From: Bacteroidaceae bacterium
Lineage (GTDB): Bacteria; Bacteroidota; Bacteroidia; Bacteroidales; Bacteroidaceae
NCBI GenBank assembly: GCA_017557635.1
Contig: JAFYYH010000022.1
Coordinates: forward strand, 124,001-188,000
DNA length: 64,000 nucleotides
Direction: 5' to 3'
The notes beneath the pieces were generated by a model that saw only the letters and a list, made by a program, of their open reading frames with translations, did not search any database and was not told the DNA's origin. Both the position numbers and the translations under genes were made by a program. Shown piece after piece: positions 1 through 64,000 of this stretch (the first letter of the stretch is position 1; each line of letters starts with the position of its first letter).

Positions 1-72
1 GCATTAATTAATTTGCCGCAAAATTACTAATAATATATATAATAACGCGCCCAAGCCCCGATTATTGCGCAG

Positions 73-141
73 CGGTACCATTGGGGACGGTTCCGTTTGG
101 TATCGCGGTACCATTGGGGACGGTTCCGTTTGGTATCGTTT
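73..141. repeat. Tandem pair of REP-like palindromic elements
   Basis: Two direct copies of the 27-bp element (cores 76-102 and 109-135) end in a T-run that reaches the manC stop codon. Each core begins TACCA, contains the nested inverted repeat ACGG-TT-CCGT and ends TGGTA. They lie downstream of manC, transcribed leftward, and probably fold in its 3' UTR. I link them to the RAYT gene at 2387-3184 by inference. Confidence 0.85.
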
Positions 142-1206
142 TTAAGCTCCAAACTCTTTGATGCGCTGCTCCTCAGAACGCTTGCAAACCAACAGTTGTC
201 CACCCTTCTCTGAGACAATATAACCGTCAAGTCCCTGAAGAACAACCTTCTTAAGTCCCTCAGTATGAACTACGCAATTATCACTCTCATAGAACTTTAC
301 GTTGCCAACCACAGCGTTATTATGCTCATCCTTAACCAGTTTCTCATGAAGTGATTGCCAATTGCCCAAATCACTCCATCCAAAGTCCGCCGGATAAGTA
401 AACACCTTACCATCAGCTGCCGCCGGCTCCATTACAGCATAGTCAATAGAAATCTTCTCACACTGCGGGAAAATCTGCAAAACGATACCATTGGGGACGG
501 TTCCGTTTGGTACTGTTTTCAAATCCGGAACCATCTCATCCATTTGCGCAGCAAGGTCAGCCTTGTAAGCCCTGATAGATTCCGTGATCGTCTTAATGTT
601 CCAAACAAATATTCCGGCATTCCACAGGTAGTTGCCATCGGCCAAATACTTCTTTGCAGTCTCCAGGTCCGGTTTCTCCTTGAAAGCCTCAACTGCCTGA
701 ATCTCCATCTTAGCATCCTTAACAGGTACAGCCTTAACGTATCCATAGCCCGTTTCCGGCCTATTTGGTTTAATGCCGATGGTAACGATGAAATCATGGC
801 CCGATGTAAACTCCAATGCGCCCGATATAACGCGTCTAAACTCCTCGGGATTCATAACCACAGCATCGCTAGGAGTAACAACAACATTAGCCTCAGGATC
901 CTCACGCTTAATGCTCCAACAAGCCCATGCAATGCAAGGAGCCGTATTACGAGCAGCAGGCTCAGCCAGAATGTGCTCTGCAGGTATTCCAGGAATCTGC
1001 TCCTTAACAATATCCACGTAAGCCTGGTTGGTAACCACCCAGAAGTTGCTCTCAGGGCAAATACCCTTGAATCGGTCCACGGTCAACTGAATCAGCGACC
1101 GACCACAACCCAAAATATCAATAAACTGCTTAGGAAACTCCGGAGTACTAAGAGGCCAAAAACGGCTTCCAATACCACCAGCCATAATAACAACGTGATT
1201 TGCCAT
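142..1206 (-). CDS. manC: Mannose-1-phosphate guanylyltransferase
   Basis: Makes GDP-mannose from mannose-1-phosphate and GTP in the cytoplasm, feeding polysaccharide synthesis. The N terminus has the nucleotidyltransferase signature GGIGSRFWP (residues 10-18) followed by FPKQF (24-28). I chose the ATG at 1206 (MANHVV), which follows the manA stop by 2 bases; the longer reading frame upstream lies inside manA. The protein has 354 residues, a normal length for the single-domain enzyme. Oddity: residues about 232-241 are encoded by an inverted REP element (486-512), giving a [10 protein letters not shown] repeat in a variable loop just before the conserved ISIDYAVME segment, with the frame kept. 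Very likely still functional. Confidence 0.93.
   Translation of the reverse strand: MANHVVIMAGGIGSRFWPLSTPEFPKQFIDILGCGRSLIQLTVDRFKGICPESNFWVVTNQAYVDIVKEQIPGIPAEHILAEPAARNTAPCIAWACWSIKREDPEANVVVTPSDAVVMNPEEFRRVISGALEFTSGHDFIVTIGIKPNRPETGYGYVKAVPVKDAKMEIQAVEAFKEKPDLETAKKYLADGNYLWNAGIFVWNIKTITESIRAYKADLAAQMDEMVPDLKTVPNGTVPNGIVLQIFPQCEKISIDYAVMEPAAADGKVFTYPADFGWSDLGNWQSLHEKLVKDEHNNAVVGNVKFYESDNCVVHTEGLKKVVLQGLDGYIVSEKGGQLLVCKRSEEQRIKEFGA
486..512 (+). repeat. REP-like element inside manC
   Basis: A perfect 27-bp copy of the element lies within the manC reading frame. Read on the manC strand it encodes the tandem VPNG-type pentapeptides and preserves the frame. All other full copies in this window are intergenic or in a gene relic. 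Confidence 0.85.
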
Positions 1207-1208
1207 AT

Positions 1209-2258
1209 CTATTTTTCTGTTTTTCTGAAAGTTTGCCAAAGCCAACGACGTACAATTCCACGCTTCTGATTGTCAATAAACGCATCCAGGACACGCGTAG
1301 AACCGTTCATCGGCTCAATATCATAATTCGCTATTGCAGCTGGAATCAGGCAACTATAACCCTCGCGAAGCACAATTCCATCACCAGTCTCTCTAATCTT
1401 GATTCTGCAATCACCTTTAAGACACATAGTTATGATGAAGCTGTCATACTTCTTAAGGTCTCTATGGAAACGCTGGGCAATATCTGTCACGCGAGCACTG
1501 AAGAACGCCGTCTCCACCACCCTGTTTGCGTGATTCGCCTTTACTGAATATGCCGTCCGATACCTGCTCTCAACCCGATAATTCAAAGCCCGAGCAGCCA
1601 GTTCAGTATGCAACTGACGAGGTTTCCCATCCAAACCGGGACGGTTATAATCAAATATTCTGTAAGTTACGTCACTTGACTGCTGAATCTCAGCCAGCAT
1701 GATTCCGCCGCAAATAGCATGCACGCGGCCAGCCGGAATGTAGAACACATCGCCCGCATGAACCTCATGCTTAGCCAGGGCCTCCACAATAGTCCCGTCC
1801 TGAACCATCCGCTTATACTCATCGGGAGTAAGTGATTTCTTAAATCCGGAATAGATGCAAGCCCCGGGCTCAGCATCCAGAATATACCACATCTCGGTTT
1901 TGCCATTCTTGCCATGCTCACGCATAGCCATAGCATCGTCCGGATGCACCTGAATGGAAAGGTCTTTCTGAGCATCAATAAACTTAACCAGTAGCGGCAT
2001 TTTTTCGCCATAACGCTTGGCCACAGCCTTGCCCAGAATGCCCTCAGGGGCCATCGCCACCACCTCCGGAAGAGTCTTGCCCTTAAAAGCCCCATTAGCG
2101 ACAACCGTAGGCGAACTCTCCACAGCGCTAACCTCCCAGCTCTCGCCAATATGCTCCTGCTCAGCCAGTCCCTTCCATCGGCACAGCCTATCCCCGCCCC
2201 ACACTATCTCATGCAGGTTCGGCTCAAATAATAATGGATATAACTTTGCCCCTTCCAT
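1209..2258 (-). CDS. manA: Class I mannose-6-phosphate isomerase
   Basis: Interconverts mannose-6-phosphate and fructose-6-phosphate, supplying mannose to the manC step encoded 2 bases downstream. The family motif LVKFIDAQKDLSIQVHPDD includes zinc ligands of the cupin site, and HAICGG follows later. The start is the ATG at 2258 (MEGAKLYP). The reading frame continues upstream, but that extension is only the translated REP elements (NRTVPNG-type repeats), and a -7 box at 2265-2274 leaves no room for it. The protein has 349 residues. The pair forms a leftward manA-manC operon. Confidence 0.92.
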   Translation of the reverse strand: MEGAKLYPLLFEPNLHEIVWGGDRLCRWKGLAEQEHIGESWEVSAVESSPTVVANGAFKGKTLPEVVAMAPEGILGKAVAKRYGEKMPLLVKFIDAQKDLSIQVHPDDAMAMREHGKNGKTEMWYILDAEPGACIYSGFKKSLTPDEYKRMVQDGTIVEALAKHEVHAGDVFYIPAGRVHAICGGIMLAEIQQSSDVTYRIFDYNRPGLDGKPRQLHTELAARALNYRVESRYRTAYSVKANHANRVVETAFFSARVTDIAQRFHRDLKKYDSFIITMCLKGDCRIKIRETGDGIVLREGYSCLIPAAIANYDIEPMNGSTRVLDAFIDNQKRGIVRRWLWQTFRKTEK

Positions 2259-2264
2259 ATTAAA

Positions 2265-2274
2265 CGCGAAGATA
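2265..2274 (-). promoter_or_regulatory. manA -7 promoter box
   Basis: On the minus strand this reads TATCTTCGCG, one base off the Bacteroidetes TAnnTTTG -7 box, about 7 bases before the manA ATG. The same TATCTTTGCG-like string occurs before the RAYT and DegT genes. Confidence 0.5.
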
Positions 2275-2282
2275 CAAAAAAA

Positions 2283-2386
2283 TACCATTGGGGACGGTTC
2301 TGTTTGGTACTGTTTTTCAACAGCGATACCATTGGGGACGGTTCTGTTTGGTACCGCGATACCAAACAGAACCGTCCCCAATGGCA
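2283..2386. repeat. Cluster of three REP-like elements
   Basis: Two plus-orientation cores (2283-2309 and 2327-2353) are followed by an inverted core (2360-2386). They fill the gap between the RAYT stop codon and the manA promoter. The inverted core begins on the base after the RAYT stop codon (TAG then TGCCA). Confidence 0.85.
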
Positions 2387-3184
2387 CTACTTTAGCCGGG
2401 TAAGGACGCCGCGGCTGATGCCGGTTACTCTGGTGATTTGTCTTTCGCCTGCGCCGAATTCCTGCAGAAGTTTGAGCACCTCATTCCGCCGTTCCTTTGG
2501 ATAATGCTGAATCTCTGAGATAGACGCTATCCCGCACGCTTCATGCAGGAACTCCCGTATCTCGTCATCATGCAACCGGACGCTCGTATCACTATTGAAA
2601 TCCAGAAATCGTTGCGCCTTGGCCAACGGCTCATCAACCAGCTCCTCAAGCGCCTCAAACGAAATCTTTGTGTAAACCGACTTCGTGGCACACATAGGAA
2701 CATCACAAACCATCCCCGGATCATACTCCCGCCAACTGCTCCACCGATAATGCCTGACATCACGCACCAGCCCGCCAGCCACCGGGTTCTGATGAATGTA
2801 CCGCATCAGAGTCAAAAAATACTCCCAATCATTCACCACCTCACTCCGGAACCGATCCTGAAACAGATGCCCCAAATGCTCATACTTCTTGTTAAAGTAA
2901 TAAGCATAAGCAACTGAAATACTTTTAATTGCATCCGATATCCCACCACTCTGCTCCCGAACAAGCAGATGCACATGATTAGGCATCAGGCAATAAGCAT
3001 AAAGCACCAATGTCGATGGTAGCGACTTTCCCGTAATCTCATCCACCGGAAAAACCGCGCGTTCCAAAAGACTTAAATACTTGAGATAATCATTCTCACA
3101 CTCAAAGATATCCTGCCGGTTAACCCCGCGCAGCATAACATGGTAAACGCCAGATTCGCTGGCCAATCTAGATTTTCTTGACAT
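2387..3184 (-). CDS. REP-associated tyrosine transposase (RAYT), Y1_Tnp/IS200-like HUH family
   Basis: Single-strand DNA endonuclease of the Y1 transposase family. The HUH motif MPNHVHLLV lies at about residues 67-75 and a tyrosine-rich helix (YAYYFNKKY) at 93-101 carries the likely nucleophile. A C-terminal extension ends in a helix-turn-helix-like segment (QITRVTGISRGVL), as in many RAYT relatives. At 265 residues the gene is intact and single copy, with no IS200 ends. Instead it is bracketed by REP-like palindromes at 2283-2386, 3222-3248 and 3331-3357, the classic RAYT arrangement. Transcription probably starts from the -7 box at 3206-3215. RAYTs process REP hairpins; action on this element is inference. 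Confidence 0.85.
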   Translation of the reverse strand: MSRKSRLASESGVYHVMLRGVNRQDIFECENDYLKYLSLLERAVFPVDEITGKSLPSTLVLYAYCLMPNHVHLLVREQSGGISDAIKSISVAYAYYFNKKYEHLGHLFQDRFRSEVVNDWEYFLTLMRYIHQNPVAGGLVRDVRHYRWSSWREYDPGMVCDVPMCATKSVYTKISFEALEELVDEPLAKAQRFLDFNSDTSVRLHDDEIREFLHEACGIASISEIQHYPKERRNEVLKLLQEFGAGERQITRVTGISRGVLTRLK

Positions 3185-3205
3185 GGTATAATTGCAAACA
3201 TTTTT

Positions 3206-3215
3206 CGCAAAGATA
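3206..3215 (-). promoter_or_regulatory. RAYT -7 promoter box
   Basis: TATCTTTGCG on the minus strand, 22 bases before the RAYT ATG, matches the Bacteroidetes TAnnTTTG box. It directly follows a REP core (3222-3248). Confidence 0.6.
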
Positions 3216-3221
3216 AGAAAA

Positions 3222-3248
3222 TGCCAGTAGGGACGGTTCCGTTTGGTA
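3222..3248 (+). repeat. REP-like element upstream of the RAYT gene
   Basis: 27-bp core with the TGCCA and GTAGG variant at its left arm. It pairs in inverted orientation with the copy at 3331-3357 across a terminator hairpin. Confidence 0.85.
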
Positions 3249-3264
3249 CCGTTTTTAGATACTA

Positions 3265-3298
3265 AAAGCAGCGACCTTTCATTTAGCGCCGCTGCTTT
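3265..3298. terminator. Hairpin terminator between UPF0126 gene and RAYT
   Basis: Perfect 9-bp arms AAAGCAGCG (3265-3273) and CGCTGCTTT (3290-3298) lie between two REP copies. It would end leftward transcription from the UPF0126 gene and isolate the RAYT promoter. Confidence 0.6.
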
Positions 3299-3330
3299 CT
3301 ATTGGTTATCAGTTCCTTACTGAAAAACGG

Positions 3331-3357
3331 TACCAAACAGAACCGTCCCTACTGGTA
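3331..3357 (-). repeat. REP-like element abutting a stop codon
   Basis: Inverted 27-bp core whose first base (on the minus strand) follows directly on the TAG stop of the UPF0126 gene at 3358. Confidence 0.85.
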
Positions 3358-3951
3358 CTACATCTTCACTTTGGGAAGTTGCCAGTGGTATTTGGTGGCC
3401 AGGAGTCTGATGATTATTACTCCGGCAATACATCCGGTCCGATAGACGGCCGGACTAAGATTGAAGTACTCTAACAGGAAGTAGACTATTCCGCCCGCAA
3501 CGCAGGCCAGAGCATATATTTCTTTGCGGAAAATGAGCGGCTCCTCGTTGATGAAAATATCGCGCAAAACACCGCCGCCGGCGCCAGTAATCATACCTAT
3601 CACAATCGCAATAACAGCCGAACACCCCATATCCAGGGCCTTAGTCATACCCAGAAGCGTAAAAATTGCAAGTCCGATGGTATCGAAAAGGAATATCGTG
3701 CCCGCTATTCGGTCCACCAGTTTATGGAAGAAATAGTACAGGACAAGCGCTCCGGCAACAATCAGCAGCGACATAAGATCATCGAACCAGAACGGCCTTA
3801 CGCCCAGCATGACATCTCTGATCGTTCCGCCTCCAACCGCAGTAACAAATCCAACGATGAACAGTCCGAACAGGTCAAATTGCTTAGCCGCCGCCAGCCG
3901 AATACCGCTGATGGCAAACGCAAACGTACCGATAATCTCAATCCAATACAT
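3358..3951 (-). CDS. UPF0126/TRIC-type membrane protein
   Basis: A 197-residue protein of two homologous three-helix halves. Each half carries the glycine-rich family signature: GGGTIRDVMLG near residue 40 and GAGGGVLRDIF near residue 125. The family is related to trimeric intracellular cation channels; YicG of E. coli is a member, and its substrate here is unknown. At least six membrane segments are visible. The ATG directly follows the stop codon of the upstream DegT gene with no spacing, so the two are co-transcribed and translation may be coupled. The gene ends exactly at a REP element, which with the hairpin beyond it probably forms the transcript's 3' end. Confidence 0.85.
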   Translation of the reverse strand: MYWIEIIGTFAFAISGIRLAAAKQFDLFGLFIVGFVTAVGGGTIRDVMLGVRPFWFDDLMSLLIVAGALVLYYFFHKLVDRIAGTIFLFDTIGLAIFTLLGMTKALDMGCSAVIAIVIGMITGAGGGVLRDIFINEEPLIFRKEIYALACVAGGIVYFLLEYFNLSPAVYRTGCIAGVIIIRLLATKYHWQLPKVKM

Positions 3952-5061
3952 TCAAAATCTGTTGATTAGATCAATGATGCAGGACACGTCTTCAGGCTTG
4001 ATTGCGGGACCGATGGGCAGGCTGAGTTCCTGGGCGGCAATTTGCTCTGTTACAGGTAGTTGCAGGCCGATGTTCCAGGGGGCCGATGCGTAGCACTCTT
4101 GCTTGTGCGGGGGTATGGGATAATGGATTAGGGTCTCTACCCCATTCTCTTTTAGATATGCTTGCAGTTCATTCCTTTTAGAACAAAGAATCGGGAACAG
4201 ATGATACACGTTTTGAGCATCATCCCAGCGCTTTGGAAGCGTAATCAGAGGATTATTTATCCCCTCATAATACATCGCTGCCACCTGCTTACGATGTGCG
4301 TTGTCCTCATCAAGAAATTTCAGTTTCACATCCAGCACCGCAGCCTGAATCTCATCCAGACGGCTATTCCTTCCAGTATATTTGAATACGTATTTGGCCG
4401 ATGAACCATAATTGGCCAGAGTCCTCACTGCTGCAGCCAGCTCAGGGTCATTGGTAGTGACAGCACCGCCATCACCCAGCGCGCCCAGGTTCTTACCCGG
4501 GTAGAAACTGTGGCCAGCAGCATCGCCGATAGAGCCAGTTCTGCGACCATCAGCTGTAAAACAACCGTGTGCCTGGGCATTGTCCTCAATCAGTTTGAGC
4601 CCGTATTTGCGGCACAGAGCACCAATCTTGTCAGTGTAAGCGCATCGGCCATAAAGATGAACGATGCAAATAGCACGGGTTCGCGGAGTAATTGCAGCCT
4701 CTATAAGTGTATCATCGATTTCAAGCGTATCGGCCTTAGGTTCAATCAAAACCGGAACCAACCCATTCTCCGTAATAGCCAGAATAGTAGCAATATAAGT
4801 ATTAGCCGGAACAATAACCTCATCGCCAGGTGCCATCACGCCCAGCTCAATGTAAGCCCGGAAAATCCAGATCAGAGCATCCAGCCCATTGGCGCAGCCA
4901 ACGCAGTAGCGTGACCCGATGTAGCGGGCATAATCAGACTCAAAGCGCTCATTCTCAGAGCCCTGCAAATACCACCCACTCTCAACCACACGCCTAACCG
5001 CCGCCTCGATCTCAGCCGCGTGCAGCCCCGTAACCTCTTTCAAGCTCAAAAACGGAATCAT
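3952..5061 (-). CDS. DegT/DnrJ/EryC1/StrS aminotransferase, FdtB/QdtB-like
   Basis: PLP enzyme of the sugar aminotransferase family, 369 residues. The PLP lysine lies in [17 protein letters not shown], and [10 protein letters not shown] is the usual downstream motif. Overall features resemble dTDP-3-keto-6-deoxyhexose 3-aminotransferases (FdtB/QdtB), but the exact sugar is not provable. I start at the ATG at 5061 (MIPFLSL). The open frame runs further upstream, but that part is translated REP ([10 protein letters not shown]) and overlaps the promoter box at 5064-5073. It stands apart from the main polysaccharide cluster, in an operon with the UPF0126 gene. Confidence 0.85.
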
Positions 5062-5063
5062 AT

Positions 5064-5073
5064 CGCAAAGATA
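5064..5073 (-). promoter_or_regulatory. DegT-gene -7 promoter box
   Basis: TATCTTTGCG on the minus strand, ending 2 bases before the ATG, implies a nearly leaderless mRNA. It sits beside the REP pair at 5082-5151. Confidence 0.55.
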
Positions 5074-5081
5074 GAAAAAAG

Positions 5082-5151
5082 TACCATTGGGGACGGTTCC
5101 GTTTGGTACTGTTTTCAAAAACGATACCAAACGGAACCGTCCCTACTGGTA
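5082..5151. repeat. Inverted pair of REP-like elements (BIME-like)
   Basis: Cores at 5082-5108 (+) and 5125-5151 (-) are separated by a linker containing GTTTTCAAAAAC. The right core abuts the TGA stop codon at 5152. The pair spans the space from that stop codon to the DegT promoter. Confidence 0.85.
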
Positions 5152-5742
5152 TCATTCCCAGTGCACAAGTAGTGGATTAAGCCGAATCTTACGCGGGCAG
5201 CCGTTATATCCACTAATCTGATATTCGCCCGCAATCTCATCAGGAAGCAGCTCTTTAAGCCTGGCATTCAGAACCGATGCCTTCTCACTGAAAGAATTAT
5301 CCTCAAGATCAACCAAGCGCGCAACTCTGGCCTTGACATCATCGCGGTCTGTATTGGGAGATATCATCCCGTAAATCTCCTCAAGTTCCGCCCTAAAAGC
5401 ATCACGTTGTTTAAGCAAAATGCCCTCCGGATGCTTTAAGAACAAGATAAACAATGTCTTAACCAATGGCCGCAAATTAAGAATCTGCCCATCGGCCCCA
5501 CACATTCTAATATTATAGTTCTTATCAATAAACAATTCAACAGGCTCAGCCAGCCGTTCCACACCGACCCCAAGACGCTTAAGCCGCTCCTGAACCATAA
5601 CCATAAGCGCCATCAGCTGGGCCGCCTCCATACCGTCCAGCATGCCGCCATAATCGGCCGATGGTTCTCTCAGCTCTCTCCTGTCCGCCGGGAAAAGAAG
5701 CCGCCACATCAACTGAGCCTCAAAAAATCCATCAATCATCAT
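5152..5742 (-). CDS. Hypothetical protein with winged-helix-like C-terminal domain
   Basis: No function recognised. The C-terminal half (about residues 85-190 of 196) contains LRPLVKTLFILFLKHPEGI, then an ELEEIYGMIS helix and a NSFSEKASVLNARLKE segment. The same pattern appears in the divergent gene at 5896-6273 (LNPMERTLYQLFINHPEGI, ELYRLYAHES, YSNISRIKRKF). The two are therefore related and may be DNA-binding. The N-terminal 80 residues are helical and have no counterpart in the partner. Two tandem ATGs make the first residue uncertain by one codon. The gene ends exactly at a REP core. Confidence 0.7.
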   Translation of the reverse strand: MMIDGFFEAQLMWRLLFPADRRELREPSADYGGMLDGMEAAQLMALMVMVQERLKRLGVGVERLAEPVELFIDKNYNIRMCGADGQILNLRPLVKTLFILFLKHPEGILLKQRDAFRAELEEIYGMISPNTDRDDVKARVARLVDLEDNSFSEKASVLNARLKELLPDEIAGEYQISGYNGCPRKIRLNPLLVHWE

Positions 5743-5895
5743 ACCATAAAGGTACGCAAAAATCCATCAACCACCAAGCCCAGACGCCCTTTTTCCATAT
5801 AAAAAACAAGCAACACATCCAAACAATTACAAGCTTGTAATCACTTTGAATTGCCGATTCCCGTCAACACCTTTGCCCCATAAAAAATAGTCCGT

Positions 5896-6273
5896 ATGAA
5901 CAACAAAGATCTAATCATCCTCGGCCCCCGTCCAGGCCAGCTCCATCTGCCCGGCAACAACAGAATAGTATATCTCAATCCAATGGAACGAACTCTATAC
6001 CAACTATTTATAAATCACCCCGAAGGCATCCGGGCCGATGCCCTATCACTCCATTGGCAAGAACTGTACCGCCTATACGCCCATGAATCGGTCTTTGACG
6101 ATAAAAAACTCATGCTCAGCACAATAGAAAACCTTTGCGGCCAGTCCAAAATCGTTTTCTACTCCAACATATCCAGGATAAAGCGCAAGTTCATCAACAC
6201 CATAGGCGTCCGTAAAGCAAAAAAACACATCATAATCCGCCACCCGGACGGCCGATATCGCATCGGCCACTAA
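5896..6273 (+). CDS. Small hypothetical protein related to the 5152-5742 product
   Basis: A 125-residue basic protein, divergently transcribed from the gene at 5152-5742 with a gap of about 150 bases. It shares that protein's C-terminal domain: a LNP-x-ERTLYQLF-x-NHPEGI segment near residues 28-46, a tyrosine-rich helix, a SRIKRKF segment and a RHPDGRYRIGH tail. The layout resembles a winged helix-turn-helix with a terminal beta wing. Function is unknown; a local regulator pair is a guess. Start at the ATG at 5896 (MNNKDLI); no clear ribosome-binding site, as usual for this group. Confidence 0.65.
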   Translation: MNNKDLIILGPRPGQLHLPGNNRIVYLNPMERTLYQLFINHPEGIRADALSLHWQELYRLYAHESVFDDKKLMLSTIENLCGQSKIVFYSNISRIKRKFINTIGVRKAKKHIIIRHPDGRYRIGH

Positions 6274-6289
6274 AAAGCAATCATAATAA

Positions 6290-6979
6290 CTACAAGTTTT
6301 TTATAGTATCCTCTATTTCCCAGATAACCTCTTTTAGAGCCGCTTTAAGTGTCTGACGTTCAAGTTCATCAAAATTCTCCGGGGCATTTTTATTAAGAAA
6401 ATGTGCCTTAAACCAGGAGGCATTCTCTCCATAATAATCTTTAGCCAATGTACCCCATTTAAGCCATCGGCCCAAACAAAGCAAATAATCCTTCATAGAG
6501 AGTTCTATACGCATTTGGTCGGGCTCAAATTCATGTAACGTCTCCGGATGTTCCTTTGATTCTTTAATTGAATCCTCCAGTTTCTGCTTCTCTTGATTTA
6601 TCATTTCTTCGGTGAAGCCATAGAAAGTCATATCAAAGAGGCAATTAGCCACAACCTGACTGGCAGAAAAGGAATCAAGCGTTTCTTGGCAAACAACCAT
6701 TCCCAACCACTCATTCCAGGGACAAAATGACAGAGCCCATCTTTCATTATCACCCTCCTTAATTCCAATTACTTCGGGATAAACACGTTTAGGCTCCAAA
6801 ATATCAGGCGTCAATTCAATCTTAATACTACACTCAGAATCTACAGGGTCCATAAGAAACAATGTTTCAAAAACAATCTCGAAACTCTCCAGCCTCTTTC
6901 TAAACCAAGGATAGTCAGACACCAAGGCCACCGCCACATCTTGCCATTGCACCTGATTAATCAACTCTTTCAGTATCAT
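6290..6979 (-). CDS. Hypothetical protein, 229 residues
   Basis: No family recognised with confidence. The protein is acidic and soluble, with aromatic-rich segments (FCPWNEWLGMVV, near the middle) and a helical C-terminal half. It has no signal peptide or membrane segment. The ATG at 6979 lies 21 bases downstream of a good -7 box (7001-7008). It is divergent from the small acidic gene at 7111, and three copies of the string CTCCAAATCT lie in the shared promoter region. Confidence 0.7.
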   Translation of the reverse strand: MILKELINQVQWQDVAVALVSDYPWFRKRLESFEIVFETLFLMDPVDSECSIKIELTPDILEPKRVYPEVIGIKEGDNERWALSFCPWNEWLGMVVCQETLDSFSASQVVANCLFDMTFYGFTEEMINQEKQKLEDSIKESKEHPETLHEFEPDQMRIELSMKDYLLCLGRWLKWGTLAKDYYGENASWFKAHFLNKNAPENFDELERQTLKAALKEVIWEIEDTIKNL

Positions 6980-6981
6980 AA

Positions 6982-7061
6982 CTCCAAATCTTTATTTGCA
7001 CAAAAGTACGGAGGCCATCAGCCTCTCTCCAAATCTCTGCAAGGTTTGCAAAGATTTGGAG
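6982..7061. promoter_or_regulatory. Divergent promoter region with three copies of CTCCAAATCT
   Basis: The ten-base string occurs directly at 6982-6991 and 7027-7036 and inverted at 7052-7061. The last two form a perfect hairpin with an inner TGCAA/TTGCA stem. The -7 box TACTTTTG (minus strand, 7001-7008) drives the leftward gene. This could be an operator for one of the two divergent genes, or a transcript hairpin. Confidence 0.4.
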
Positions 7062-7110
7062 ACGCCATTGACTAATCCCACTTTTGCAAAACAACATCAA
7101 TAATTATATT

Positions 7111-7461
7111 ATGACACCTACACGTGAACAATTCAAAGAATTAATGGCAATCATTAAGAATGCCCAGGAAAAAGAAGACAAAGTAAATGATGCGTTTGAA
7201 CTCATCTGGGACGATGAACAAGCGCAACACGTACCATTTTACATCTCCCCCTGGTGGACAGCCGTAAGATATGCTTTCTGTCTCCTTTTCAATCTGGACT
7301 TCAACAAACTAGGAATCGATGATGAATTGGAATGGTGGATGGATCAATCGCCACAAAACCAAGCCATATATTGGACCGAAAATGGAGAAGAGCACAACGT
7401 AAGCGACATAGATGCCTTCTATGATTATTTAGTGGAACAATTCAATCGAAATCACAGTTAA
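7111..7461 (+). CDS. Small acidic hypothetical protein
   Basis: A 116-residue, strongly acidic protein with a tryptophan-rich core (FYISPWWTAVRY, DELEWWMDQS). No catalytic motif is visible and I do not recognise a family. I prefer the ATG at 7111 (MTPTREQF) over the one at 7084, because the upstream residues are low-complexity and a conserved-looking charged helix begins at MTPTREQF. High negative charge and small size would fit an inhibitor or immunity-type protein, but that is only a guess. Confidence 0.6.
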   Translation: MTPTREQFKELMAIIKNAQEKEDKVNDAFELIWDDEQAQHVPFYISPWWTAVRYAFCLLFNLDFNKLGIDDELEWWMDQSPQNQAIYWTENGEEHNVSDIDAFYDYLVEQFNRNHS

Positions 7462-7468
7462 TAGTATT

Positions 7469-7564
7469 ATGACTTTCAAAGAACTAGACGCAAAAATGCG
7501 CGTCTACGAGGCTGGCGAATACAAAAGTTTTCTTACCAACAAATCAATAGACCAAAACAAATAG
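7469..7564 (+). pseudogene. Short ORF, possible relic of a tRNA-His guanylyltransferase-like gene
   Basis: The 31-codon frame starts MTFKELDAKMRVYE, which resembles the N terminus of Thg1-like tRNA-His guanylyltransferases found in Bacteroidales. The resemblance stops after about 14 residues and the frame ends soon after. It could be a decayed 5' fragment or a meaningless ORF. Confidence 0.25.
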
Positions 7565-7565
7565 T

Positions 7566-7573
7566 TATATTTG
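7566..7573 (+). promoter_or_regulatory. -7 promoter box for the 7596/7737 pair
   Basis: TATATTTG followed by CATC, 22 bases before the ATG at 7596, matches the Bacteroidetes -7 consensus. Confidence 0.6.
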
Positions 7574-7595
7574 CATCAACAAAACAATCTATACT

Positions 7596-7730
7596 ATGTC
7601 AGGAAGAACAGAAATAATCAACATCAAGAATCCTTCGGACAAAGTTTTGAAGATTCTTAAGAAGATGCAATCCAGAAAGGAGCAACGGCATACCGACTTC
7701 TTAAATGAATTGCAAACCACTAATCCATGA
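7596..7730 (+). CDS. Small basic hypothetical protein, 44 residues
   Basis: Basic peptide starting MSGRTEIINIKNPSDKVLK, with a lysine/arginine-rich helix in its second half. A -7 box sits at a normal distance and the next gene begins 6 bases after its stop codon, so the two form a small operon. The size and charge recall the antitoxin partner of a two-gene addiction module, but no fold is recognised. Confidence 0.5.
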   Translation: MSGRTEIINIKNPSDKVLKILKKMQSRKEQRHTDFLNELQTTNP

Positions 7731-7736
7731 TCCAAA

Positions 7737-8240
7737 ATGAACAAACAAATTGATATTATAACAGCAAAGGGGGACAAATTAAAAGTCTCCCTTTCTTCTT
7801 GCTATGAAAGCGTTACCGATACCATAATTCAGTCAAGGCACATCCCATTTGACATAATTGAGATTTCTATTGAAGGAAATCCCACCAATGGCCCTGTAAC
7901 CATTGACACATTCAGAAAAATAGCAAAATGGATGGTTGATTGTATTGACAAAGAGCCCGATACAATACTCTTCTATTTCTGCGATTGCAACACGCCCATA
8001 CCCAACATCAGACCAAGCAAAGATCTATTGCCGGCTCAATACAGAAACAACCTGTTTTCCCGTCTTTTCCAAAGGAATGTTACACTTTCGTCCGATATGT
8101 GGGTAGATGAAACGTTGGTTTTTGGAGAAGAAAACCCATACATTTTTCACATACTCCACAGGGAATCACATTCTACTCTCATCAGCGACATAGCCCGTGA
8201 GCTGGAATCCACCCTCAACATAATTGCAGAGCAAAAATGA
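7737..8240 (+). CDS. Hypothetical protein, 167 residues
   Basis: Not recognised. Starts with an alternating beta-like segment (IDIITAKGDKLKVSLSSCYESVTDTII), has an aromatic LFYFCDCNTPIPN stretch near the middle, and a C-terminal helix. It is cotranscribed with the 44-residue gene 6 bases upstream. The TGA stop directly abuts the palindromic element at 8241-8267, whose other side abuts the sodB stop codon. A toxin or immunity role is conceivable from the layout but not shown by sequence. Confidence 0.6.
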   Translation: MNKQIDIITAKGDKLKVSLSSCYESVTDTIIQSRHIPFDIIEISIEGNPTNGPVTIDTFRKIAKWMVDCIDKEPDTILFYFCDCNTPIPNIRPSKDLLPAQYRNNLFSRLFQRNVTLSSDMWVDETLVFGEENPYIFHILHRESHSTLISDIARELESTLNIIAEQK

Positions 8241-8267
8241 TACAAAAGGGGTCTGACCCCAATGGTA
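8241..8267. repeat. Hybrid palindromic element between two convergent stop codons
   Basis: It is 27 bp like the REP cores and shares their CCCCAATGGTA right arm, but the centre is the palindrome GGGGTCTGACCCC. It fills exactly the space between the stop codon of the gene at 7737-8240 and that of sodB (8268-8270). It may act as a shared bidirectional terminator. Confidence 0.75.
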
Positions 8268-8843
8268 TCATTTGTAACGCTTTTCAATCACGCTCCAGTC
8301 AATAATCTGCCAGAGAGCCTCCAACTGAGCAGCACGGCGATTCTGGAAATCCAGATAGTATGCATGTTCCCATACATCAAAAGTAAGCAACGGCTTGAGC
8401 CCCTGTGTAACAGGATTAGAAGCACCCGGCTCCTGAGTTATAACCAGCTCCCCGTCTTTTTTAGCAGACAGCCACACCCAGCCACTACCAAACAGTCCAA
8501 CACCCTTGGCAACAAACTCAGTCTGAAAAGCCTCAAAAGAGCCCCACTGCTTTACAATCTGAGCCTTCAGAGCACCATCCTTAAGCGGAAAGCCACCCTT
8601 ACAAAACTGCGTAAAGTAAAGATTATGATTCAATATCTGTCCAGCATTATTAAAAATGCCGCCCTGAGCCTTACAAACAATATCCTCCAGCTTTAAGCCC
8701 TCCAGCCCGCTGCCAGGCAAAAGTTTATTCAGATTATCCACATAAGCCTGCAAATGCTTCCCATGATGGAAACCAAGAGTCCTCTCACTAATAACAGGCT
8801 CCAGATCTGAAGCCCCGTATGGCAATGCAATAAGTTCAAACAT
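8268..8843 (-). CDS. sodB: Iron/manganese superoxide dismutase
   Basis: Converts superoxide to oxygen and hydrogen peroxide in the cytoplasm. All metal-ligand motifs are present: H in the FHHGKH segment (residues 24-29), H in NAGQILNHNLYF, and the DVWEHAYYLDFQNRR signature with the Asp and His ligands. The length of 191 residues is normal. It is monocistronic, ends at the hybrid palindrome, and is convergent with the small operon at 7596-8240. Confidence 0.95.
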   Translation of the reverse strand: MFELIALPYGASDLEPVISERTLGFHHGKHLQAYVDNLNKLLPGSGLEGLKLEDIVCKAQGGIFNNAGQILNHNLYFTQFCKGGFPLKDGALKAQIVKQWGSFEAFQTEFVAKGVGLFGSGWVWLSAKKDGELVITQEPGASNPVTQGLKPLLTFDVWEHAYYLDFQNRRAAQLEALWQIIDWSVIEKRYK

Positions 8844-8881
8844 ATCTCACAAGTTTAATTAGTCCATAAACACAAATATAA

Positions 8882-9217
8882 TCAAATTTCCGGCCGCCAA
8901 AGGTGCCGCTGCATATCCACGTGCCCATTATTTTTAAACACCACTCCTTCCGCTTCTAATAACGGCCGATGCTCACTCCATCCCGGCGCCGTGCGCCCCT
9001 CTTTGTTTACCACCCGATGACAGGGCAGTTTCTCCGCACCAGGAGTATATCTCAGCGTTCTACCCACCATTCTGGAATGACTAGGCCACCCAGCCAAAGC
9101 AGCTACATTTCCATAAGTAGTCACCTTTCCGCGAGGAATCTGGCTAACGATGTTAAGCACTTCCGCTTGAAACATCCTAACCTCCTCTACAGTCATTCTA
9201 TCCGGATAATCCTTCAT
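8882..9217 (-). CDS. MGMT-family O6-alkylguanine DNA alkyltransferase
   Basis: DNA-binding domain of the Ogt/MGMT family, 111 residues, without the N-terminal ribonuclease-like domain. The active-site PCHRVV with the acceptor cysteine is present, and the helix-turn-helix with arginine finger is in GKVTTYGNVAALAGWPSHSRMVG. It may repair O6-alkylguanine, or be a short single-domain relative; the intact PCHR argues against a cysteine-less ATL protein. The start is the ATG at 9217 (MKDYPDRM). An apparent extension to 9295 is translated REP sequence and is rejected. Confidence 0.88.
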   Translation of the reverse strand: MKDYPDRMTVEEVRMFQAEVLNIVSQIPRGKVTTYGNVAALAGWPSHSRMVGRTLRYTPGAEKLPCHRVVNKEGRTAPGWSEHRPLLEAEGVVFKNNGHVDMQRHLWRPEI

Positions 9218-9231
9218 CTCAATCAAAGCGA

Positions 9232-9300
9232 TACCATTGGGGACGGTTCTGTTTGGTATCGTTTTCAAAACAGTACCAAACAGAACCGTCCCCAATGGTA
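9232..9300. repeat. Inverted pair of REP-like elements
   Basis: Cores at 9232-9258 (+) and 9274-9300 (-) flank a GTTTTCAAAACAG linker. The right core directly follows the serB TAG stop codon (9301-9303). The pair occupies the whole serB to MGMT gap. Confidence 0.85.
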
Positions 9301-10530
9301 CTACAGTTTGCCTTGTTCCCCTAAATATGAGTCCTTGAAGCCAAGGAAGTAGAGGACTCCGTCCAGGCCGATGGTGTTAATACTCTGCTCCGCCGTAGCC
9401 TGAACACGCGGCTTTGCGTGGAAGGCTATGCCAAGGCCGGCCTCTGTGATCATTGGGAGGTCGTTCGCGCCATCACCAACAGCAATAGTCTGAGCCAGGT
9501 TAACCTTCTCCACCTGAGCAATCAAATGAAGCAACTCCGCCTTCCTATGCCCATCCACAATCTCGCCAACATAGCGTCCAGTAAGTTTACCATCCTCACC
9601 TATCTCCAGCTCATTAGCATAAACATAATCAATGCCATACTTCCGCTGCAGATACTCCCCAAAGAAGGTAAATCCACCAGAAAGTATCGCAATCTTATAT
9701 CCGCAAGTCTTTAAAACAGACATCAACCTATCCACGCCCTCAGTAACAGGCAAGTGCTCCGCAATATCTCGCATAACACTAACATCCAGTCCCTTAAGCA
9801 AAGCCACACGCCGAGTAAAGCTCTCCTTAAAGTCAATCTCCCCACGCATAGCGCTCTCAGTAATAGCGCGAACCTCCGCCCCAACGCCATTGCGCTCAGC
9901 CAGTTCGTCAATGCACTCAGTCTGAATCAGTGTAGAATCCATATCGAAGCAGATCAAACGCCTCATCCTGCGGAACATATCATCCTTCTGAAAAGAGAAG
10001 TCCATCTCCATCTGCTGAGACATCTTCATCAGCTTGGAATGCATCTCGCGCCTGTTCACCGGCTCGCCTCGCAGCGAGAACTCGATGCAAGCACGAGTCT
10101 GTTTATCCAGTTTCTTTATGCTCTTACGCCCTGTCAGACGCAGAATACTATCAATATTAAGTCCCTGATCAGCAAGGATCTGAGTAGCCGCCTGAATCTG
10201 CCGAGCCTCCAACTGCCTGCCAAGCACCGTCAAAATATACCTGTTCTTGCCCTGATGCCCAACCCAGTCCTCATACTCATCATCGCTAATGGGAGAGAAA
10301 CCAATATTCACGCCCAGCTCAGTAGCCTTAAACAAAAGCTCCTTCATAGCCAGGCCCGATTTCATCTCGTCCATGCGCATTAAAATGCCCAGCGACAACG
10401 TGTTATGAATATCCGCCTGGCCAATATCTAAGACCGTAGCATCATACTTAGCCAAAATCCCCATGACAGCCGCCGTAAGTCCCGGCCGATCCTGTCCCGT
10501 AATCCTAATTAAAATCTGCTCCTCTTTCAT
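9301..10530 (-). CDS. serB: Phosphoserine phosphatase with N-terminal ACT domains
   Basis: Last step of serine synthesis, phosphoserine to serine. The N-terminal half (about residues 1-170) has ACT-type regulatory sequence (ITGQDRPGLTAAVMGIL), and the C-terminal half is a HAD hydrolase. The HAD motifs are ICFDMDSTLIQTECID with the nucleophile Asp, LSGGFTFF, and GDGANDLPM. The 409-residue length fits the Bacteroidales form. The start is the ATG at 10530; a GTG two codons upstream is also possible. The -7 box at 10534-10543 leaves an almost absent leader. The stop codon abuts a REP core. Confidence 0.95.
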   Translation of the reverse strand: MKEEQILIRITGQDRPGLTAAVMGILAKYDATVLDIGQADIHNTLSLGILMRMDEMKSGLAMKELLFKATELGVNIGFSPISDDEYEDWVGHQGKNRYILTVLGRQLEARQIQAATQILADQGLNIDSILRLTGRKSIKKLDKQTRACIEFSLRGEPVNRREMHSKLMKMSQQMEMDFSFQKDDMFRRMRRLICFDMDSTLIQTECIDELAERNGVGAEVRAITESAMRGEIDFKESFTRRVALLKGLDVSVMRDIAEHLPVTEGVDRLMSVLKTCGYKIAILSGGFTFFGEYLQRKYGIDYVYANELEIGEDGKLTGRYVGEIVDGHRKAELLHLIAQVEKVNLAQTIAVGDGANDLPMITEAGLGIAFHAKPRVQATAEQSINTIGLDGVLYFLGFKDSYLGEQGKL

Positions 10531-10533
10531 ACT

Positions 10534-10543
10534 CACAAAGATA
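10534..10543 (-). promoter_or_regulatory. serB -7 promoter box
   Basis: TATCTTTGTG on the minus strand lies just upstream of the serB start, beside the REP pair at 10553-10621. Confidence 0.55.
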
Positions 10544-10552
10544 GCAAAATAG

Positions 10553-10621
10553 TACCAAAAGGGACGGTTCCGTTTGGTACTGTTTTCAAAACGATACCAA
10601 ACAGAACCGTCCCCAATGGTA
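10553..10621. repeat. Inverted pair of REP-like elements in a divergent promoter region
   Basis: Cores at 10553-10579 (+, with AAAAGGGACGG left arm) and 10595-10621 (-) separated by a GTTTTCAAAACG linker. They lie between the divergent -7 boxes of serB and the ATPase fragment. Confidence 0.85.
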
Positions 10622-10633
10622 TCGTTTTTTTGC

Positions 10634-10641
10634 TAACTTTG
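10634..10641 (+). promoter_or_regulatory. -7 promoter box of the ATPase-fragment gene
   Basis: TAACTTTG followed by CA, 8 bases before the ATG at 10649. Confidence 0.55.
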
Positions 10642-10648
10642 CACCGAT

Positions 10649-11278
10649 ATGAAAAAAGAACCTTGTTTGCGCTTGGACGAAATCGCCAGTGCCCTCTCCC
10701 AAGCCGATCAGGCCAGAATGGCCCCAGAATTGTCCCCAGCGGACAGAGTGATAATGGAACAGGCGTGCGTAACCCTCCGCGAAGCCGAGCGCACCGCCAT
10801 AGTAAACGTTGAAACCGGCCTGGTAGAGCGCTTCACCCAAAACGCCGGCAGAACCATAACGGCCCATGCCGCCGCCCTTGCCTACGACCTCTTTGAGGGC
10901 CACACCTATTACGTCCACAACCTCCTCCACAACACATTCGCCAGTGCCGATGCCGATAAGGTTGTCAATGAGGCCGATATCAACCAGACGCTGACTGAAA
11001 TCCTTGACGAAAAGGGCCGAGCATTCGCCTCCATCATGAACCAACTAAACTACCAGCAAAAAGAAACGCTGGTAGCCATAGCCAAAGAAGGCAAAGCCAC
11101 CGGCGTCACATCCGTAGCCTTCGTAAAAAAGCACCCCCTAAAATCCCCCAGCTCCGTCCAGTACGCCATCAGCACCCTCCTGGACAAGCAACTCCTCACC
11201 TACGATGACCAAGGCCGAACAAAAATTTACAGCCTTTCCGACCGATTCCTGAGCATGTGGCTCTCCCGAACCTATTAA
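10649..11278 (+). pseudogene. C-terminal fragment of an archaeal-type AAA ATPase
   Basis: The 209-residue frame contains FEGHTYYVHNLLHNTF followed by a winged-helix tail (QQKETLVAIAKEGKATGVTSVAFVKKH, SSVQYAISTLLDK). This is the C-terminal part of the AAA ATPase family common in Bacteroidales, which normally has about 380 residues with Walker motifs at the N terminus. No P-loop is present here, and the first 60 residues do not match the expected nucleotide-binding part. The frame is intact and has a promoter box, so a truncated protein could still be made. The 5' end lies against a REP pair, which may mark where the gene was cut. Confidence 0.6.
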
Positions 11279-11305
11279 AAATCGTCAATAACCCCTTGAC
11301 GATTT
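11279..11305 (+). terminator. Hairpin after the ATPase fragment
   Basis: Perfect 10-bp arms AAATCGTCAA and TTGACGATTT around a 7-base loop, immediately after the stop codon. Confidence 0.6.
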
Positions 11306-11307
11306 GC

Positions 11308-11372
11308 TGATTATAGCGCATAAAGGATACCACTTCTAGCGCTACAGCCGGTATCTTTAGAGCGCTATACAC
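11308..11372. repeat. Dispersed palindromic repeat, copy A
   Basis: The first 31 bases (11308-11338) recur exactly in inverted orientation at 15729-15759, and the first 37 resemble 22018-22054 (28 of 37 identical). The unit is itself a long imperfect inverted repeat: TATAGCGC...GGATACC on the left pairs with GGTATC...GCGCTATA on the right. Its nature is unknown. Confidence 0.6.
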
Positions 11373-11385
11373 ACCCAATGTCCCC

Positions 11386-11970
11386 TCAATTCAAATACAA
11401 AGGCCTATACATCCGCAATGTATCTTTCGACACATTAGGCAACTCACAAGATTCAAAATGGTTTTTATAATAAAACGCAGTAGCGCTGTAATCCTGTTCC
11501 TTTTCTTTTGCCTTACTCAAGGCCTCCACAGTTAAAAACTGACATCCGGCCAGTTTTTGCTTTGCAGCCATTTCTGCTATAGAATTTATCAAGAATGAAC
11601 CTATATCACTGCCCCTTAAATCTTTCCTCACAGCCAGATATGCTATTTCCAGCGCGGGATAATGACGTTTACTCCAGAACACCTCTTCGTATCGTGAATC
11701 AACACCAACACTCTCGGTCTGTTTCAACTCTGTCTTATCTTCATAGTCCAATATTAATGAATCAAATGACAAGGCAAACAGAGCCACAATTTCTTCATCT
11801 CTTGAAACTTTATATAACTTGCAGAAATTGTTCTTTACAGACAAATCCAAACCCTCATGGATGAAATCATCCATTTTCTTAATCCCGCAACGGAACTCTT
11901 TAAACACCGTTGCATCACTCGCATGTTCAATTAAAAGATTATTCTCAAAATCAGAATTTCCAGATAGCAT
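11386..11970 (-). CDS. GNAT acetyltransferase, toxin-like
   Basis: A 194-residue GNAT-fold protein. It has the beta-4 segment LEIAYLAVRKDLRGSDIGSFLINSIAE (acetyl-CoA pyrophosphate loop in degenerate RGSDIGS form) and the terminal ATAFYYKNHFESC helix typical of toxin-like GNATs such as TacT. It is the third gene of a compact trio: the small gene upstream overlaps its start by 20 bases, as in toxin-antitoxin pairs. The likely targets would be aminoacyl-tRNAs, but that is inference. A non-toxic protein acetyltransferase is the alternative. Confidence 0.7.
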   Translation of the reverse strand: MLSGNSDFENNLLIEHASDATVFKEFRCGIKKMDDFIHEGLDLSVKNNFCKLYKVSRDEEIVALFALSFDSLILDYEDKTELKQTESVGVDSRYEEVFWSKRHYPALEIAYLAVRKDLRGSDIGSFLINSIAEMAAKQKLAGCQFLTVEALSKAKEKEQDYSATAFYYKNHFESCELPNVSKDTLRMYRPLYLN

Positions 11971-12118
11971 GATATTTGTTTTTCATCTCATTAGATTCAT
12001 TAATAATACGCTTGTCCTCATCATTGAGGCAATCCATGGTAATCCTGCGGACTGCATCTCTAATCTTTGATGCAATCGGTTCCTTAATTGGTTCTCTTTT
12101 AGATTCTATGCCTAACAT
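11951..12118 (-). CDS. Small antitoxin-like protein, 55 residues
   Basis: Starts MLGIESKREPIKEPIASK with a basic helix (KIRDAVRRI) and an acidic centre (DCLNDEDK). Its 3' end overlaps the GNAT start by 20 bases and it begins 5 bases after the previous small gene. The size, charge and overlap fit an antitoxin or antitoxin subunit. No known fold is recognised. Confidence 0.55.
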   Translation of the reverse strand: MLGIESKREPIKEPIASKIRDAVRRITMDCLNDEDKRIINESNEMKNKYHAIWKF

Positions 12119-12123
12119 AATGC

Positions 12124-12285
12124 TTAGTTTTTATTAGATTTCTTTTCAAGTATTGCCCTAGAATTTGCCGCTTCTTTAGAGAAGTCAACAGAGCCGCGCC
12201 TGCGGAAATTTTCCTCAGACATCGCTATAAAACGTGATCCAACCTGACCACGTAATGTAGGTATAGATTTCATGTGTACTGCCAT
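12124..12285 (-). CDS. Small hypothetical protein, 53 residues, first gene of the GNAT operon
   Basis: Begins MAVHMKSIPTLRGQVGSRF and ends in DFSKEAANSRAILEKKSNKN. Small proteins with a TLRG...RF start and an SxxIL-K end are common hypothetical genes in Bacteroidales. The start is the ATG at 12285: a -7 box at 12307-12314 overlaps the alternative ATG at 12309, ruling that out. With two antitoxin-sized genes before the GNAT, the trio may be a three-part module. Confidence 0.55.
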   Translation of the reverse strand: MAVHMKSIPTLRGQVGSRFIAMSEENFRRRGSVDFSKEAANSRAILEKKSNKN

Positions 12286-12306
12286 AATTGTGTTATTTAT
12301 GTGTTG

Positions 12307-12314
12307 CAAATATA
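12307..12314 (-). promoter_or_regulatory. -7 promoter box of the GNAT operon
   Basis: TATATTTG then CAACAC on the minus strand, 21 bases upstream of the ATG at 12285. Confidence 0.6.
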
Positions 12315-12366
12315 GTAATTAACTACAATAACTACAACATTTAGGTATCATAAGTGATTAATTATT

Positions 12367-13719
12367 TCATCCATTAATCTTGATAAACAATTCTGGCCGA
12401 TTACGTTCGGAATCTGCTTTCAATACGGATGTAATTCCATCTCCCACCCAATTAATTGCAGCATTTACATCTCCGAAGACTATTTTTTCACGTACGGACT
12501 CATACTCTTCTCTTGAAGGTCTACCAAAATAATCGGATACGGCATCTATCATCCTTCCAGCTTCTTCATAAAAAATAAAGTTCGAATAGTTTTTGAAGAC
12601 AAGTTTAAACTCCAACAGCGTACCATCTTGCTGCTCATACACAACGCAATGTGTAAAAAGCCCCAGGAAAGGATATGACAGTTTATAAGCAACCGCTCCG
12701 TCTTCACGCTCCACTATGTTATCTTCTTTCAATTGTTCCTGCATAAGCAGTCCAAGATCATCATACCGAACCTCTGTTAGCTCGTGAATAGCTTCCGATG
12801 GTGTTATTACCTTAGTAGAAATCTTAAACTCGCTATAGAGAGCCTGTGTCTTATCAGCAAGATGGGTATCTTGGGCGATAAAGTAATCACAGAAAGCAGC
12901 GTAATAAGCATGTTGAGCATCTGTGTTCACACTATTCATTGCGTTACCTGCTTTTGGCAACTTGTCAGCCTTATAACCAATAAGATCCAATATATTATAA
13001 GCCGCTATAAAGAATTGGTATTTGTCATCCTTATCCTTATTCCCCAATCCCATTAATACAAACTCTTCAAATGTCTTATCAACACCAAGCGCCTTCAAGT
13101 AAGCAGTAATATTTGGAACTACATCTTTCGCTTCCCACTTTCCAGCATTAGGTTCTAACTTTAATCCGGCAGACCAGATTGATGAGCGATAATCTTTGTA
13201 GTATTCCTTATTGAACATCATATTATTCATAAAGATTGCGCTTGAATGAAGCACATCATTTAGCGTCGGCGTTTCCGGAATACCTGGCAGAATCTTATTA
13301 AAAAGATCATAAGAACGAGCAGCTTCCGGGATTGGGAAAGGCATATTTAATAGTGTCTCAAGAAGGCCACCGAATACAGGAATATCCTTACTGATAGATG
13401 ACAAAACATCTGAATAATCCGGGATTACATCATTTTTTCTCCCCTTGTTCTCACTATAATACTCTGTCGGAGTCAACAAAAAAGGAGAAGTTTCATTCTG
13501 GATATATGCAATATAGTGATTATCAACCAAAGATTCTAGCATCTTGATATCTTGTAGTAACCTTTCATCCCCTTCACTTCGCATGGCATCTTCAAAATGG
13601 GCCGGAGAATAGACAAAGAAGAGACTATCTTTATGAGTCAAAAGAAAATCTCTAACTTCAGCATACTCCGGCTTCTTCAAGTTGCTTATCACTCCCCAAT
13701 CAAGATAGATACGCTTCAT
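12367..13719 (-). CDS. PIN-like domain protein
   Basis: A 450-residue protein whose N terminus, KRIYLDWGVISNLKKPEY, looks like the first strand and acidic site of a PIN-like nuclease (the Asp of LDWG). PAHFEDAM and a MLESLVDNHYIAYIQ segment follow. The remaining 350 residues are soluble and mixed, with no motif that I recognise. I start at the ATG at 13719; a TTG two codons upstream is less likely, and the -7 box at 13738-13745 fits either. It is a lone gene between two accessory modules, so a defence or stress RNase is plausible but unproven. Confidence 0.6.
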   Translation of the reverse strand: MKRIYLDWGVISNLKKPEYAEVRDFLLTHKDSLFFVYSPAHFEDAMRSEGDERLLQDIKMLESLVDNHYIAYIQNETSPFLLTPTEYYSENKGRKNDVIPDYSDVLSSISKDIPVFGGLLETLLNMPFPIPEAARSYDLFNKILPGIPETPTLNDVLHSSAIFMNNMMFNKEYYKDYRSSIWSAGLKLEPNAGKWEAKDVVPNITAYLKALGVDKTFEEFVLMGLGNKDKDDKYQFFIAAYNILDLIGYKADKLPKAGNAMNSVNTDAQHAYYAAFCDYFIAQDTHLADKTQALYSEFKISTKVITPSEAIHELTEVRYDDLGLLMQEQLKEDNIVEREDGAVAYKLSYPFLGLFTHCVVYEQQDGTLLEFKLVFKNYSNFIFYEEAGRMIDAVSDYFGRPSREEYESVREKIVFGDVNAAINWVGDGITSVLKADSERNRPELFIKING

Positions 13720-13737
13720 CCCCAATTAGTTCTATTG

Positions 13738-13745
13738 CAAATATA
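13738..13745 (-). promoter_or_regulatory. -7 promoter box of the PIN-like gene
   Basis: TATATTTG followed by CAATAG on the minus strand, 18 bases before the ATG. Confidence 0.6.
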
Positions 13746-13789
13746 ACCACCCCTTTGATAATAAGATTTTAGTTGAACGCCAAGATATC

Positions 13790-13846
13790 ACCCCGTTTTC
13801 AACAACATGGAAATAGCTGTCCACCCAAGGACAAGAAGCATTAACT
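13790..13846 (+). pseudogene. Relic of the 3' end of a DUF2188-type gene
   Basis: The stretch before the hairpin at 13855 decodes in one frame as a terminal CPPKDKKH followed by a stop codon. This matches the last residues of the intact gene at 20511-20747 (CPPKDKKH), and the adjoining bases up to and including the hairpin are also similar. Only the tail survives here. Confidence 0.5.
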
Positions 13847-13854
13847 GAAAAAAG

Positions 13855-13882
13855 ATAGCAGGCTGTGTCAGCAGCCTGCTAT
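13855..13882. terminator. Repeated hairpin terminator, copy 1
   Basis: Arms ATAGCAGGCTG and CAGCCTGCTAT around a 6-base loop, with an A-run on the left and TTTCTT on the right. Near-identical hairpins occur at 16047-16076 and 20756-20783. Confidence 0.65.
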
Positions 13883-13885
13883 TTC

Positions 13886-14278
13886 TTATTTCAAAGGGAC
13901 CGATAAAAAAACAGTACCAAACAGAACCGTCCCTACTGGTACCGCCCGCGAAGGCAGCAACCGCCTCAAACCCAAAGTCAGACAACAACTCCCAGAGAAC
14001 ACCCACTTCCCAACTAGATATACTCTCTCCTCAGCATCCTCAGGGGCCGATATCACCTCAACCTCATCAGACTTAAAGACCGATGCCCTATCACCGTCCA
14101 TCATAAACACCAGCCTGTCATTCTTAAAAACAGAATAATAATTCATGCCATTAACAGGGCGCGAACTCTTTTTCAATTCAAAAGAATCATCCAGTTTCTT
14201 CCTGACAGATCTATTCATCTCAAAACAATGCTCATCAAAAGCATCCAACAAACCGGAATAAGGGCCGATAAACGACAA
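13886..14278 (-). pseudogene. Remnant of a hypothetical gene flanked by REP sequences
   Basis: The open frame has no ATG until residue 22 (the first codon is a TTG) and its 3' part runs into the REP core at 13915-13941. The gene-like centre contains NYYSVFKNDRLVFMMDGDRASVF and ISAPEDAEERVYLVGKWVF. The upstream edge touches a partial REP at 14283. It appears to have lost both ends, and no function is recognised. Confidence 0.45.
13915..13941 (-). repeat. REP-like element in a gene relic
   Basis: Complete 27-bp inverted core with the CCCTACTGGTA arm (GTAGG variant). Confidence 0.8.
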
Positions 14279-14282
14279 ACAA

Positions 14283-14294
14283 TACCAAACAGAA
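14283..14294 (-). repeat. Truncated REP-like element
   Basis: Only TACCAAACAGAA remains of the core before the sequence diverges. The break lies 34 bases from the transposase gene of the IS element and may mark an insertion or deletion. Confidence 0.5.
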
Positions 14295-14327
14295 GGTTTA
14301 GCTCAACGATAAACTATTGATCAATAA

Positions 14328-15161
14328 TCATATGGGCCGATACACGAGAAATCCCACTCTCAAGTTAGAGAATAAAAATGTCCCAACTAGGCGGTAAAAC
14401 TGGCACAATACCGGGCTCTTTCCGTCTAATCTCAGTTTAATTCTGTCATTGTTGTAATACTTGATATACTCATCCAGTGCTGCTTCAAAGTCATCTATAG
14501 TATTCCAACGCTGCAAATATAGCAACTCGGACTTCATAAGTCCCAAAAAGTTCTCCATCAAGGAGTTATCCAGGCAATTGCCTTTGCGTGACATGCTTTG
14601 GATTAATCCGTTTGTTTTCAGCTTGTTCTGATACATCTTATGCTGATAATGCCACCCCTGATCTGAATGGATTATAAGTCCCTTAGGCGGGTTTTCACGG
14701 GCAATAGCATCATCAACCATTTTCATAACAAGATTGAGATCCGGATGACGTGATCTTGCGTATGCCACAATCTCACCGTTGTTCATATCCAATATGGGTG
14801 AGAGATATCCTTTTTCATCATTTATCTTGTATTCAGTGATGTCAGTCGCCCATTTCTGGTTAATGCCTGTAGTCTTAAAATCACGAGCAATCACATTTGG
14901 TGCCACTCTACCTATCTCTCCTTTGTACGACCGATACTTGACACGTTTGATTTTGGCTTTCAACCCCATATCGGCCATTAATCTCTGGACAGTTTTATGG
15001 TTTATGGGGAAGCCTTCATTCCTTAACTGAAGTGCGACTCTTCTGTATCCGTATCGGCCTTTATGATGCTCATAGATGGAGTAAATCCGTTCTTTTATGA
15101 CATCATATTTGTCCGGTACGGATAACTGAGACACATGATAATAGAAGGTCGATTTGGCCAT
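14328..15161 (-). CDS. IS3-family transposase OrfB (DDE integrase core)
   Basis: Catalytic part of an IS150-like transposase, 277 residues from the ATG at 15161. It has the helix region STFYYHVSQL, then GRYGYRRVALQLRNEG, and the DDE triad in WATDITEY, IIHSDQGWHY and SLMENFLG. The frame stays open upstream of the ATG (RDWAEAILELRHNH) back to the orfA frameshift site, so the functional protein is probably the OrfAB fusion. The last 25 residues (YRLVGTFLFSNLRVGF) are not typical for the family, which normally ends soon after SPVQYR. This suggests that the end of the element has been replaced. Confidence 0.88.
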   Translation of the reverse strand: MAKSTFYYHVSQLSVPDKYDVIKERIYSIYEHHKGRYGYRRVALQLRNEGFPINHKTVQRLMADMGLKAKIKRVKYRSYKGEIGRVAPNVIARDFKTTGINQKWATDITEYKINDEKGYLSPILDMNNGEIVAYARSRHPDLNLVMKMVDDAIARENPPKGLIIHSDQGWHYQHKMYQNKLKTNGLIQSMSRKGNCLDNSLMENFLGLMKSELLYLQRWNTIDDFEAALDEYIKYYNNDRIKLRLDGKSPVLCQFYRLVGTFLFSNLRVGFLVYRPI

Positions 15162-15202
15162 CCTGCGTATCTTGAGCAGTAATTCAAGACGATGATTGTG
15201 CC

Positions 15203-15685
15203 TTAGTTCGAGGATGGCTTCTGCCCAGTCCCTTTTCGACGGGCATCCCTTGCTTCGACTAAGGCTTTCACTTTTTTTAGTAGCGCGTTCTCGGCCTCCA
15301 GATACTCATTACGGGCTCGGAGTTCTTCTAACTCAGTAAGTGCAGCCTTATTATTACGCTTAGCCATTGGACGTTTCTGTTTACCTTCTGTATTACACCA
15401 GCTATAGATTGCTGCTTCAGAGACATCGTGTTTTATGCAGATGTCCTTCAAAGGTAAAACTTTTCCCATCAAGTCAGCTTTAATTGACGCTATTTCTGAC
15501 TCAGTTACATGATGTGCCACTTTTCGCCTTAGGCCTTCTTCTCCATAATAGATGTAACGCTTACGCCAGATATAAAGGCGTGACCTGACGATTTTCATCT
15601 CTCTGGAGAGCTGTCTCGATGGATAGCCCTCATCAAGAAGCTTCATGTATTTTAGCTTCTCCTCAAACGAATGATGCTTTGACAT
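15203..15685 (-). CDS. IS3-family transposase OrfA (helix-turn-helix)
   Basis: DNA-binding subunit, 160 residues. It carries two helix-turn-helix-like segments: SFEEKLKYMKLLDEGYPSRQ...RLYIWRKRY and LKDICIKHDVSEAAIYSW. A leucine-zipper-like coiled coil (ELEELRARNEYLEAENALLKK) precedes the slippery run. The A-AAA-G sequence at about 15230-15238 (minus strand) would allow -1 frameshifting to join this frame to orfB. OrfA alone would act as a regulator of transposition. Confidence 0.88.
   Translation of the reverse strand: MSKHHSFEEKLKYMKLLDEGYPSRQLSREMKIVRSRLYIWRKRYIYYGEEGLRRKVAHHVTESEIASIKADLMGKVLPLKDICIKHDVSEAAIYSWCNTEGKQKRPMAKRNNKAALTELEELRARNEYLEAENALLKKVKALVEARDARRKGTGQKPSSN
15230..15238 (-). 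promoter_or_regulatory. Programmed -1 frameshift site of the IS element
   Basis: CGAAAAGGG on the minus strand, near the end of orfA. Slipping back one base at AAAAG enters the open orfB frame (AGG GAC TGG GCA), with no stop codon before the DDE domain. Confidence 0.6.
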
Positions 15686-15728
15686 TTCTTACCCCTTTGT
15701 TGGTGTCCAACTTTTTGGGGTCACATCA

Positions 15729-15759
15729 TAGAAGTGGTATCCTTTATGCGCTATAATCA
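15729..15759. repeat. Dispersed repeat, copy B (inverted relative to copy A)
   Basis: Exact 31-bp reverse complement of 11308-11338. It begins about 4 bases from the IS3 right inverted repeat. Confidence 0.7.
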
Positions 15760-15804
15760 ATTTGGGATAGGAAAAACTATTAATTCATTACTCAACATAT
15801 ATGC

Positions 15805-15848
15805 AAAAAAGGTTTATTTGATCAATTGATCACAATAAACCCTTTTTA
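15805..15848. terminator. Bidirectional hairpin terminator
   Basis: AAAAAAGGTTTATT and AATAAACC plus TTTTT surround an inner GATCAATTGATC palindrome. It has a T-run in both directions. Confidence 0.6.
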
Positions 15849-16046
15849 TAAAACAGATTGTAACAAACGTATAGTTGCTTCCGTATCCCACTAACGTTGG
15901 CTACAAATATACAATAAAAAACAATTAATACAAGTAGTTAACATGAATATGAGTAATTATGTTCTAATCACGCCTACTTCAATAATTCCATTAAAAATCC
16001 TTTACCTGCTTTACCACACCTATAACGAAAAATGCCTATGAAAAAA

Positions 16047-16076
16047 AATAGCCGGCCGCTGATGCAGCCTGCTATT
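16047..16076. terminator. Repeated hairpin terminator, copy 2
   Basis: Imperfect arms AATAGCCGGCCGC and GCAGCCTGCTATT, downstream of the TAC module. Similar to copies at 13855 and 20756. Confidence 0.6.
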
Positions 16077-16167
16077 CTTTTACGGACAAGTCTTATTAAA
16101 CTTGTTCTCACCTTGAACGATTAAAGAACAAGATATTATAATATCATTATTTTAAGGTAACCCTTCG

Positions 16168-16611
16168 TTATTCTGGCTTTGCTATCTTTAGATCTTCACC
16201 TTGATTAATATCAACCTTTATTAAAGGAAGATAATATTTCGAGAACGGCGTATTTTCAGTCTTTGCACACAGCACGCCTCGAACAGTACTTACTGCTATC
16301 CCAGCCAAATTATTGATAAACTCTTTCGGCAAAACTACATCTTTAGAATCAACTTCGGACAGTTGTTTCCAGCAGTCTGATTCCACTAAATAATGACAAA
16401 AAACTTCGGCAACCATAAAAACTTTACCTTTCTCCAAGAACTGGACATTTGCACCAACAGCTATAGCGTGTTTTTGATAATTGGTCTTTATGGGAATACC
16501 GATTTTTACCTCAATCTCATCAGACAAAGGTTCAAATGGTGTCGCAAATTGCTCAATAGAGACCCCTCTTAAATTATACTTAATATCCTTCATTTCTTTC
16601 CTGAAATACAT
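16168..16611 (-). CDS. SecB-like chaperone of a toxin-antitoxin-chaperone module
   Basis: A 147-residue SecB-fold protein. The C-terminal half has the SecB-like pattern VVLPKEFINNLAGIAVSTVRGVLCAKTENTPFSKYYLPLI. SecB-like chaperones in TAC modules protect and fold an unstable antitoxin, as Rv1957 does for HigA1 in Mycobacterium tuberculosis. The ATG overlaps the stop codon of the antitoxin gene by one base (TAATG), and the order toxin-antitoxin-chaperone matches known TAC operons. It is not the housekeeping SecB, which is generally lacking in this group. Confidence 0.75.
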   Translation of the reverse strand: MYFRKEMKDIKYNLRGVSIEQFATPFEPLSDEIEVKIGIPIKTNYQKHAIAVGANVQFLEKGKVFMVAEVFCHYLVESDCWKQLSEVDSKDVVLPKEFINNLAGIAVSTVRGVLCAKTENTPFSKYYLPLIKVDINQGEDLKIAKPE

Positions 16612-17054
16612 TATGAAACTGGACGACTAGACCTATTAACTCCTTTATATAATAAGGGGTTAATTCTAAGGACTTCGTCTGGATGGCCAATGTAATCAAA
16701 ACAAATAGATTGAACAGAATCTATTTTAACCTGTATAGTGTTGTATGGAGACCACATAGTTTCTATTTGATTCTGACTGGGAACCTCAAGAAGCTTGATT
16801 CCTAATAATCTTCCATAACGAATAACAGTCGAAACCTTCATATCAAGGTCTTGACCATGGAGAAATTTATTTATGTACTGCGGGCTGACATTCATCTTTT
16901 CCGCCATTTCCTTCTGAGAAAGATGGTGATCTTTCATATAGCGGACAATCCTGAGGACAATTAGCCTGCACTCAAGGAGATCTTCTTCAACCTCTCTTTC
17001 TCGCCTTGCGTCCTCTATCCATGAAGTGACTGTTCTCTTTCTATTATTTGCCAT
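16611..17054 (-). CDS. HigA-like XRE antitoxin of the TAC module
   Basis: A 147-residue protein with a Cro/C1-type helix-turn-helix at about residues 37-75 (MKDHHLSQKEMAEKMNVSPQ, then INKFLHGQ). A C-terminal extension of some 60 residues ends in RINPLLYKGVNRSSRPVS. Chaperone-addicted antitoxins carry such an extension as the chaperone-binding segment, so the long tail fits. It lies 19 bases after the toxin gene and overlaps the chaperone start. It probably represses its own operon. Confidence 0.75.
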   Translation of the reverse strand: MANNRKRTVTSWIEDARREREVEEDLLECRLIVLRIVRYMKDHHLSQKEMAEKMNVSPQYINKFLHGQDLDMKVSTVIRYGRLLGIKLLEVPSQNQIETMWSPYNTIQVKIDSVQSICFDYIGHPDEVLRINPLLYKGVNRSSRPVS

Positions 17055-17073
17055 TTGTCAGTATGTTATTGTA

Positions 17074-17721
17074 TTAAGTGTTCTGTCGTTTCCAATAATT
17101 AATAAAAGACTCTTTATCTTTCACATCGTGAGAAGCAAGTTCTTCATAAACAAGTCTAAGCTTTTCCAGTTCCAGTCTAGTATTATCCGCCTTACCCATA
17201 TCTTTGTGAACCTTAATTGTTGCGCCAGTAATAACATAGCACTTGTTCTCCTCTATTTCTACTGCATAAAACCGAAATGGATAGTGCCCCCCTATTGTTC
17301 CTTGTTTAATCTTCACCCGTATACTATCGTAGAGTCTTCTATCTGCATCAATGTCATCTAATGGTTCCACCAATGAGGGGAAATCATTTTCTTCCATTTT
17401 TTCAATCAATTCATCTCTGTTTTTATTGAGAGACCTTCCTACATCCTTTAAAAAGTCTTGTTCTGTAATGCCATGCCAATAATCATCTTCTAATAAAGTA
17501 CGATTCTTATCAAAAAAATTGCTCAAATAATATGGTGACTTCCACAATTTGAACGCTTTTAAAAATTCATTGTCATCTACAAAAACGTCATTCACTTCAA
17601 AAGCATCAGGAGCCACGCCAATACCACATAATTCATCCTTACTAAAATAAACGGCAGCCACAATGCAAGGAGCATCCATTATATATCGTCCATTTTCAGG
17701 ATACAATAAATCAAATTCCAT
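17074..17721 (-). CDS. HigB-like toxin of the TAC module
   Basis: A 215-residue protein. Its C-terminal part resembles HigB/RelE-type toxins: HYPFRFYAVEIEENKCYVIT followed by GATIKVHKDM and the helix DNTRLELEKLRLVYEEL. The first 120 residues are an extra acidic domain not seen in short HigB proteins. The expected activity is mRNA cleavage on the ribosome, by analogy. It is the first gene of the operon, with a -7 box at 17749-17756, and is followed by the antitoxin and chaperone genes. The toxin-first order is that of HigB1-HigA1-Rv1957. Confidence 0.7.
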   Translation of the reverse strand: MEFDLLYPENGRYIMDAPCIVAAVYFSKDELCGIGVAPDAFEVNDVFVDDNEFLKAFKLWKSPYYLSNFFDKNRTLLEDDYWHGITEQDFLKDVGRSLNKNRDELIEKMEENDFPSLVEPLDDIDADRRLYDSIRVKIKQGTIGGHYPFRFYAVEIEENKCYVITGATIKVHKDMGKADNTRLELEKLRLVYEELASHDVKDKESFINYWKRQNT

Positions 17722-17748
17722 ATATCAACCGCCAGGTTTATTTTATTG

Positions 17749-17756
17749 CAAAAGTA
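17749..17756 (-). promoter_or_regulatory. -7 promoter box of the TAC operon
   Basis: TACTTTTG then CAATAA on the minus strand, 27 bases before the toxin ATG. Confidence 0.55.
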
Positions 17757-18027
17757 GCAAAAGAATCAAATAAATCAACCTACAAATTGATTTTTTTCCA
17801 AAATAACATACAACAAACTCTTAAAAAATCTATTTTCAACAACTAACATTACAAAGTAGCCTGCCTGGCATTAGCCTTGAATCATATACTCTCAATGGCA
17901 AGATCAAATCTCCCTTGTCCATTCTCAAGATAACCAAGAACAAATAGTCGCCAATGAGAACAGTTCAATTTTGCAACATCTAATAAAAACAAAACATTAT
18001 ATTTGTAAAAAAATTATTAGTAATAAT
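17757..18027. other. AT-rich non-coding stretch
   Basis: Divergent region between the TAC operon and the membrane protein gene. Apart from the TAC promoter box, I see no gene, repeat or clear hairpin. Confidence 0.4.
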
Positions 18028-18609
18028 ATGTTCAGTAAACTATGTGGATATGCAGGATGCACATTATCAATTGTGTTAATAGTATTGTGGTCTTGCAACA
18101 CTGGAGGCTTTTCTGTCGTTAATCTAGACTCTTTCGTCGGTGTTATAGTAGCTTTACTCTCCATTCTTATAACAATAGTACTTGGTTGGCAAATATACAA
18201 TGCTATTGAAATGAAACAGAAAATCCAAGAACTAGAGGCCTTGAAGGATGAATTTGCAGAACAAAAGAAATCCATAGAAGAATTATCAAATAAAACAAGA
18301 CATGGAGTTTTATTGACTTGGGGGGATGATTCCGCTAATGCACGCCATTTCACCACGGCCTTTAGGTTTTATGTATCTTCTTTGAAATGTTCCATGTTGC
18401 TAAAAGAGCCTTTAAATATTGATGTTATTCATGACAACCTCACCATCGTATCCAATAATCTTAAGAAAGGAAATGTAATGAACAAAGATTTATATGATAT
18501 CGTAATCAATGAGGATACTGAAATACGATCCCTGCCAAACTATATATATATCAAATCATGGTATGAGCCTGCATTCGAAAAATTCATTAGTAACATAATT
18601 AAGAAATAG
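18028..18609 (+). CDS. Small membrane-anchored coiled-coil protein
   Basis: Not recognised as a family. From the ATG at 18028 (MFSKLCGYAGC) the 193-residue product has two hydrophobic segments near residues 5-25 and 35-60. A coiled coil follows (KQKIQELEALKDEFAEQKKSIEELSNK), then a soluble C-terminal domain. An upstream ATG at 17971 would add a basic stretch and is less likely. The design of two helices, a coiled coil and a cytosolic domain is common among hypothetical proteins in defence-rich regions, but no effector motif is seen. Confidence 0.6.
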   Translation: MFSKLCGYAGCTLSIVLIVLWSCNTGGFSVVNLDSFVGVIVALLSILITIVLGWQIYNAIEMKQKIQELEALKDEFAEQKKSIEELSNKTRHGVLLTWGDDSANARHFTTAFRFYVSSLKCSMLLKEPLNIDVIHDNLTIVSNNLKKGNVMNKDLYDIVINEDTEIRSLPNYIYIKSWYEPAFEKFISNIIKK

Positions 18610-18726
18610 TATATTTTAGTTTTCGTCTGCATTTTTAATATCACCGGAATTAATACTTAACATCAGATTTACTTTTTATAGAGCGTATACTAAGCTGCAT
18701 CCGGCGGTACTTTCCACAATTGTAAA

Positions 18727-19656
18727 CTATTCATCATCATGAAAGAGTTCACTCTGTTTTTCGGGACTCATTGAAATCTTCGTATATTCTGGATATGATA
18801 TCACCTTTGTTATGTTATACTTTGGTTTTCCTCCTGTTGCGACATCTGTAACTACCGTCTCAAAGTCGGCCACTATAGTATCCCCTTTTCCAAATGCTAT
18901 TCCTTCAACATTCATAGTCTCTAAGAAATTTGCATCTGTCATTCTAGCTGTATAGCTTTTATCATTGATCCTTACTTTCCAGTTTGATGGCTCATCTGAG
19001 AAAACGGGAGAAACTATCTCCATTGTAAGATTAGTCTGAATGAGGCTTTCCGTTTCTTCTTCTAACCTATATTCAGCCACCTTTGATAGAACCGTTTTTG
19101 ATATACTTAAGTTTTCTCTTTCACCGTTCTTCTTTTCATATGTGACTGAAATATCTCTAATGCTATCATTATGAATAACTAAACTGGCAATAGTGCTCAG
19201 TGCTCCCGCTGTTGTCTTGTTTTCCAATAGTTTTTTATTCTCGACCTGTACTATATCATTATTGGCTTCTATCTCATGAGTTTTCTGCTCATTATTCAAC
19301 AAACTTGTAACATAATTACCAATTAACGTAACAACGACTCCAACCACATAAGGATTATTCACAACTTTCTTTACCCAAATAGGTATCTTGAAACTGCCTT
19401 CTTCAAAAGGAACAACATCAAGTTCAATAGTGTTATAGCCAACTGCATACTTTTCGTTTAGGGTCTGATTAATACCTCTAAACAGCCGATCCGTATTCTT
19501 TAGATATTCTATTAACTCAGCCACCGGCACATGACTATCCTGTACATTCAACGTCAACTGAAAGAATTCTTTCAATTCAACAATCTCGTTATTATCATCC
19601 ATCCTTTTTAAACTATATCTTGGTTTATGACTAGTTATGTCACTCAATAATGCCAT
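18727..19656 (-). CDS. Hypothetical protein with a central membrane segment
   Basis: A 309-residue protein with no recognised family. The N-terminal about 90 residues are soluble (LTLNVQDSHVPVAELIEYL, FRGINQTL). A hydrophobic stretch follows (NPYVVGVVVTLIGNYVTSLL), then an acidic linker and a beta-rich C-terminal domain with FSDEPSNWKVRINDKSYTARM. A -7 box at 19678-19685 suggests the ATG at 19656 or one shortly downstream at 19602 (MDDNNEIVEL). The beta domain could be an extracytosolic or ligand-binding module; no catalytic site is visible. Confidence 0.6.
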   Translation of the reverse strand: MALLSDITSHKPRYSLKRMDDNNEIVELKEFFQLTLNVQDSHVPVAELIEYLKNTDRLFRGINQTLNEKYAVGYNTIELDVVPFEEGSFKIPIWVKKVVNNPYVVGVVVTLIGNYVTSLLNNEQKTHEIEANNDIVQVENKKLLENKTTAGALSTIASLVIHNDSIRDISVTYEKKNGERENLSISKTVLSKVAEYRLEEETESLIQTNLTMEIVSPVFSDEPSNWKVRINDKSYTARMTDANFLETMNVEGIAFGKGDTIVADFETVVTDVATGGKPKYNITKVISYPEYTKISMSPEKQSELFHDDE

Positions 19657-20041
19657 ATATAGCCATAATTGCATCCACAAATATATAGCATTTCAAAAAC
19701 CGAACAATGAAATAACTAAAATGATTAAAACTTCACCATGATTACCAACAAAAAAGGAGGCAACCAGAATCACAGTCGCCTCCCATATAATCATAAACAA
19801 TTATAACCGCTTATCTTTATTCCACGCTAACTCAAACAAAACGGTGCCCAAAAGAACTGTCCCCAATGGCACCCCGACAATTATACCATAACACAACAAG
19901 TTTTCAACAGAATGCTAAATACAGTGTTTTTGGCACACTTTTTGCTCATCGCAAATTAGACCCAGTCCAAACAAGGAAACAAAACACCCATGGACTAGCC
20001 TAAACTAAACAATTAAACAACAGCATATTTATAAAAAGGCA
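19657..20041. other. Non-coding stretch with promoter, hairpin and a degenerate REP
   Basis: Holds the -7 box TATATTTG (minus strand, 19678-19685), a hairpin with GGAGGC and GCCTCC arms (19756-19783) and a decayed REP-like element (19845-19871). No gene is seen. Confidence 0.5.
19845..19871 (-). repeat. Degenerate REP-like element
   Basis: Same 27-bp length and outer arms (TGCC ... GGCA), with several changes in the centre (AAAAGAACTGTCCCC). It is the only recognisable near-complete copy between 14.3 and 55.4 kb. Confidence 0.6.
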
Positions 20042-20161
20042 ATGAATAACAGAACATCAAACAAATCCGGTAATGGCCCCAGCCCAGAAATGGACCAGGT
20101 GAAGCTTCGAGACCTCAGCAGAAGAAAAACACAAAAGCAAGCGCAATTATGGAATACGTAA
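20042..20161 (+). CDS. Possible small basic protein, 39 residues
   Basis: Starts MNNRTSNKSGNGPSPEMDQV and ends in a basic RRKTQKQAQLWNT helix. An AAAAAGG run lies just upstream of the ATG, and its 3' end overlaps the next gene by 13 bases, suggesting coupling. No database match can be claimed. Confidence 0.4.
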   Translation: MNNRTSNKSGNGPSPEMDQVKLRDLSRRKTQKQAQLWNT

Positions 20162-20424
20162 GAAACGCAAACGGCACGTCTAGATGGCCAAGTCCCTCAA
20201 CTGGTGTGTCTACATGGCTTGATTATTGGAAAAGCCACAAATACATTTACAGCGTATGTAAATGTGGTCACTGCGGAACAACTTATGATCTTGTTGGAGC
20301 TCACGTCCAAAAGGTGTTTGGCGGCAACGAACTATACATCACACCTCTTTGCCGTCGATGCAACCAAAAGACTGAGAACTTCTACGTTGACACAGAGTTG
20401 GTAAGAGTGCCCAGCGGCCTTTGA
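20149..20424 (+). CDS. Small zinc-ribbon/HNH-like protein
   Basis: A 91-residue protein with four cysteines in two pairs: CKCGHCGTTYDLVGAHV and YITPLCRRCNQKTENF. The GAHV histidine and CRRCN placement recalls HNH-type treble-clef proteins, though the full catalytic His-Asn-His set is not certain. It overlaps the preceding small frame. It could be a nucleic-acid-binding accessory protein; a true nuclease function is speculative. Confidence 0.6.
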   Translation: MEYVRNANGTSRWPSPSTGVSTWLDYWKSHKYIYSVCKCGHCGTTYDLVGAHVQKVFGGNELYITPLCRRCNQKTENFYVDTELVRVPSGL

Positions 20425-20510
20425 ATCTGGACTACGGTCTGCAACGCCTCAAGTGCTCCGTAGCGGAACCGGAATGCCACCGCATGTAAAATAACTTAAA
20501 CCATTTGCCT

Positions 20511-20747
20511 ATGAGAAAAGAGATACACGTTGTTTCTAATCCAGACAGAGGAGGTTGGGATGCAAAGCGTCCGCACGCAGACAGAGCATCAAAGCACTTT
20601 GAAAAGAAAGCCGATGCCATGCAGTGGAGCCGCGACCTTGCCAAAAGAGAAGGCCTTGAGTTAATACCTCATCGCCAAGATGGCCAGATTCAGAATCCCA
20701 ACAGTTACGGTAATGATCCTTGTCCGCCAAAGGACAAGAAGCATTAA
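20511..20747 (+). CDS. DUF2188-like protein
   Basis: A 78-residue protein that matches the DUF2188 pattern: HVVSNPDRGGWDAKRPHADR, then ASKHFEKKADAMQWSRDLAKREG and ELIPHRQDGQIQNPNSYGNDP. The ATG at 20511 (MRKEIHV) is preferred over one two codons earlier. Its CPPKDKKH tail and following terminator are repeated as a relic at 13790-13882. Function is unknown, and the family is often found near mobile or accessory genes. Confidence 0.75.
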   Translation: MRKEIHVVSNPDRGGWDAKRPHADRASKHFEKKADAMQWSRDLAKREGLELIPHRQDGQIQNPNSYGNDPCPPKDKKH

Positions 20748-20755
20748 CAAAAAAG

Positions 20756-20783
20756 ATAGCAGGCTGCGGATGCAGCCTGCTAT
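20756..20783. terminator. Repeated hairpin terminator, copy 3
   Basis: Perfect arms ATAGCAGGCTGC and GCAGCCTGCTAT with a 4-base loop and TTATCTTC after. It ends the DUF2188 transcript and faces the convergent SIR2-like gene. Confidence 0.7.
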
Positions 20784-20840
20784 TATCTTCCTATCATGTA
20801 CGATAGTCAAAAAGTCCGATTAGTACCCATCATAAAAATA

Positions 20841-21869
20841 TCACAGTTCACCAGGCAAATAGAACTGATCGCATTTGGTAATAGGTTCAATATCCACATG
20901 TAGATCCGCAGGCAGCACAGCTTTCATAGATTGGATTACAGCATCCGCATTCATATCCTGAACATAAATCTTTCTCAGTCGTTGCATGCCCCCAAATATA
21001 AGTCTGTCAGTTTGTCTATTAAAGAATGGGAAAGAATAGCCTACTACAACAACATATTCAGTATCTTCAGTAGTTGCTTTAATGGTATTTAGCATATTCT
21101 CCTGGTTTGGAGAATCTTCCCACGCAAAAGAAAGATGCGTTTTAAAATGAATGCCTAAACCGCTCAAGCTACTCTTAATATGACTATAGATAATGATCAG
21201 TTGCAATTCAACAGGCAGTCGTTTATCCGCCAATATACTTGTAACAATGGGAGAATCTACAAAAGTGGCAGAACCATTCAATTTAATTATTCTTCCTGTA
21301 TCTGATAGTTCAGGCCATTTACTCTCCCTATTCTTCTCATATACGATTAATCCTGGTCTCTCCCGATATGAACGGAATGCCATTTCTATTTGTGAATCAT
21401 AATTCCATGACAGTATACTAATATCACGTGGTATATTCAGGTATGGCATATCAAGGATATTAGCCAGGAACGTATCGTAACGGTTATCCGGATTATTTAC
21501 AATCTGTTCCCATATGAAGAAAGTACATAAAACATCTTTAAGTGTTTCAAAACCTTTTTCATTACCTGTCAAATATAACTTACGAGCATATGTATCAATT
21601 GTAGCATGGCTTTGAATACCTTGAATAAGGAAATCAATATCATTCAGCATATCCTCCTTATTTCTCTCAACATTGTCTGAGTTAGTTAAAAATCGATCCC
21701 AGAAATTTATATCGCCATCCGGTATATTAACATTAGAAATGTATTCACGAAAAAAATCAAATCTATCTGGTATTTCCGATACAATAGGCAGTCCTTCCAA
21801 AATAAGCCCCTGATCATTCCGTTTTCCAGCGCTAGCACCAGCGCCTAGGAAATAAATTGTCTTACTCAT
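20841..21869 (-). CDS. SIR2-like domain protein, probable defence protein
   Basis: A 342-residue SIR2-family protein. The Rossmann start TIYFLGAGASAG (GAGAS at residues 9-13), SWNYD (154-158) and the late VVVGYSFPFFNRQTD segment are as in NAD-consuming SIR2-like defence proteins. Where those have KLHG, this protein has KLNGS (196-200), so the usual catalytic histidine is apparently Asn. It may be inactive, use another residue, or only bind NAD. The start is the ATG at 21869; the 24 codons upstream lack the fold. A -7 box lies at 21939-21946. It is downstream of the STAND-TIR operon but has its own promoter. Confidence 0.75.
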   Translation of the reverse strand: MSKTIYFLGAGASAGKRNDQGLILEGLPIVSEIPDRFDFFREYISNVNIPDGDINFWDRFLTNSDNVERNKEDMLNDIDFLIQGIQSHATIDTYARKLYLTGNEKGFETLKDVLCTFFIWEQIVNNPDNRYDTFLANILDMPYLNIPRDISILSWNYDSQIEMAFRSYRERPGLIVYEKNRESKWPELSDTGRIIKLNGSATFVDSPIVTSILADKRLPVELQLIIIYSHIKSSLSGLGIHFKTHLSFAWEDSPNQENMLNTIKATTEDTEYVVVVGYSFPFFNRQTDRLIFGGMQRLRKIYVQDMNADAVIQSMKAVLPADLHVDIEPITKCDQFYLPGEL

Positions 21870-21938
21870 AATGCTCTTAATAATATCGCTAATACTTAAC
21901 TCGCTTTTAATTAGATTATGTCTAAAAAACTTTCTTTG

Positions 21939-21946
21939 CAAAAATA
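21939..21946 (-). promoter_or_regulatory. -7 promoter box of the SIR2-like gene
   Basis: TATTTTTG then CAAAG on the minus strand, about 70 bases upstream of the chosen ATG. Confidence 0.45.
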
Positions 21947-22017
21947 GCCGTATTTATCATATATTATCAATGTGTTACAATAAAACTTATTCCCCTGTTT
22001 TAAACAGATAACAAAGT

Positions 22018-22054
22018 TGATTATAGCGTTCAATAGATACTATATCTAGCACTA
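22018..22054. repeat. Dispersed repeat, copy C (diverged)
   Basis: 28 of 37 bases match copy A (11308-11344) in the same orientation, including TGATTATAGCG at the left and TCTAGC near the right. It lies between the SIR2-like gene and the end of the STAND-TIR operon. Confidence 0.5.
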
Positions 22055-22136
22055 TTATCACCTGCATTCACAATAAGACCAAATGTCGATTCGATATTAC
22101 TCGTTACACTCCGCCCCCGTACACAGAACGGCCATA

Positions 22137-23045
22137 TCAGCATCCTCCATTCCAAATAATTTCATTCCGGACAACCTCATATTGAGTAAGGAAATCATTA
22201 TTCTTTATTAATGAGGGGCTACAACACCAGTTCTTCATACGGCATATCAAGTCCATTGTGGTTTTAGCATCTCGATGTTTCAACACATGCTGATAAAATG
22301 CCTTCTGTTTAGCACCGACATAGCCTTTATGATAACCAATAATCACTTTAAGCTTATTGCTTTCTGCCATCGGTAGCAGTGTAATGAACAATGCGTTAAG
22401 TGGTCGAATCTCTCTATTTCCGCCTTCATAGGAATATGCCATCTCGTCTTCATCAACCACTGCATCCGAACCGCAAAAAACCAAAAGCGGGAAATCTATA
22501 GCGCAAAATTCATATTCGCCATATGACTTATTTTGTATATCTTGTAGCATCTGATTGAGTGTGCAGTCAAAACGCTCAATTACATGCTTAGAATATTCAC
22601 GCTGTATGTCAAAGGCCCATCCTTCGAATCCGCTATTCTGATAGAACAATTGCCTTTTCTCTTCAAGAAAACGCTGTCCGGCAAGGCCGCGATAGCTGAA
22701 CAATAAGAATGTATTTGCTGATTCAAAATCAATATCCCCATATTCTATATCCTTGAATATGGAATTGTCATGATCGGAACAAAACAGAGGCATGATTAAT
22801 GCTTGCTTAACAGGCAATAGATTTTCTTTTAAATCACTGAAATCTCCAGACCGTGGATCAATCTCATTATCCTTAATTTGATAAACCATTCCATCCTCAG
22901 CTATTGAAGCGACAAATGGATGTTGTTGGACAAGATGGCAATCACAGGTTGTCTTTGAACAACCTGGATACAAACACTTGTAGTGATTCTTACGGGCCTT
23001 ATCGCGTGCTTTCCCAAAGGAATCCCAAAAGTCTGGATTAAGCAT
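22137..23045 (-). CDS. Zinc-ribbon/HNH-like protein, third gene of the STAND-TIR operon
   Basis: A 302-residue protein with a putative metal site near its N terminus: CLYPGCSKTTCDCHLVQQ (residues 24-41), then VASIAEDG and the later PLFCSDHDNSIFKDIE. The C-PGC...CHLVQ...FC-xxHD layout suggests a treble-clef zinc module of the kind used by HNH-like proteins. The other 200 residues are unrecognised (FLLFSYRGLAGQRFLEEKRQ, IPLNALF-like stretch). It begins 2 bases after the TIR gene stop, so it belongs to the same transcript. It could be a nuclease effector, a nucleic-acid sensor or a regulator of the TIR-NTPase pair. Confidence 0.6.
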   Translation of the reverse strand: MLNPDFWDSFGKARDKARKNHYKCLYPGCSKTTCDCHLVQQHPFVASIAEDGMVYQIKDNEIDPRSGDFSDLKENLLPVKQALIMPLFCSDHDNSIFKDIEYGDIDFESANTFLLFSYRGLAGQRFLEEKRQLFYQNSGFEGWAFDIQREYSKHVIERFDCTLNQMLQDIQNKSYGEYEFCAIDFPLLVFCGSDAVVDEDEMAYSYEGGNREIRPLNALFITLLPMAESNKLKVIIGYHKGYVGAKQKAFYQHVLKHRDAKTTMDLICRMKNWCCSPSLIKNNDFLTQYEVVRNEIIWNGGC

Positions 23046-23047
23046 TT

Positions 23048-24538
23048 TTATCTAGATTCAAATAGTTTCTTTAAAGTAGCCTTAACATCCGTCTCACACT
23101 CTTCCACAGACACCATCGGTTTCGGGTAAACAGTCAGTGTATTCCCTGGGTGTGCTGCACTTTGACTTTCCGTAACATTCACCCTCATAACACTTTTTAG
23201 TGCACTTACATCATCTTTAGCCACAGTAACATCAGAATCATCATAGAAAAACACTTTAATATATGGTTTGTCAAACGCATACCTTATTTCCGTACTGAAT
23301 CTATTCCTTTTAGGCATAACTGATTCAAAGACAATTGGACCATTATGGTTTTCAACATATATTGAGTTAGCACCATTCTGTATGATAGTCCTGCTCGGTG
23401 TAGGCTCAGCACTTCCAGACGGTACAAACTTACTACTGAATGAAGCCTCGAATTTAGGTAGCGTTTTCTTTAGTTCTTCCATCAAGAGAGCCGCATCATT
23501 CTCTATCATCTTCTCATAATTGCCCGTATTAATATGAACAAGAAAGTCCCAAAATTCATCTATGTATTTTAGTATATCATTGATCTTCCGTGTTTCGTCC
23601 TGCATGAAATCAGAATTGCCCTCAGACTTCATTTGTTCCAGTTTCCGATTCTTTTCATTTATCCAATAATCTTTCACCATCTTCAATCCGTCGCCATTTC
23701 TTGGAATACCTTCTAAATCTACTACAGGAAAGAGACGCTCCTTCACATTTCCCATCTTGAACATCTGAACCATCTCAAACATACAGTCTAATGACTTCAG
23801 ATAGTCATTAATTACAAAAATAATGACCCTCTCAGACTCCCCTATCTCCTTTTCATATTCCACGATATTATCACGGTATTTTATACCATCAGCATCTATC
23901 GAAAAGGCTATACTGTTATTCTTTAGTCCCCTCTTGATTGACTCTACAGCCTCATCATGACCTGGGTCGTGTTTATACGAGATATGTACCTTACTCAAAC
24001 TATCCATTGTTTTGTATGCTAAATTTTCTTTTATTGATAATCTATTAATTATTACGTCACAATCTGTCACTTTTCCATTTTGCTCCTTGTTGATAATAAC
24101 AGTCGTTACCTTATGGTATGCAAGAGACGTCTGAAGAGTTGACAATTCATTATGGCTGAACGAGGTTAAATCTTTTTCACTTTGCAAATGGAGAACAGTC
24201 CTTTCCTTAGTGCATAAACACCTCATTATTCGGATAACCAGGTTGAACAACAGCACGTCACGCTCACGACCATTCACTATAGCTCTCAACCATTGTTCTC
24301 TTTGCTCGTCTATTACTGGATTATTGCATTTGTAACTGAGTCCGGCAACAAACATTTCAAAAGTCGAGCCTCCGACAGCGGGAACAAGGATTTTCTCATA
24401 CAGACTATTCCCCGTTTGCCTCATTACCGCTTCAATATCCTCATCACTCAAGTCAGTGTCTATCAAATATAAACCAGACTTAAGCGAAGAATCCATCAAA
24501 AAATGCCGCAGCCTCCCCTCTTGAAACTCCTTATTCAT
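23048..24538 (-). CDS. TIR-domain protein paired with a STAND NTPase
   Basis: A 496-residue protein. Residues 1-170 form an unrecognised N-terminal domain. A TIR domain spans about 182-275: SKVHISYKHDPGHDEAV, IVEYEKEIGESERVIIFV, and LDCMFEMVQ with the likely catalytic Glu255, followed by RLFPVV. Bacterial TIR domains of this kind degrade NAD or make cyclic ADP-ribose variants. Residues 385-404 carry the motif IIQNGANSIYVENHNGPIVF, which also occurs at the N terminus of the NTPase. The gene overlaps the NTPase end by 8 bases (ATGAATAA) and is followed 2 bases later by the zinc-ribbon gene. Confidence 0.75.
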   Translation of the reverse strand: MNKEFQEGRLRHFLMDSSLKSGLYLIDTDLSDEDIEAVMRQTGNSLYEKILVPAVGGSTFEMFVAGLSYKCNNPVIDEQREQWLRAIVNGRERDVLLFNLVIRIMRCLCTKERTVLHLQSEKDLTSFSHNELSTLQTSLAYHKVTTVIINKEQNGKVTDCDVIINRLSIKENLAYKTMDSLSKVHISYKHDPGHDEAVESIKRGLKNNSIAFSIDADGIKYRDNIVEYEKEIGESERVIIFVINDYLKSLDCMFEMVQMFKMGNVKERLFPVVDLEGIPRNGDGLKMVKDYWINEKNRKLEQMKSEGNSDFMQDETRKINDILKYIDEFWDFLVHINTGNYEKMIENDAALLMEELKKTLPKFEASFSSKFVPSGSAEPTPSRTIIQNGANSIYVENHNGPIVFESVMPKRNRFSTEIRYAFDKPYIKVFFYDDSDVTVAKDDVSALKSVMRVNVTESQSAAHPGNTLTVYPKPMVSVEECETDVKATLKKLFESR

Positions 24539-27500
24539 TGTCGAGCTTGTTCATGAAGTTGGATATCAAGTATTTGTTATTCGGATTCTTCATCGTGGAG
24601 TCAATCAGATCCATTGCATGTTCCAATGTATCCTGATAGCCGCTGTCATTGAACGACTTGATTCCATTATATGACTGGATAATCACATCAACTATCTTAT
24701 TCCAGATGAAGTAGTCTTCGGGCGTATTCTCTTCTAGTATTATCTCCAGCCATTTTAGTGTCTGTACAGGATCTTTGATGGCATAACCTGCCAGATAATC
24801 TACAAAGGCTCTGATTTGATGCTTGCTCACAGGCGCGTATACGTATGCTTCGGTTATCTGTATCTGCATCACATCAGGCCATTTGTCGAGATTATGGAAA
24901 AGCTGGTCAAATGCACTGCCCATTTCTGGTGTATTAAACTGTGGTTCCATAAACCGAAGGATATAAACGACAGCCTCATCGTTTACATTCTCGTCCAGCC
25001 TGTAAAGGAATTGTAGTAGCGATATTCTTGCTTCCTCACTGCTGTCACACATCGAATCCAACAGTGCTTTCAACCGCTTATCTTGCTTATTACGCATCCA
25101 AGCAAGCCATAAAATGATTACTTGTTCCTTATAGCATTCTGGGCATTCTGCCGCGTGCTGGAAGAAATCCATCAATTCTTTCACGGCATAATTCACAAAA
25201 TAAACCAACGGATTATAGTTATGCACAGGCATCGACATAAGTCTGGCATCGTAGTCATGCATCAACTTCTTAAACAGATCCACATTTCTGTTCTTGTCCA
25301 CGAAGTTCAGTGCAGCCATGTTCAGCAGAATAGCAGCCCTGGTATATACCGATGCTGTATCTGCCACACTCTCTATGGTATCTAGTATTGCTTTCCCATA
25401 ACGTTTGTCCTTGGCACACTCCACCAACATATATCCGGCATTTCCTCTAGCCTGGTTAATACCCACATTATATACATCTTTGTCCTCTTTGTATCTGTCT
25501 TCCTTTGGCTCCGCAGAATACTTCAGGGCATCACACAAAAAATGGAACAAGTCATCTGTCACATTCCCGCTCTTCACCCAGTCACCTACGGCAAACAATA
25601 AGGAGTGGATACTGAATCCTCTTATATCGGTATTAAGATTGTGCCCAATAGCATCAAGAATTCCATTTAGCACATGCTCTGCTTCATTTATTCTCCCGGC
25701 ATCTATTAGTCCCTGCATTCCGGCTACGGGATATGCTATTTGTATTTTGTCACATGCAATAGCATCATCTATCAGCCCCAAATACTTGTCGGGATTCTCT
25801 TGCACTACAATTCTGAACAACTGGCACTGACCTGTCAACGATGGCTTATCCCAAGCAAAGGGATTGGTAGTATATTTTAACATCGACTTGAGCCAGGTTT
25901 TGCAATTCATCTTAAGCCCTTGCTCCTTAGTCAGCGATGTCCATCCTGAATGCATAGAAGATTTAGAAGGTAGGTCATTCTCCAGACGCTGTTTCTTAAA
26001 CTTCCTTTTAATCCTTTCCTTCTCATAGTATGCTTCCCACGAAAGTCTGCGCAGGTCATCATCTGGCAAAACATACAAAGCCTTACCTTTATGCAAATCA
26101 ATATCCAGAATCGGATGCCCCCACTGTAGCCTCATCTCCATATTCTCCTTCCCATACAGTTTTCTCTCGCCTCTGTCTTCAAGGTTATTCGCAACCTCTA
26201 TGATATTCTTTTTCTGTTCATCAGTCCATAGTAGATAATTTTTTTTCAATGCCTCTATCGCCTGATACTCTACCCAAGAGGGAGCATTCGACAAAACACG
26301 CCTGTTCTTAAGAATAACATACGCATCTTCATTGAACAATTCAGGATGTGCAGTATAGACCTGAAGAGCAATATACACAAAACCCTCGTGTTTGCTCTGG
26401 CTGAAGACTTTCAGATAGTGCTTTGTCCGCTCGCTGTTCACATCCTGAAGCATGTCGTCTAAGATAATATTCACAGCATCTTCCGAGAAATTTGACACGA
26501 AGTGTCCTCCTCTTGTCCTTTGGAAACTGAAGAATTCATACGAATTATAAATATCTGCTCCTTCTATTTCATACTTTGTGGCTTCATAAACCAGTGTCAG
26601 TATATCTACTAGCAGTTGAATGCCTGTTTCTCGATTCCGTTTGAGTAGTTCTTCAAATAGCAACTCCTCTTCATGGTTATAGTTTAGTGTATGAAGCCCT
26701 GGCTTTTCTTTCATAGCCAATTGTAATCTGACATTCTCCTTAAACTCCTCACATACAAAGTCTGGATTTGTCTTAAGGATGTTTCTGAGCAAATGAATGT
26801 ATTCCAGAGGACATCTGTTCTTCACTAACTTATTATAGAAACCAATAAGTTTATCGCCATTCTCGTTCAGTTCAAAAGTTTGAAGCAGTTTTCCGATATA
26901 CTGGCAGTCTTCTTCATTTTTGTAGTCTAATGAACGTTCTACTTCATCCAATACGACCCTGGCGTCTGGCCAAAGTGTCCGTTGGCACATTAGCATCACC
27001 TTCTCTTTATACGTGGTTGGCTGTGCCTTCCAACCACCCTTTTTCTTAATGGTGTCCCAAACCGCATGAAACCAACTCGCTGTATGAACGGTCTCGAAGA
27101 TCACATCCATATAGGACTTTTCGTCATACACTCTTCTTTCTATCAGGCCAATCTCCTCTTTCAGAGGCATTTCAAAATAAGCCATATTGCTTAGTGCAAG
27201 GGATTTCAGGTGATAACGATAAGTGTCTTTCTCATCCTCATTCTTCGCAAAAAGAAGTTGTTCAACGGTGTTAATGTATTGCTTGGCATCCTTTTCTCGA
27301 AGGAATGTCAAAATACTCTTCACGGCAGCTCTGGAGAAAAGCCCTTGATGCTGTCCTTTCAGATTATCTAATAGATTATTTCCTTTCTCAGTAAACCGCC
27401 TTGCATAGACATAATCAAACAAAGTCTGGTGGAAGAACTGTATTTGGTTGCTTTTCGTCAACAGTAGCCATCCGCATGTAAACAGGTATCTAAGTTCTGC

Positions 27501-28463
27501 AATGTACTCCGTCTCAAAAGCCCTGATGTGTACTGACAGTTCTTGACGCTCATACATCGCCGTTACCAAAGTATCCAACAGTGCCAGTAATCTATCCTTG
27601 TCTACTTTGCGTTCGCTGTCATCCGTGATATACTTACTCCACAATTGATGATAAAGCAGGTCTGTCGACAGAGGATCAGTCATCTGTTCTTGTCGATAGT
27701 CAACCTTCAAATACAAATATAAATGTAGGGGATTCCCTAAAAACCACAGCAGTCGGTCACTGAGGCGTTCGTCTCTGTGATTTTCTATTAGTATCTCTTC
27801 GACCTTTTCCTTTGGGAGTTCTTTCAGTTCCCATTTATGTTTTACCTGTAACTGGTCAAGCAAAGGATCGTATTCCAGGTCATAAGGCCTACAAGAAATC
27901 ACCACTCTGACATGTGGAATAATTATAACTCTGCTTATCAATTTGAGCAATGAACGCAAAGGAGTACGATTGGAGGACAAGGAAAGTGACAAAGCATCTA
28001 TCTGGTCTATCAGAAGTACCACGCGTTTATACTGCTGTGCTAGTTCTCCTATGACCACCTCTATTGGCTTTGCTAGATGAAGTTTCTTCCCCAAATCATC
28101 TGTATCAACAAACTCCACCTGATCAGACTTCAGTCCAAGCAGTTGGTATTCGGGATTCGCCTGAAGTTCTACCAACAGGTCGTGCATTACCACAGATTTT
28201 CCTATACCTGCTTTTCCATAAAGCAGAGCCAGCCTGGAAGTTTTCTCAGAGGAAGCTTCACTTTCAACCCATTCCTTTATTTTGCCAACTTCTGATCTAG
28301 GGATGGAAGGCTTGATTTTGGGGGCATACTCATACAATTCAAAAGAGCCATCTCTAAAAGCAGAGACGGCTTCTTCTACATACTCCCCCATATAGATGTC
28401 ACCATTTTGCTTCTCTATATAGATGGACTTCTCCCCGTATTGTTGAATAATTCTTTCAGCCAT
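24531..28463 (-). CDS. Large STAND/NACHT-like NTPase, probable phage sensor
   Basis: A 1310-residue signal-transduction ATPase. An N-terminal motif (residues 5-26, IIQQYGEKSIYIEKQNGDIY...) is followed by a P-loop GKAGIGKS (83-90) and Walker B LLIDQIDAL (150-158). A sensor-like ISCRPYDLEYD comes next, then winged-helix-like sequence, and some 900 residues of helical repeats like those of bacterial NLR-type sensors. I start at the ATG at 28463: a GGAAG lies 7 bases upstream, and a GTG five codons earlier is the alternative. A -7 box lies at 28503-28510. No effector domain is fused; the cotranscribed TIR protein is the likely effector. Confidence 0.75.
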   Translation of the reverse strand: MAERIIQQYGEKSIYIEKQNGDIYMGEYVEEAVSAFRDGSFELYEYAPKIKPSIPRSEVGKIKEWVESEASSEKTSRLALLYGKAGIGKSVVMHDLLVELQANPEYQLLGLKSDQVEFVDTDDLGKKLHLAKPIEVVIGELAQQYKRVVLLIDQIDALSLSLSSNRTPLRSLLKLISRVIIIPHVRVVISCRPYDLEYDPLLDQLQVKHKWELKELPKEKVEEILIENHRDERLSDRLLWFLGNPLHLYLYLKVDYRQEQMTDPLSTDLLYHQLWSKYITDDSERKVDKDRLLALLDTLVTAMYERQELSVHIRAFETEYIAELRYLFTCGWLLLTKSNQIQFFHQTLFDYVYARRFTEKGNNLLDNLKGQHQGLFSRAAVKSILTFLREKDAKQYINTVEQLLFAKNEDEKDTYRYHLKSLALSNMAYFEMPLKEEIGLIERRVYDEKSYMDVIFETVHTASWFHAVWDTIKKKGGWKAQPTTYKEKVMLMCQRTLWPDARVVLDEVERSLDYKNEEDCQYIGKLLQTFELNENGDKLIGFYNKLVKNRCPLEYIHLLRNILKTNPDFVCEEFKENVRLQLAMKEKPGLHTLNYNHEEELLFEELLKRNRETGIQLLVDILTLVYEATKYEIEGADIYNSYEFFSFQRTRGGHFVSNFSEDAVNIILDDMLQDVNSERTKHYLKVFSQSKHEGFVYIALQVYTAHPELFNEDAYVILKNRRVLSNAPSWVEYQAIEALKKNYLLWTDEQKKNIIEVANNLEDRGERKLYGKENMEMRLQWGHPILDIDLHKGKALYVLPDDDLRRLSWEAYYEKERIKRKFKKQRLENDLPSKSSMHSGWTSLTKEQGLKMNCKTWLKSMLKYTTNPFAWDKPSLTGQCQLFRIVVQENPDKYLGLIDDAIACDKIQIAYPVAGMQGLIDAGRINEAEHVLNGILDAIGHNLNTDIRGFSIHSLLFAVGDWVKSGNVTDDLFHFLCDALKYSAEPKEDRYKEDKDVYNVGINQARGNAGYMLVECAKDKRYGKAILDTIESVADTASVYTRAAILLNMAALNFVDKNRNVDLFKKLMHDYDARLMSMPVHNYNPLVYFVNYAVKELMDFFQHAAECPECYKEQVIILWLAWMRNKQDKRLKALLDSMCDSSEEARISLLQFLYRLDENVNDEAVVYILRFMEPQFNTPEMGSAFDQLFHNLDKWPDVMQIQITEAYVYAPVSKHQIRAFVDYLAGYAIKDPVQTLKWLEIILEENTPEDYFIWNKIVDVIIQSYNGIKSFNDSGYQDTLEHAMDLIDSTMKNPNNKYLISNFMNKLDNE

Positions 28464-28502
28464 ATTGTTCACTTCCACAGATTATCATGCTTATACTCCC
28501 CA

Positions 28503-28510
28503 CACAAAGC
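28503..28510 (-). promoter_or_regulatory. -7 promoter box of the STAND-TIR operon
   Basis: TAGCTTTG then TGTGGGG on the minus strand; 39 bases upstream of the chosen ATG. Confidence 0.5.
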
Positions 28511-28623
28511 TACTAATTTCTCAAACAACTTCACTCTCTCCTCTTTCATTTTCACCCCTACCCATCAACATCTGCCGGTACCAAATCCAATTCCAGTTAT
28601 TTCTCTCCTCCATATAATAATTT

Positions 28624-28659
28624 AATGGCCTTCTATGGTTCACCGCCATGAAGGCCATT
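28624..28659. terminator. Hairpin terminator between defence operon and capsule cluster
   Basis: Perfect 10-bp arms AATGGCCTTC and GAAGGCCATT around a 16-base loop. Confidence 0.6.
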
Positions 28660-28942
28660 ATCTCATAATACTATGCCAGTCAACGCTCGTCTTGCGTCAT
28701 AGGTAAAGTACCATTTAGCATCATCCCCGCTGCAGCCACAGTGTCGCTTTCGCGCCACAGAGCCTTCCGCTCCCCGCACAGACCAGCCGCCCGCCAGGGG
28801 CGGTCGCCTCGTCTGTCTATCCTGCCGCACTATCTTCCTTCGGGCGTCTCTGCGGCACAAACACATACGAGCAAAAAGCCCAAACACCTTTTAGGATTGA
28901 TTTCAACTTTTCACTCTTCATTATTCACTCTTACCCGTGAAG

Positions 28943-29596
28943 CTAAATAGTTTCCCCAGCGTACTGCATATTCCGCCCCAGCACCGTACAAAATATCATC
29001 TGAATATCCCCAACAAAAGAGTAATGCCGATAATAATAGCAATTAAGTCTAACCTTATCCGGATAAATAACAGTATCATTATACTCCACCGCAATCTCCT
29101 GCATCCCCCGAGTATCTCCGGCTGCTTGGCGGGCAGCAACATACTCAGAAATCATCTCATCTTCCAGACGATACTTCAACGTTGCCGGCCCAGTAATCCC
29201 CGGGCGCAACTTAAGCACATCCCTATCATCCCCAACAAGCTTATCCGCATACCCAGGAACATCCGGCCGAGGCCCGACAAAACTCATATTACCAATCATC
29301 ACATCCCAAAGCCCGGGCAACTCATCAAGCTTCCAGTGCCTCAGTTTAGCCCCAAGAGGAGTGATACGGCTATCTCCAGCTACAGAAACCGTGCTGCCAT
29401 TATGCTTCACCGTCATAGTGCGGAACTTATGGCACTTAAACAGCTTCCCATTAAGGCCAACACGCTTCTGTACAAAGAACGCAGGTCCTCCAGGCATCTT
29501 AACCTTAACCAGTATAGCCACAATAACAAGAACTGGCCATAACACAGCCAGTCCTAAAAACGCCACTATCCTGTCAAATAGCCATTTTAGAATCAT
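28943..29596 (-). CDS. Initiating sugar-phosphate transferase (PglC/WcfS-like)
   Basis: Monotopic phosphoglycosyltransferase that loads the first sugar phosphate onto undecaprenyl phosphate at the inner membrane. The 217-residue protein has one N-terminal membrane helix (FLGLAVLWPVLVIVAILVKV), then FFVQKRVG and KFRTM. The DELP...NVM-like LDELPGLWDVMIGNMSFVGPRP segment with the Asp-Glu pair and the late GITG motif follow. It is the short PglC-type form. It overlaps the aminotransferase gene by 4 bases. Together they resemble WcfR/WcfS of B. fragilis PS A, which make and transfer acetamido-4-amino-trideoxygalactose. Confidence 0.88.
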   Translation of the reverse strand: MILKWLFDRIVAFLGLAVLWPVLVIVAILVKVKMPGGPAFFVQKRVGLNGKLFKCHKFRTMTVKHNGSTVSVAGDSRITPLGAKLRHWKLDELPGLWDVMIGNMSFVGPRPDVPGYADKLVGDDRDVLKLRPGITGPATLKYRLEDEMISEYVAARQAAGDTRGMQEIAVEYNDTVIYPDKVRLNCYYYRHYSFVGDIQMIFCTVLGRNMQYAGETI

Positions 29597-30846
29597 ACAA
29601 AAGCTTGCTTGATAGTATCCACTATATACCTAACATCATCGTCCGATACATACGGCCCGGCAGGCAGACACATACCCACCTTAAACAACGCTTCGCTCAC
29701 GCCATTCACATAAGCAGGAGCATTCTTATATACCGGCTGCTTGTGCATGGGTTTCCACAACGGACGGGCCTCAATCTGAGCCTGATCCATCAGCACACGC
29801 AGAGCCTCCACATTGGCGTTGGGCTCACAGTCGGTATGTGCACTTGTTGCAGCATGAATCACACCGGCTGCACCACCCACGGCACCCGTCACGATGGTCT
29901 TGTACGCATTCTCCTGACCCTTAATCTTCAGGTTCTCATCCAGCGTGATGGTACAGAGCCAGAAGTTAGAGTCATAGCGACTGTCAGGATTGCCGTGTAC
30001 TTTGATGCCCTTCACATCCTTCAGCAGCTCCTCATACAGAGCCTGCACGTGCTTATGGTGCGCAATATGGTCATTCACCACCGTCATCTGCCCGCGGCCG
30101 ATGCCCGCACAGATGTTACTCATACGGTAGTTATAACCTATCTTCTCGTGCTGGTAGTACGGATAGCTCTCGCGATACTGGGTAGCATACATCATAATCT
30201 CACGCCATTCATCCTCATTGGCAGTAATCAGGGCGCCACCACCACTGGTGGTTATCATCTTGTTACCATTGAACGACAGCACACCATACTTACCAAACGT
30301 ACCCAACACCTGACCATTCCAGCGGCTACCGAAACCCTCAGCAGCATCCTCCACTACAGGGATACCATACTTGTTGGCAATCTCCATAATGCGGTCAATC
30401 TGGTAAGGCATACCATACAGAGCCACCGGCACAATTGCCGCAGGCTTCTTGCCCGTCTTGGCTATGCGGTCCTTGATAGCCTCCTCCATCAGTTCTGGAT
30501 CCATATTCCACGAATCCTTCTCCGAATCCACGAACACTGGTGTAGCGCCCAGATACGTTATCGGGTGACTTGACGCACAAAACGTAAAACTCTGCACAAT
30601 CACCTCATCACCCGCTTTCACACCAGCCGCCAGCAATCCCAGATGCACTGCAGCAGTACCAGCACTTAACGCAACCACACATTTGTTTTCACCGACAAAC
30701 GCTTCCAGGTCTTTTTCAAAGCCATTAACGTTGGGTCCCAAAGGCACAACCCAATTGGTATCAAACGCCTCCTTGATGTATTTCTGCTCTAAACCTTCAT
30801 CAGACATGTGAGCAAGGCATAGATAGATTCTTTTTCTTTCAGACAT
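29593..30846 (-). CDS. DegT-family sugar aminotransferase (WcfR/PglE-like)
   Basis: PLP-dependent sugar 4-aminotransferase, 417 residues. The N terminus RIYLCLAHMSDEG and DTNWVVPLGPNV are typical of the Bacteroides WcfR group. The PLP lysine is in LSFNGNKMITTSGGGALI. The likely product is UDP-2-acetamido-4-amino-2,4,6-trideoxyhexose, used by the adjacent transferase. No UDP-GlcNAc 4,6-dehydratase is in the window, so that step would be encoded elsewhere, as in B. fragilis. Confidence 0.85.
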   Translation of the reverse strand: MSERKRIYLCLAHMSDEGLEQKYIKEAFDTNWVVPLGPNVNGFEKDLEAFVGENKCVVALSAGTAAVHLGLLAAGVKAGDEVIVQSFTFCASSHPITYLGATPVFVDSEKDSWNMDPELMEEAIKDRIAKTGKKPAAIVPVALYGMPYQIDRIMEIANKYGIPVVEDAAEGFGSRWNGQVLGTFGKYGVLSFNGNKMITTSGGGALITANEDEWREIMMYATQYRESYPYYQHEKIGYNYRMSNICAGIGRGQMTVVNDHIAHHKHVQALYEELLKDVKGIKVHGNPDSRYDSNFWLCTITLDENLKIKGQENAYKTIVTGAVGGAAGVIHAATSAHTDCEPNANVEALRVLMDQAQIEARPLWKPMHKQPVYKNAPAYVNGVSEALFKVGMCLPAGPYVSDDDVRYIVDTIKQAFV

Positions 30847-30874
30847 AATATATTAGTTTAACTTTTTATTATAT

Positions 30875-31969
30875 TCATTTTACCTTACCAAGCATATACG
30901 TCAAATAAAATTTTGGCGCATCCATAGGAAACACTGGAATCAATGATGCAAAATCCTTCAGTCTTCTCCATGCCGCAACAAACTTGTATGTCAAGCCAGA
31001 ATATCTTGACCTATATGTCAAATCCTTATTATGGCCAAAATTACCCACCTTAAATACACGCTTCAAAACCTTCTCTCCTTTCAAAGCAAAACCTCTATCA
31101 TAAAATGGCATTGTATCTTGTGGCATTCCGAGAGTGTCCACTGCAAGTGCTGCAAACGCCTTCCATTCGCTCATCAGCCCCATCTTCCGAACCCGTGATT
31201 CCAAAAGTCCGTAATCCAATGTATCCTTATAGGTATAGAGTAATCTACACCAATCGCAAATCTGTCTTAAACCCACTCCCTCTATAAAGAAATGCTGCAG
31301 ATAATGCATAAATATCAATATCACATCATCATCCGTAGAAGGTAAGAATACCTGTGTGCCATTGCAATCCCATGATCTTACATTTCCACGGAAGAACAAA
31401 TCCTCCAACACCAAATCAATCACGCCATCTACCCGTTTTGATAATGAAAACGGCATCTTCCCATGCAACTCCACATCAAACCCATTTATCACCAGTGCCA
31501 GATGCATTGTTGCCTTATCTTCATTTGCCACCTCGCTTGCAATAGGGATTAGAGCGCTTTTGGCTTTCGTATAGTTTTCATCACTTAAAAGTAGGTCTAT
31601 ATCTCCTGCACATCTCCATAAAGGCTTTTCATAACATTGAGCCACACCTTGCCCCTTCACTAAAAGGGAATAGACATCTTCCTTTCGGAGGTTGTCTATC
31701 AGATCTGCAACGAAGCCATTCATGGCCTTATTTCGTTGCTCAATCTGTTGCACCTCACCTATCCATTGCAACAGCAACTCTTTTGGTGGTTTTACATCCA
31801 CATGCTCTAAACCTGCAAGTACGAGGCCAAGGACTGATTGTTCTGTAGCAAGCCTATAAACCTCCTGCCAGTCCGTGGCTACATCAATCCGAATATCTGG
31901 ATTCCCGACTCCCCACAGCCCTTCTCGTATCAAAGCGAGAAATGCTTTCTGGTTTATATACTGATTCAT
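30875..31969 (-). CDS. Nucleotidyltransferase-like protein (PF14907 type)
   Basis: A 364-residue protein of the NTP_transf_5-like group found in polysaccharide loci. The likely catalytic stretch is CAGDIDLLLSDENY with the paired acids, preceded by SLLVKGQGVAQ, and FDVELHGKMPF follows. No signal peptide is visible. Substrate unknown; members are often found with GNAT enzymes in surface-sugar clusters. The gene directly follows the GNAT stop codon, so the two are coupled. Confidence 0.7.
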   Translation of the reverse strand: MNQYINQKAFLALIREGLWGVGNPDIRIDVATDWQEVYRLATEQSVLGLVLAGLEHVDVKPPKELLLQWIGEVQQIEQRNKAMNGFVADLIDNLRKEDVYSLLVKGQGVAQCYEKPLWRCAGDIDLLLSDENYTKAKSALIPIASEVANEDKATMHLALVINGFDVELHGKMPFSLSKRVDGVIDLVLEDLFFRGNVRSWDCNGTQVFLPSTDDDVILIFMHYLQHFFIEGVGLRQICDWCRLLYTYKDTLDYGLLESRVRKMGLMSEWKAFAALAVDTLGMPQDTMPFYDRGFALKGEKVLKRVFKVGNFGHNKDLTYRSRYSGLTYKFVAAWRRLKDFASLIPVFPMDAPKFYLTYMLGKVK

Positions 31970-32566
31970 TTATTCAGGGAGGATTTCCAAATATAGTTCA
32001 TTATGCGGTAATTCCTGCACAACCTTCACGTTGCTTGCAGACAAAGCTGAACGGTATGAGGCCACATTGTCCTTAGAAACTGATTCGAAGAGTCTTAGAC
32101 CTATTCCGAAACCAACTTCGTTAAGAATCTTATTCATGGCCGTTCCCAAGCCTTTTCCTCGGTAATCTATATCCACCATCCTACCACGGAATCCTTTTCC
32201 TTGGAAGAAACACCTATTGAAACAATAACCTGCAATCTGACCATTGGCCTTATCAATAAGTAAAAATGCCAAATATGATTTATTCTTCTGAAGCCTTTTA
32301 ATGCTTCTCTCATCAAATCCGTGTGGTTTGAAGAATGTATACGCATCAGCTGGTTGGTGTTCGAAGAACTTTACCATTCGAGCCGTCTCAACATCTTTCA
32401 GAGCAACTAATCCATAACCTTCCGGCACACAAGTGACAACAATATTCTTCACCTTCTTTCCAAACCTGAGTACAAAGAGCCATTCATTCACCTTTTCAAT
32501 AGCATCCCAGATAAATGGTAGTTTGTCTTTCAGAGTATGTGCTATACTATATAAATCTATTTTCAT
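31970..32566 (-). CDS. GNAT-family acetyltransferase of the polysaccharide cluster
   Basis: A 198-residue protein. The acetyl-CoA-binding segment is MVDIDYRGKGLGTAMNKILNEV (RGKGLG loop), and RLFESVSKDNVASYRSAL is the terminal helix pattern of the fold. It probably acetylates an amino sugar or nucleotide sugar in this locus. Its stop codon abuts the start of the nucleotidyltransferase gene. Confidence 0.75.
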   Translation of the reverse strand: MKIDLYSIAHTLKDKLPFIWDAIEKVNEWLFVLRFGKKVKNIVVTCVPEGYGLVALKDVETARMVKFFEHQPADAYTFFKPHGFDERSIKRLQKNKSYLAFLLIDKANGQIAGYCFNRCFFQGKGFRGRMVDIDYRGKGLGTAMNKILNEVGFGIGLRLFESVSKDNVASYRSALSASNVKVVQELPHNELYLEILPE

Positions 32567-32593
32567 GCAACCTATCAGTTTATCCTATTGCAT

Positions 32594-33745
32594 CTAAGAT
32601 ATGTTCTGGAGAATCTCATCATAGAAGTCATACAAACACTTTCTGACAAAGCTCTGCTCATACCTGTCTGCTACCATTTTCCTGGCATTACCGCCCATAC
32701 GCTCTCTTTCTTCTCTATTATTAACCATGTTCAACATTGCATCAAATAAGGCATCTGTATTTTGGGATGGCACTATTACGCCATTTTCTCCGTCTACAAT
32801 TATTTCTCTACTGCCATTAATATCTGTTACAATGCTTGGCAAATTCATAGCTCCTGCCTCAATTACGGTGTTTGGGAACCCTTCTCTGTAACTTGGGAAC
32901 ACAAAACAATCCGAAGCTGCATAATAAGACAATAGTTCTTCACCATATTTAGCGCCCAATGACTCTATTGTAGGGTTCTTCTCTATTAACTCACGGCTAT
33001 GTTCTGAAATTGGATCTATCGTGTCTTCATATGGACCTATTAACAAAAGCCTAGCGTTCACTGTTTGAGATAATTTATTAAAAGCCTCAACCAGTTCGTT
33101 AATACCTTTGTCCCTAACAATACGTCCAACAAACAGAAAGGTAAACTTCTCGGAACGCAACTTTTCACTTTTAGCTTTCAACTCATCCGTTATTACGTAT
33201 TGTGTCAAGTCTATTCCTTTTACATTTCCGAAGCCCAGCACCTTTAGAGGCTTCTTTGTTATTTTACCAGCTATGAGATCATTTTTTACACCTTCACCCT
33301 CAGGAATTATATGTGTCGCACAGGCACAAGTCAATCTATCTGTAAACATCAATATACGCCTTTTAAGACCGGATTCAGTTGGCCATACTAAGCCTGTAAA
33401 GGTATGTACTCTGACTGGTACTCCTGTTAACTTTCCGGCAACCATACAGAGCAATCCTGCTTTTGGAGTCATAGAGTGAACCATTGTTGGTCCCTCCTTC
33501 TTAAAAACACTAATAAGCTTTACCAGGGATTTGATGTCCTTAAAAAAAGAGATTCGCCTTTCCATGGGAACCGCGACTGTTTTCACGTCTTCTCTATCCG
33601 CCACAAGCCTTAAGTCTTCCCCTGGAGAAGATAATGCAATAACCTCATACTTCTCGCTCAGCTTCTTTAGCATACCATCGCAAAAAAATCTGAGTGACAT
33701 TGGTATTGTAGTAGCACGGATAATTATAAATCTTTCCCTATTCAT
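32594..33745 (-). CDS. Glycosyltransferase, GT4 family
   Basis: GT-B fold enzyme adding a sugar to the repeat unit on the cytoplasmic face. The 383-residue protein has HSMTPKAG early, the C-terminal domain start FTFLFVGRIVRDKGINELVEAF, and the donor-site motif SYREGFPNTVIEAGAMNLPSI (EX7E). This is typical of family 4 retaining transferases. The exact linkage is unknown. Confidence 0.88.
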   Translation of the reverse strand: MNRERFIIIRATTIPMSLRFFCDGMLKKLSEKYEVIALSSPGEDLRLVADREDVKTVAVPMERRISFFKDIKSLVKLISVFKKEGPTMVHSMTPKAGLLCMVAGKLTGVPVRVHTFTGLVWPTESGLKRRILMFTDRLTCACATHIIPEGEGVKNDLIAGKITKKPLKVLGFGNVKGIDLTQYVITDELKAKSEKLRSEKFTFLFVGRIVRDKGINELVEAFNKLSQTVNARLLLIGPYEDTIDPISEHSRELIEKNPTIESLGAKYGEELLSYYAASDCFVFPSYREGFPNTVIEAGAMNLPSIVTDINGSREIIVDGENGVIVPSQNTDALFDAMLNMVNNREERERMGGNARKMVADRYEQSFVRKCLYDFYDEILQNIS

Positions 33746-33760
33746 CGTGATTTATTATTA

Positions 33761-34831
33761 CTAGAAAGTAACCAAATCAAGCCATTGTCCAAATATTTTC
33801 TTTTTATCAAATTTTTCAACGACAACAGCACTTGATACCGCAAACTTTCTTTGCAAATCTTCTGAATCCATTAACTGAAGAAGTTTCTTTTCCAGAGCCG
33901 CCTCATCACCAACAGGTATAATGAATCCATCTTCTCCATCATTAATAATGTCCCTCACCCCAGAAACATCCGTTGCGATACTTGGGACCCCCAAAGCAAC
34001 AGCCTCCATAAGAGCATTGGGCATTCCTTCAACATTGCTGCAAAGAACAAAAATACGTGCTGATGCTAAAACAGAAGGAACATTGCCAGTCCTTCCACGA
34101 AGAATAATCGAATCATTTAATCCCAATTCATTAATCTGGGTTGATATTGCACCTTGCATTTCCCCATCCCCATATATATCAAGTCGGTACTCTGGATGAT
34201 ATTTGTGTACTTTGGAAAATGCATTTATCAACATTTTATGATTCTTTAAAGGTATCAAACGACCTACAATAGTAACACGATTCTCTTTAGGAGTAGCCAA
34301 TGTGCGCTCTCGTTCCTCTGGTGTTATGTGATTGGGATTAGGGATTACGACAATCCTTTTCTGAATTTTTTTTGAAAAATAATTTTTACCCTTCTGTGTC
34401 TGTACCTCAATACGGAAACAGAAGTGATAAAGGAAGTTTCGAACTAAACGAAGTAATAGTGTTTTTACGTCACTGGGGTCTTGTCTTTCACAAACCACAA
34501 CTTTAGTCCCAGTAAATGCGAGGGAAGCTATAGCCATCATATTAAATGGCATTAAGAAAGACAAGAATACATCAGGTTTCTCCTTCTTAACATATTTCCT
34601 CAACCAACGTGCATTACTTAACTTGCTTGTGGTTCCAGTGAGTTTCTCCAAACACTCAATCTTTACTCTAGAGTCAATCTGATAGAAAACGGGCGCATCA
34701 TAATAGGTCAATATTACCACTTCTTTGAAATAATCTGCGTACATCGAAGAAATTTCAGACACTACACGCTCTGCTCCTCCGCTTTGAAGAGTACCTATGT
34801 ATATAATGAGTTTCCCTCCTATTATATTCAT
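33761..34831 (-). CDS. Glycosyltransferase, GT4 family
   Basis: A second GT4-type enzyme, 356 residues. It has GGAERV near the N terminus, VTIVGRLIPLKNHKMLINAF in the middle and the donor motif NVEGMPNALMEAVALGVPSI (EX7E). It lies 15 bases downstream of the GT4 gene on the left in a continuous leftward operon. Sugar specificity cannot be inferred. Confidence 0.87.
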   Translation of the reverse strand: MNIIGGKLIIYIGTLQSGGAERVVSEISSMYADYFKEVVILTYYDAPVFYQIDSRVKIECLEKLTGTTSKLSNARWLRKYVKKEKPDVFLSFLMPFNMMAIASLAFTGTKVVVCERQDPSDVKTLLLRLVRNFLYHFCFRIEVQTQKGKNYFSKKIQKRIVVIPNPNHITPEERERTLATPKENRVTIVGRLIPLKNHKMLINAFSKVHKYHPEYRLDIYGDGEMQGAISTQINELGLNDSIILRGRTGNVPSVLASARIFVLCSNVEGMPNALMEAVALGVPSIATDVSGVRDIINDGEDGFIIPVGDEAALEKKLLQLMDSEDLQRKFAVSSAVVVEKFDKKKIFGQWLDLVTF

Positions 34832-34877
34832 TAGTTATTATATTGAGAACCACCTCTTACAAATACAACATGTTAAA

Positions 34878-35723
34878 CTATTGGATAGGGCAATCATAAA
34901 AATGAGTACCATGCTTTGATATTCGCTGTTCCTCAGGGGGAAGTTGCATATAATCACCATACATTTGACTTAGGTAAGTGTCATACGATGCGGGGACATA
35001 AAACTCTTTATCTCTAAACTGCTTTAAAACGGACTCCTCAAAAACTGAACGTTTGAAGATCTCTTTTCGCTGTCCTTCACCAAAAAGCACCACGCCTGCA
35101 TAATCCTGTTCATTAAAAATATAAGTCTTCGATATCCTTTCGTACTGCTCAACCCAGTATCTATAGCCAATTAATCTAAACGGTAGAGCTAAGAGAACTT
35201 TTAAAAAACGCTTCAAATAGTTTTTTTCATATCCGAACCTCTTTATTGAGAGTTCCCATTTTCTTCTAGCGGAAAATGCCTTTTTAAATAATAGCTGTTG
35301 GTCAACGACTTGATCTGGTATTCCATCAACAACAAAAATGTCTATGTAAACACCGAATTGTGGGACATCAAGTTGATAGTACTGTTGTTCCGCCAACGTG
35401 GACGGATTGTGTATTTTCGCCAGAGGAGAAGAATAAATGCTACTCGTTCTTAACGACAGCAACTCATAGTTTTGAATCGATTGCGTACTAATGAGTTCGT
35501 TCAATCTATCAAAATCAGGACGAGGCATCATTACATCCACATCATCATCCCAAGGGATAAAGCCTTTATGTCTAATAGCACCTAAGCAGGTCCCATAAGC
35601 TAACTGATAGCGAAGATTGTTCTCTACGCAATAGTTATGAAAGGCCTTCAATATCTCGAAAGATTCTTGCTGAACCTCATTTAATGTAAGCTTTCGTATT
35701 TTGCTTGTATTCTCTCTTTTCAT
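34878..35723 (-). CDS. LicD-family phosphotransferase, likely 2-aminoethylphosphonate transferase
   Basis: LicD proteins transfer a phospho-base from a CDP-activated donor to a sugar. The signature AYGTCLGAIRHKGFIPWDDDVDVMMPR (residues 42-68) is complete, with DDDVD at 59-63. The 281-residue length is normal. In this cluster the only nucleotide-activated headgroup pathway is aminoethylphosphonate (37964-42303), so the donor is probably CMP-2-aminoethylphosphonate. The start overlaps the end of the Wzy-like gene by 47 bases. Confidence 0.85.
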   Translation of the reverse strand: MKRENTSKIRKLTLNEVQQESFEILKAFHNYCVENNLRYQLAYGTCLGAIRHKGFIPWDDDVDVMMPRPDFDRLNELISTQSIQNYELLSLRTSSIYSSPLAKIHNPSTLAEQQYYQLDVPQFGVYIDIFVVDGIPDQVVDQQLLFKKAFSARRKWELSIKRFGYEKNYLKRFLKVLLALPFRLIGYRYWVEQYERISKTYIFNEQDYAGVVLFGEGQRKEIFKRSVFEESVLKQFRDKEFYVPASYDTYLSQMYGDYMQLPPEEQRISKHGTHFYDCPIQ

Positions 35724-36930
35724 AATTTTCTTGATTAATAAGATAGCTATTACTCATAGCCGTCATCAACAGTATATACATAAACCACGTATCAGTATTA
35801 AAAACCGACGAGGACGCACAAGAGATAATCATAATAACGAGTAGTGCCTTCTCTCCATATTGTTTCGTAGAACGCCATACCGAGGAAATGAAAATTGTCA
35901 TCAATATAAAACCAATAAACCCAAAATAAATCAGAATGGCGGCTATGCTGTTATAATAGTCGAACGTTACATCTCCCTCCCTGTATTTTTGTAAAATATT
36001 CTGCGCATGAGATTGCAAGAAGTTCTCTGAATTGCGATAGCCCACTCCCATCACCTGTGCAAAAGGAGGCAAATCACCATAGACCATAAAGCCACGGCTC
36101 ACTCTATAATAAGTTTTCGAATTATCAGAACCCATGTCACCAGACAATGCTTCTAAAGTATATTGGAGGCTTTCCACTTTCTCCGACACCTTGAACGCAA
36201 CCGGTATCAACGCCAATGCTATTGCCACTGCTAATATGGCGTGTTTGCCATGCAGTCTATTAAGAAAGAATAATGCATAAAGTATCAGCATCAGGATTAC
36301 TCCATTCCCAGATGTACTTAATAGAATAGCCACAGTAATAATGCCTATATACCACACTCGGTGTTTCACACTCACGTAATTCCAAAGCAATAAAGCCAGT
36401 GGTGGAATCGAATAAAGTGAATAATGACTAGGCTCTGTAAATACGGATGCAATTCTTGCAACTGTCATATAGTCATAGGTGCGCAATGAAGACACCTCAT
36501 CACCAATCATTGTGGGAAGAAAAGATAAAATTCCTTCAATTGGTTTGGAAAAAGCAAGTAAACCCACGTACTGCACCATCAAAAAAACAGAAAAAGCGAC
36601 AGCTAAATACACATATGCTGTAAGGAATGGTTTAATATAGCGGCCACCTCTGAGTAAAATAAAAATACATATTGAGTTAAGAATCAAACCGATGACATCA
36701 TTATTGATACCTCTTAGCAATACAGTTATAAGAATTGCATAAACGGTGAATACTACATAATTCTTTGTTAGCGATCCGCCCATGTACCTTTTTTGTAGCC
36801 CGGAAATAACCAAGGGCATAACAATTAAATACATAACGACCATACCAAGAGGGAGGTCAATACCTGGCATCTTATAGATACAGATGACAGGATATAACGC
36901 GAGGATAAACCCGACAATCTTATCTCTCAT
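35677..36930 (-). CDS. Wzy-like O-antigen/capsule polymerase
   Basis: Integral membrane protein of about 417 residues with ten or more hydrophobic segments, such as FILALYPVICIYKMPG, ILILRGG-type loops and MAVALALIPVAF-like helices. A long extracytoplasmic loop near residues 280-330 contains a GYRNSENF stretch. Topology and context with Wzx indicate a repeat-unit polymerase, although Wzy proteins share little sequence. The start is at 36930 (MRDKIVG), giving an 11-base overlap with the preceding glycosyltransferase; earlier ATGs lie deep in that gene. Confidence 0.75.
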   Translation of the reverse strand: MRDKIVGFILALYPVICIYKMPGIDLPLGMVVMYLIVMPLVISGLQKRYMGGSLTKNYVVFTVYAILITVLLRGINNDVIGLILNSICIFILLRGGRYIKPFLTAYVYLAVAFSVFLMVQYVGLLAFSKPIEGILSFLPTMIGDEVSSLRTYDYMTVARIASVFTEPSHYSLYSIPPLALLLWNYVSVKHRVWYIGIITVAILLSTSGNGVILMLILYALFFLNRLHGKHAILAVAIALALIPVAFKVSEKVESLQYTLEALSGDMGSDNSKTYYRVSRGFMVYGDLPPFAQVMGVGYRNSENFLQSHAQNILQKYREGDVTFDYYNSIAAILIYFGFIGFILMTIFISSVWRSTKQYGEKALLVIMIISCASSSVFNTDTWFMYILLMTAMSNSYLINQENYEKREYKQNTKAYIK

Positions 36931-37957
36931 TTGCATTAAACAATGTTCGGATTTTCGCTGAAACATTTTTAATATACTCTCCTTCAGAATAATACGACGC
37001 GAATAAATTATCGCATTCTTTTTTATGATCAACAGCACTATACGTTTCGACAATACGTTTAGCCTTCGGTATTATCTCATCAACTATTCCATTCACATCG
37101 TACTTACTTACAGGGATTGAATATTTCATTGCCCTTGAAGCCGTTGCAAATCCCTCAACACAATCGGAAAAAATCGGGACAACTCCGTTTGCAATGTAAT
37201 TTGAGAATTTTGTAGGCGTAGCCACCCTATTGACAGTATTGTCTTCGCGTAGAACGAAACCAAACATTTTGTCTGATAAAGCTTGGTTCATTTCTTCCTT
37301 GGGTACATATTTAACTTCCACTCCTCTTAAACCATTTGCCTCTACAATTTCTTTAGCTTTATCAACTTGAAATGTGAAGATACTTACAGTCGCAACGGGA
37401 ATCTTCCTTTTTATCTCTTTAAAAACATCGAGTGTCTTATCAAAGCATTGCCAGACGCCCATTCCCCCGGAATATACAAACGAGAAAGGTTTCTTAACAC
37501 CAGGCACAAAACAATTATCGAAAGTATCTGTTTCATTAAAGCATGGTATGACAGCACTACGTGAAGTTTCAATGCTTGTACCGTACTTCTTTTCAAAATG
37601 AGCTTTAATTGACTCCGAAATAATAAAAAAGAAACTTGTCACACGAAGACTCTTCCTCTCTACAAGTGAATGAAGATAAACATATAAAGAGGAGCATCCT
37701 TGCATCTTTCTCTCTTCAGGAACTACTCCTTGATACCAAGTACATATTCTTTTATACCCCTTCAGCCAGAGTTTTACTGCCGGATATGCATTGCCTACAA
37801 CAACGACATCATTTTTTTTATTAATACGATAACCTTTCAGGCTACCTCCTTCACACATCACTACATCAAAACCTGCAGCCTCAAATATCCTTTGAATCAA
37901 AGAATAATAGTATGCCGTGGTCATGACGTTACTAGTTGGCATAATATATACTTTCAT
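36920..37957 (-). CDS. Glycosyltransferase-like protein
   Basis: A 345-residue GT-B-like protein. It has a Rossmann-like start (KVYIMPTSNVMTTAYYYSLIQRIF), an FSFVYSGGMGVWQCFDKTLDVF segment typical of a second domain start, and TPTKFSNYIANGVVPIFSD as a donor-site region. It diverges from standard GT4 proteins and lacks the clear EX7E motif. It is within the operon, overlapping the Wzy-like gene and 6 bases after the transaminase gene. Confidence 0.7.
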   Translation of the reverse strand: MKVYIMPTSNVMTTAYYYSLIQRIFEAAGFDVVMCEGGSLKGYRINKKNDVVVVGNAYPAVKLWLKGYKRICTWYQGVVPEERKMQGCSSLYVYLHSLVERKSLRVTSFFFIISESIKAHFEKKYGTSIETSRSAVIPCFNETDTFDNCFVPGVKKPFSFVYSGGMGVWQCFDKTLDVFKEIKRKIPVATVSIFTFQVDKAKEIVEANGLRGVEVKYVPKEEMNQALSDKMFGFVLREDNTVNRVATPTKFSNYIANGVVPIFSDCVEGFATASRAMKYSIPVSKYDVNGIVDEIIPKAKRIVETYSAVDHKKECDNLFASYYSEGEYIKNVSAKIRTLFNANER

Positions 37958-37963
37958 TGTCCC

Positions 37964-39079
37964 TTACAAATTATCGATTGCCTCCATCAAGACAGGAATA
38001 AACGCGTTAATGTCATCAGGTGTGATTGTACCTAATGCGCATAGACGGAAGGTATTAGTTGTACTAATCTTGCCAGGGTAGATAGTAAACCCACGCTCAT
38101 AACAGTAATCATGTACCTTCTCAAAACTCCAGTTAGGTATATCCGGATAAAGTACCGACACCACAAGACCAGACTGAATCTCATCCTTGATAGCTTCCTT
38201 CAAGCCAATACTTGCCACACCCTCTTTGATTGCATTGAAAACAGCACGATGGCGGGCAAACTTAGCCTCCTCACCTACTTCAAAGTACTCCTTCAACGCC
38301 TGTATGGTAGCATAGATCGTCTGCACAGGAGGCGTAAAGTGCATCTCACCTGTTTTCTCAAAATACTCATACTGCAAATACAGATTACAATAGTAAGAGC
38401 GCGTAGGATAATTCTTGGATGCCTCAATGATGTCTCTGCGGCCAATAATAAAGCTCAGGCCAGACATCGCCATAATGCCTTTCTGTGCTGATGCCATACA
38501 GAAGTCCACATTATCCTTAACAATATCAAAAGGAATCATTCCCAATGAGGATGTGGTGTCGCAAATGAAGATGGCTCCATACTGATGTGCCAAGGCTCCG
38601 ATTTCACGAATAGGATTCAGCACACCTGTACCCGTTTCATGATGGGTAGTATAAACGACAGCAATATCAGGATTCTCTTTTAGTGTTTTTTCAACCTCAT
38701 TCAAATCTGGACGCTCAAACACTGATGATTTGAGATCAACATGAGGCATACCATAATGCTGACATACCTCAACGGCACGGGTACTGTAAGCACCATTGTT
38801 AACCACAAGTATCTTCTTGCCTTCGGGCAATAAGGAGTTAAGGCAGATGTCAATATTGATGGTGCCTGAACCGCAGAACAATACCGAGGTATATTCCGGT
38901 TCTGGGGCATGAGCCACCTTGCACAAATCACTACGCAGGCCTTTCATTAATCCTGCAAACTCTTTCTCGCGCGGGCAAATGTCAGGAACTACCTGTGCCA
39001 GCTTCACACTATCAGTAGTGGTAGCAGGACCGGGGTTCAACAATACATTGCGCTTAATTATTATATCTTTCAATTCCAT
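37964..39079 (-). CDS. 2-aminoethylphosphonate-pyruvate transaminase (PhnW-like)
   Basis: PLP enzyme, 371 residues, working here in the biosynthetic direction: phosphonoacetaldehyde to 2-aminoethylphosphonate. The N terminus NVLLNPGPATTTDSVK, the FCGSGTINIDIC glycine loop and the lysine in FCMASAQKGIMAMSG are characteristic of AEP transaminases. The ATG at 39079 (MELKDI) fits the family start better than one nine codons upstream. It follows the phosphonopyruvate decarboxylase gene in the same operon, completing the route from PEP to AEP. Confidence 0.9.
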   Translation of the reverse strand: MELKDIIIKRNVLLNPGPATTTDSVKLAQVVPDICPREKEFAGLMKGLRSDLCKVAHAPEPEYTSVLFCGSGTINIDICLNSLLPEGKKILVVNNGAYSTRAVEVCQHYGMPHVDLKSSVFERPDLNEVEKTLKENPDIAVVYTTHHETGTGVLNPIREIGALAHQYGAIFICDTTSSLGMIPFDIVKDNVDFCMASAQKGIMAMSGLSFIIGRRDIIEASKNYPTRSYYCNLYLQYEYFEKTGEMHFTPPVQTIYATIQALKEYFEVGEEAKFARHRAVFNAIKEGVASIGLKEAIKDEIQSGLVVSVLYPDIPNWSFEKVHDYCYERGFTIYPGKISTTNTFRLCALGTITPDDINAFIPVLMEAIDNL

Positions 39080-39116
39080 ATTATTATCTAAACACGAATT
39101 ACACAAATATCAAGAA

Positions 39117-40241
39117 TTATTTCTGCAAGAATGCCATTAGGGCTTTCTTGTTCTGAATAGGTGTAGTTGTCGGGCGTCCCAAATCCTTACGATTACCCTT
39201 CTTCACCTTAACTTCAAGAAGTGTAGGGCCCTCTACCATTCGGATAGCCTTCAGACAATCCAAAAGGTCTTCTTTGGTTTCAACAGAAAAGGCATTGGGA
39301 TAACCAACAGCCTTTGCCACAGCTGGCAGGTCAATCTTCAAACCTACCGTAGGCTGACCACCAACAGAGTCGTGAGCACCGTTGTTAAACACTACGTGAA
39401 CATAGTTCTTCGGAGCCTTGTTAGCCACAATAGCCATACTACCCATGTGCATAATGGCAGCACCATCACCGTCAAAGCACCATACCTTGCGGTCTGTTTT
39501 TGCCATTGCAATACCCAGTGCAATCTGAGAAGCATGCCCCATAGAGCCAACGGTCAAGAAATCGCGTTCGTGACCTTGGTTCATAGCTGCACGGTACTCG
39601 AAGAGCTCACGGCTAATCATGCCTGTGGTACTTACAATGCAATCCTTCTCACCAAGAGCAGCTGCAACAGTCTGAATAGCCTCTTCACGCGACATCGTGA
39701 GGTCATTCACCTCAACGTTCTGAAGCTTGTAATCCTCAAAGGTGTCCTTCTCAATCACCAGAGCAAAGACCTCTTTATTGGCAAGAGTCTTAGCCGCTTT
39801 ATCAATCTGTTTGGCAGCCTTATCTTCCTCTTTGGAAAGTACCTCATAGTTCACTCCCATCACATTCAGCAATCCAGTTGTCACCTTACCCTGCTTGACA
39901 TGCTGGGGTTCATCGTGAACACCAGGGCGACCTCGCCATCCAATTAGAAGGAGTACAGGAATGTTATAAACTTCCTGATCTGTGAGTGATGCCAGCGGAT
40001 TGATGATGTTACCCTCACCACTATTCTGCATATACACACACGCTGGCTGTCCAGTTGCCAGATAATGACCGGCAGCAAGACCTACGGCTGCACCCTCATT
40101 GGCTGCAATGATGTTGTGTGCTGCATCAAAATGGTCTGTGATGTATGCACAGATATTCTTCAGCAGACTGTCCGGTACACCGGCAAAACAGTCAATACCC
40201 TTCTCTCTTAATGCCTCAATAAAAAACTCAGGTCTAATCAT
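39117..40241 (-). CDS. aepY: Phosphonopyruvate decarboxylase
   Basis: Thiamine-diphosphate enzyme that makes phosphonopyruvate unfavourable to reverse by decarboxylating it to phosphonoacetaldehyde. The 374-residue protein has ANEGAAVGLAAGHYLATG (ThDP glutamate region) at the N terminus and the ThDP-binding GDGAAIMHMGSMA with VVFNNGAHDSVGGQ at the C terminus. It lies 15 bases after the PEP mutase gene. Confidence 0.92.
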   Translation of the reverse strand: MIRPEFFIEALREKGIDCFAGVPDSLLKNICAYITDHFDAAHNIIAANEGAAVGLAAGHYLATGQPACVYMQNSGEGNIINPLASLTDQEVYNIPVLLLIGWRGRPGVHDEPQHVKQGKVTTGLLNVMGVNYEVLSKEEDKAAKQIDKAAKTLANKEVFALVIEKDTFEDYKLQNVEVNDLTMSREEAIQTVAAALGEKDCIVSTTGMISRELFEYRAAMNQGHERDFLTVGSMGHASQIALGIAMAKTDRKVWCFDGDGAAIMHMGSMAIVANKAPKNYVHVVFNNGAHDSVGGQPTVGLKIDLPAVAKAVGYPNAFSVETKEDLLDCLKAIRMVEGPTLLEVKVKKGNRKDLGRPTTTPIQNKKALMAFLQK

Positions 40242-40256
40242 AGTTATGCTCCTTTC

Positions 40257-41567
40257 TTATTTTTTCTTGGTGCCAGGAATGAGGTTCAAAATCTGCTTGA
40301 TAGGCATGCAATACTCTTCGGAAGCCTCCTGACAACGGGTGGTCTCGAGAATACGCTCTGCACACTTCACCATAGCAGGATATGCGCTACGTAACATATG
40401 GTTAGCGTAAATGACAATGTTAATGCCCCATTCTGCAAGTTCTGCTTCTGTGAACTGACCGTATGTAGTAGGAACAGCCACAATAGGCGTATGGTTATCT
40501 ACCTCACGGAAACGCTGGCAGAACTCCTTGATGTCCTGACCATCCTTATTCTTAGAGTGGATCATAATACCGTCAGCACCAGCAGCTACGTAAGCATGAC
40601 AACGTTCAAGAGCATCCTCAACGGGCTTGCCTGCAATCAGAGACTCACAACGGGCAATAATCATAAAGTCACGCGTAACCTGTGCCTCCTTACCAGCCTG
40701 AATCTTGGAACAGAAACCTTCTATGGAATCCTGAGTCTGAACAGCATCTGTTCCAAACAGACTGTTCTGCTTCAAGCCAACCTTATCCTCAATGATAACG
40801 GCAGAAACGCCAAGACGCTCCAGTGTACGGACGGTGAACACAAAATGCTCTGTCTTGCCGCCAGTATCACCATCATAGATAACAGGTTTGGTGGTCACTT
40901 CTAATGAGTCATTCAAGTCGTGAAGACGAGTCGTAAGGTCAACTGCCTCAATGTCGGGTTTGCCCTTGCTGGTAGAGTCAGTAAGTGAACTTGCCCACAT
41001 ACCATCAAACTCTCGAACTTCATTGCCCACTTCAACCTTGGTGTGCTCAATGATAAGGCCAGTCAAACCGCAATGGCTCTCCATGATACGAACTATGGGT
41101 TTAGCTGTAATCAGGCGACGTAGGCTCTTCAAACGAGCCTGTGGAGTGGTTCCCAGAGACTCCAGCTCTTCTGCCAAACCACTGGAGGTAATACCTTTGG
41201 TGTAAGGAATCTCAATCACTTTACCACCCATTGTCTCCATCACTTTGAATACCTCATCACGGATATACTTGTCAGGGCCTTCCAGCCAATCATCTCCGTG
41301 GATGATATAGTCAGGTTTATACTTCACCAGATTGGGCACGTAACTCCAATCATCCTGAGGCACAACGTCTGCTACTCCGTGAATAGAGCGAACAACAGTC
41401 TCACGCTGCTCGTAGGTCAAGTAAGGCAGACGCTTGTGCGTTGCAATAGCCTTATCTGTGAACAATCCTATTATCACGTCGCCATATTTGGCGCCTTCGT
41501 TAATAATGTTAATCAATCCAGGATGCATGATATCTGCAATCATGCCAAGGTAAACTTTTTTTGCCAT
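40257..41567 (-). CDS. aepX: Phosphoenolpyruvate mutase fused to a cytidylyltransferase-like domain
   Basis: Converts PEP to phosphonopyruvate, the committed C-P bond step. Residues about 155-430 are the PEP mutase: VIYDGDTGGKTE (228-240) and the signature EDKVGLKQNSLFG (260-272) of the EDKxxxxxNS type. Residues 1-140 form an extra nucleotidyltransferase-like domain with a HPGL motif (15-18) and late KGITSSG loop, giving 436 residues in total. Fusions of this sort occur in Bacteroidales aminoethylphosphonate loci. Whether the N-terminal domain is active is unknown, since a separate cytidylyltransferase gene is next door. Confidence 0.92.
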   Translation of the reverse strand: MAKKVYLGMIADIMHPGLINIINEGAKYGDVIIGLFTDKAIATHKRLPYLTYEQRETVVRSIHGVADVVPQDDWSYVPNLVKYKPDYIIHGDDWLEGPDKYIRDEVFKVMETMGGKVIEIPYTKGITSSGLAEELESLGTTPQARLKSLRRLITAKPIVRIMESHCGLTGLIIEHTKVEVGNEVREFDGMWASSLTDSTSKGKPDIEAVDLTTRLHDLNDSLEVTTKPVIYDGDTGGKTEHFVFTVRTLERLGVSAVIIEDKVGLKQNSLFGTDAVQTQDSIEGFCSKIQAGKEAQVTRDFMIIARCESLIAGKPVEDALERCHAYVAAGADGIMIHSKNKDGQDIKEFCQRFREVDNHTPIVAVPTTYGQFTEAELAEWGINIVIYANHMLRSAYPAMVKCAERILETTRCQEASEEYCMPIKQILNLIPGTKKK

Positions 41568-41586
41568 TTGTATGGAATTATTACGA

Positions 41587-42303
41587 TTATACTAATTTGA
41601 TGTTATCTTCTGCAAATTTCAAATCCTGTGTGTCATCTATCTCATACCACTGCAAACTGTCCACTTTAAGGACGTTCATAGGGATGATACGCTGTGACAC
41701 GTCTAGCAACTGGAACTCATAGCCCAATTTGGGTTTTTCATCCACAATCTTCTCATATTCCGAGCAGAGAATCTTGTAGAAAACATTACTTATCTTATGG
41801 ATTCCCACCAGCTCCCCTGACGGGTTAATTTCATCTTTATTGACTGAACAGTTAATTAGTTCACACTTCTCATTCATCTGCACGTAGTACTGATCCTGGA
41901 ACTTGGTCACAGGTGTAATCAGCATAGCGGAGTCGTAAGGACACTTCAGAAGAGATGTTATAGCCAATTTCTCAAAGACTAAATCTGATTCAAGGAGTAT
42001 AAAACTATTCTCCCCTATCGCTTCCCGGCAGTTCCACAGAGTGTACATACTGTTAGTCTCTGCAAAGCGAGGGCTGAACACACATTGTACTTGGGGATAC
42101 TTATCCGTCAAAGCCTCATAGTATTCCTTATGATAGCCTGTACCAATGATTATCTTCTCTATTCCGCAGTCAATGAGTGTTTCAATACTACGGATGACCA
42201 TAGACTTTTCCTTATATGGAATAAAGCCTTTGGGAATTAAGTCTGTATAATGGCCAAACCGGGTTCCCATACCGGCGGCCATTATAACGGCGGTCTTTAT
42301 CAT
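41587..42303 (-). CDS. Nucleotidyltransferase, likely CTP:2-aminoethylphosphonate cytidylyltransferase (PntC/LicC-like)
   Basis: A 238-residue NTP-transferase with AVIMAAGMGTRFGHYTDLIPKGFIPY at the N terminus, the pattern of LicC/PntC-type cytidylyltransferases. It is downstream of a glycosyltransferase by 2 bases and upstream of the PEP mutase gene. Context points to CMP-AEP formation for LicD to use. The ATG at 42303 is chosen; the TTG two codons upstream is less likely. Confidence 0.8.
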   Translation of the reverse strand: MIKTAVIMAAGMGTRFGHYTDLIPKGFIPYKEKSMVIRSIETLIDCGIEKIIIGTGYHKEYYEALTDKYPQVQCVFSPRFAETNSMYTLWNCREAIGENSFILLESDLVFEKLAITSLLKCPYDSAMLITPVTKFQDQYYVQMNEKCELINCSVNKDEINPSGELVGIHKISNVFYKILCSEYEKIVDEKPKLGYEFQLLDVSQRIIPMNVLKVDSLQWYEIDDTQDLKFAEDNIKLV

Positions 42304-42305
42304 AA

Positions 42306-43532
42306 TCAATTATTAATTTCTTTAAAAAAATTTCTTACCTTTACCAACTTTTGCACCCCAGACTCCCCCATCAGTTTATAAAACATCATAAACATCTTTT
42401 GCTTCAATACCTCTTTCGTATTAAAAACTGAAAAAACGTCATAATACTCCCTAGGTGCTTTGAGTGATTCAATAATACCCAAATGCTCATTCATAATTTT
42501 TTCAGATTCTAGGGTTGATTTAGAAGGTTTTGCAACAATATTACTATACTTATTCTCAATTAATACCTCATATAGAAGATCAGAAGTATTAACAGATTTT
42601 TCTTCTGACCTAAAATAGATATTATCCGTGGTTTCTCCATATATACCAATAGCCTTATAATCTTGGGTATCTATAGAAATTGTAGGTACGCCTTGTTCCG
42701 CTGGAACCAAAACAGAGCCCGCAGATGCTATTGCGACATTACACGATTTAATCAACTTCTCAGGTACAGGAAACATATAACCAAAATAATAAGGGATAAC
42801 GAATGACTTATCCTTTAAGTACTCCTTTATAGAATTAACGAAGGAATCTTCCGCAGCACCTCCCACAAAGAACAAGTTAACTCTTTGTTTTGTTCTCTCT
42901 GTAAACGTAACGACTTCCTTTAGCATTGGCATTATATAGGGCTTGTCTAAACGCCCAATACTCAGAATTGTTTTAATGCTCCTATCATAATCAATTGTAT
43001 AATCTACTGGGGAAGTAACATTACTATATGAAGGCATGATAAATTGAGTTTTCTTAACCCAATGCTTTCCAATAAGCGATTCTATCGATTGAGTTCTATT
43101 CATAAACTCCCCTCTTTCATACTTGAACTTTAAAAAAGCCTCTTCTTTACTATTATACTTTGGAAAACTTTCATGTAATATATATAACAGATTTCTCCCT
43201 TTCAATCGTTTTGCTATTTCTTCAACCCAGTAACACTGAGGATAAATATGAGATTCAAAAACGCATTCGTCAAAACCACGAAGATCGTTAATAATCCTAT
43301 TGATTACCCTCTCTCTTTGATAATGCCCTACCGCTGTTATTGGGTAAGCCAATTCTGGAATTCTATTATCTTCATATTCCTTTAGCTCAGGAATAAGTAT
43401 ACTTCCTTCATTAAAAAAATACACAGAAGGATACCAACCATGTTCCTTAAGAAACAGCATTTTGTTTCTCAGGTACATTTGAGCGCCCCCCATGTTTCTA
43501 ATACTATTTGTAAAGAAAACGTATCTTTTCAT
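42306..43532 (-). CDS. Glycosyltransferase-like protein
   Basis: A 408-residue protein. The N terminus YVFFTNSIRNMGGAQMYLRNKM is the GG-rich start typical of GT-B enzymes. The second domain begins at KTILSIGRLDKPYIMPMLKEVV, and a donor-like loop (SAGSVLVPAEQGVPTISID) follows. The clear EX7E is absent. Its ATG overlaps the flippase stop codon by one base. Specificity unknown. Confidence 0.78.
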   Translation of the reverse strand: MKRYVFFTNSIRNMGGAQMYLRNKMLFLKEHGWYPSVYFFNEGSILIPELKEYEDNRIPELAYPITAVGHYQRERVINRIINDLRGFDECVFESHIYPQCYWVEEIAKRLKGRNLLYILHESFPKYNSKEEAFLKFKYERGEFMNRTQSIESLIGKHWVKKTQFIMPSYSNVTSPVDYTIDYDRSIKTILSIGRLDKPYIMPMLKEVVTFTERTKQRVNLFFVGGAAEDSFVNSIKEYLKDKSFVIPYYFGYMFPVPEKLIKSCNVAIASAGSVLVPAEQGVPTISIDTQDYKAIGIYGETTDNIYFRSEEKSVNTSDLLYEVLIENKYSNIVAKPSKSTLESEKIMNEHLGIIESLKAPREYYDVFSVFNTKEVLKQKMFMMFYKLMGESGVQKLVKVRNFFKEINN

Positions 43533-44968
43533 TATCTCTCTTTAAATCTTTTAACGACCTTCATCATTGCATCATACTCTTCTGGGCATAGCTTCTTTGA
43601 TAAGAAAACAAGAAGAAGGGATGCTAATAATAACTGAATCAGTAGTGTGACAATATTACTTAAGCCGATGTAAATGCACGGGTAAATTACAACCGCAAGA
43701 GCTACTGGAACAATTAACTGGTGTATCATATCTCTGAGCTGAAGACATACAGGATAGTGTATTACTCTACTGCAATAGAATGCACCTATCAAATACATAA
43801 TAAGACCTGCCACAATTGATCCATATAGCATCTCTTTTATTCCAACTAAAATACCAAGTAGCAGAGGAATGACGCCAATTATTTTTGAGATAATCTCAAC
43901 ATAAAGAAAAAAATCAGACCTACCTTTAACTTGAAGCATATTCAAATTCATTACGTTTACCGAATACGTAAAACCAACGAAACATAACAACTGCAAATAG
44001 GGAACACAACCTACCCATTTCTCACCAAGCAGAGTTAACACCATAGGTTTTGCTGTACCCGCCAAGACAAGAAGCCCGCTCCAAGACAAAAGCGCTATCA
44101 ATTTCATAACACGACGAAAAATATTTACCAACTCTAGCTCATCCTCCTGTACGGAACAAAGCGCAGGGTATGTAACCTTTCTAATCATAGCTGTAAGGTT
44201 TATGGTAAATATATTAACAAACTGCTGGCCTCTTGAATATAGACCTAATGTCTCTTTTGAATAGACCTTACCAATGACAAATGTATATATCTGCGCCCAA
44301 ATTGTGGATATTAAACCAGATGCTAAAACTTTCCAGCCAAACAGAAACATCTCCTTGAATGAACTAATAGAAAATCTCAGATAGGGTCTCCAGCGACCAA
44401 ACGCCCAGAAAAGGATAGTCGTTGATGTTTGTTTAATAAGAGACTGCCCCACCAAGCTCCAAACGCCATAGTCTAAATATGCCATCGTAATACCTACGCC
44501 ACCACCCACCAGCGTCGCAATGATTGAGACTAATGCCTGGCGCTTGAAATTTATGGCTTTTGTCAGTATAGTTCGCTGAACAACCGAGAACGCGTTAATA
44601 ATAATGACCAATCCCAATACCCGGGCATACCCTGTAAGGGATTCATCATTAAAGAAATTACTGATAAGTGGTGATCCGATGAAAAATAGAAAATAAAGAA
44701 TGAGGCTGACACCTATATTGAAGATGAAAATGGTGTCATAGTCTATATCTTCTACCTTTTGCTTCCTTATCAGTGCATTGGAGAATCCGCAATCAACTAT
44801 GCTGTCAAACACCGACAGAAAAATAGTCAAAATGCCAATTACACCAAACTCAGTAGGCGATAACAGGCGAGCAAGAATAATCCCGATTATAAAAAGCGAC
44901 CCATAGTTGACCACTGTTTCAATCAGATTCCATGCAAACCCGTTTGCAGTCTTTTGTCCAAACGACAT
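43532..44968 (-). CDS. Wzx-type polysaccharide flippase
   Basis: Membrane protein of 478 residues from the MATE/MVF superfamily, with about 12 to 14 hydrophobic helices. Recognisable family segments are GFAWNLIETVVNYGSLFIIGIILARLLSPTEFG at the N terminus and DCGFSNALIRK. It should move the lipid-linked repeat unit across the inner membrane for the Wzy-like polymerase. It lies between two amino-sugar genes and a glycosyltransferase with overlaps of 0 to 2 bases. Confidence 0.9.
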   Translation of the reverse strand: MSFGQKTANGFAWNLIETVVNYGSLFIIGIILARLLSPTEFGVIGILTIFLSVFDSIVDCGFSNALIRKQKVEDIDYDTIFIFNIGVSLILYFLFFIGSPLISNFFNDESLTGYARVLGLVIIINAFSVVQRTILTKAINFKRQALVSIIATLVGGGVGITMAYLDYGVWSLVGQSLIKQTSTTILFWAFGRWRPYLRFSISSFKEMFLFGWKVLASGLISTIWAQIYTFVIGKVYSKETLGLYSRGQQFVNIFTINLTAMIRKVTYPALCSVQEDELELVNIFRRVMKLIALLSWSGLLVLAGTAKPMVLTLLGEKWVGCVPYLQLLCFVGFTYSVNVMNLNMLQVKGRSDFFLYVEIISKIIGVIPLLLGILVGIKEMLYGSIVAGLIMYLIGAFYCSRVIHYPVCLQLRDMIHQLIVPVALAVVIYPCIYIGLSNIVTLLIQLLLASLLLVFLSKKLCPEEYDAMMKVVKRFKER

Positions 44969-44970
44969 CC

Positions 44971-46113
44971 TTACAAGATCTGATAGTAAGACTTAATACA
45001 TTCAATCACTTTCAACACCTCTTCTTCTTTCAGTTCAAAGTACATCGGGAGGCGAACCAAGCAGTCTGCAAAACGGTCGCAATTTGGCAAATTCGGGATT
45101 TCACCAACATGGTGCTCGCGGTAGTAATCGCTCAGATGCAGACTCAGATAGTGGAAGGCTGCATAGATTTCGTTTTCTTTTAGAAGCCCAATCAGCCTTG
45201 TGCGTTCCACAAGGCTACGACAAACAATATAGAACATATGGCCATTATTGGTAGCATATTCTGGAATGTCAGGTAAAATGAAACACCCCTTTGCGGCCAA
45301 CTCTTTCAGCCCTTCAAAATACATATTCCAAATGGCTTTGCGGCGAGTCTGTATGGTGTCAAGACACTCCAACTGAGCCCATAGGAAAGCAGAATTAATT
45401 TCAGAAGGCAAGAAACTGGACCCCGTGTCCACCCAGCCATACTTGTTCACCATACCACGGAAGAACTCCGCACGGTTGGTACCCTTCTCCCAAATGATTT
45501 CTGCACGACGGATGAAACGCTCGTCATTAACAACAAGCAAACCACCTTCACCACCTGCTGTAACATTCTTGGTCTCGTGGAATGAGAAGCATCCTAAATG
45601 TCCAATGCCACCAAGAGGCTTTCCCTTGTAATATGAATCAATAGCCTGTGCAGCATCTTCAACCACAAGAATGTTGTGGCGGTTAGCAATCTCCATAATC
45701 TTGTCCATATCACAAGCAACACCTGCATAGTGAACAGGAACTATCACCTTCGTTTTGTCCGTAATCAGAGCCTCAATCTTATCTGGGTCAATATTGGGAT
45801 TATTCTCACAGCTATCAGCAAAAATGATTCTTGCGCCCTGGCGCACAAAAGCCAAAGCGGAAGAAACAAAGGTATAAGAAGGCACTATAACTTCATCACC
45901 CGGCTTTACATCGCATAGGATGGCAGCCATTTCCAACGCATCAGTTCCTGAAGTGGTCATTACGGCTTTCTTGAAACCATATTTCTCTTCAAAAAACTGC
46001 TGGCATTTCTTTGTAAAATCTCCATTACCGCACAATTTATGTGCATATACAGCCTCATATATATAATGGGCTTCTTTACCCGTTAGAAACGAACGATTAA
46101 AACTAATGTTCAT
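44971..46113 (-). CDS. dTDP-4-amino-4,6-dideoxygalactose transaminase-like (WecE/RffA)
   Basis: A 380-residue DegT-family enzyme. The PLP lysine lies in FSFHETKNVTAGGEGG, and EKGTNRAEFFRGMVNKYGWVDTGSSFLPSE is the strong WecE/RffA signature. It would form dTDP-4-amino-4,6-dideoxygalactose (dTDP-Fuc4N). The donor dTDP-4-keto-6-deoxyglucose needs rfbA (present, 49226) and rfbB (not in this window). Confidence 0.88.
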   Translation of the reverse strand: MNISFNRSFLTGKEAHYIYEAVYAHKLCGNGDFTKKCQQFFEEKYGFKKAVMTTSGTDALEMAAILCDVKPGDEVIVPSYTFVSSALAFVRQGARIIFADSCENNPNIDPDKIEALITDKTKVIVPVHYAGVACDMDKIMEIANRHNILVVEDAAQAIDSYYKGKPLGGIGHLGCFSFHETKNVTAGGEGGLLVVNDERFIRRAEIIWEKGTNRAEFFRGMVNKYGWVDTGSSFLPSEINSAFLWAQLECLDTIQTRRKAIWNMYFEGLKELAAKGCFILPDIPEYATNNGHMFYIVCRSLVERTRLIGLLKENEIYAAFHYLSLHLSDYYREHHVGEIPNLPNCDRFADCLVRLPMYFELKEEEVLKVIECIKSYYQIL

Positions 46114-46136
46114 AATTTGTTGTGTTTAAATAAAAA

Positions 46137-47096
46137 TTATTTCCCGAGTGTTATATTGATTATTTTGCATGTATCCATAGCCTGTTCCTCTGTGTAATAC
46201 TTATCATTAAATAAATTAATAACACCAGAATACAATTCATCAGAATTAGTATACGTAACATTGTCGAACAGTCTATTGGCACTATGGTAGTGAGTACTTG
46301 CAAAAAGACCGTATTTAAATAAATTACTTAGGATGGACTCTTTAATTGTGCGTTCTACTACAATATTAAATCTCCAATTTTGAAACTCCTGGCTCAATTG
46401 AATAGAGGATGGCAGATTGTTAACATATATCCTATTAATCTGTTCTCTATATGCTAATCTTTCTGGGATAGCTTCTTCTATCTTTGAAAAAAAAACGTTA
46501 GGCGAATCGTAACTACCCATTCTTAACCATCCATTGGGTATACTCTCCAACTGTCTACCTTGCTTAAATGCTTTTTTATAGATTATTTCCTCATCAGTCC
46601 CGTTGTATTCCAACAATGGATCTATCTTATACGATTCCATTTTTGAATAGAATGCTAATCCTCCACCGCCTAAATCTATCTGTTTACAGTGCCCTGTACT
46701 GTAAAGAACCATATCTGCGCCCCAAAACGAGGGTGTCCTTTCCGGTATACATAAGCATCTATCATCAATAATTAATGTGTCTCTGCAAACTGATTTAAGA
46801 CGTTTAAAATCTTTACTTGTGTCTTTTAAAACTCCGTATGTCCTTACGAATAGCAATCCTATTCTCCCAGAAGTGGATTGATGGAGAATCTTCTCGACCT
46901 CATTTAAGTCTATGCATAATGTGTCCGAATCTATATCAATGAACTTAAAGGCAACCTTTGCAAGACAAAACGTTAGTGGAACATCAGGACAGACATTAAC
47001 AGGCAATAGCCATAGTCTATCGGCGTGCTCTCTGATGTAAGAATACAACAAGGAACATGCTCTATTTGCAGTCGCTATGTATTGATGGCTTTCCAT
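46137..47096 (-). CDS. Divergent PLP-dependent aminotransferase-like protein
   Basis: A 319-residue fold-type-I-like protein. It retains LFVRTYGVL, a DDRCLCIPERTPSF stretch with the PLP-side Asp region, and VLYSTGHCKQIDLGGGGLAF with a candidate PLP lysine. It is shorter than DegT enzymes and the motifs are weak, so it may be catalytic with unusual substrate or inactive. Its ATG overlaps the stop codon of the epimerase gene by one base (TAATG). Confidence 0.6.
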   Translation of the reverse strand: MESHQYIATANRACSLLYSYIREHADRLWLLPVNVCPDVPLTFCLAKVAFKFIDIDSDTLCIDLNEVEKILHQSTSGRIGLLFVRTYGVLKDTSKDFKRLKSVCRDTLIIDDRCLCIPERTPSFWGADMVLYSTGHCKQIDLGGGGLAFYSKMESYKIDPLLEYNGTDEEIIYKKAFKQGRQLESIPNGWLRMGSYDSPNVFFSKIEEAIPERLAYREQINRIYVNNLPSSIQLSQEFQNWRFNIVVERTIKESILSNLFKYGLFASTHYHSANRLFDNVTYTNSDELYSGVINLFNDKYYTEEQAMDTCKIINITLGK

Positions 47097-48091
47097 TACA
47101 ATGTTTTAGGTGCCTGTTCAGGGAGAATATAGTGGTAATTGTGATATTTCTTCGATTCCCACTCTTTTTTATAATCTGTATATAGTTCAATCATATCGGT
47201 ATACTTAGGAGCCCAATTTAAGGCCTTTTTGGCAGCAGTAATATCATATATATAGCCTCGGGTTAAACCTGGTTTCTCGGGGTGTAATTCAATATCAGAC
47301 CTACCACCACCAAAAACAATATTTAATGCTTTTGCTTCATCATATTGGGAATAGCCAACTCCTGAAGCAACTGTGTATATACCTGATATATTCTTAACAT
47401 TAATAGCCGCCTCTACTGCGGTGAGCACATCCTTAATATAGATGTGATCTCGCTTTATACTCTGATCACCCCATACTTCTATCTTTTTACCCTCAAGTAT
47501 CCTTTCGAAAAATATTTCAAACGTACTCTTTTTGTAGCTGCCATCGGTATTAAGATGCCCAAGAATTTCTCCATATCCGTGAACGCCTGTAAATCTCAAT
47601 ATTATCCCTTCAATTCCAAAGTCCTTATGATAGTACTCTACAAAGTTCTCTGCAGCAATCTTTGAGATAATATAAGGGCTGTGGTCTCCTTTAAATGAAA
47701 TGCCATCCTTTTCTGATATCACTTCCTTGTTAATATCATTATATACCTTGTGAGAGGATGAAAGGATAAATTTCTTAATGCCATTAATGCGGCAAAACTC
47801 CAAAAGTTTATATACTCCAAGAGTATTAATCTCAAAGAACTTTTCAACAGGGGTTTCGTGTTCAGCTAAACATGCGGACAAACAAACTACAGCATCAATA
47901 TTGTTTGTTGGTAACTTCTTATAAGAAGCTTCATCATTCATATCGAAATACTGGAATGGTATTTCGTTTTCATTGAAGAATTGCTGTACTTTAGCAGAAC
48001 GTCCCAGAGCCAGGATGTCATAACCATTTTCTTTCAAGTACACAGAAAGATATCTGCCAACATAACCCGTGGCACCCACAATTAATATCAT
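47096..48091 (-). CDS. NAD-dependent sugar epimerase/dehydratase
   Basis: SDR-family enzyme of 331 residues. NAD-binding GATGYVGRYL is at residues 6-15, the active-site YXXXK is YIISK in SPYIISKIAAENF, and LSSSHKVY gives the preceding serine region. The C-terminal half is the nucleotide-sugar-binding part. The exact reaction is unknown. It is coupled to the downstream aminotransferase-like gene by a one-base overlap and lies 3 bases after the ATP-grasp gene. Confidence 0.88.
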   Translation of the reverse strand: MILIVGATGYVGRYLSVYLKENGYDILALGRSAKVQQFFNENEIPFQYFDMNDEASYKKLPTNNIDAVVCLSACLAEHETPVEKFFEINTLGVYKLLEFCRINGIKKFILSSSHKVYNDINKEVISEKDGISFKGDHSPYIISKIAAENFVEYYHKDFGIEGIILRFTGVHGYGEILGHLNTDGSYKKSTFEIFFERILEGKKIEVWGDQSIKRDHIYIKDVLTAVEAAINVKNISGIYTVASGVGYSQYDEAKALNIVFGGGRSDIELHPEKPGLTRGYIYDITAAKKALNWAPKYTDMIELYTDYKKEWESKKYHNYHYILPEQAPKTL

Positions 48092-48094
48092 AAC

Positions 48095-49213
48095 TTAGAA
48101 ATTTAATTTATTATTAGATTGATAAATAAAATATCCACTTCTGTCAGCACTACACTCAATACTACGCAACACAGGGTCGGTAATTTCCGCTTCAACAATT
48201 TCCGGATACAGACTATAATTATCTATGATTTTTTTTAGTCTTTCGGTTTCTTTACAAAGGAAAAAAACACCAGAATGCTTTTGTAACGTTAATTGAGGTT
48301 CTTCAAAACTATCAAGTGCGATATCAATTACGCCCTTCAAGAAATCATAACCCGTAGAAAGACGAACAAGGTCACTACCAATAAAGTCGCCTCCCATTCG
48401 CGCCCCTATCTCCATCACAGCAATTCTTCCCTCTTTTGTAATTTTGTATTCCGAGTGTGATGCTCCATTGGTAATACCAAGAGCTGTGAGGGCTTTTTTC
48501 GTGATACTGTAAATCTTCTCAAACATTTCTGGAGTTAGGGATGAAGGCTGATGGTGTTCAAGCTCTACAAAATGAGGAGCCTCCGTAGTCACCTTATCTG
48601 TTATCTGAAGTGGGTAATGTATCCCTTTATATGAAATGAATTCAACACTTATTTCTCGTCCCTCTATAAACTCCTCTACCATGGCTTCTTTCATAAAAGA
48701 GACACTTAAAGCCTTTTCTATTGCTGGCGTCAATTCATCTGACGTTAGTACCTTAGTAACACCAAGAGAGCCAGAACGGTCGGTTGGCTTTACTATAAGG
48801 GGGTAAGACCAATCCGTTGAATGAGCCTCATTGACAGATTTGACCATTCTAAATTGGGGGCAAGGCACGCCAGCCTCTAAGAAAGTGTTGCGCATCAAAT
48901 ATTTATTGTTAGCTTTGATAGCACTCTCGTAAGAATTTCCCACCAATCCCATCTTATTCGCAACATAGGCTACAGTAGGAGCAGCCGTGTCGGAGGCGAT
49001 TGTACAAATCCCACTAATCTGCTGGTTAATGCATACTTCGAGTATCTTTTCTTTGTCAACAGTGGAGATTGGAAAGAAATGGTCTACTAATGGTTTACAC
49101 ACAGCCCCTTCCTCCCAGGCAAAACAAATAACTTCGAGTCCCATCTCTTTCGCTTTGCGGACTAGTGGCAATTGAAGATAAGAGGCGCCAATAATTGCAA
49201 TTTTTTTATTCAT
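48095..49213 (-). CDS. ATP-grasp protein (carboxylate-amine ligase-like)
   Basis: A 372-residue ATP-grasp enzyme. KPTDRSGSLGVTKV is the glycine-rich loop, VEEFIEGREISVEFIS follows, and EIGARMGGDFIGSDLV carries the metal-binding acidic and Asn/Asp residues. Such enzymes join an amine to a carboxylate using ATP. Next to aminotransferase and epimerase genes it may attach an amino acid or other acid to an amino sugar, giving an amide decoration. This is inference from context. Confidence 0.82.
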   Translation of the reverse strand: MNKKIAIIGASYLQLPLVRKAKEMGLEVICFAWEEGAVCKPLVDHFFPISTVDKEKILEVCINQQISGICTIASDTAAPTVAYVANKMGLVGNSYESAIKANNKYLMRNTFLEAGVPCPQFRMVKSVNEAHSTDWSYPLIVKPTDRSGSLGVTKVLTSDELTPAIEKALSVSFMKEAMVEEFIEGREISVEFISYKGIHYPLQITDKVTTEAPHFVELEHHQPSSLTPEMFEKIYSITKKALTALGITNGASHSEYKITKEGRIAVMEIGARMGGDFIGSDLVRLSTGYDFLKGVIDIALDSFEEPQLTLQKHSGVFFLCKETERLKKIIDNYSLYPEIVEAEITDPVLRSIECSADRSGYFIYQSNNKLNF

Positions 49214-49225
49214 TGATATTATTAG

Positions 49226-50146
49226 TTACATGTTAGGGTGAGTGAGAGTTAATGAAGTAACTTCTTCTTTCATTTCATCAATCACTTTAAGTAGATATTG
49301 ACCATATTGGTTTTTGAGCATAGGTTTGGCTATTTCGCGCATACGCTCTTCACTTATCCAGTCATTGCGGTAAGCAATACCCTCCAGACAGGCAACCTTC
49401 AAGCCTTGACGTTTTTCAATCACTTCAACAAAGGTTGATGCCTCAGCCAATGAGTCATGTGTGCCAGTATCTAACCAAGCAAAACCGCGCCCAAAAACCT
49501 GGACTTTCAGTTCACCGTCTCTCAAGAACTCCTGATTTACAGTTGTTATTTCTAACTCTCCTCTTGCACTTGGCTTAATATGCTTGGCCACATCCACCAC
49601 CTTATTGGGATAGAAGTAAAGACCCACCACTGCATAGTTGCTCTTGGGCTCTTTTGGCTTCTCTTCAATACTAAGGCAATTGCCTTGTTTGTCAAATTCA
49701 GCAACGCCATAACGCTCTGGATCACTTACCCAGTAGCCAAAAACGGTAGCCTTCTTATTCTCCTCAGCATCCTTCACCGCCTTACGGAGCAAGTCGGTAA
49801 AGCCAGAGCCATAGAAGATATTATCCCCAAGAACCAAGCAGGCAGAGTCATTACCAATGAATTTCTCTCCAATGATGAATGCCTGTGCAAGGCCATCAGG
49901 AGAAGGCTGCTCAGCGTACTCAAAGTGAACACCATAGTCGCTTCCATCACCTAATAGACGCTTGAAACCAGGCAAATCATAAGGAGTAGAGATAATGAGA
50001 ATATCGCGTATTCCTGCCAGCATAAGTGCAGAAATAGGATAATAAACCATCGGTTTGTCATAAATCGGTAGCAATTGCTTGCTCACACCCTTAGTGATAG
50101 GGTACAATCTTGTGCCGGAACCACCGGCAAGAACTATTCCTTTCAT
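49226..50146 (-). CDS. rfbA: Glucose-1-phosphate thymidylyltransferase
   Basis: First step of dTDP-sugar synthesis, giving dTDP-glucose. The 306-residue protein has [20 protein letters not shown] (residues 8-27) and the later [15 protein letters not shown] with conserved catalytic residues. Normal length. It feeds the WecE-like enzyme and the rfbC/rfbD genes at the right edge, which lie 13 kb away beyond the second accessory island. Confidence 0.95.
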
Positions 50147-50227
50147 AAAATCATTTATTAAATTTAGTTCTGGCAGGCAGTATCGAACTGCAAACTTTCA
50201 TTCCACCTGTGCTGCCAGAAATCCTTT

Positions 50228-51496
50228 TTACAGCCTGCCGTCAATAATGGTGCGGTCAAGCGTACACTTCACGTCAAAAATAACGTGCTTCTCCTTCAAC
50301 AATGCCAGAACATCCAGCCCATCAAACTTCTTGTGAGCCACAGCGGCAATAGCAGCATCAAACTTTTCCGTAGGCAGTTCGTTCACTACCTTGATACCAT
50401 ACTCATGCTCCACAATGGCAGGGTTGGCCCAAGGATCATAAACGGTAATGTTCAGGTTGTACTCCTTCAGTGCCTTGTAAATGTCTATCACCTTGGTATT
50501 ACGCACATCCGGGCAGTTCTCCTTGAAGGTGAAACCAAGGATGATAATGTTGGAGTTCAGCACCTGAATGCCTTTCTTAAGCATCAGTTTGATGGTCTCT
50601 GTAGCCACATACTCACCCATACCGTCGTTCATACGACGACCGGCTAGAATAATCTCAGGGTTGTAGCCGTGACGCTGTGCACACTGAGCCAGATAGTACG
50701 GGTCAACACCAATGCAGTGACCACCTACCAGACCAGGGCGGAAAGGAAGGAAGTTCCACTTGGTTTCAGCTGCTTCCAATACATCAATGGTGTCAATGCC
50801 CATCTTGTTGAAAATTTTAGAGAGTTCGTTTACGAAAGCGATATTAATATCTCGCTGGCTATTCTCAATAACCTTGGCGGCCTCTGCAACCTTGATGGTG
50901 GGCGCAAGGTGAGTTCCGGCGGTAATAACACTGCTATACACTTCGTTGATATATTTTCCAATCTCAGGAGTAGAACCAGAAGTCACTTTCTTAATGTGTT
51001 CTACGGTATGCTGTTTATCACCGGGGTTGATACGCTCAGGGCTATAGCCACCATAGAAATCCACGTTCATCTTCAAACCAGATACTTTTTCCACAACAGG
51101 AATGCACTCATCTTCGGTAACTCCCGGATAAACAGTGGATTCGTAAACCACTACATCACCCTTGCTGATTACCTTTCCTACTGTGGTGCTAGCACCAACC
51201 AAAGGTGTGAGGTCAGGATTTTTATCTGAATCCACAGGAGTAGGAACGGCGACAATGTAAAAGTTGCAATCCGTGATCTTCTCAATATCACTGGTGCAAA
51301 TGAATCTATGATTCTTGATGGCATCTTGGAGAATATCATCTGCCACTTCCAGTGTTGCATCATGACCAGCCATAAGCGCGTCACAACGCTTCTGGTTCAT
51401 ATCAAAACCCACTGTGGGATACTTTGTGGAAAACAGACGTGCCAACGGCAGTCCAACGTAACCAAGTCCGATTACACAAATCTTAGTTTCTTTCAT
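50228..51496 (-). CDS. UDP-N-acetylhexosamine 6-dehydrogenase (WbpO/TviB-like)
   Basis: Oxidises C6 of a UDP-HexNAc to the uronic acid with two NAD. The 422-residue protein has GLGYVGLPLARLF at the N terminus, the catalytic cysteine in FRPGLVGGHCIGVDPYYL and KVAEAAKVIENSQRD as the central helix. Together with the epimerase downstream in gene order this could make UDP-GalNAcA, or with wecB UDP-ManNAcA. The uronate would add a negative charge to the polymer. Confidence 0.9.
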   Translation of the reverse strand: MKETKICVIGLGYVGLPLARLFSTKYPTVGFDMNQKRCDALMAGHDATLEVADDILQDAIKNHRFICTSDIEKITDCNFYIVAVPTPVDSDKNPDLTPLVGASTTVGKVISKGDVVVYESTVYPGVTEDECIPVVEKVSGLKMNVDFYGGYSPERINPGDKQHTVEHIKKVTSGSTPEIGKYINEVYSSVITAGTHLAPTIKVAEAAKVIENSQRDINIAFVNELSKIFNKMGIDTIDVLEAAETKWNFLPFRPGLVGGHCIGVDPYYLAQCAQRHGYNPEIILAGRRMNDGMGEYVATETIKLMLKKGIQVLNSNIIILGFTFKENCPDVRNTKVIDIYKALKEYNLNITVYDPWANPAIVEHEYGIKVVNELPTEKFDAAIAAVAHKKFDGLDVLALLKEKHVIFDVKCTLDRTIIDGRL

Positions 51497-51518
51497 ATTC
51501 TGTTTTATTTATTATCTA

Positions 51519-52493
51519 TTAAAGGTTAGCCTTATACCAATCAATAGCTTCTGCAAGTCCACGAGTAAAATCGTACTGAGGGTCGTAACCCAACATACGC
51601 TTTGCCTTACTGATGTCTGCATTGCTATGCTTAATATCACCTGGGCGATCAGGACCAAAGTGCGGTTCTATGTTCTTACCTAATGCCTTGGTTAAGTCAT
51701 AATAAATATCAATCAGATACTCACGGCCACCGTATGCAACATTGAAAGCCTCACCGCTGGCCTCATCGGGAGCCAAACAAGCTTTGAGGTTGGCTTCAAT
51801 CACATTCTCAATGTAAGTAAAGTCACGACTCTGTTTGCCGTCTCCATTGATAGTAGGCTGCTCATCGTTAATAAGCATCTTGATGAACTTGGGTATTACA
51901 GCTGCATAAGCACCATTTGGATCTTGACGACGGCCAAAAACATTGAAATAACGCAGGCCTATGGTTTTTAACCCATAATGCTTGGTGTATTGTTTGGCCC
52001 ACTCTTCATCGCAACGCTTGGTAAGTGCATAAGGAGATAGAAGATTACCTTCTACACCTTCCTGCTTAGGCAAGTGCGCTTCATCACCATAAACAGAAGA
52101 ACTCGAAGCAAACACAAAGGTCTTAACGCCTTTTTGGCGTGCAGCCTCCATCATATTCAATGTGCCCTGAATGTTGTTGGCACAATAGAACAAAGGCATC
52201 TCAATGCTACGGGGCACACTACCCCATGCAGCTTCGTTCATAACGTAATCCACTCCTTCGCAAGCCTTCATACAGGTATCAAGGTCTTTGATATCACCTT
52301 TGATGAACTCGTAATTAGGATTCCAAGCAAGCAAGTCAACGTTAGCCTGTTTACCAGTACTCAGGTCATCGAGACAACGTGCACGATAACCCATCTTTAC
52401 TATTGCCTCACAAATGTTGGAACCAATGAAACCAGCTCCACCGGTCACCAAGAACAAAGTGTCCTTTGGGAACTGTAATTCTGAGTATAACAT
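51519..52493 (-). CDS. UDP-GlcNAc 4-epimerase (TviC/WbpP-like)
   Basis: SDR enzyme of 324 residues with NAD-binding GGAGFIGSNICEAI, active site SSVYGDE and YALTKRCDEEWA (YxxxK), and an RYFNVFGRRQDPNGAYAAVIP segment typical of WbpP/TviC epimerases that accept N-acetylated sugars. It lies between wecB and the dehydrogenase gene and probably shares their UDP-HexNAc pool. Confidence 0.88.
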   Translation of the reverse strand: MLYSELQFPKDTLFLVTGGAGFIGSNICEAIVKMGYRARCLDDLSTGKQANVDLLAWNPNYEFIKGDIKDLDTCMKACEGVDYVMNEAAWGSVPRSIEMPLFYCANNIQGTLNMMEAARQKGVKTFVFASSSSVYGDEAHLPKQEGVEGNLLSPYALTKRCDEEWAKQYTKHYGLKTIGLRYFNVFGRRQDPNGAYAAVIPKFIKMLINDEQPTINGDGKQSRDFTYIENVIEANLKACLAPDEASGEAFNVAYGGREYLIDIYYDLTKALGKNIEPHFGPDRPGDIKHSNADISKAKRMLGYDPQYDFTRGLAEAIDWYKANL

Positions 52494-52519
52494 AAACTTA
52501 TTGTTGTTTTACTATTAAT

Positions 52520-53695
52520 TCACTTTATTTCATATCTATCAACGGATTCACCATTGAGCGCACGTACAATACGGTTGCAGGCCTTGCCGTCACCATAAGG
52601 ATTCACGGCCTTACTCATCTTCTCGTATGCGACAGGGTCATCAAGGAGGGTGCTTACCTCATTCACAATGAGGTCATGATTGGTACCCACCAGATGCACT
52701 GTACCGCTCTTCAGTGCTTCGGGACGCTCGGTGGTGTCACGCATCACAAGAACGGGCTTGCCCAGGCCAGGGGCTTCTTCCTGAATGCCACCGGAGTCGG
52801 TGAGCACCACAGTGCTCTTCTCCATCAGATAGACGAACTCCAGATATTGCAGCGGCTCAATGAAGAAGAAGTTCGGGCGGGTTAAATCCTCACCAAACAC
52901 CTCGTGAATGGGCTTACGCACATTCGGGTTAAGGTGCATGGGATATACAAAGTCCACATCGGGATACTTCTCGCTTAGATCCTTCATGGCTGTTACCATG
53001 CTGATGAATCCGTCGCCAAAGTTCTCTCGGCGGTGACCGGTTATGAGCACCAGTTTCTTGCTGTCTTTAAGGCGGGTCACATCATATCCGGCTTCTTTAA
53101 GGACTTGTACTTGTTCATCGGCCAATACCTTATTGTTCTTGAGCTTATCCACTACCATGTGGAGGGCATCTATTACGGTGTTGCCGGTCACGAATATCTG
53201 ACCCTGCGCTTTCTCATCCTTGAGGTTCTGCTCTGAGAGCGGTGTGGGCGAAAAGTTATATGTGGCTATGCGGCCTGTTATCTGGCGGTTCATCTCCTCC
53301 GGCCAAGGGCTGTAGATGTTGTGAGTACGCAGACCGGCCTCCACGTGTCCAACAGGAATCTGCTGGTAGAATGCAGCTAATGCTGCTGCGGTGCTGGTGG
53401 TGGTATCGCCATGCACCAGGACTACATCAGGCTTGCACTCCTTGAACACATCGCGCATTCCGGTGAGCACACGAGCGGTGACATCATACAGGTCCTGTCC
53501 CTGCTTCATTATGTTCAGGTCAAAATCCGGCGTGATCTCAAATATACGGAGCACCTGGTCCAGCATCTCACGGTGCTGACCGGTTACACATACAATTGTC
53601 TTAAACTCATCCGGATGCTTCTGGAACTCCTTTACCAGCGGGGCCATCTTTATGGCCTCGGGGCGGGTTCCGAAGACTAGCATTACTGTTTTCAT
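52520..53695 (-). CDS. wecB: UDP-N-acetylglucosamine 2-epimerase, non-hydrolysing
   Basis: Interconverts UDP-GlcNAc and UDP-ManNAc. The 391-residue protein has VFGTRPEAIKMAPL, VHGDTTTS, HVEAGLRT and TDSGGIQEEAPGLGKPVL, the complete WecB motif set. It precedes the epimerase and dehydrogenase genes, so UDP-ManNAc or ManNAcA may be made for the polymer. Confidence 0.95.
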   Translation of the reverse strand: MKTVMLVFGTRPEAIKMAPLVKEFQKHPDEFKTIVCVTGQHREMLDQVLRIFEITPDFDLNIMKQGQDLYDVTARVLTGMRDVFKECKPDVVLVHGDTTTSTAAALAAFYQQIPVGHVEAGLRTHNIYSPWPEEMNRQITGRIATYNFSPTPLSEQNLKDEKAQGQIFVTGNTVIDALHMVVDKLKNNKVLADEQVQVLKEAGYDVTRLKDSKKLVLITGHRRENFGDGFISMVTAMKDLSEKYPDVDFVYPMHLNPNVRKPIHEVFGEDLTRPNFFFIEPLQYLEFVYLMEKSTVVLTDSGGIQEEAPGLGKPVLVMRDTTERPEALKSGTVHLVGTNHDLIVNEVSTLLDDPVAYEKMSKAVNPYGDGKACNRIVRALNGESVDRYEIK

Positions 53696-53703
53696 CTACT
53701 ATA

Positions 53704-54498
53704 TTAAATAAGATTTTCCTTCTCTATATCCTTGAAGTACTTGTAGGTATCAACCTTAAGCTCACCGCAGGCTGCCTCATCGGCCACGATAATGGCATGC
53801 GGATGGAGCTGCAGGGCGCTGATGGTCCACATCTGGCAAACTCCCTCCTCTACTCCGTGTTGCAGAGCGCGGGCCTTGTTGTGGCCGTTAACCATAATCA
53901 TTACCTGCTTGGCATCCATAACGGTACCTACGCCTACGGTCAGGGCAGTCTTGGGCACTTTGTTCACGTCGTTGTCAAAGAAACGGCAGTTGGCGATGAT
54001 GGTATCGGTTGTAAGGGTCTTCACTCGGGTGCGGCTCTGAAGGCTTGAACCAGGCTCGTTGAAAGCTATGTGGCCATCGGGACCTATGCCTCCCATAAAG
54101 AGATCTATTCCGCCTGCTGCCAGAATGGCTTTCTCATAATTCTCACACTCGGCCTTGAGATCTTTGGCGTTACCGTTAAGGATATGCACGTTCTCCTTCT
54201 TGATATCTATGTGGCTGAAGAAGTTCTTCCACATGAATGAGTGGTAGCTCTCGGGATGCTCCTCGGGCAGGTTTACATACTCGTCCATGTTGAATGTGAT
54301 GACGTTCCGGAATGATACCTTACCGGCCTTGTTCAGGGCAATAAGTTCCTTGTACATACCCAGCGGGGAACTTCCGGTGGGGCAACCCAGTTTGAAAGGC
54401 TTCTCAGTTGTGGGTTTTGCATCATTGATACACTTGGCTACATAGTTTGCAGCCCACTTTGACATTTTGTCGTAGTCTGGTTCAATAATCAGTCTCAT
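53704..54498 (-). CDS. nagB: Glucosamine-6-phosphate deaminase
   Basis: Interconverts glucosamine-6-phosphate and fructose-6-phosphate plus ammonia, controlling amino-sugar supply. The 264-residue protein shows [43 protein letters not shown] and [10 protein letters not shown], all typical of NagB. It lies 8 bases upstream of wecB, which fits a link to UDP-GlcNAc flux. Confidence 0.95.
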
Positions 54499-54588
54499 AC
54501 TTTTATCGTTATTAGTTATTTATGTTTGCTCCAGCAGACCTGCTACCAAAAGCATGAAACAGAGGGGTTTCTGCTGAAATTGTTTTTA

Positions 54589-55149
54589 TTAAATTGCTGA
54601 GCGTACAGATATGAGTGAACTCTTATCAGCTTTAATAGTCACGCTCTTTAATGATTCTGAGCAGAATGCTGCTTGACCTGGCAATAGGCTGACCGTTACT
54701 CCGGAGTCATCAGTTATCTGGGGCGCGCCTTCCTTTGCTATCAGCACCACAAATGAGTTGATGTCCTTAAGGTCCAGCGTCTTGCTGCCTGCTACGGCTA
54801 CGGTGTGTACATCGGACGAATATGTGTAGCCGTCCTCATCGCGCAACTCGGTCCTGACAGACGTCAAGTCATCGGGCCTGCCGAACACAAACCGCAGAGG
54901 AAAGTCCTTGCCAAACATCTCGGCATTCATATGCCCCACCAACTGCGAGCGGTACTTGCGCATGAGCGAGTTGATGCTAAACCCTGCCTCCGGCCCTTCC
55001 AGCACCATGGAGAGTTCACCCTGGGCATTGGCGAATCCTTCACCTTTACCAAATGCCTCTGTGTTCTCAAGGAGATTGGTGTAGGTTACTACCTTTACTC
55101 CTCCGGACTTTAGCTCCTTTTTAAATAGGATGTCAAACTTGTATAACAT
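54589..55149 (-). CDS. Cupin-like protein resembling a short mannose-6-phosphate isomerase
   Basis: A 186-residue protein. It has EMFGKDFPLRFVFGRPDDLTSV, which parallels the class I isomerase stretch with a KFIDA...VHPDD core, and DSGVTVSLLPGQAAFCSESL as a cupin-like C-terminal end. The zinc-binding His residues of real isomerases (as in manA at 1209) are absent, so it is probably a non-catalytic or repurposed relative. It is the first gene of the leftward polysaccharide operon, 90 bases upstream of nagB. Confidence 0.55.
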   Translation of the reverse strand: MLYKFDILFKKELKSGGVKVVTYTNLLENTEAFGKGEGFANAQGELSMVLEGPEAGFSINSLMRKYRSQLVGHMNAEMFGKDFPLRFVFGRPDDLTSVRTELRDEDGYTYSSDVHTVAVAGSKTLDLKDINSFVVLIAKEGAPQITDDSGVTVSLLPGQAAFCSESLKSVTIKADKSSLISVRSAI

Positions 55150-55521
55150 GGTTGTTACCTTTTGTCTATTTCCTTTTTATTCGGCCTCCGGCCTCGCTGC
55201 GGCTGGCGACGCTACCGTTTGCTCGCTTATCGGGACCGCTTATCGGGCCTTTATAATTATTTACTCCGTACGTCTGTCTGTATTACAAGATAACTGACAA
55301 TTTGCCACTTGCAGTGCTCTCTGTGCTACGATTCAATATCAAATTGGGCCACACCTCAATCTGTGGATCCGGTTTGCTAAGATAGGCGCAGACTTTAGCC
55401 ATCAGCTGCCCCGCGGTACCATTGGGGACGGTTCTGTTTGGTACCGTGTAGTACCATTAGGGACGGTTCCGTTTGGTACCGTTTTCTATCTTATCGCTTG
55501 GTACTAAGTATCAGGTTGCAG
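55150..55521. other. Non-coding stretch with REP pair
   Basis: Holds two direct REP copies (55417-55478) but no gene. A duplicated GCTTATCGGG string (55226-55245) is the only other structure noted. Confidence 0.5.
55417..55478 (+). repeat. Tandem pair of REP-like elements
   Basis: Direct cores at 55417-55443 and 55452-55478, the second with the TTAGG variant. They lie just outside the capsule cluster and are the first full copies after a gap of about 41 kb. Confidence 0.85.
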
Positions 55522-55815
55522 CTACTGCTTTGATATCATCTTTGCAATATGTTTATTCATCTCATTTGTCAACTCTTGGTCAACCTTTATCTTTTGATTC
55601 TGGACAGCCATCAGCATCTGACTTATCTGCTTTGCGTTATTGATTTCATTAGGAGTAAGGTATCCTTTACTTTGAAATACCAGAACAAGATAATTGTATG
55701 CAGAAGTCAACTGCTGCCACGACCGCTCCAACTGCATTTCCTTCCCTACCTTGTCCAATATACTCCATCGGGAATACAACTCCTCTATTTGCTCAAATAT
55801 ATTGTTTGGCACCAA
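55522..55815 (-). CDS. Small helical hypothetical protein
   Basis: A 97-residue, all-helical-looking protein (MVPNNIFEQIEELYSRWSIL, then KQISQMLMAVQNQKIK). No motif or family is recognised. It lies between the REP pair and the DUF4145 gene with an 85-base gap upstream and may be a regulator or antitoxin-like partner. Confidence 0.45.
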   Translation of the reverse strand: MVPNNIFEQIEELYSRWSILDKVGKEMQLERSWQQLTSAYNYLVLVFQSKGYLTPNEINNAKQISQMLMAVQNQKIKVDQELTNEMNKHIAKMISKQ

Positions 55816-55900
55816 TTAATCGAGATTTGTAAAATTCTACCCTAGTTTAATAGTTTTATTGTTCACTCGTTTTACAGCATCGCAACGGCTTAAGCAACTA

Positions 55901-56764
55901 TTATTCCACCTTATAGCCCTGACGATACTTACTGTTTTCTTTCTTAGGAAGAATCGATAGACATGTAAACCTTCCATCTGAAATGCGCGTTTGCATCTCT
56001 GCTTCATATTTATCTAGATCTTCTTTTCTATATTTACGTCCATCTGGAAGAAAATAATAAACTGTTCCTTCTGTTCCCTTTTTGCATTCTGAGACCCCTG
56101 TTTCTATCATTTTCTGGAATTCCTCATAATCCTTAAAGCGATATTCTATAACCTCATTAAACTTCTTTTCTATCACGTATAGATTATTGAGTATGTTATT
56201 TACAATCTCGAGAACTATTAGAACATGTTCACGATCTGGCTCTTGTATCTGGTGAGCTGATTCATTCCCCATAAATCGTGCCTCATGTAAACGTTTGCAG
56301 TCGATAGCGGTTATTATTCCCTTATCACGTAGCTTATTAATTTTTGTAATCAAATTACCCGTGTTAAAACCTTTCTCTATGCATAAGGCTTCAATAGTGG
56401 CTCTAAAACCTATAGAAGCTAATAACAAACTGCCATTGTTCAGTGCCTCAACAGATTCTCTATATGCTTTAGCAATCAAAGTTGGCATTTCCCATGAACG
56501 TAATGGCTCAATACTATTTTCTGTTATTGGAAATGACTTGTGAACAGCAACTAATTCTTCGTAACCTTGTTCGTTATACTCCACATTACTTTCATCAAGA
56601 ATCTCCATATCAAAGGAAACATTATCACATCCGCAACATTTTACAACTCGATATGTCTCCAAATAATAATAATCATCATTAGGGGAATGATTCTTTCCTT
56701 CTCCTATTATTTCGTGATGTGTCTTGTGCTTGCAAATGGGGCAATAACAGTCTATCCGATTCAT
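55901..56764 (-). CDS. DUF4145-domain protein with an N-terminal zinc finger
   Basis: A 287-residue protein. Two cysteine pairs, CYCPICKHKTHHE (residues 6-18) and KCCGCDNVSFD near 42, look like a zinc ribbon. The DUF4145 domain follows around residues 95-190, with AYRESVEALNNGSLLLASIGFRATIEALC and RLHEARFMGNESAHQ. DUF4145 is a HEPN-like family common in defence and restriction neighbourhoods. It begins 70 bases from the Kiwa-like kwaB gene and is transcribed the same way, so it may belong to the operon. Confidence 0.75.
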   Translation of the reverse strand: MNRIDCYCPICKHKTHHEIIGEGKNHSPNDDYYYLETYRVVKCCGCDNVSFDMEILDESNVEYNEQGYEELVAVHKSFPITENSIEPLRSWEMPTLIAKAYRESVEALNNGSLLLASIGFRATIEALCIEKGFNTGNLITKINKLRDKGIITAIDCKRLHEARFMGNESAHQIQEPDREHVLIVLEIVNNILNNLYVIEKKFNEVIEYRFKDYEEFQKMIETGVSECKKGTEGTVYYFLPDGRKYRKEDLDKYEAEMQTRISDGRFTCLSILPKKENSKYRQGYKVE

Positions 56765-56834
56765 AGTGTCACTTAGAGGAATAAAAATGTGTTACGTATT
56801 GCATCTTATAAATAAGTATCAATTGAGAATTAGT

Positions 56835-57665
56835 TCAAACCTCCTCTACAGATAATGCCACTCTTTTTTCATTACTAATCTCTGTCGTATAATACCTTTG
56901 ACATAAACCATTTAGCAGTTGTGTTAAAGATTTCTCATCTGTAATTTCAAATTTGGATGTGGTTGCATTAAAAGTTAACATTGGACAATATTTCTGCAAA
57001 TATAAAGGCAATTGTCTTTTCTGATCAGTGGTATAACTATTATACATGTCCATAGCCTCCCGTATTCTACGCCTATTTGCAGTTTTTACATCCTCTTTTG
57101 TATAATTAGAATCTACATTCAAGATATCAAGACTCAACGCAGCTTCAACTTCATCATCTGTTGCTTCATTGTACAGTTCGTTGATACCCTGAAAAATACC
57201 GGTAATAGCAGAAAGACGCTTAAAATATAATCTATCCTCATTACGGAAATAATAGGCATCTGCATTTTTACGAATAACCAATAAATGATCCTTTTCTAGA
57301 ACTGTAGGCTGTTCATCAAAACTCAGCCATCTTTGGCGTCTATAAATCAGACTAGAGGTGATATTCTGGAAAATGAAGATACTGCCTTCGTTTTGTATAG
57401 AAACAAGAAAATCTATCTGATCATAATCCATTCTTCCTATCTGAGACCAAAGAGCAGGATTAAAACGTTCTCTTATGAGTTGAGGTGCATACACTTTATT
57501 ACTAAAATTCTCAACGACAAACCATTCATTATCATATAGTTTAATCTCATCGTTATAAATACGCGATTCTGTGAAGTCTGGGATATCATTAAACAAGGTT
57601 TCATCTGAAAGAACTTTGCGAAATGTTCCCGTCCTTCCTTTTGTTTTTGCAAATAAAAAATCCAT
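56835..57665 (-). CDS. kwaB: KwaB-like protein of a Kiwa-type antiphage system (DUF4868)
   Basis: The 276-residue protein has features of the KwaB/DUF4868 group: LLVIRKNADAYYFRNEDRLYF in the middle, a MDMYNSYTTDQKRQLPLYLQKY helix, and the late EKSLTQLLNGLCQRYYTTEISNEKR segment. KwaB is the DNA-binding effector of Kiwa. It lies 6 bases after the KwaA-like gene, the canonical order. The length is a little shorter than the classical protein. The family call needs a profile search, but the neighbouring membrane protein supports it. Confidence 0.6.
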   Translation of the reverse strand: MDFLFAKTKGRTGTFRKVLSDETLFNDIPDFTESRIYNDEIKLYDNEWFVVENFSNKVYAPQLIRERFNPALWSQIGRMDYDQIDFLVSIQNEGSIFIFQNITSSLIYRRQRWLSFDEQPTVLEKDHLLVIRKNADAYYFRNEDRLYFKRLSAITGIFQGINELYNEATDDEVEAALSLDILNVDSNYTKEDVKTANRRRIREAMDMYNSYTTDQKRQLPLYLQKYCPMLTFNATTSKFEITDEKSLTQLLNGLCQRYYTTEISNEKRVALSVEEV

Positions 57666-57671
57666 AATAGT

Positions 57672-58220
57672 CTACTTTTTATTCATATCAATGTATGTAT
57701 AATCATTTAAACATCTACAATTTGAAAAATCGGCTTGAGCCCCTAGTGGGTATTTTATTTTCGACATTACCAAGAATCTGGTTTTTGATGATCTCACATA
57801 GTAGTACCTATATCCAAATAAATAGAAAATTGGATTGTAAATGTATGAACTACCACAGAGATTAAACACGAGCAAGAATAAAAGTATGACTAAAAGAGTC
57901 CAAATATTTGATATGCTTAGCCCCACAAAAACATATGCCAAAATCATGGCAAGCAAACTACTATTATCTACATCTAACTCATCAATATTCTGGTTGACTA
58001 TTTGACCTGGACGCAGTTTATTAAACATAAAAGAGAGTATTAAGGCATATAGAATTGTAATAGCAATGTATATCAAATACGAGATCCACTTAGGAATTGT
58101 CCACATAACTTCGATACCTATTCTGTTGATAATATCTTCTATTCCCCAACCCTGATTAATAAGAAAAATAACAGCCAAAAGTGATATCGAACTTATGATG
58201 TTTAAGGAACGTTGTAACAT
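57672..58220 (-). CDS. kwaA: KwaA-like membrane sensor of a Kiwa-type system
   Basis: A 182-residue protein with four hydrophobic segments: near residues 6-24, 44-66, 88-105 and 106-124. The N terminus is RSLNIISSISLLAVIFLINQG, and a tyrosine-rich YNPIFYLFGYRYYYVRSSKTR loop follows the last helix, ahead of a short cytosolic tail. This layout fits KwaA, which detects phage at the membrane. Small four-helix proteins are hard to assign by eye, so the call depends on the KwaB-like neighbour. Confidence 0.6.
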   Translation of the reverse strand: MLQRSLNIISSISLLAVIFLINQGWGIEDIINRIGIEVMWTIPKWISYLIYIAITILYALILSFMFNKLRPGQIVNQNIDELDVDNSSLLAMILAYVFVGLSISNIWTLLVILLFLLVFNLCGSSYIYNPIFYLFGYRYYYVRSSKTRFLVMSKIKYPLGAQADFSNCRCLNDYTYIDMNKK

Positions 58221-58245
58221 AAAATTATAACTTATATTTATTTGA

Positions 58246-59181
58246 TTAGTACTGGTTCAAATTCAATACAGCTTCATATTCAACACGCTGGTAAACATCC
58301 CTCAATTTATCTGTGTATTTAGCATATACAGCTGGATATGCCTCTCTGTATGCTTCTTCACGAACTATCTGTTGTTTATTCTTGGGTATTTTTGAAAACT
58401 CTCTGAATGATTTTATCGTACCATCTAATACAAAACGGTTTAACTTGTTGGTAAACAACCTCCCTGTTTCTATAGTGACCTCATTTTGTAATTGAGACAG
58501 TATAGAGCGTACATTAACAACGCTCTCCGTTATAGGTTGAACGAGATAAATACATTCATCAAAATCTGGTTGTTTTTCGATAATGGATGAATCTGTAATA
58601 TTTATCTTATCGGTTTGAATCTTAACTGAGAATAAATCTGAGCCAAACCTATTATCTAAAGAAATCGCTCTACTATCTGTACCAAGTGAATAATTTCTAT
58701 CAGCATAATACAAATTTAGTATGAACAAGGATGCTAGAGCTCTTATTAAATGCTTAATATTACCTTTATTAAGATAATTGTAACGATTATGTTTAATTGC
58801 CTGATAAGCCTTCTTCCAGTCACATTTACCCATTATCCAGGAATTATACAAAGGATGCAAGATGATGTTTTCATTTTTGGAACAATACTGGAAAACATCA
58901 GATACTTGAACAACTTTAGAGCCAATATTGAACTTATCCTGAAGTAATCTCAGACAATCCTTATCGAAATAGAGATTATTATCATCCGGTTTCGTGCCTC
59001 CATTTTTATAATAAAGTGCCTTTGATAATGATTCTATCTCAACTGCACTTCTCATAAGAAGATCAGCAATCTTCACAGAATAAGTTGACAATTGACTGTC
59101 ATCAATGTATACCCACTGCGCTAATTCTAAAACCTCTTTCTCAAGGTTCTTATATACCGACCAGTAAAGAGTGTTTGACAT
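58246..59181 (-). CDS. HEPN-like protein in the Kiwa-like operon
   Basis: A 311-residue helical protein. SAVEIESLSKALYYKN and the stretch KKAYQAIKHNRYNYLNKGNI then HLIRALASLFILNLYYAD resemble HEPN-type domains, with KHNR standing where an RxxxxH-type ribonuclease motif or its variant might be. The C-terminal third (after residue 200) is unrecognised. The ATG at 59181 is used; a TTG three codons earlier is less likely. It lies 25 bases before kwaA and 5 bases after the preceding gene, in a tight operon. Confidence 0.55.
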   Translation of the reverse strand: MSNTLYWSVYKNLEKEVLELAQWVYIDDSQLSTYSVKIADLLMRSAVEIESLSKALYYKNGGTKPDDNNLYFDKDCLRLLQDKFNIGSKVVQVSDVFQYCSKNENIILHPLYNSWIMGKCDWKKAYQAIKHNRYNYLNKGNIKHLIRALASLFILNLYYADRNYSLGTDSRAISLDNRFGSDLFSVKIQTDKINITDSSIIEKQPDFDECIYLVQPITESVVNVRSILSQLQNEVTIETGRLFTNKLNRFVLDGTIKSFREFSKIPKNKQQIVREEAYREAYPAVYAKYTDKLRDVYQRVEYEAVLNLNQY

Positions 59182-59186
59182 ACTTA

Positions 59187-60128
59187 TCAATCAACTGATG
59201 CTACGGAATCATACATTAAGCCTATTTTAATGGCTGGAACTCCATGTACGCCATTATTCATTTGCTGAATTGAATCCGTCAACTTTAATAATAACTTCTT
59301 ATATTCCTCAACAGTATTAACTCCAAAGAGACACTTACATGAATCAAAATACCTTTTTGAAATTAGTTTGGGAAGAATCTGCGTTTGATGATTAAAGAAA
59401 GATAGTTCCGGATACCATATTCTATCCAAAAAATTATCTCCAGGATATATTATTGATAGGTAATATAGTAATATATCTGCTTTTATTAGATTTTCAAAGC
59501 TATTGTCTGAAGCATACTTATTAATATAGTCAGCAGTAACGCTTATGCGTTTGTTAGGATACGTTTTATTTACAAATTCATTGAGCGTGTAATTATACTC
59601 CCTAAAACGAATATAATTTACTGATTCTGCCTCTCTGTAATATCCAGATGATGCAACTATTAATCTAGCAGATATAACACCAGATAAAACATCAAATCGT
59701 TTGTACTCTACTAAGGTTGAAACAAAATTAAGGAACAAATCCTGATTAAAGAAACGATAATTATCTACCGCATATGAATTAATTGAATCTCCCGTATACA
59801 AATTGATTCCATTATCGCTATAAAATTGCAACAATCGTTCAAAAAAATCTATAAACAAATCTGGTTTACAATACTCTTTGCTCTTGATAATTACCTTCAA
59901 AAAAGAAATAAAATCCTTCTTCAATAATGAGATATCGTCGATTCCCTGTACTACGACATCTGCAAATGATTCATTCTGAGGCAGAGTCATATAGTCTATC
60001 TTATATGAAAGAAAACCTTCAAAAAACGAATCAAAATAATCTGCAATAAAAAAATCTATATGTGGATTTCCAGCTAATATCGCCTTTTTAATAGCGTCAA
60101 CCTTTCCTTTTGTTGGTATCTCAATCAT
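59187..60128 (-). CDS. Hypothetical protein in the Kiwa-like operon
   Basis: A 313-residue soluble protein that I do not recognise. It is rich in aromatic and helical segments (FFERLLQFYSDNGINLYT, RFFNQDLFLNFVSTLVEYKRFDVL), has no P-loop, zinc site or membrane helix, and ends in a short beta-like KIGLMYDSVASVD. Its stop codon lies 5 bases before the HEPN-like gene and its start 32 bases after the protease gene. It may be an adaptor between protease and sensor, by position only. Confidence 0.65.
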   Translation of the reverse strand: MIEIPTKGKVDAIKKAILAGNPHIDFFIADYFDSFFEGFLSYKIDYMTLPQNESFADVVVQGIDDISLLKKDFISFLKVIIKSKEYCKPDLFIDFFERLLQFYSDNGINLYTGDSINSYAVDNYRFFNQDLFLNFVSTLVEYKRFDVLSGVISARLIVASSGYYREAESVNYIRFREYNYTLNEFVNKTYPNKRISVTADYINKYASDNSFENLIKADILLYYLSIIYPGDNFLDRIWYPELSFFNHQTQILPKLISKRYFDSCKCLFGVNTVEEYKKLLLKLTDSIQQMNNGVHGVPAIKIGLMYDSVASVD

Positions 60129-60160
60129 ATGTCATTTATTTATCAATTCAACATCAGAAA

Positions 60161-61042
60161 TCAATTATGAACACGCATATAGCGTGCACCTATCTGATTC
60201 TCTACAGCCTTAAACGCATTGCTTTTATCAAAATATATCATATATAGATGATGAAGACTCAATACAGCGTCTTGAAGAGCACTATTCTCCTCTAGATTAA
60301 TAACGTTCAGTCCTATCTCTTTACACTGATCTATCGAAAAATGTCGAGCATGTGATTTACTCTCACTATGCTCTACAAAGAAATTCAACATCTTCTTTGT
60401 GTCAACTTCATCCGGTTTGTAATTATGAGTCAACCACTTCTCTGTGTATGATTTAGACCATTCTAGAGCGTTATTACAGGAGACAAGAAACGTAGGAGTA
60501 TATTTGGATATCCTAACCTGCCACAATCCTAATGATCTAGGATTACTTGTAACCTCTTGCACAGCTTGATTAAATTCATCAACTGCTTCTTGGCAAGACA
60601 ATCCATTGTATTGTGGATCTACAGGACCCAGACTCGACTCCTTACCCATTATGATAGTGGGGCAAGATATCGCTATCATTGTTCCTGCAGACATTGCCAT
60701 CTGGGGTATAATAGCACGGATGTTATCACCAAAAATCAAATGAAGATAATCTACAATACTTTCTGCGGCAGCGATGTCTCCACCTGGAGTATGAAGTATT
60801 AAATCCAACCCTTTGCTTTTATCCATTTTATAAATAGCCTGCATAAAAGCATTCTTGTCAACATCTGCTATACCTTGGTTTGCCACACCTGGTTTAGTCA
60901 ACCATGAAGAGTAATATGTTATCACATTTCTACCAGTAATCCTAGAGATCTCCTGTAAATATCGGTATCTCTTTGAGTTCAGGAACTCAATAGGATTAGC
61001 AGAATTATTTGTTTCGTTAAACAACTCTATCCAACTAGCCAT
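60161..61042 (-). CDS. ClpP/SppA-fold serine protease (SDH_protease-like)
   Basis: A 293-residue protein of the crotonase/ClpP-fold protease group close to serine dehydrogenase proteinase. LILHTPGGDIAAAE (residues 81-94) is the oxyanion-side loop, and AMSAGTMIA with Ser118 is the likely nucleophile. SSLGPVDPQ (136-144) is a hallmark of this family. It has no signal peptide and is probably cytosolic. It begins 11 bases after a 54-residue gene and leads the operon into the HEPN-like and Kiwa-like genes. Proteases are effectors in several defence systems, so the context suggests an immune role. Confidence 0.75.
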   Translation of the reverse strand: MASWIELFNETNNSANPIEFLNSKRYRYLQEISRITGRNVITYYSSWLTKPGVANQGIADVDKNAFMQAIYKMDKSKGLDLILHTPGGDIAAAESIVDYLHLIFGDNIRAIIPQMAMSAGTMIAISCPTIIMGKESSLGPVDPQYNGLSCQEAVDEFNQAVQEVTSNPRSLGLWQVRISKYTPTFLVSCNNALEWSKSYTEKWLTHNYKPDEVDTKKMLNFFVEHSESKSHARHFSIDQCKEIGLNVINLEENSALQDAVLSLHHLYMIYFDKSNAFKAVENQIGARYMRVHN

Positions 61043-61053
61043 AATAACATCTT

Positions 61054-61218
61054 TTAAATTGTCTGAGCAATAATATCCGCGCTCCCCATTTCATTATATC
61101 CTGGAGCAGATAATTGATGATAATAACCATCAATAATTACATCTTCACAATTATCAACGCTTACGTAATTGTAACTGTCCATTAATTTGTTGTACGTTGA
61201 TTCTATATCCTCAGTCAT
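61054..61218 (-). CDS. Small acidic protein, 54 residues, upstream of the protease gene
   Basis: The frame MTEDIESTYNKLMDSYNYVS... ends ...SADIIAQTI. It is acidic, with tyrosine-rich segments, and its stop codon lies 11 bases before the protease start, so they are likely cotranscribed. A protease inhibitor or substrate-like peptide would be a sensible guess; nothing in the sequence proves it. Confidence 0.5.
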   Translation of the reverse strand: MTEDIESTYNKLMDSYNYVSVDNCEDVIIDGYYHQLSAPGYNEMGSADIIAQTI

Positions 61219-61314
61219 ATTATGCTTTTAATTTTGCTTCTTAAGTCTCTGTTTATCAGCAATAAAATCTATATTTTGCTCTTAAATAGCAATTCTTTTG
61301 CTCTTAATTATTTG

Positions 61315-61446
61315 CTAAAAACCAAATAGATTTGCGTACTCCTCTCTTACTGCAACCAAAGTCATTGCACGTGCATTCTCAATGCTCATAGTTTCAGCAT
61401 CATCCAGCCTCGATATTTGACCTATGTATAGGCTCAAGCCGTCCAT
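61315..61446 (-). CDS. Small acidic protein, 43 residues, after the Panacea module
   Basis: The frame begins MDGLSLYIGQISRLDDAETM and ends in EEYANLFGF. It starts one base after the stop codon of the toxin-like gene (TGATATG), so it is translated from the same message. Unrecognised; could be a third module member. Confidence 0.5.
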   Translation of the reverse strand: MDGLSLYIGQISRLDDAETMSIENARAMTLVAVREEYANLFGF

Positions 61447-61447
61447 A

Positions 61448-61912
61448 TCATCTTCGTTTTATCCCAAACCGTTTCTTAAGCTTTGTTGAAAGAGTATCGG
61501 TAGTTTCAAGTATCTCAAATATACCTTGTTTGTCTTGCTCATTCAGAGTGCCAAAATATTCGCCACTTAACAATTTGTCAATGGAGAATGAGAACACCTC
61601 GCCGCAATCTACAAAACTGTCATATTTGAGAAAGTTCTCATAGTTTTCTTGTTTTAACAGATACTGGGCAGCCAGATATGGTTCTGAATAATTCGCTTTA
61701 GGGTTCATGTTGGTGTTGACCAGAACTGATCCGTAGCAGGTTCCTGTTTCTTTGTCTACACCTATTACTATTAATTTCTTTGGTTTTGAATGGCGCCCGT
61801 TTTTGAATATCAGTCCGTCATCCTCGCCTAATACTGTTTCTATTAATGCACCTACTTCCAGTTTGTCTGGAGTTACTGTGCGGTATTCCTCTTGAAGTTC
61901 TTTTATGTTCAT
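61448..61912 (-). CDS. Toxin-like partner of the Panacea antitoxin
   Basis: A 154-residue protein with an SH3-like beta pattern reminiscent of PemK/MazF: VGALIETVLGEDDGLIFKNGR, KKLIVIGVDKETGTCYGSVLV and FLKYDSFVDCGEVFSFSIDKLL. It lies 24 bases after the Panacea gene in the same operon. In PanAT systems the toxin gene next to the Panacea gene is variable, and the identification as toxin rests mainly on this position. A DNA- or RNA-binding role is possible. Confidence 0.55.
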   Translation of the reverse strand: MNIKELQEEYRTVTPDKLEVGALIETVLGEDDGLIFKNGRHSKPKKLIVIGVDKETGTCYGSVLVNTNMNPKANYSEPYLAAQYLLKQENYENFLKYDSFVDCGEVFSFSIDKLLSGEYFGTLNEQDKQGIFEILETTDTLSTKLKKRFGIKRR

Positions 61913-61936
61913 GGTAGCAGATTTTCAAGTGGAATA

Positions 61937-62512
61937 CTAATTGATGTGTCGCTCTATCCACTGACGCTCGCGGATAACCCCAAGCATCTCTTTGGTTGCG
62001 CCGCCGGCATCGGCAATATCATACATAGGAATCTTGGCATCCTCGCCGGTGCGGTCGGCTGTGCGTTTGGCTTTTAGCCAGGCTTTGTCGTGCGACAGGT
62101 CTGAGAGGTCGAATGGCTCCATGTCGCGCAGACGGGCTATGCATTCGTCAATTACGCGGACATCGGACTTGGACAGTTCGTCCATATCGGGTTCCTGGGC
62201 AGCCAGCACGATCTGATGACCGTCGCGGAGTTCCACTTTCACTGCTTTAAGGTAATCCTGCATCTCCTGCTGGTCAAAACTCTGCCCACTCTCTGATGCC
62301 TTGAGCACCTTATAAGTCAATGTGGGCACCGGGCCGTGCTTGCGGGCGCAGAATGTGTCTTCCATCAGGGGCATTCCATAAGTTACAAGATGCTTTTGCT
62401 GAGCAAAGTACAGGATCTTGAACAGATGGATATAATCCATCCCCTGCGGCATCTGCCCCAATATATACAGGACAGTTGCCTTGATTTTTAAAATTTGGTC
62501 TGTGGTTTTCAT
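61937..62512 (-). CDS. Panacea-domain (SocA/DUF4065) antitoxin
   Basis: A 191-residue protein. The Panacea signature is in residues 12-70: TVLYILGQMPQGMDYIHLFKILYFAQQKHL, then YGMPLMEDTFCARKHGPVPTLTY. Panacea proteins neutralise diverse toxins by acting as hyperpromiscuous antitoxins, and SocA is a proteolytic adaptor of this family. The C-terminal part (KAWLKAKRTADRTGED) is basic. It is followed 24 bases later by the toxin-like gene and preceded by two small antitoxin-like genes. Confidence 0.8.
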   Translation of the reverse strand: MKTTDQILKIKATVLYILGQMPQGMDYIHLFKILYFAQQKHLVTYGMPLMEDTFCARKHGPVPTLTYKVLKASESGQSFDQQEMQDYLKAVKVELRDGHQIVLAAQEPDMDELSKSDVRVIDECIARLRDMEPFDLSDLSHDKAWLKAKRTADRTGEDAKIPMYDIADAGGATKEMLGVIRERQWIERHIN

Positions 62513-62543
62513 TGTTTTTAATTTTGATTTTGAACTTTACAAT

Positions 62544-62846
62544 TTACAGCCATTTGGCAAAACGCTTTCGGAACATCTCCTGATTGAGGCATCGGCCCTC
62601 TTCCAAACTCTTTTGTGCTTTGTTCAGAGAGTTCTTCATTCGCTCGGTAAGTATTATTCTGCCTCTTTCATCAGTTTTTATATCTTCCTGAACAAGACCG
62701 CTGTGTGCAGCCTCAAGCATTTCAACCTGCTTTATGGCTTGCTTTCGCGTTGCACATGATGACGGGCGTCCCAAAGAACGCAATGATTCCTCTTGGGTCT
62801 CATTCATGCTCTGCGCTATTCTGTTCAGGAAATCTTGTTCATCCAT
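62544..62846 (-). CDS. Antitoxin-like small protein without visible toxin
   Basis: A 100-residue protein with helical sequence and the C-terminal tail SLEEGRCLNQEMFRKRFAKWL. It resembles the toxin-binding tail of RHH/PHD-like antitoxins, which often ends EEV..RF.KWL. No RelE/ParE-like gene follows. It may be an orphan antitoxin or serve another role. Confidence 0.5.
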   Translation of the reverse strand: MDEQDFLNRIAQSMNETQEESLRSLGRPSSCATRKQAIKQVEMLEAAHSGLVQEDIKTDERGRIILTERMKNSLNKAQKSLEEGRCLNQEMFRKRFAKWL

Positions 62847-62856
62847 ACTTTAGATG

Positions 62857-63030
62857 TTACTTGTAAATAGGAGATAACTCACCGTCTTCCGTTATGATTC
62901 CGGCCGACATTAAGAATGCCTTAGCCGACGAAAACGTTCTGGAAGACTTTCTGGAAGCCTCTAAAATCTTCTGCTCACGAGTCTGTGCGGTTTCATTACC
63001 GCCGTTTTGTTCTTTCTTTTTTATAGTCAT
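62857..63030 (-). CDS. Small basic hypothetical protein, 57 residues
   Basis: Starts MTIKKKEQNGGNETAQTREQ, with a helix (KILEASRKSSRTFSSAKAF) and an acidic tail GIITEDGELSPIYK. The gene ends 10 bases before the antitoxin-like gene start, so the two are one operon. Unrecognised family. Confidence 0.5.
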   Translation of the reverse strand: MTIKKKEQNGGNETAQTREQKILEASRKSSRTFSSAKAFLMSAGIITEDGELSPIYK

Positions 63031-63051
63031 TAAAGTTTAAAATGGTTTAGG

Positions 63052-63627
63052 TTATTTGTAGTAATCTTGGTTATAGTCAAACAGGTCTTTGCAGTCAGCG
63101 AGCAACGGATGATGCTTATCTTTCTCTGACAGGATTACATCCGATGCCGGGATCTGCCAGTCAATGCCCAGGGTTGGATCATTCCAGGCTATAGCACCCT
63201 CGCTCTCGGGGGCGTACAGGTTGTCGCATTTGTACTGGAAGAGGGCCTCGTCACTCAGTACCACAAAGCCGTGGGCAAAGCCGCGGGGGATGAATATCTG
63301 GCGGTGGTTATCGGCCGTAAGTTCCACCTTGACGTGCTTGCCAAAAGTGGGTGAGCCTTTGCGGATATCCACAGCCACATCCAGCACGCGGCCCTTGATA
63401 ACCCTTACCAGCTTGCTCTGGGAGTGCTCTCCCTTTTGGAAATGGAGGCCGCGCAGCACGCCGTAGCGGCTTTTGCTCTCGTTGTCCTGGACAAACTGTA
63501 TAGGTCTTACCTGGGCATCGAAGTCGCGCTGGGACCAGGTCTCCATAAAGTATCCACGCTCATCACCGAACACGCGGGGCTCGATGATTACAACTCCCTC
63601 AATATCTGTTTTGATTACGTTTATCAT
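63052..63627 (-). CDS. rfbC: dTDP-4-dehydrorhamnose 3,5-epimerase
   Basis: Third enzyme of dTDP-L-rhamnose synthesis. The 191-residue protein has VRPIQFVQDNESKSRYGVLRGLHFQ with the catalytic His, RVLDVAVDIRKGSPTFGKHV, and the IPRGFAHGFVVLSD motif. It overlaps rfbD by 4 bases. The gene lies at the right edge of the second accessory island, separated from rfbA. Confidence 0.95.
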   Translation of the reverse strand: MINVIKTDIEGVVIIEPRVFGDERGYFMETWSQRDFDAQVRPIQFVQDNESKSRYGVLRGLHFQKGEHSQSKLVRVIKGRVLDVAVDIRKGSPTFGKHVKVELTADNHRQIFIPRGFAHGFVVLSDEALFQYKCDNLYAPESEGAIAWNDPTLGIDWQIPASDVILSEKDKHHPLLADCKDLFDYNQDYYK

Positions 63628-64000
63628 AATAAGTTTTTAATGCACTTGCGCAATGAATCGGTCCAGTAGGGTATCTGTAGACCGAATGTCTCTTTGATTT
63701 TTGTCTTATCCAGCACCGAGAATGACGGGCGCTTGACCGGGCTTGGGAACTCATCGCTATGGCACGGCTGTATGTTGCACTGCGTCTGCCCGCTGTACTC
63801 CGCTATCATCTTTGTAAAATCGTACCATGAGCAAACACCCTCGTTGCTGTAATGGTAGATACCTTCAACCGGCTTCTCAATAATCCTAACTATTGCCTCT
63901 GCCAGATCATACGCATATGTGGGAGTGCCAACCTGATCAAACACAACCTTAAGCTCCGGCTTGGTTGCGGTCAGGTTCAGCATGGTCTTAACAAAGTTCT
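63624..64000 (-). CDS. rfbD: dTDP-4-dehydrorhamnose reductase, partial (3' part)
   Basis: The visible C-terminal 125 or so residues run from NFVKTMLNLTATKPELKVV through DQVGTPTYAYDLAEAIVRIIE and HYSNEGVCSWYDFTKMIAEY to PVKRPSFSVLDKTKIKETFG. They match the end of RfbD. The 5' end lies beyond the window; an ATG at 63983 is internal. Confidence 0.92.
   Translation of the reverse strand, partial: NFVKTMLNLTATKPELKVVFDQVGTPTYAYDLAEAIVRIIEKPVEGIYHYSNEGVCSWYDFTKMIAEYSGQTQCNIQPCHSDEFPSPVKRPSFSVLDKTKIKETFGLQIPYWTDSLRKCIKNLL

What the first reader, a model, noticed from the sequence alone, without database searches (positions are those of the whole stretch)
22137..28510. Compact STAND-NTPase / TIR / zinc-ribbon operon: candidate new antiphage system
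A 1310-residue STAND NTPase with helical repeats, a TIR protein and a zinc-ribbon/HNH-like protein are joined by an 8-base overlap and a 2-base gap under one promoter. NLR-like sensors usually carry the effector in the same chain. Here the effector is a separate TIR protein with its own unrecognised N-terminal domain, and a third protein is present. I do not recognise this exact combination among named systems.
Basis: partly seen in the sequence, partly recalled or inferred. Interest (0 to 1): 0.8.

Follow-up and report, generated by a model that had tools for sequence, protein, structure and literature searches.

The report
NLR-like sensor plugged to separate killers
Two adjacent genes in a gut-type bacterium appear to encode an alarm protein and a separate self-killing enzyme that carry the same short peptide tag, and relatives carry that tag on other kinds of protein, which suggests a plug-in immune switch against viruses that can now be tested.

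Summary
The NACHT/STAND sensor and the TIR protein are real; the third protein matches no searched family, so its 'HNH/zinc-ribbon' label is unsupported. The core is the STAND-TIR pair: in 13 of 13 close loci (window included) with readable downstream sequence, a TIR gene follows the STAND. The third gene was not found at the other loci.

The STAND N-terminus (residues 5-25) and the TIR protein (384-404) share a 21-residue motif, roughly xxNQxGxKSIYIExNxGxIxI. In 295 genomes of the order it scores strongly only in these two genes, in two genomes. Relatives carry it on a PLD-like protein and on a 61-residue membrane-type peptide. Some motif-less relatives of the sensor have domains fused at that place instead, one clearly a CHAT protease.

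Best reading: phage sensing assembles the STAND, whose motifs template the effector motifs, amyloid-style, and switch on the TIR NADase. The layout matches published bacterial amyloid signalling (BASS) and effector-associated-domain (EAD) logic, so this is a new variant of a known kind. Defence, NAD loss and amyloid are untested.

The parts
24531..28463 (-). STAND/NACHT sensor, 1310 aa
   Evidence: ORF; Pfam NACHT 7.6e-12
28389..28451 (-). Coupling motif, sensor copy (STAND residues 5-25, IIQQYGEKSIYIEKQNGDIYM)
   Evidence: profile built without the window rows: 23.8 bits
27768..28232 (-). NACHT domain (STAND residues 78-232)
28194..28217 (-). Walker A, GKAGIGKS (STAND residues 83-90)
23048..24538 (-). 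TIR effector protein, 496 aa; start overlaps the STAND stop by 8 bases
   Evidence: the same overlap in 10 of 12 relatives
24023..24538 (-). Effector N-terminal domain (residues 1-172), AAA+-like fold by predicted structure only, no P-loop
23504..23995 (-). TIR domain (about residues 182-345)
23774..23776 (-). Putative catalytic Glu255 of the TIR domain
   Evidence: invariant in 10 of 10 aligned effectors
23327..23389 (-). Coupling motif, effector copy (TIR protein residues 384-404, TIIQNGANSIYVENHNGPIVF)
   Evidence: profile built without the window rows: 18.1 bits
23051..23326 (-). C-terminal extension of the TIR protein after the motif (residues 405-496), seen only in the window
   Evidence: no match in the fetched loci; the other effectors end at the motif
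22137..23045 (-). Third protein, 302 aa; linked gene, probably not core
   Evidence: 2-base gap; no motif; not found at the other STAND loci

Best explanation
It is a two-gene immune switch. The STAND/NACHT protein is the sensor: its long C-terminal region recognises a phage-derived cue (inferred), and it oligomerises with ATP through the NACHT domain (inferred from the family). Its 21-residue N-terminal motif then meets the same motif on the TIR protein. The match is homotypic, most likely as a beta-arch amyloid template of the BASS type (inferred). Crowding of TIR domains switches on NAD cleavage with Glu255, and the infected cell stops growing or dies (inferred from other TIR systems). The shared motif, its position and the lack of strong copies outside the operons in the genomes searched are shown here. 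Interchangeable effectors on the same motif are strongly suggested. Amyloid formation, NADase activity and phage defence are not shown.
Against: No experiment and no amyloid predictor was run. The motif-pair matching test is strong over all 14 pairs (6 of 20000 permutations) but drops to 669 of 20000 once L035, L036 and L039 are left out, and shared ancestry is not removed. The STAND-side profile misses the TIR copies of L035 and L036, and so does the joint profile. On the STAND side the motif (54% identity) is hardly better kept than the residues after it (49%) and less than the NACHT domain (63%). The window's TIR protein is the only one with 92 residues after the motif, an odd place for a templating tail. 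The B. fragilis STAND copy is weak (9.5 bits; 17.1). Five of 10 motif-less relatives show no fused effector domain. No phage trigger is known.
Confidence: 0.6

Rival explanations
1. The motif couples sensor and effector, but by ordinary beta-strand pairing or a small globular contact (an EAD-like adaptor), not by amyloid templating.
For: EADs follow the same one-copy-in-sensor, one-copy-in-effector rule; no amyloid test was made here.
Against: EADs are described as small domains, most of them alpha-helical; this is 21 residues, with no confident structure predicted in isolation. The best-scoring hit outside the operons in 395 phylum genomes lies in a protein that looks by eye like curlin repeats (one weak hit of 20.9 bits).
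Confidence: 0.28
2. The motif is a docking site for a common third partner or ligand, not for the other copy.
For: The two copies are not identical, and each side has its own preferences at the last positions.
Against: No strong copy lies outside the operons in the genomes searched; in B. fragilis both copies share an unusual NIS variant.
Confidence: 0.08
3. All three genes form one system, the third protein being a second effector or regulator.
For: 2-base gap to the TIR gene on the same strand; two relatives do have a second motif-bearing protein after the TIR (L026, L031).
Against: The third protein has no motif; no homologue at the other fetched STAND loci; 2 of 295 order genomes have a homologue, its own included; the one in G002 and those in Shinella and Rhizobium have no STAND or TIR gene seen or named beside them, although the Rhizobium one is closely followed by a GNAT gene.
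Confidence: 0.1
4. The pair responds to plasmids, stress or kin cues rather than phage.
For: No phage trigger known; one member lies on a plasmid and L039 follows a gene that looks by eye like a mobilisation gene.
Against: The bacterial NACHT and TIR papers that my searches listed deal mostly with phage defence; the window has other defence-candidate genes nearby.
Confidence: 0.2

Closest known systems
BASS: bacterial amyloid signalling sequences (Dyrka 2020; known here through passages of PMC7889193, PMC8086366, PMC9815663 and PMC12261475; the original is not held)
   Same: Short motif at the N-terminus of an NLR and at the C-terminus of the protein from the adjacent or overlapping gene; TIR domains are named among the less frequent partners.
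   Different: Reported mainly from filamentous actinobacteria and cyanobacteria with BELL-domain partners; here Bacteroidales, with TIR, a PLD-like protein and a tiny membrane-type peptide. Whether the motif is one of BASS1-10 could not be tested.
Effector-associated domains / bDLD3 STAND + TIR pairs (PMC7159879, PMC8195603, passages read)
   Same: One adaptor copy on the core sensor, another on an enzymatic effector, often in the next gene; a STAND-TIR pair with bDLD3 is described.
   Different: The adaptor here is a 21-residue motif, not a Death-like or other small domain; the sensor is a NACHT protein in a two-gene operon, not part of a MoxR-vWA ternary system.
bNACHT antiphage proteins (PMC12169576, passages read; Kibby 2023 seen only as a reference)
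   Same: NACHT sensor with the effector position at the N-terminus.
   Different: In the four described there the effector is in the same chain or not discernible; here it is a separate protein.
PADLOC PDC-M54A (candidate system)
   Same: Match of STAND residues 287-407 (4.9e-7).
   Different: The best stretch covers about 120 of 1310 residues; no match for the TIR protein.

Membership tests
NACHT/STAND NTPases | NACHT domain with Walker A and B | tested here: met
   Pfam NACHT 7.6e-12, above cut-off; GKAGIGKS and LLIDQIDAL
TIR NADases | TIR fold | tested here: met
TIR NADases | Catalytic glutamate | tested here: met
   Glu255 invariant in 10 of 10; its role is recalled from other TIRs
TIR NADases | NAD cleavage | not testable with these tools
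   needs an assay
BASS NLR-effector pairs | Same short motif at the NLR N-terminus and the C-terminus of the neighbour's product | tested here: met
   15 of 15 STANDs and 13 of 13 TIR products by pattern, two of the 13 being pieces of interrupted genes; in the window 92 residues follow the effector copy
BASS NLR-effector pairs | Motif belongs to one of BASS1-10 | not testable with these tools
   the profiles and the original paper are not held
BASS NLR-effector pairs | Amyloid formation and seeding | not testable with these tools
   needs biochemistry
BASS NLR-effector pairs | BELL domain on the partner | tested here: inconclusive
   the partner carries TIR; no BELL profile was run; BELL is described as usual but not obligatory
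EAD-coupled systems | Shared small, mostly helical adaptor domain | tested here: inconclusive
   no Pfam family at either copy at E<=1; the motif is 21 residues; no EAD profiles were run by name
HNH nucleases (third gene) | HNH profile match | tested here: not met
   no family at E<=1 in Pfam, NCBIfam or PADLOC
AAA+ ATPases (effector N-terminal domain) | AAA+-like fold | tested here: inconclusive
AAA+ ATPases (effector N-terminal domain) | Walker A P-loop | tested here: not met
   GxxGxGK[ST] absent in 9 of 9

The most novel reading that the evidence does not exclude
A private plug-and-socket code in non-filamentous gut and oral Bacteroidales: one 21-residue amyloid-type motif lets a NACHT sensor drive unrelated effectors (TIR NADase, PLD nuclease, membrane peptide), sometimes two from one operon, with motif variants keeping each pair private. 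The effector's P-loop-less AAA+-like N-terminal domain, missing in some relatives, acts as a brake or docking mimic of the sensor.
Probability: 0.3. Interest if true: 0.8.

Novelty: new variant of a known kind. Interest (0 to 1): 0.6.

Why it matters
The review whose passages I read (PMC7889193) says that the outcome of amyloid NLR signalling in bacteria remains to be explored and calls the biological role of these cascades a major blind spot. This pair is small, sits in commensal-type Bacteroidales rather than filamentous bacteria, and offers natural effector swaps (TIR, PLD-like, membrane-type peptide) on one motif, so motif deletions and swaps would test the coupling idea, and its link to phage defence, directly.

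Tried and rejected
Three-gene system: dropped, see the rivals. Relatives on viruses: viral-contig scans found none for the STAND, third protein, P0003 and TIR, and phage records none for the TIR, third protein and STAND; P0003 was not searched in phage records. These scans start from short peptide patterns or fixed E-values and can miss distant kin. Weak motif or P0003 hits elsewhere were looked at and judged chance. The N-terminal domain as a sequence relative of the sensor's NACHT: no support. Foldseek alone gave no match at E<=0.001; the fold statements rest on VIA-align of its candidates. The TIR-effector profile against PDB sequences gave none at 0.01. Promoter pattern: none upstream of the STAND. 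Folding of the STAND C-terminal region was never accepted, so 'helical repeats' is untested.

Rows dropped: the L035 and L036 TIR motifs were left out of A3 (26 of 28 rows); A5 has 30 rows, without the L036 TIR and L037 STAND copies. The interrupted L029 and L037 TIR genes, and the S. copri effector, were left out of A4. L044-L046 were left out of the tree because the P-loop pattern missed them. The motif of L039 was added to the matching test but not to the profile.

Full report
WHAT IS THERE. The three ORFs, the 8-base overlap and the 2-base gap are as described. The sensor has a NACHT domain and the second protein a TIR domain. The third protein matches nothing in Pfam, NCBIfam or PADLOC at E<=1. 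The window lies in a 2.44-Mb, 24-contig assembly.

THE SHARED MOTIF. Reading the ends of both proteins shows a common 21-residue motif, sensor residues 5-25 and effector residues 384-404. Relatives were found on a Segatella copri plasmid and in 13 close loci, L025-L037, of a genome scan that starts from two short peptide patterns and so gives a lower bound. All 15 close STANDs, the window's included, carry the motif by pattern; four have it after N-terminal extensions, at residue 129 (two), 171 or 188. Two contigs, L030 and L032, end inside the STAND. In the other 13 loci a TIR gene follows and carries the motif; in 12 of 13 it is at the very C-terminus, and in the window 92 residues follow. 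In two of them, L029 and L037, the TIR gene is interrupted. In L027 and L033 the TIR protein lacks the N-terminal domain, so TIR plus motif is the smallest form seen. The system is rare: in 295 order genomes 15 have a TIR match, but only the window's genome and G087 have it in full; in 301 genomes of the family only the window's own has a close STAND, the other four matches being 24-26% identical and without the motif.

SPECIFICITY. The cross-profile tests, the test without the window's own rows, the 295-genome scan, the 19-genome scan and the scan of 1958 ORFs from 23 loci (26 hits of at least 9.5 bits, all in a STAND or an adjacent effector, the next at 5.0) agree. Most of those 26 proteins gave rows to the profile; four did not (the L026 and L031 third proteins and both B. 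fragilis proteins). The phylum scan of 395 genomes gave the two window genes and three weak hits: one in a protein that looks by eye like curlin repeats, the other two judged chance. In the S. copri plasmid record the only two hits are the two genes. Against: one search misses the TIR copies of L035 and L036, and lists one hit of 16.9 bits in the L029 genome far from the locus.

OTHER PROTEINS ON THE SAME MOTIF. L026 has, after the TIR gene, a 395-residue protein with the motif in the middle and a PLD-like domain after it (PLDc_2 1.5e-21). L031 has a relative of its first half ending in the motif. In Bacteroides fragilis Q1F2 (L039) a more distant STAND (27% identity) is followed by a 61-residue protein, a hydrophobic stretch (Kyte-Doolittle 1.83) and then the motif; both partners share the NIS variant. 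No relative of this small protein was found beyond its motif part. Of 10 motif-less relatives of the sensor scanned at the N-terminus, L044 has a clear CHAT domain, L040 and L042 weak Mrr matches, L068 and L070 weak DUF4365 matches, and five nothing of the kind. The P-loop starts at 214-286 in the nine motif-less STANDs in the tree, at 83-93 in motif-bearing ones without extension, and at 208-269 in the four with an extension. On that tree the motif label needs 2 changes (0 of 500 shuffles as low), but the place of L039 is unsure.

CO-INHERITANCE. The 8-base overlap is kept in 10 of 12 relatives; the two exceptions are those without the N-terminal domain. STAND and TIR distances correlate (r 0.90, n 11, 1 of 10000 permutations; 0.49, n 9, 94 of 10000 without L035 and L036). 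Motif pairs match their partners better than chance over 14 pairs (6 of 20000), but only modestly once L035, L036 and L039 are removed (669 of 20000); ancestry is a confounder. The motif stands out from its surroundings on the effector side (54% against 32% in the linker) but hardly on the sensor side (54% against 49%).

NEIGHBOURHOOD. On the third-gene side lie a weak SIR2-like protein, a PDC-S42-like gene and a PDC-M64-like pair and a transposase pair. On the other side are sugar-transferase and aminotransferase genes.

MECHANISM AND RANK. The best account is a STAND sensor whose assembled N-terminal motifs template the effector's motif and cluster TIR domains for NAD cleavage. The pairing principle is published for BASS and EADs, so the kind is known. 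The motif family, the Bacteroidales setting and the three kinds of partner on one motif were not met in the listings and passages I saw (searches), which cover open-licence papers only; the original BASS paper was not available. Recalled and not from a call: the role of the TIR glutamate, the Bacteroidetes promoter consensus, the look of curlin repeats and of the mobilisation gene, and the general STAND activation scheme.

Noticed in passing
window 20841-21869 (-): Protein with a FLGAGASAG motif and a weak SIR2_2 match (0.0072, below cut-off): a possible second NAD-targeting defence gene, 267 bases from the third gene.
   Followed up: partly
window 16168-17054 (-): Two adjacent small genes match the PADLOC candidate system PDC-M64.
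   Followed up: partly
window 18727-19620 (-): Protein matching the PADLOC candidate PDC-S42 (2.8e-17).
   Followed up: partly
window 14328-15685 (-): Two-ORF transposase (rve and HTH_Tnp_1), probably an insertion sequence, among these genes.
   Followed up: no
L031:7620-8003 and L032:7617-8000: STAND proteins with an N-terminal extension holding strongly hydrophobic stretches before the motif: a possible membrane-anchored sensor.
   Followed up: partly
L035:7488-7997 and the same part of L036: STAND proteins with a different N-terminal extension of about 170-190 residues before the motif.
   Followed up: no
L029:11905-13118 and L037:11947-13159: The TIR gene is interrupted in Prevotella pallens and Porphyromonas pasteri; the motif-bearing piece stays open.
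   Followed up: no
L073:1351-2166: A protein that looks like curlin repeats gives the best motif score outside the operons in the phylum scan (20.9 bits).
   Followed up: partly
L023:4443-5921: A DUF2971 protein gene lies just upstream of the S. copri STAND-TIR pair.
   Followed up: no
window 23051-23326 (-): The window's TIR protein alone has a 92-residue tail, predicted as a small alpha/beta domain, after the motif.
   Followed up: partly
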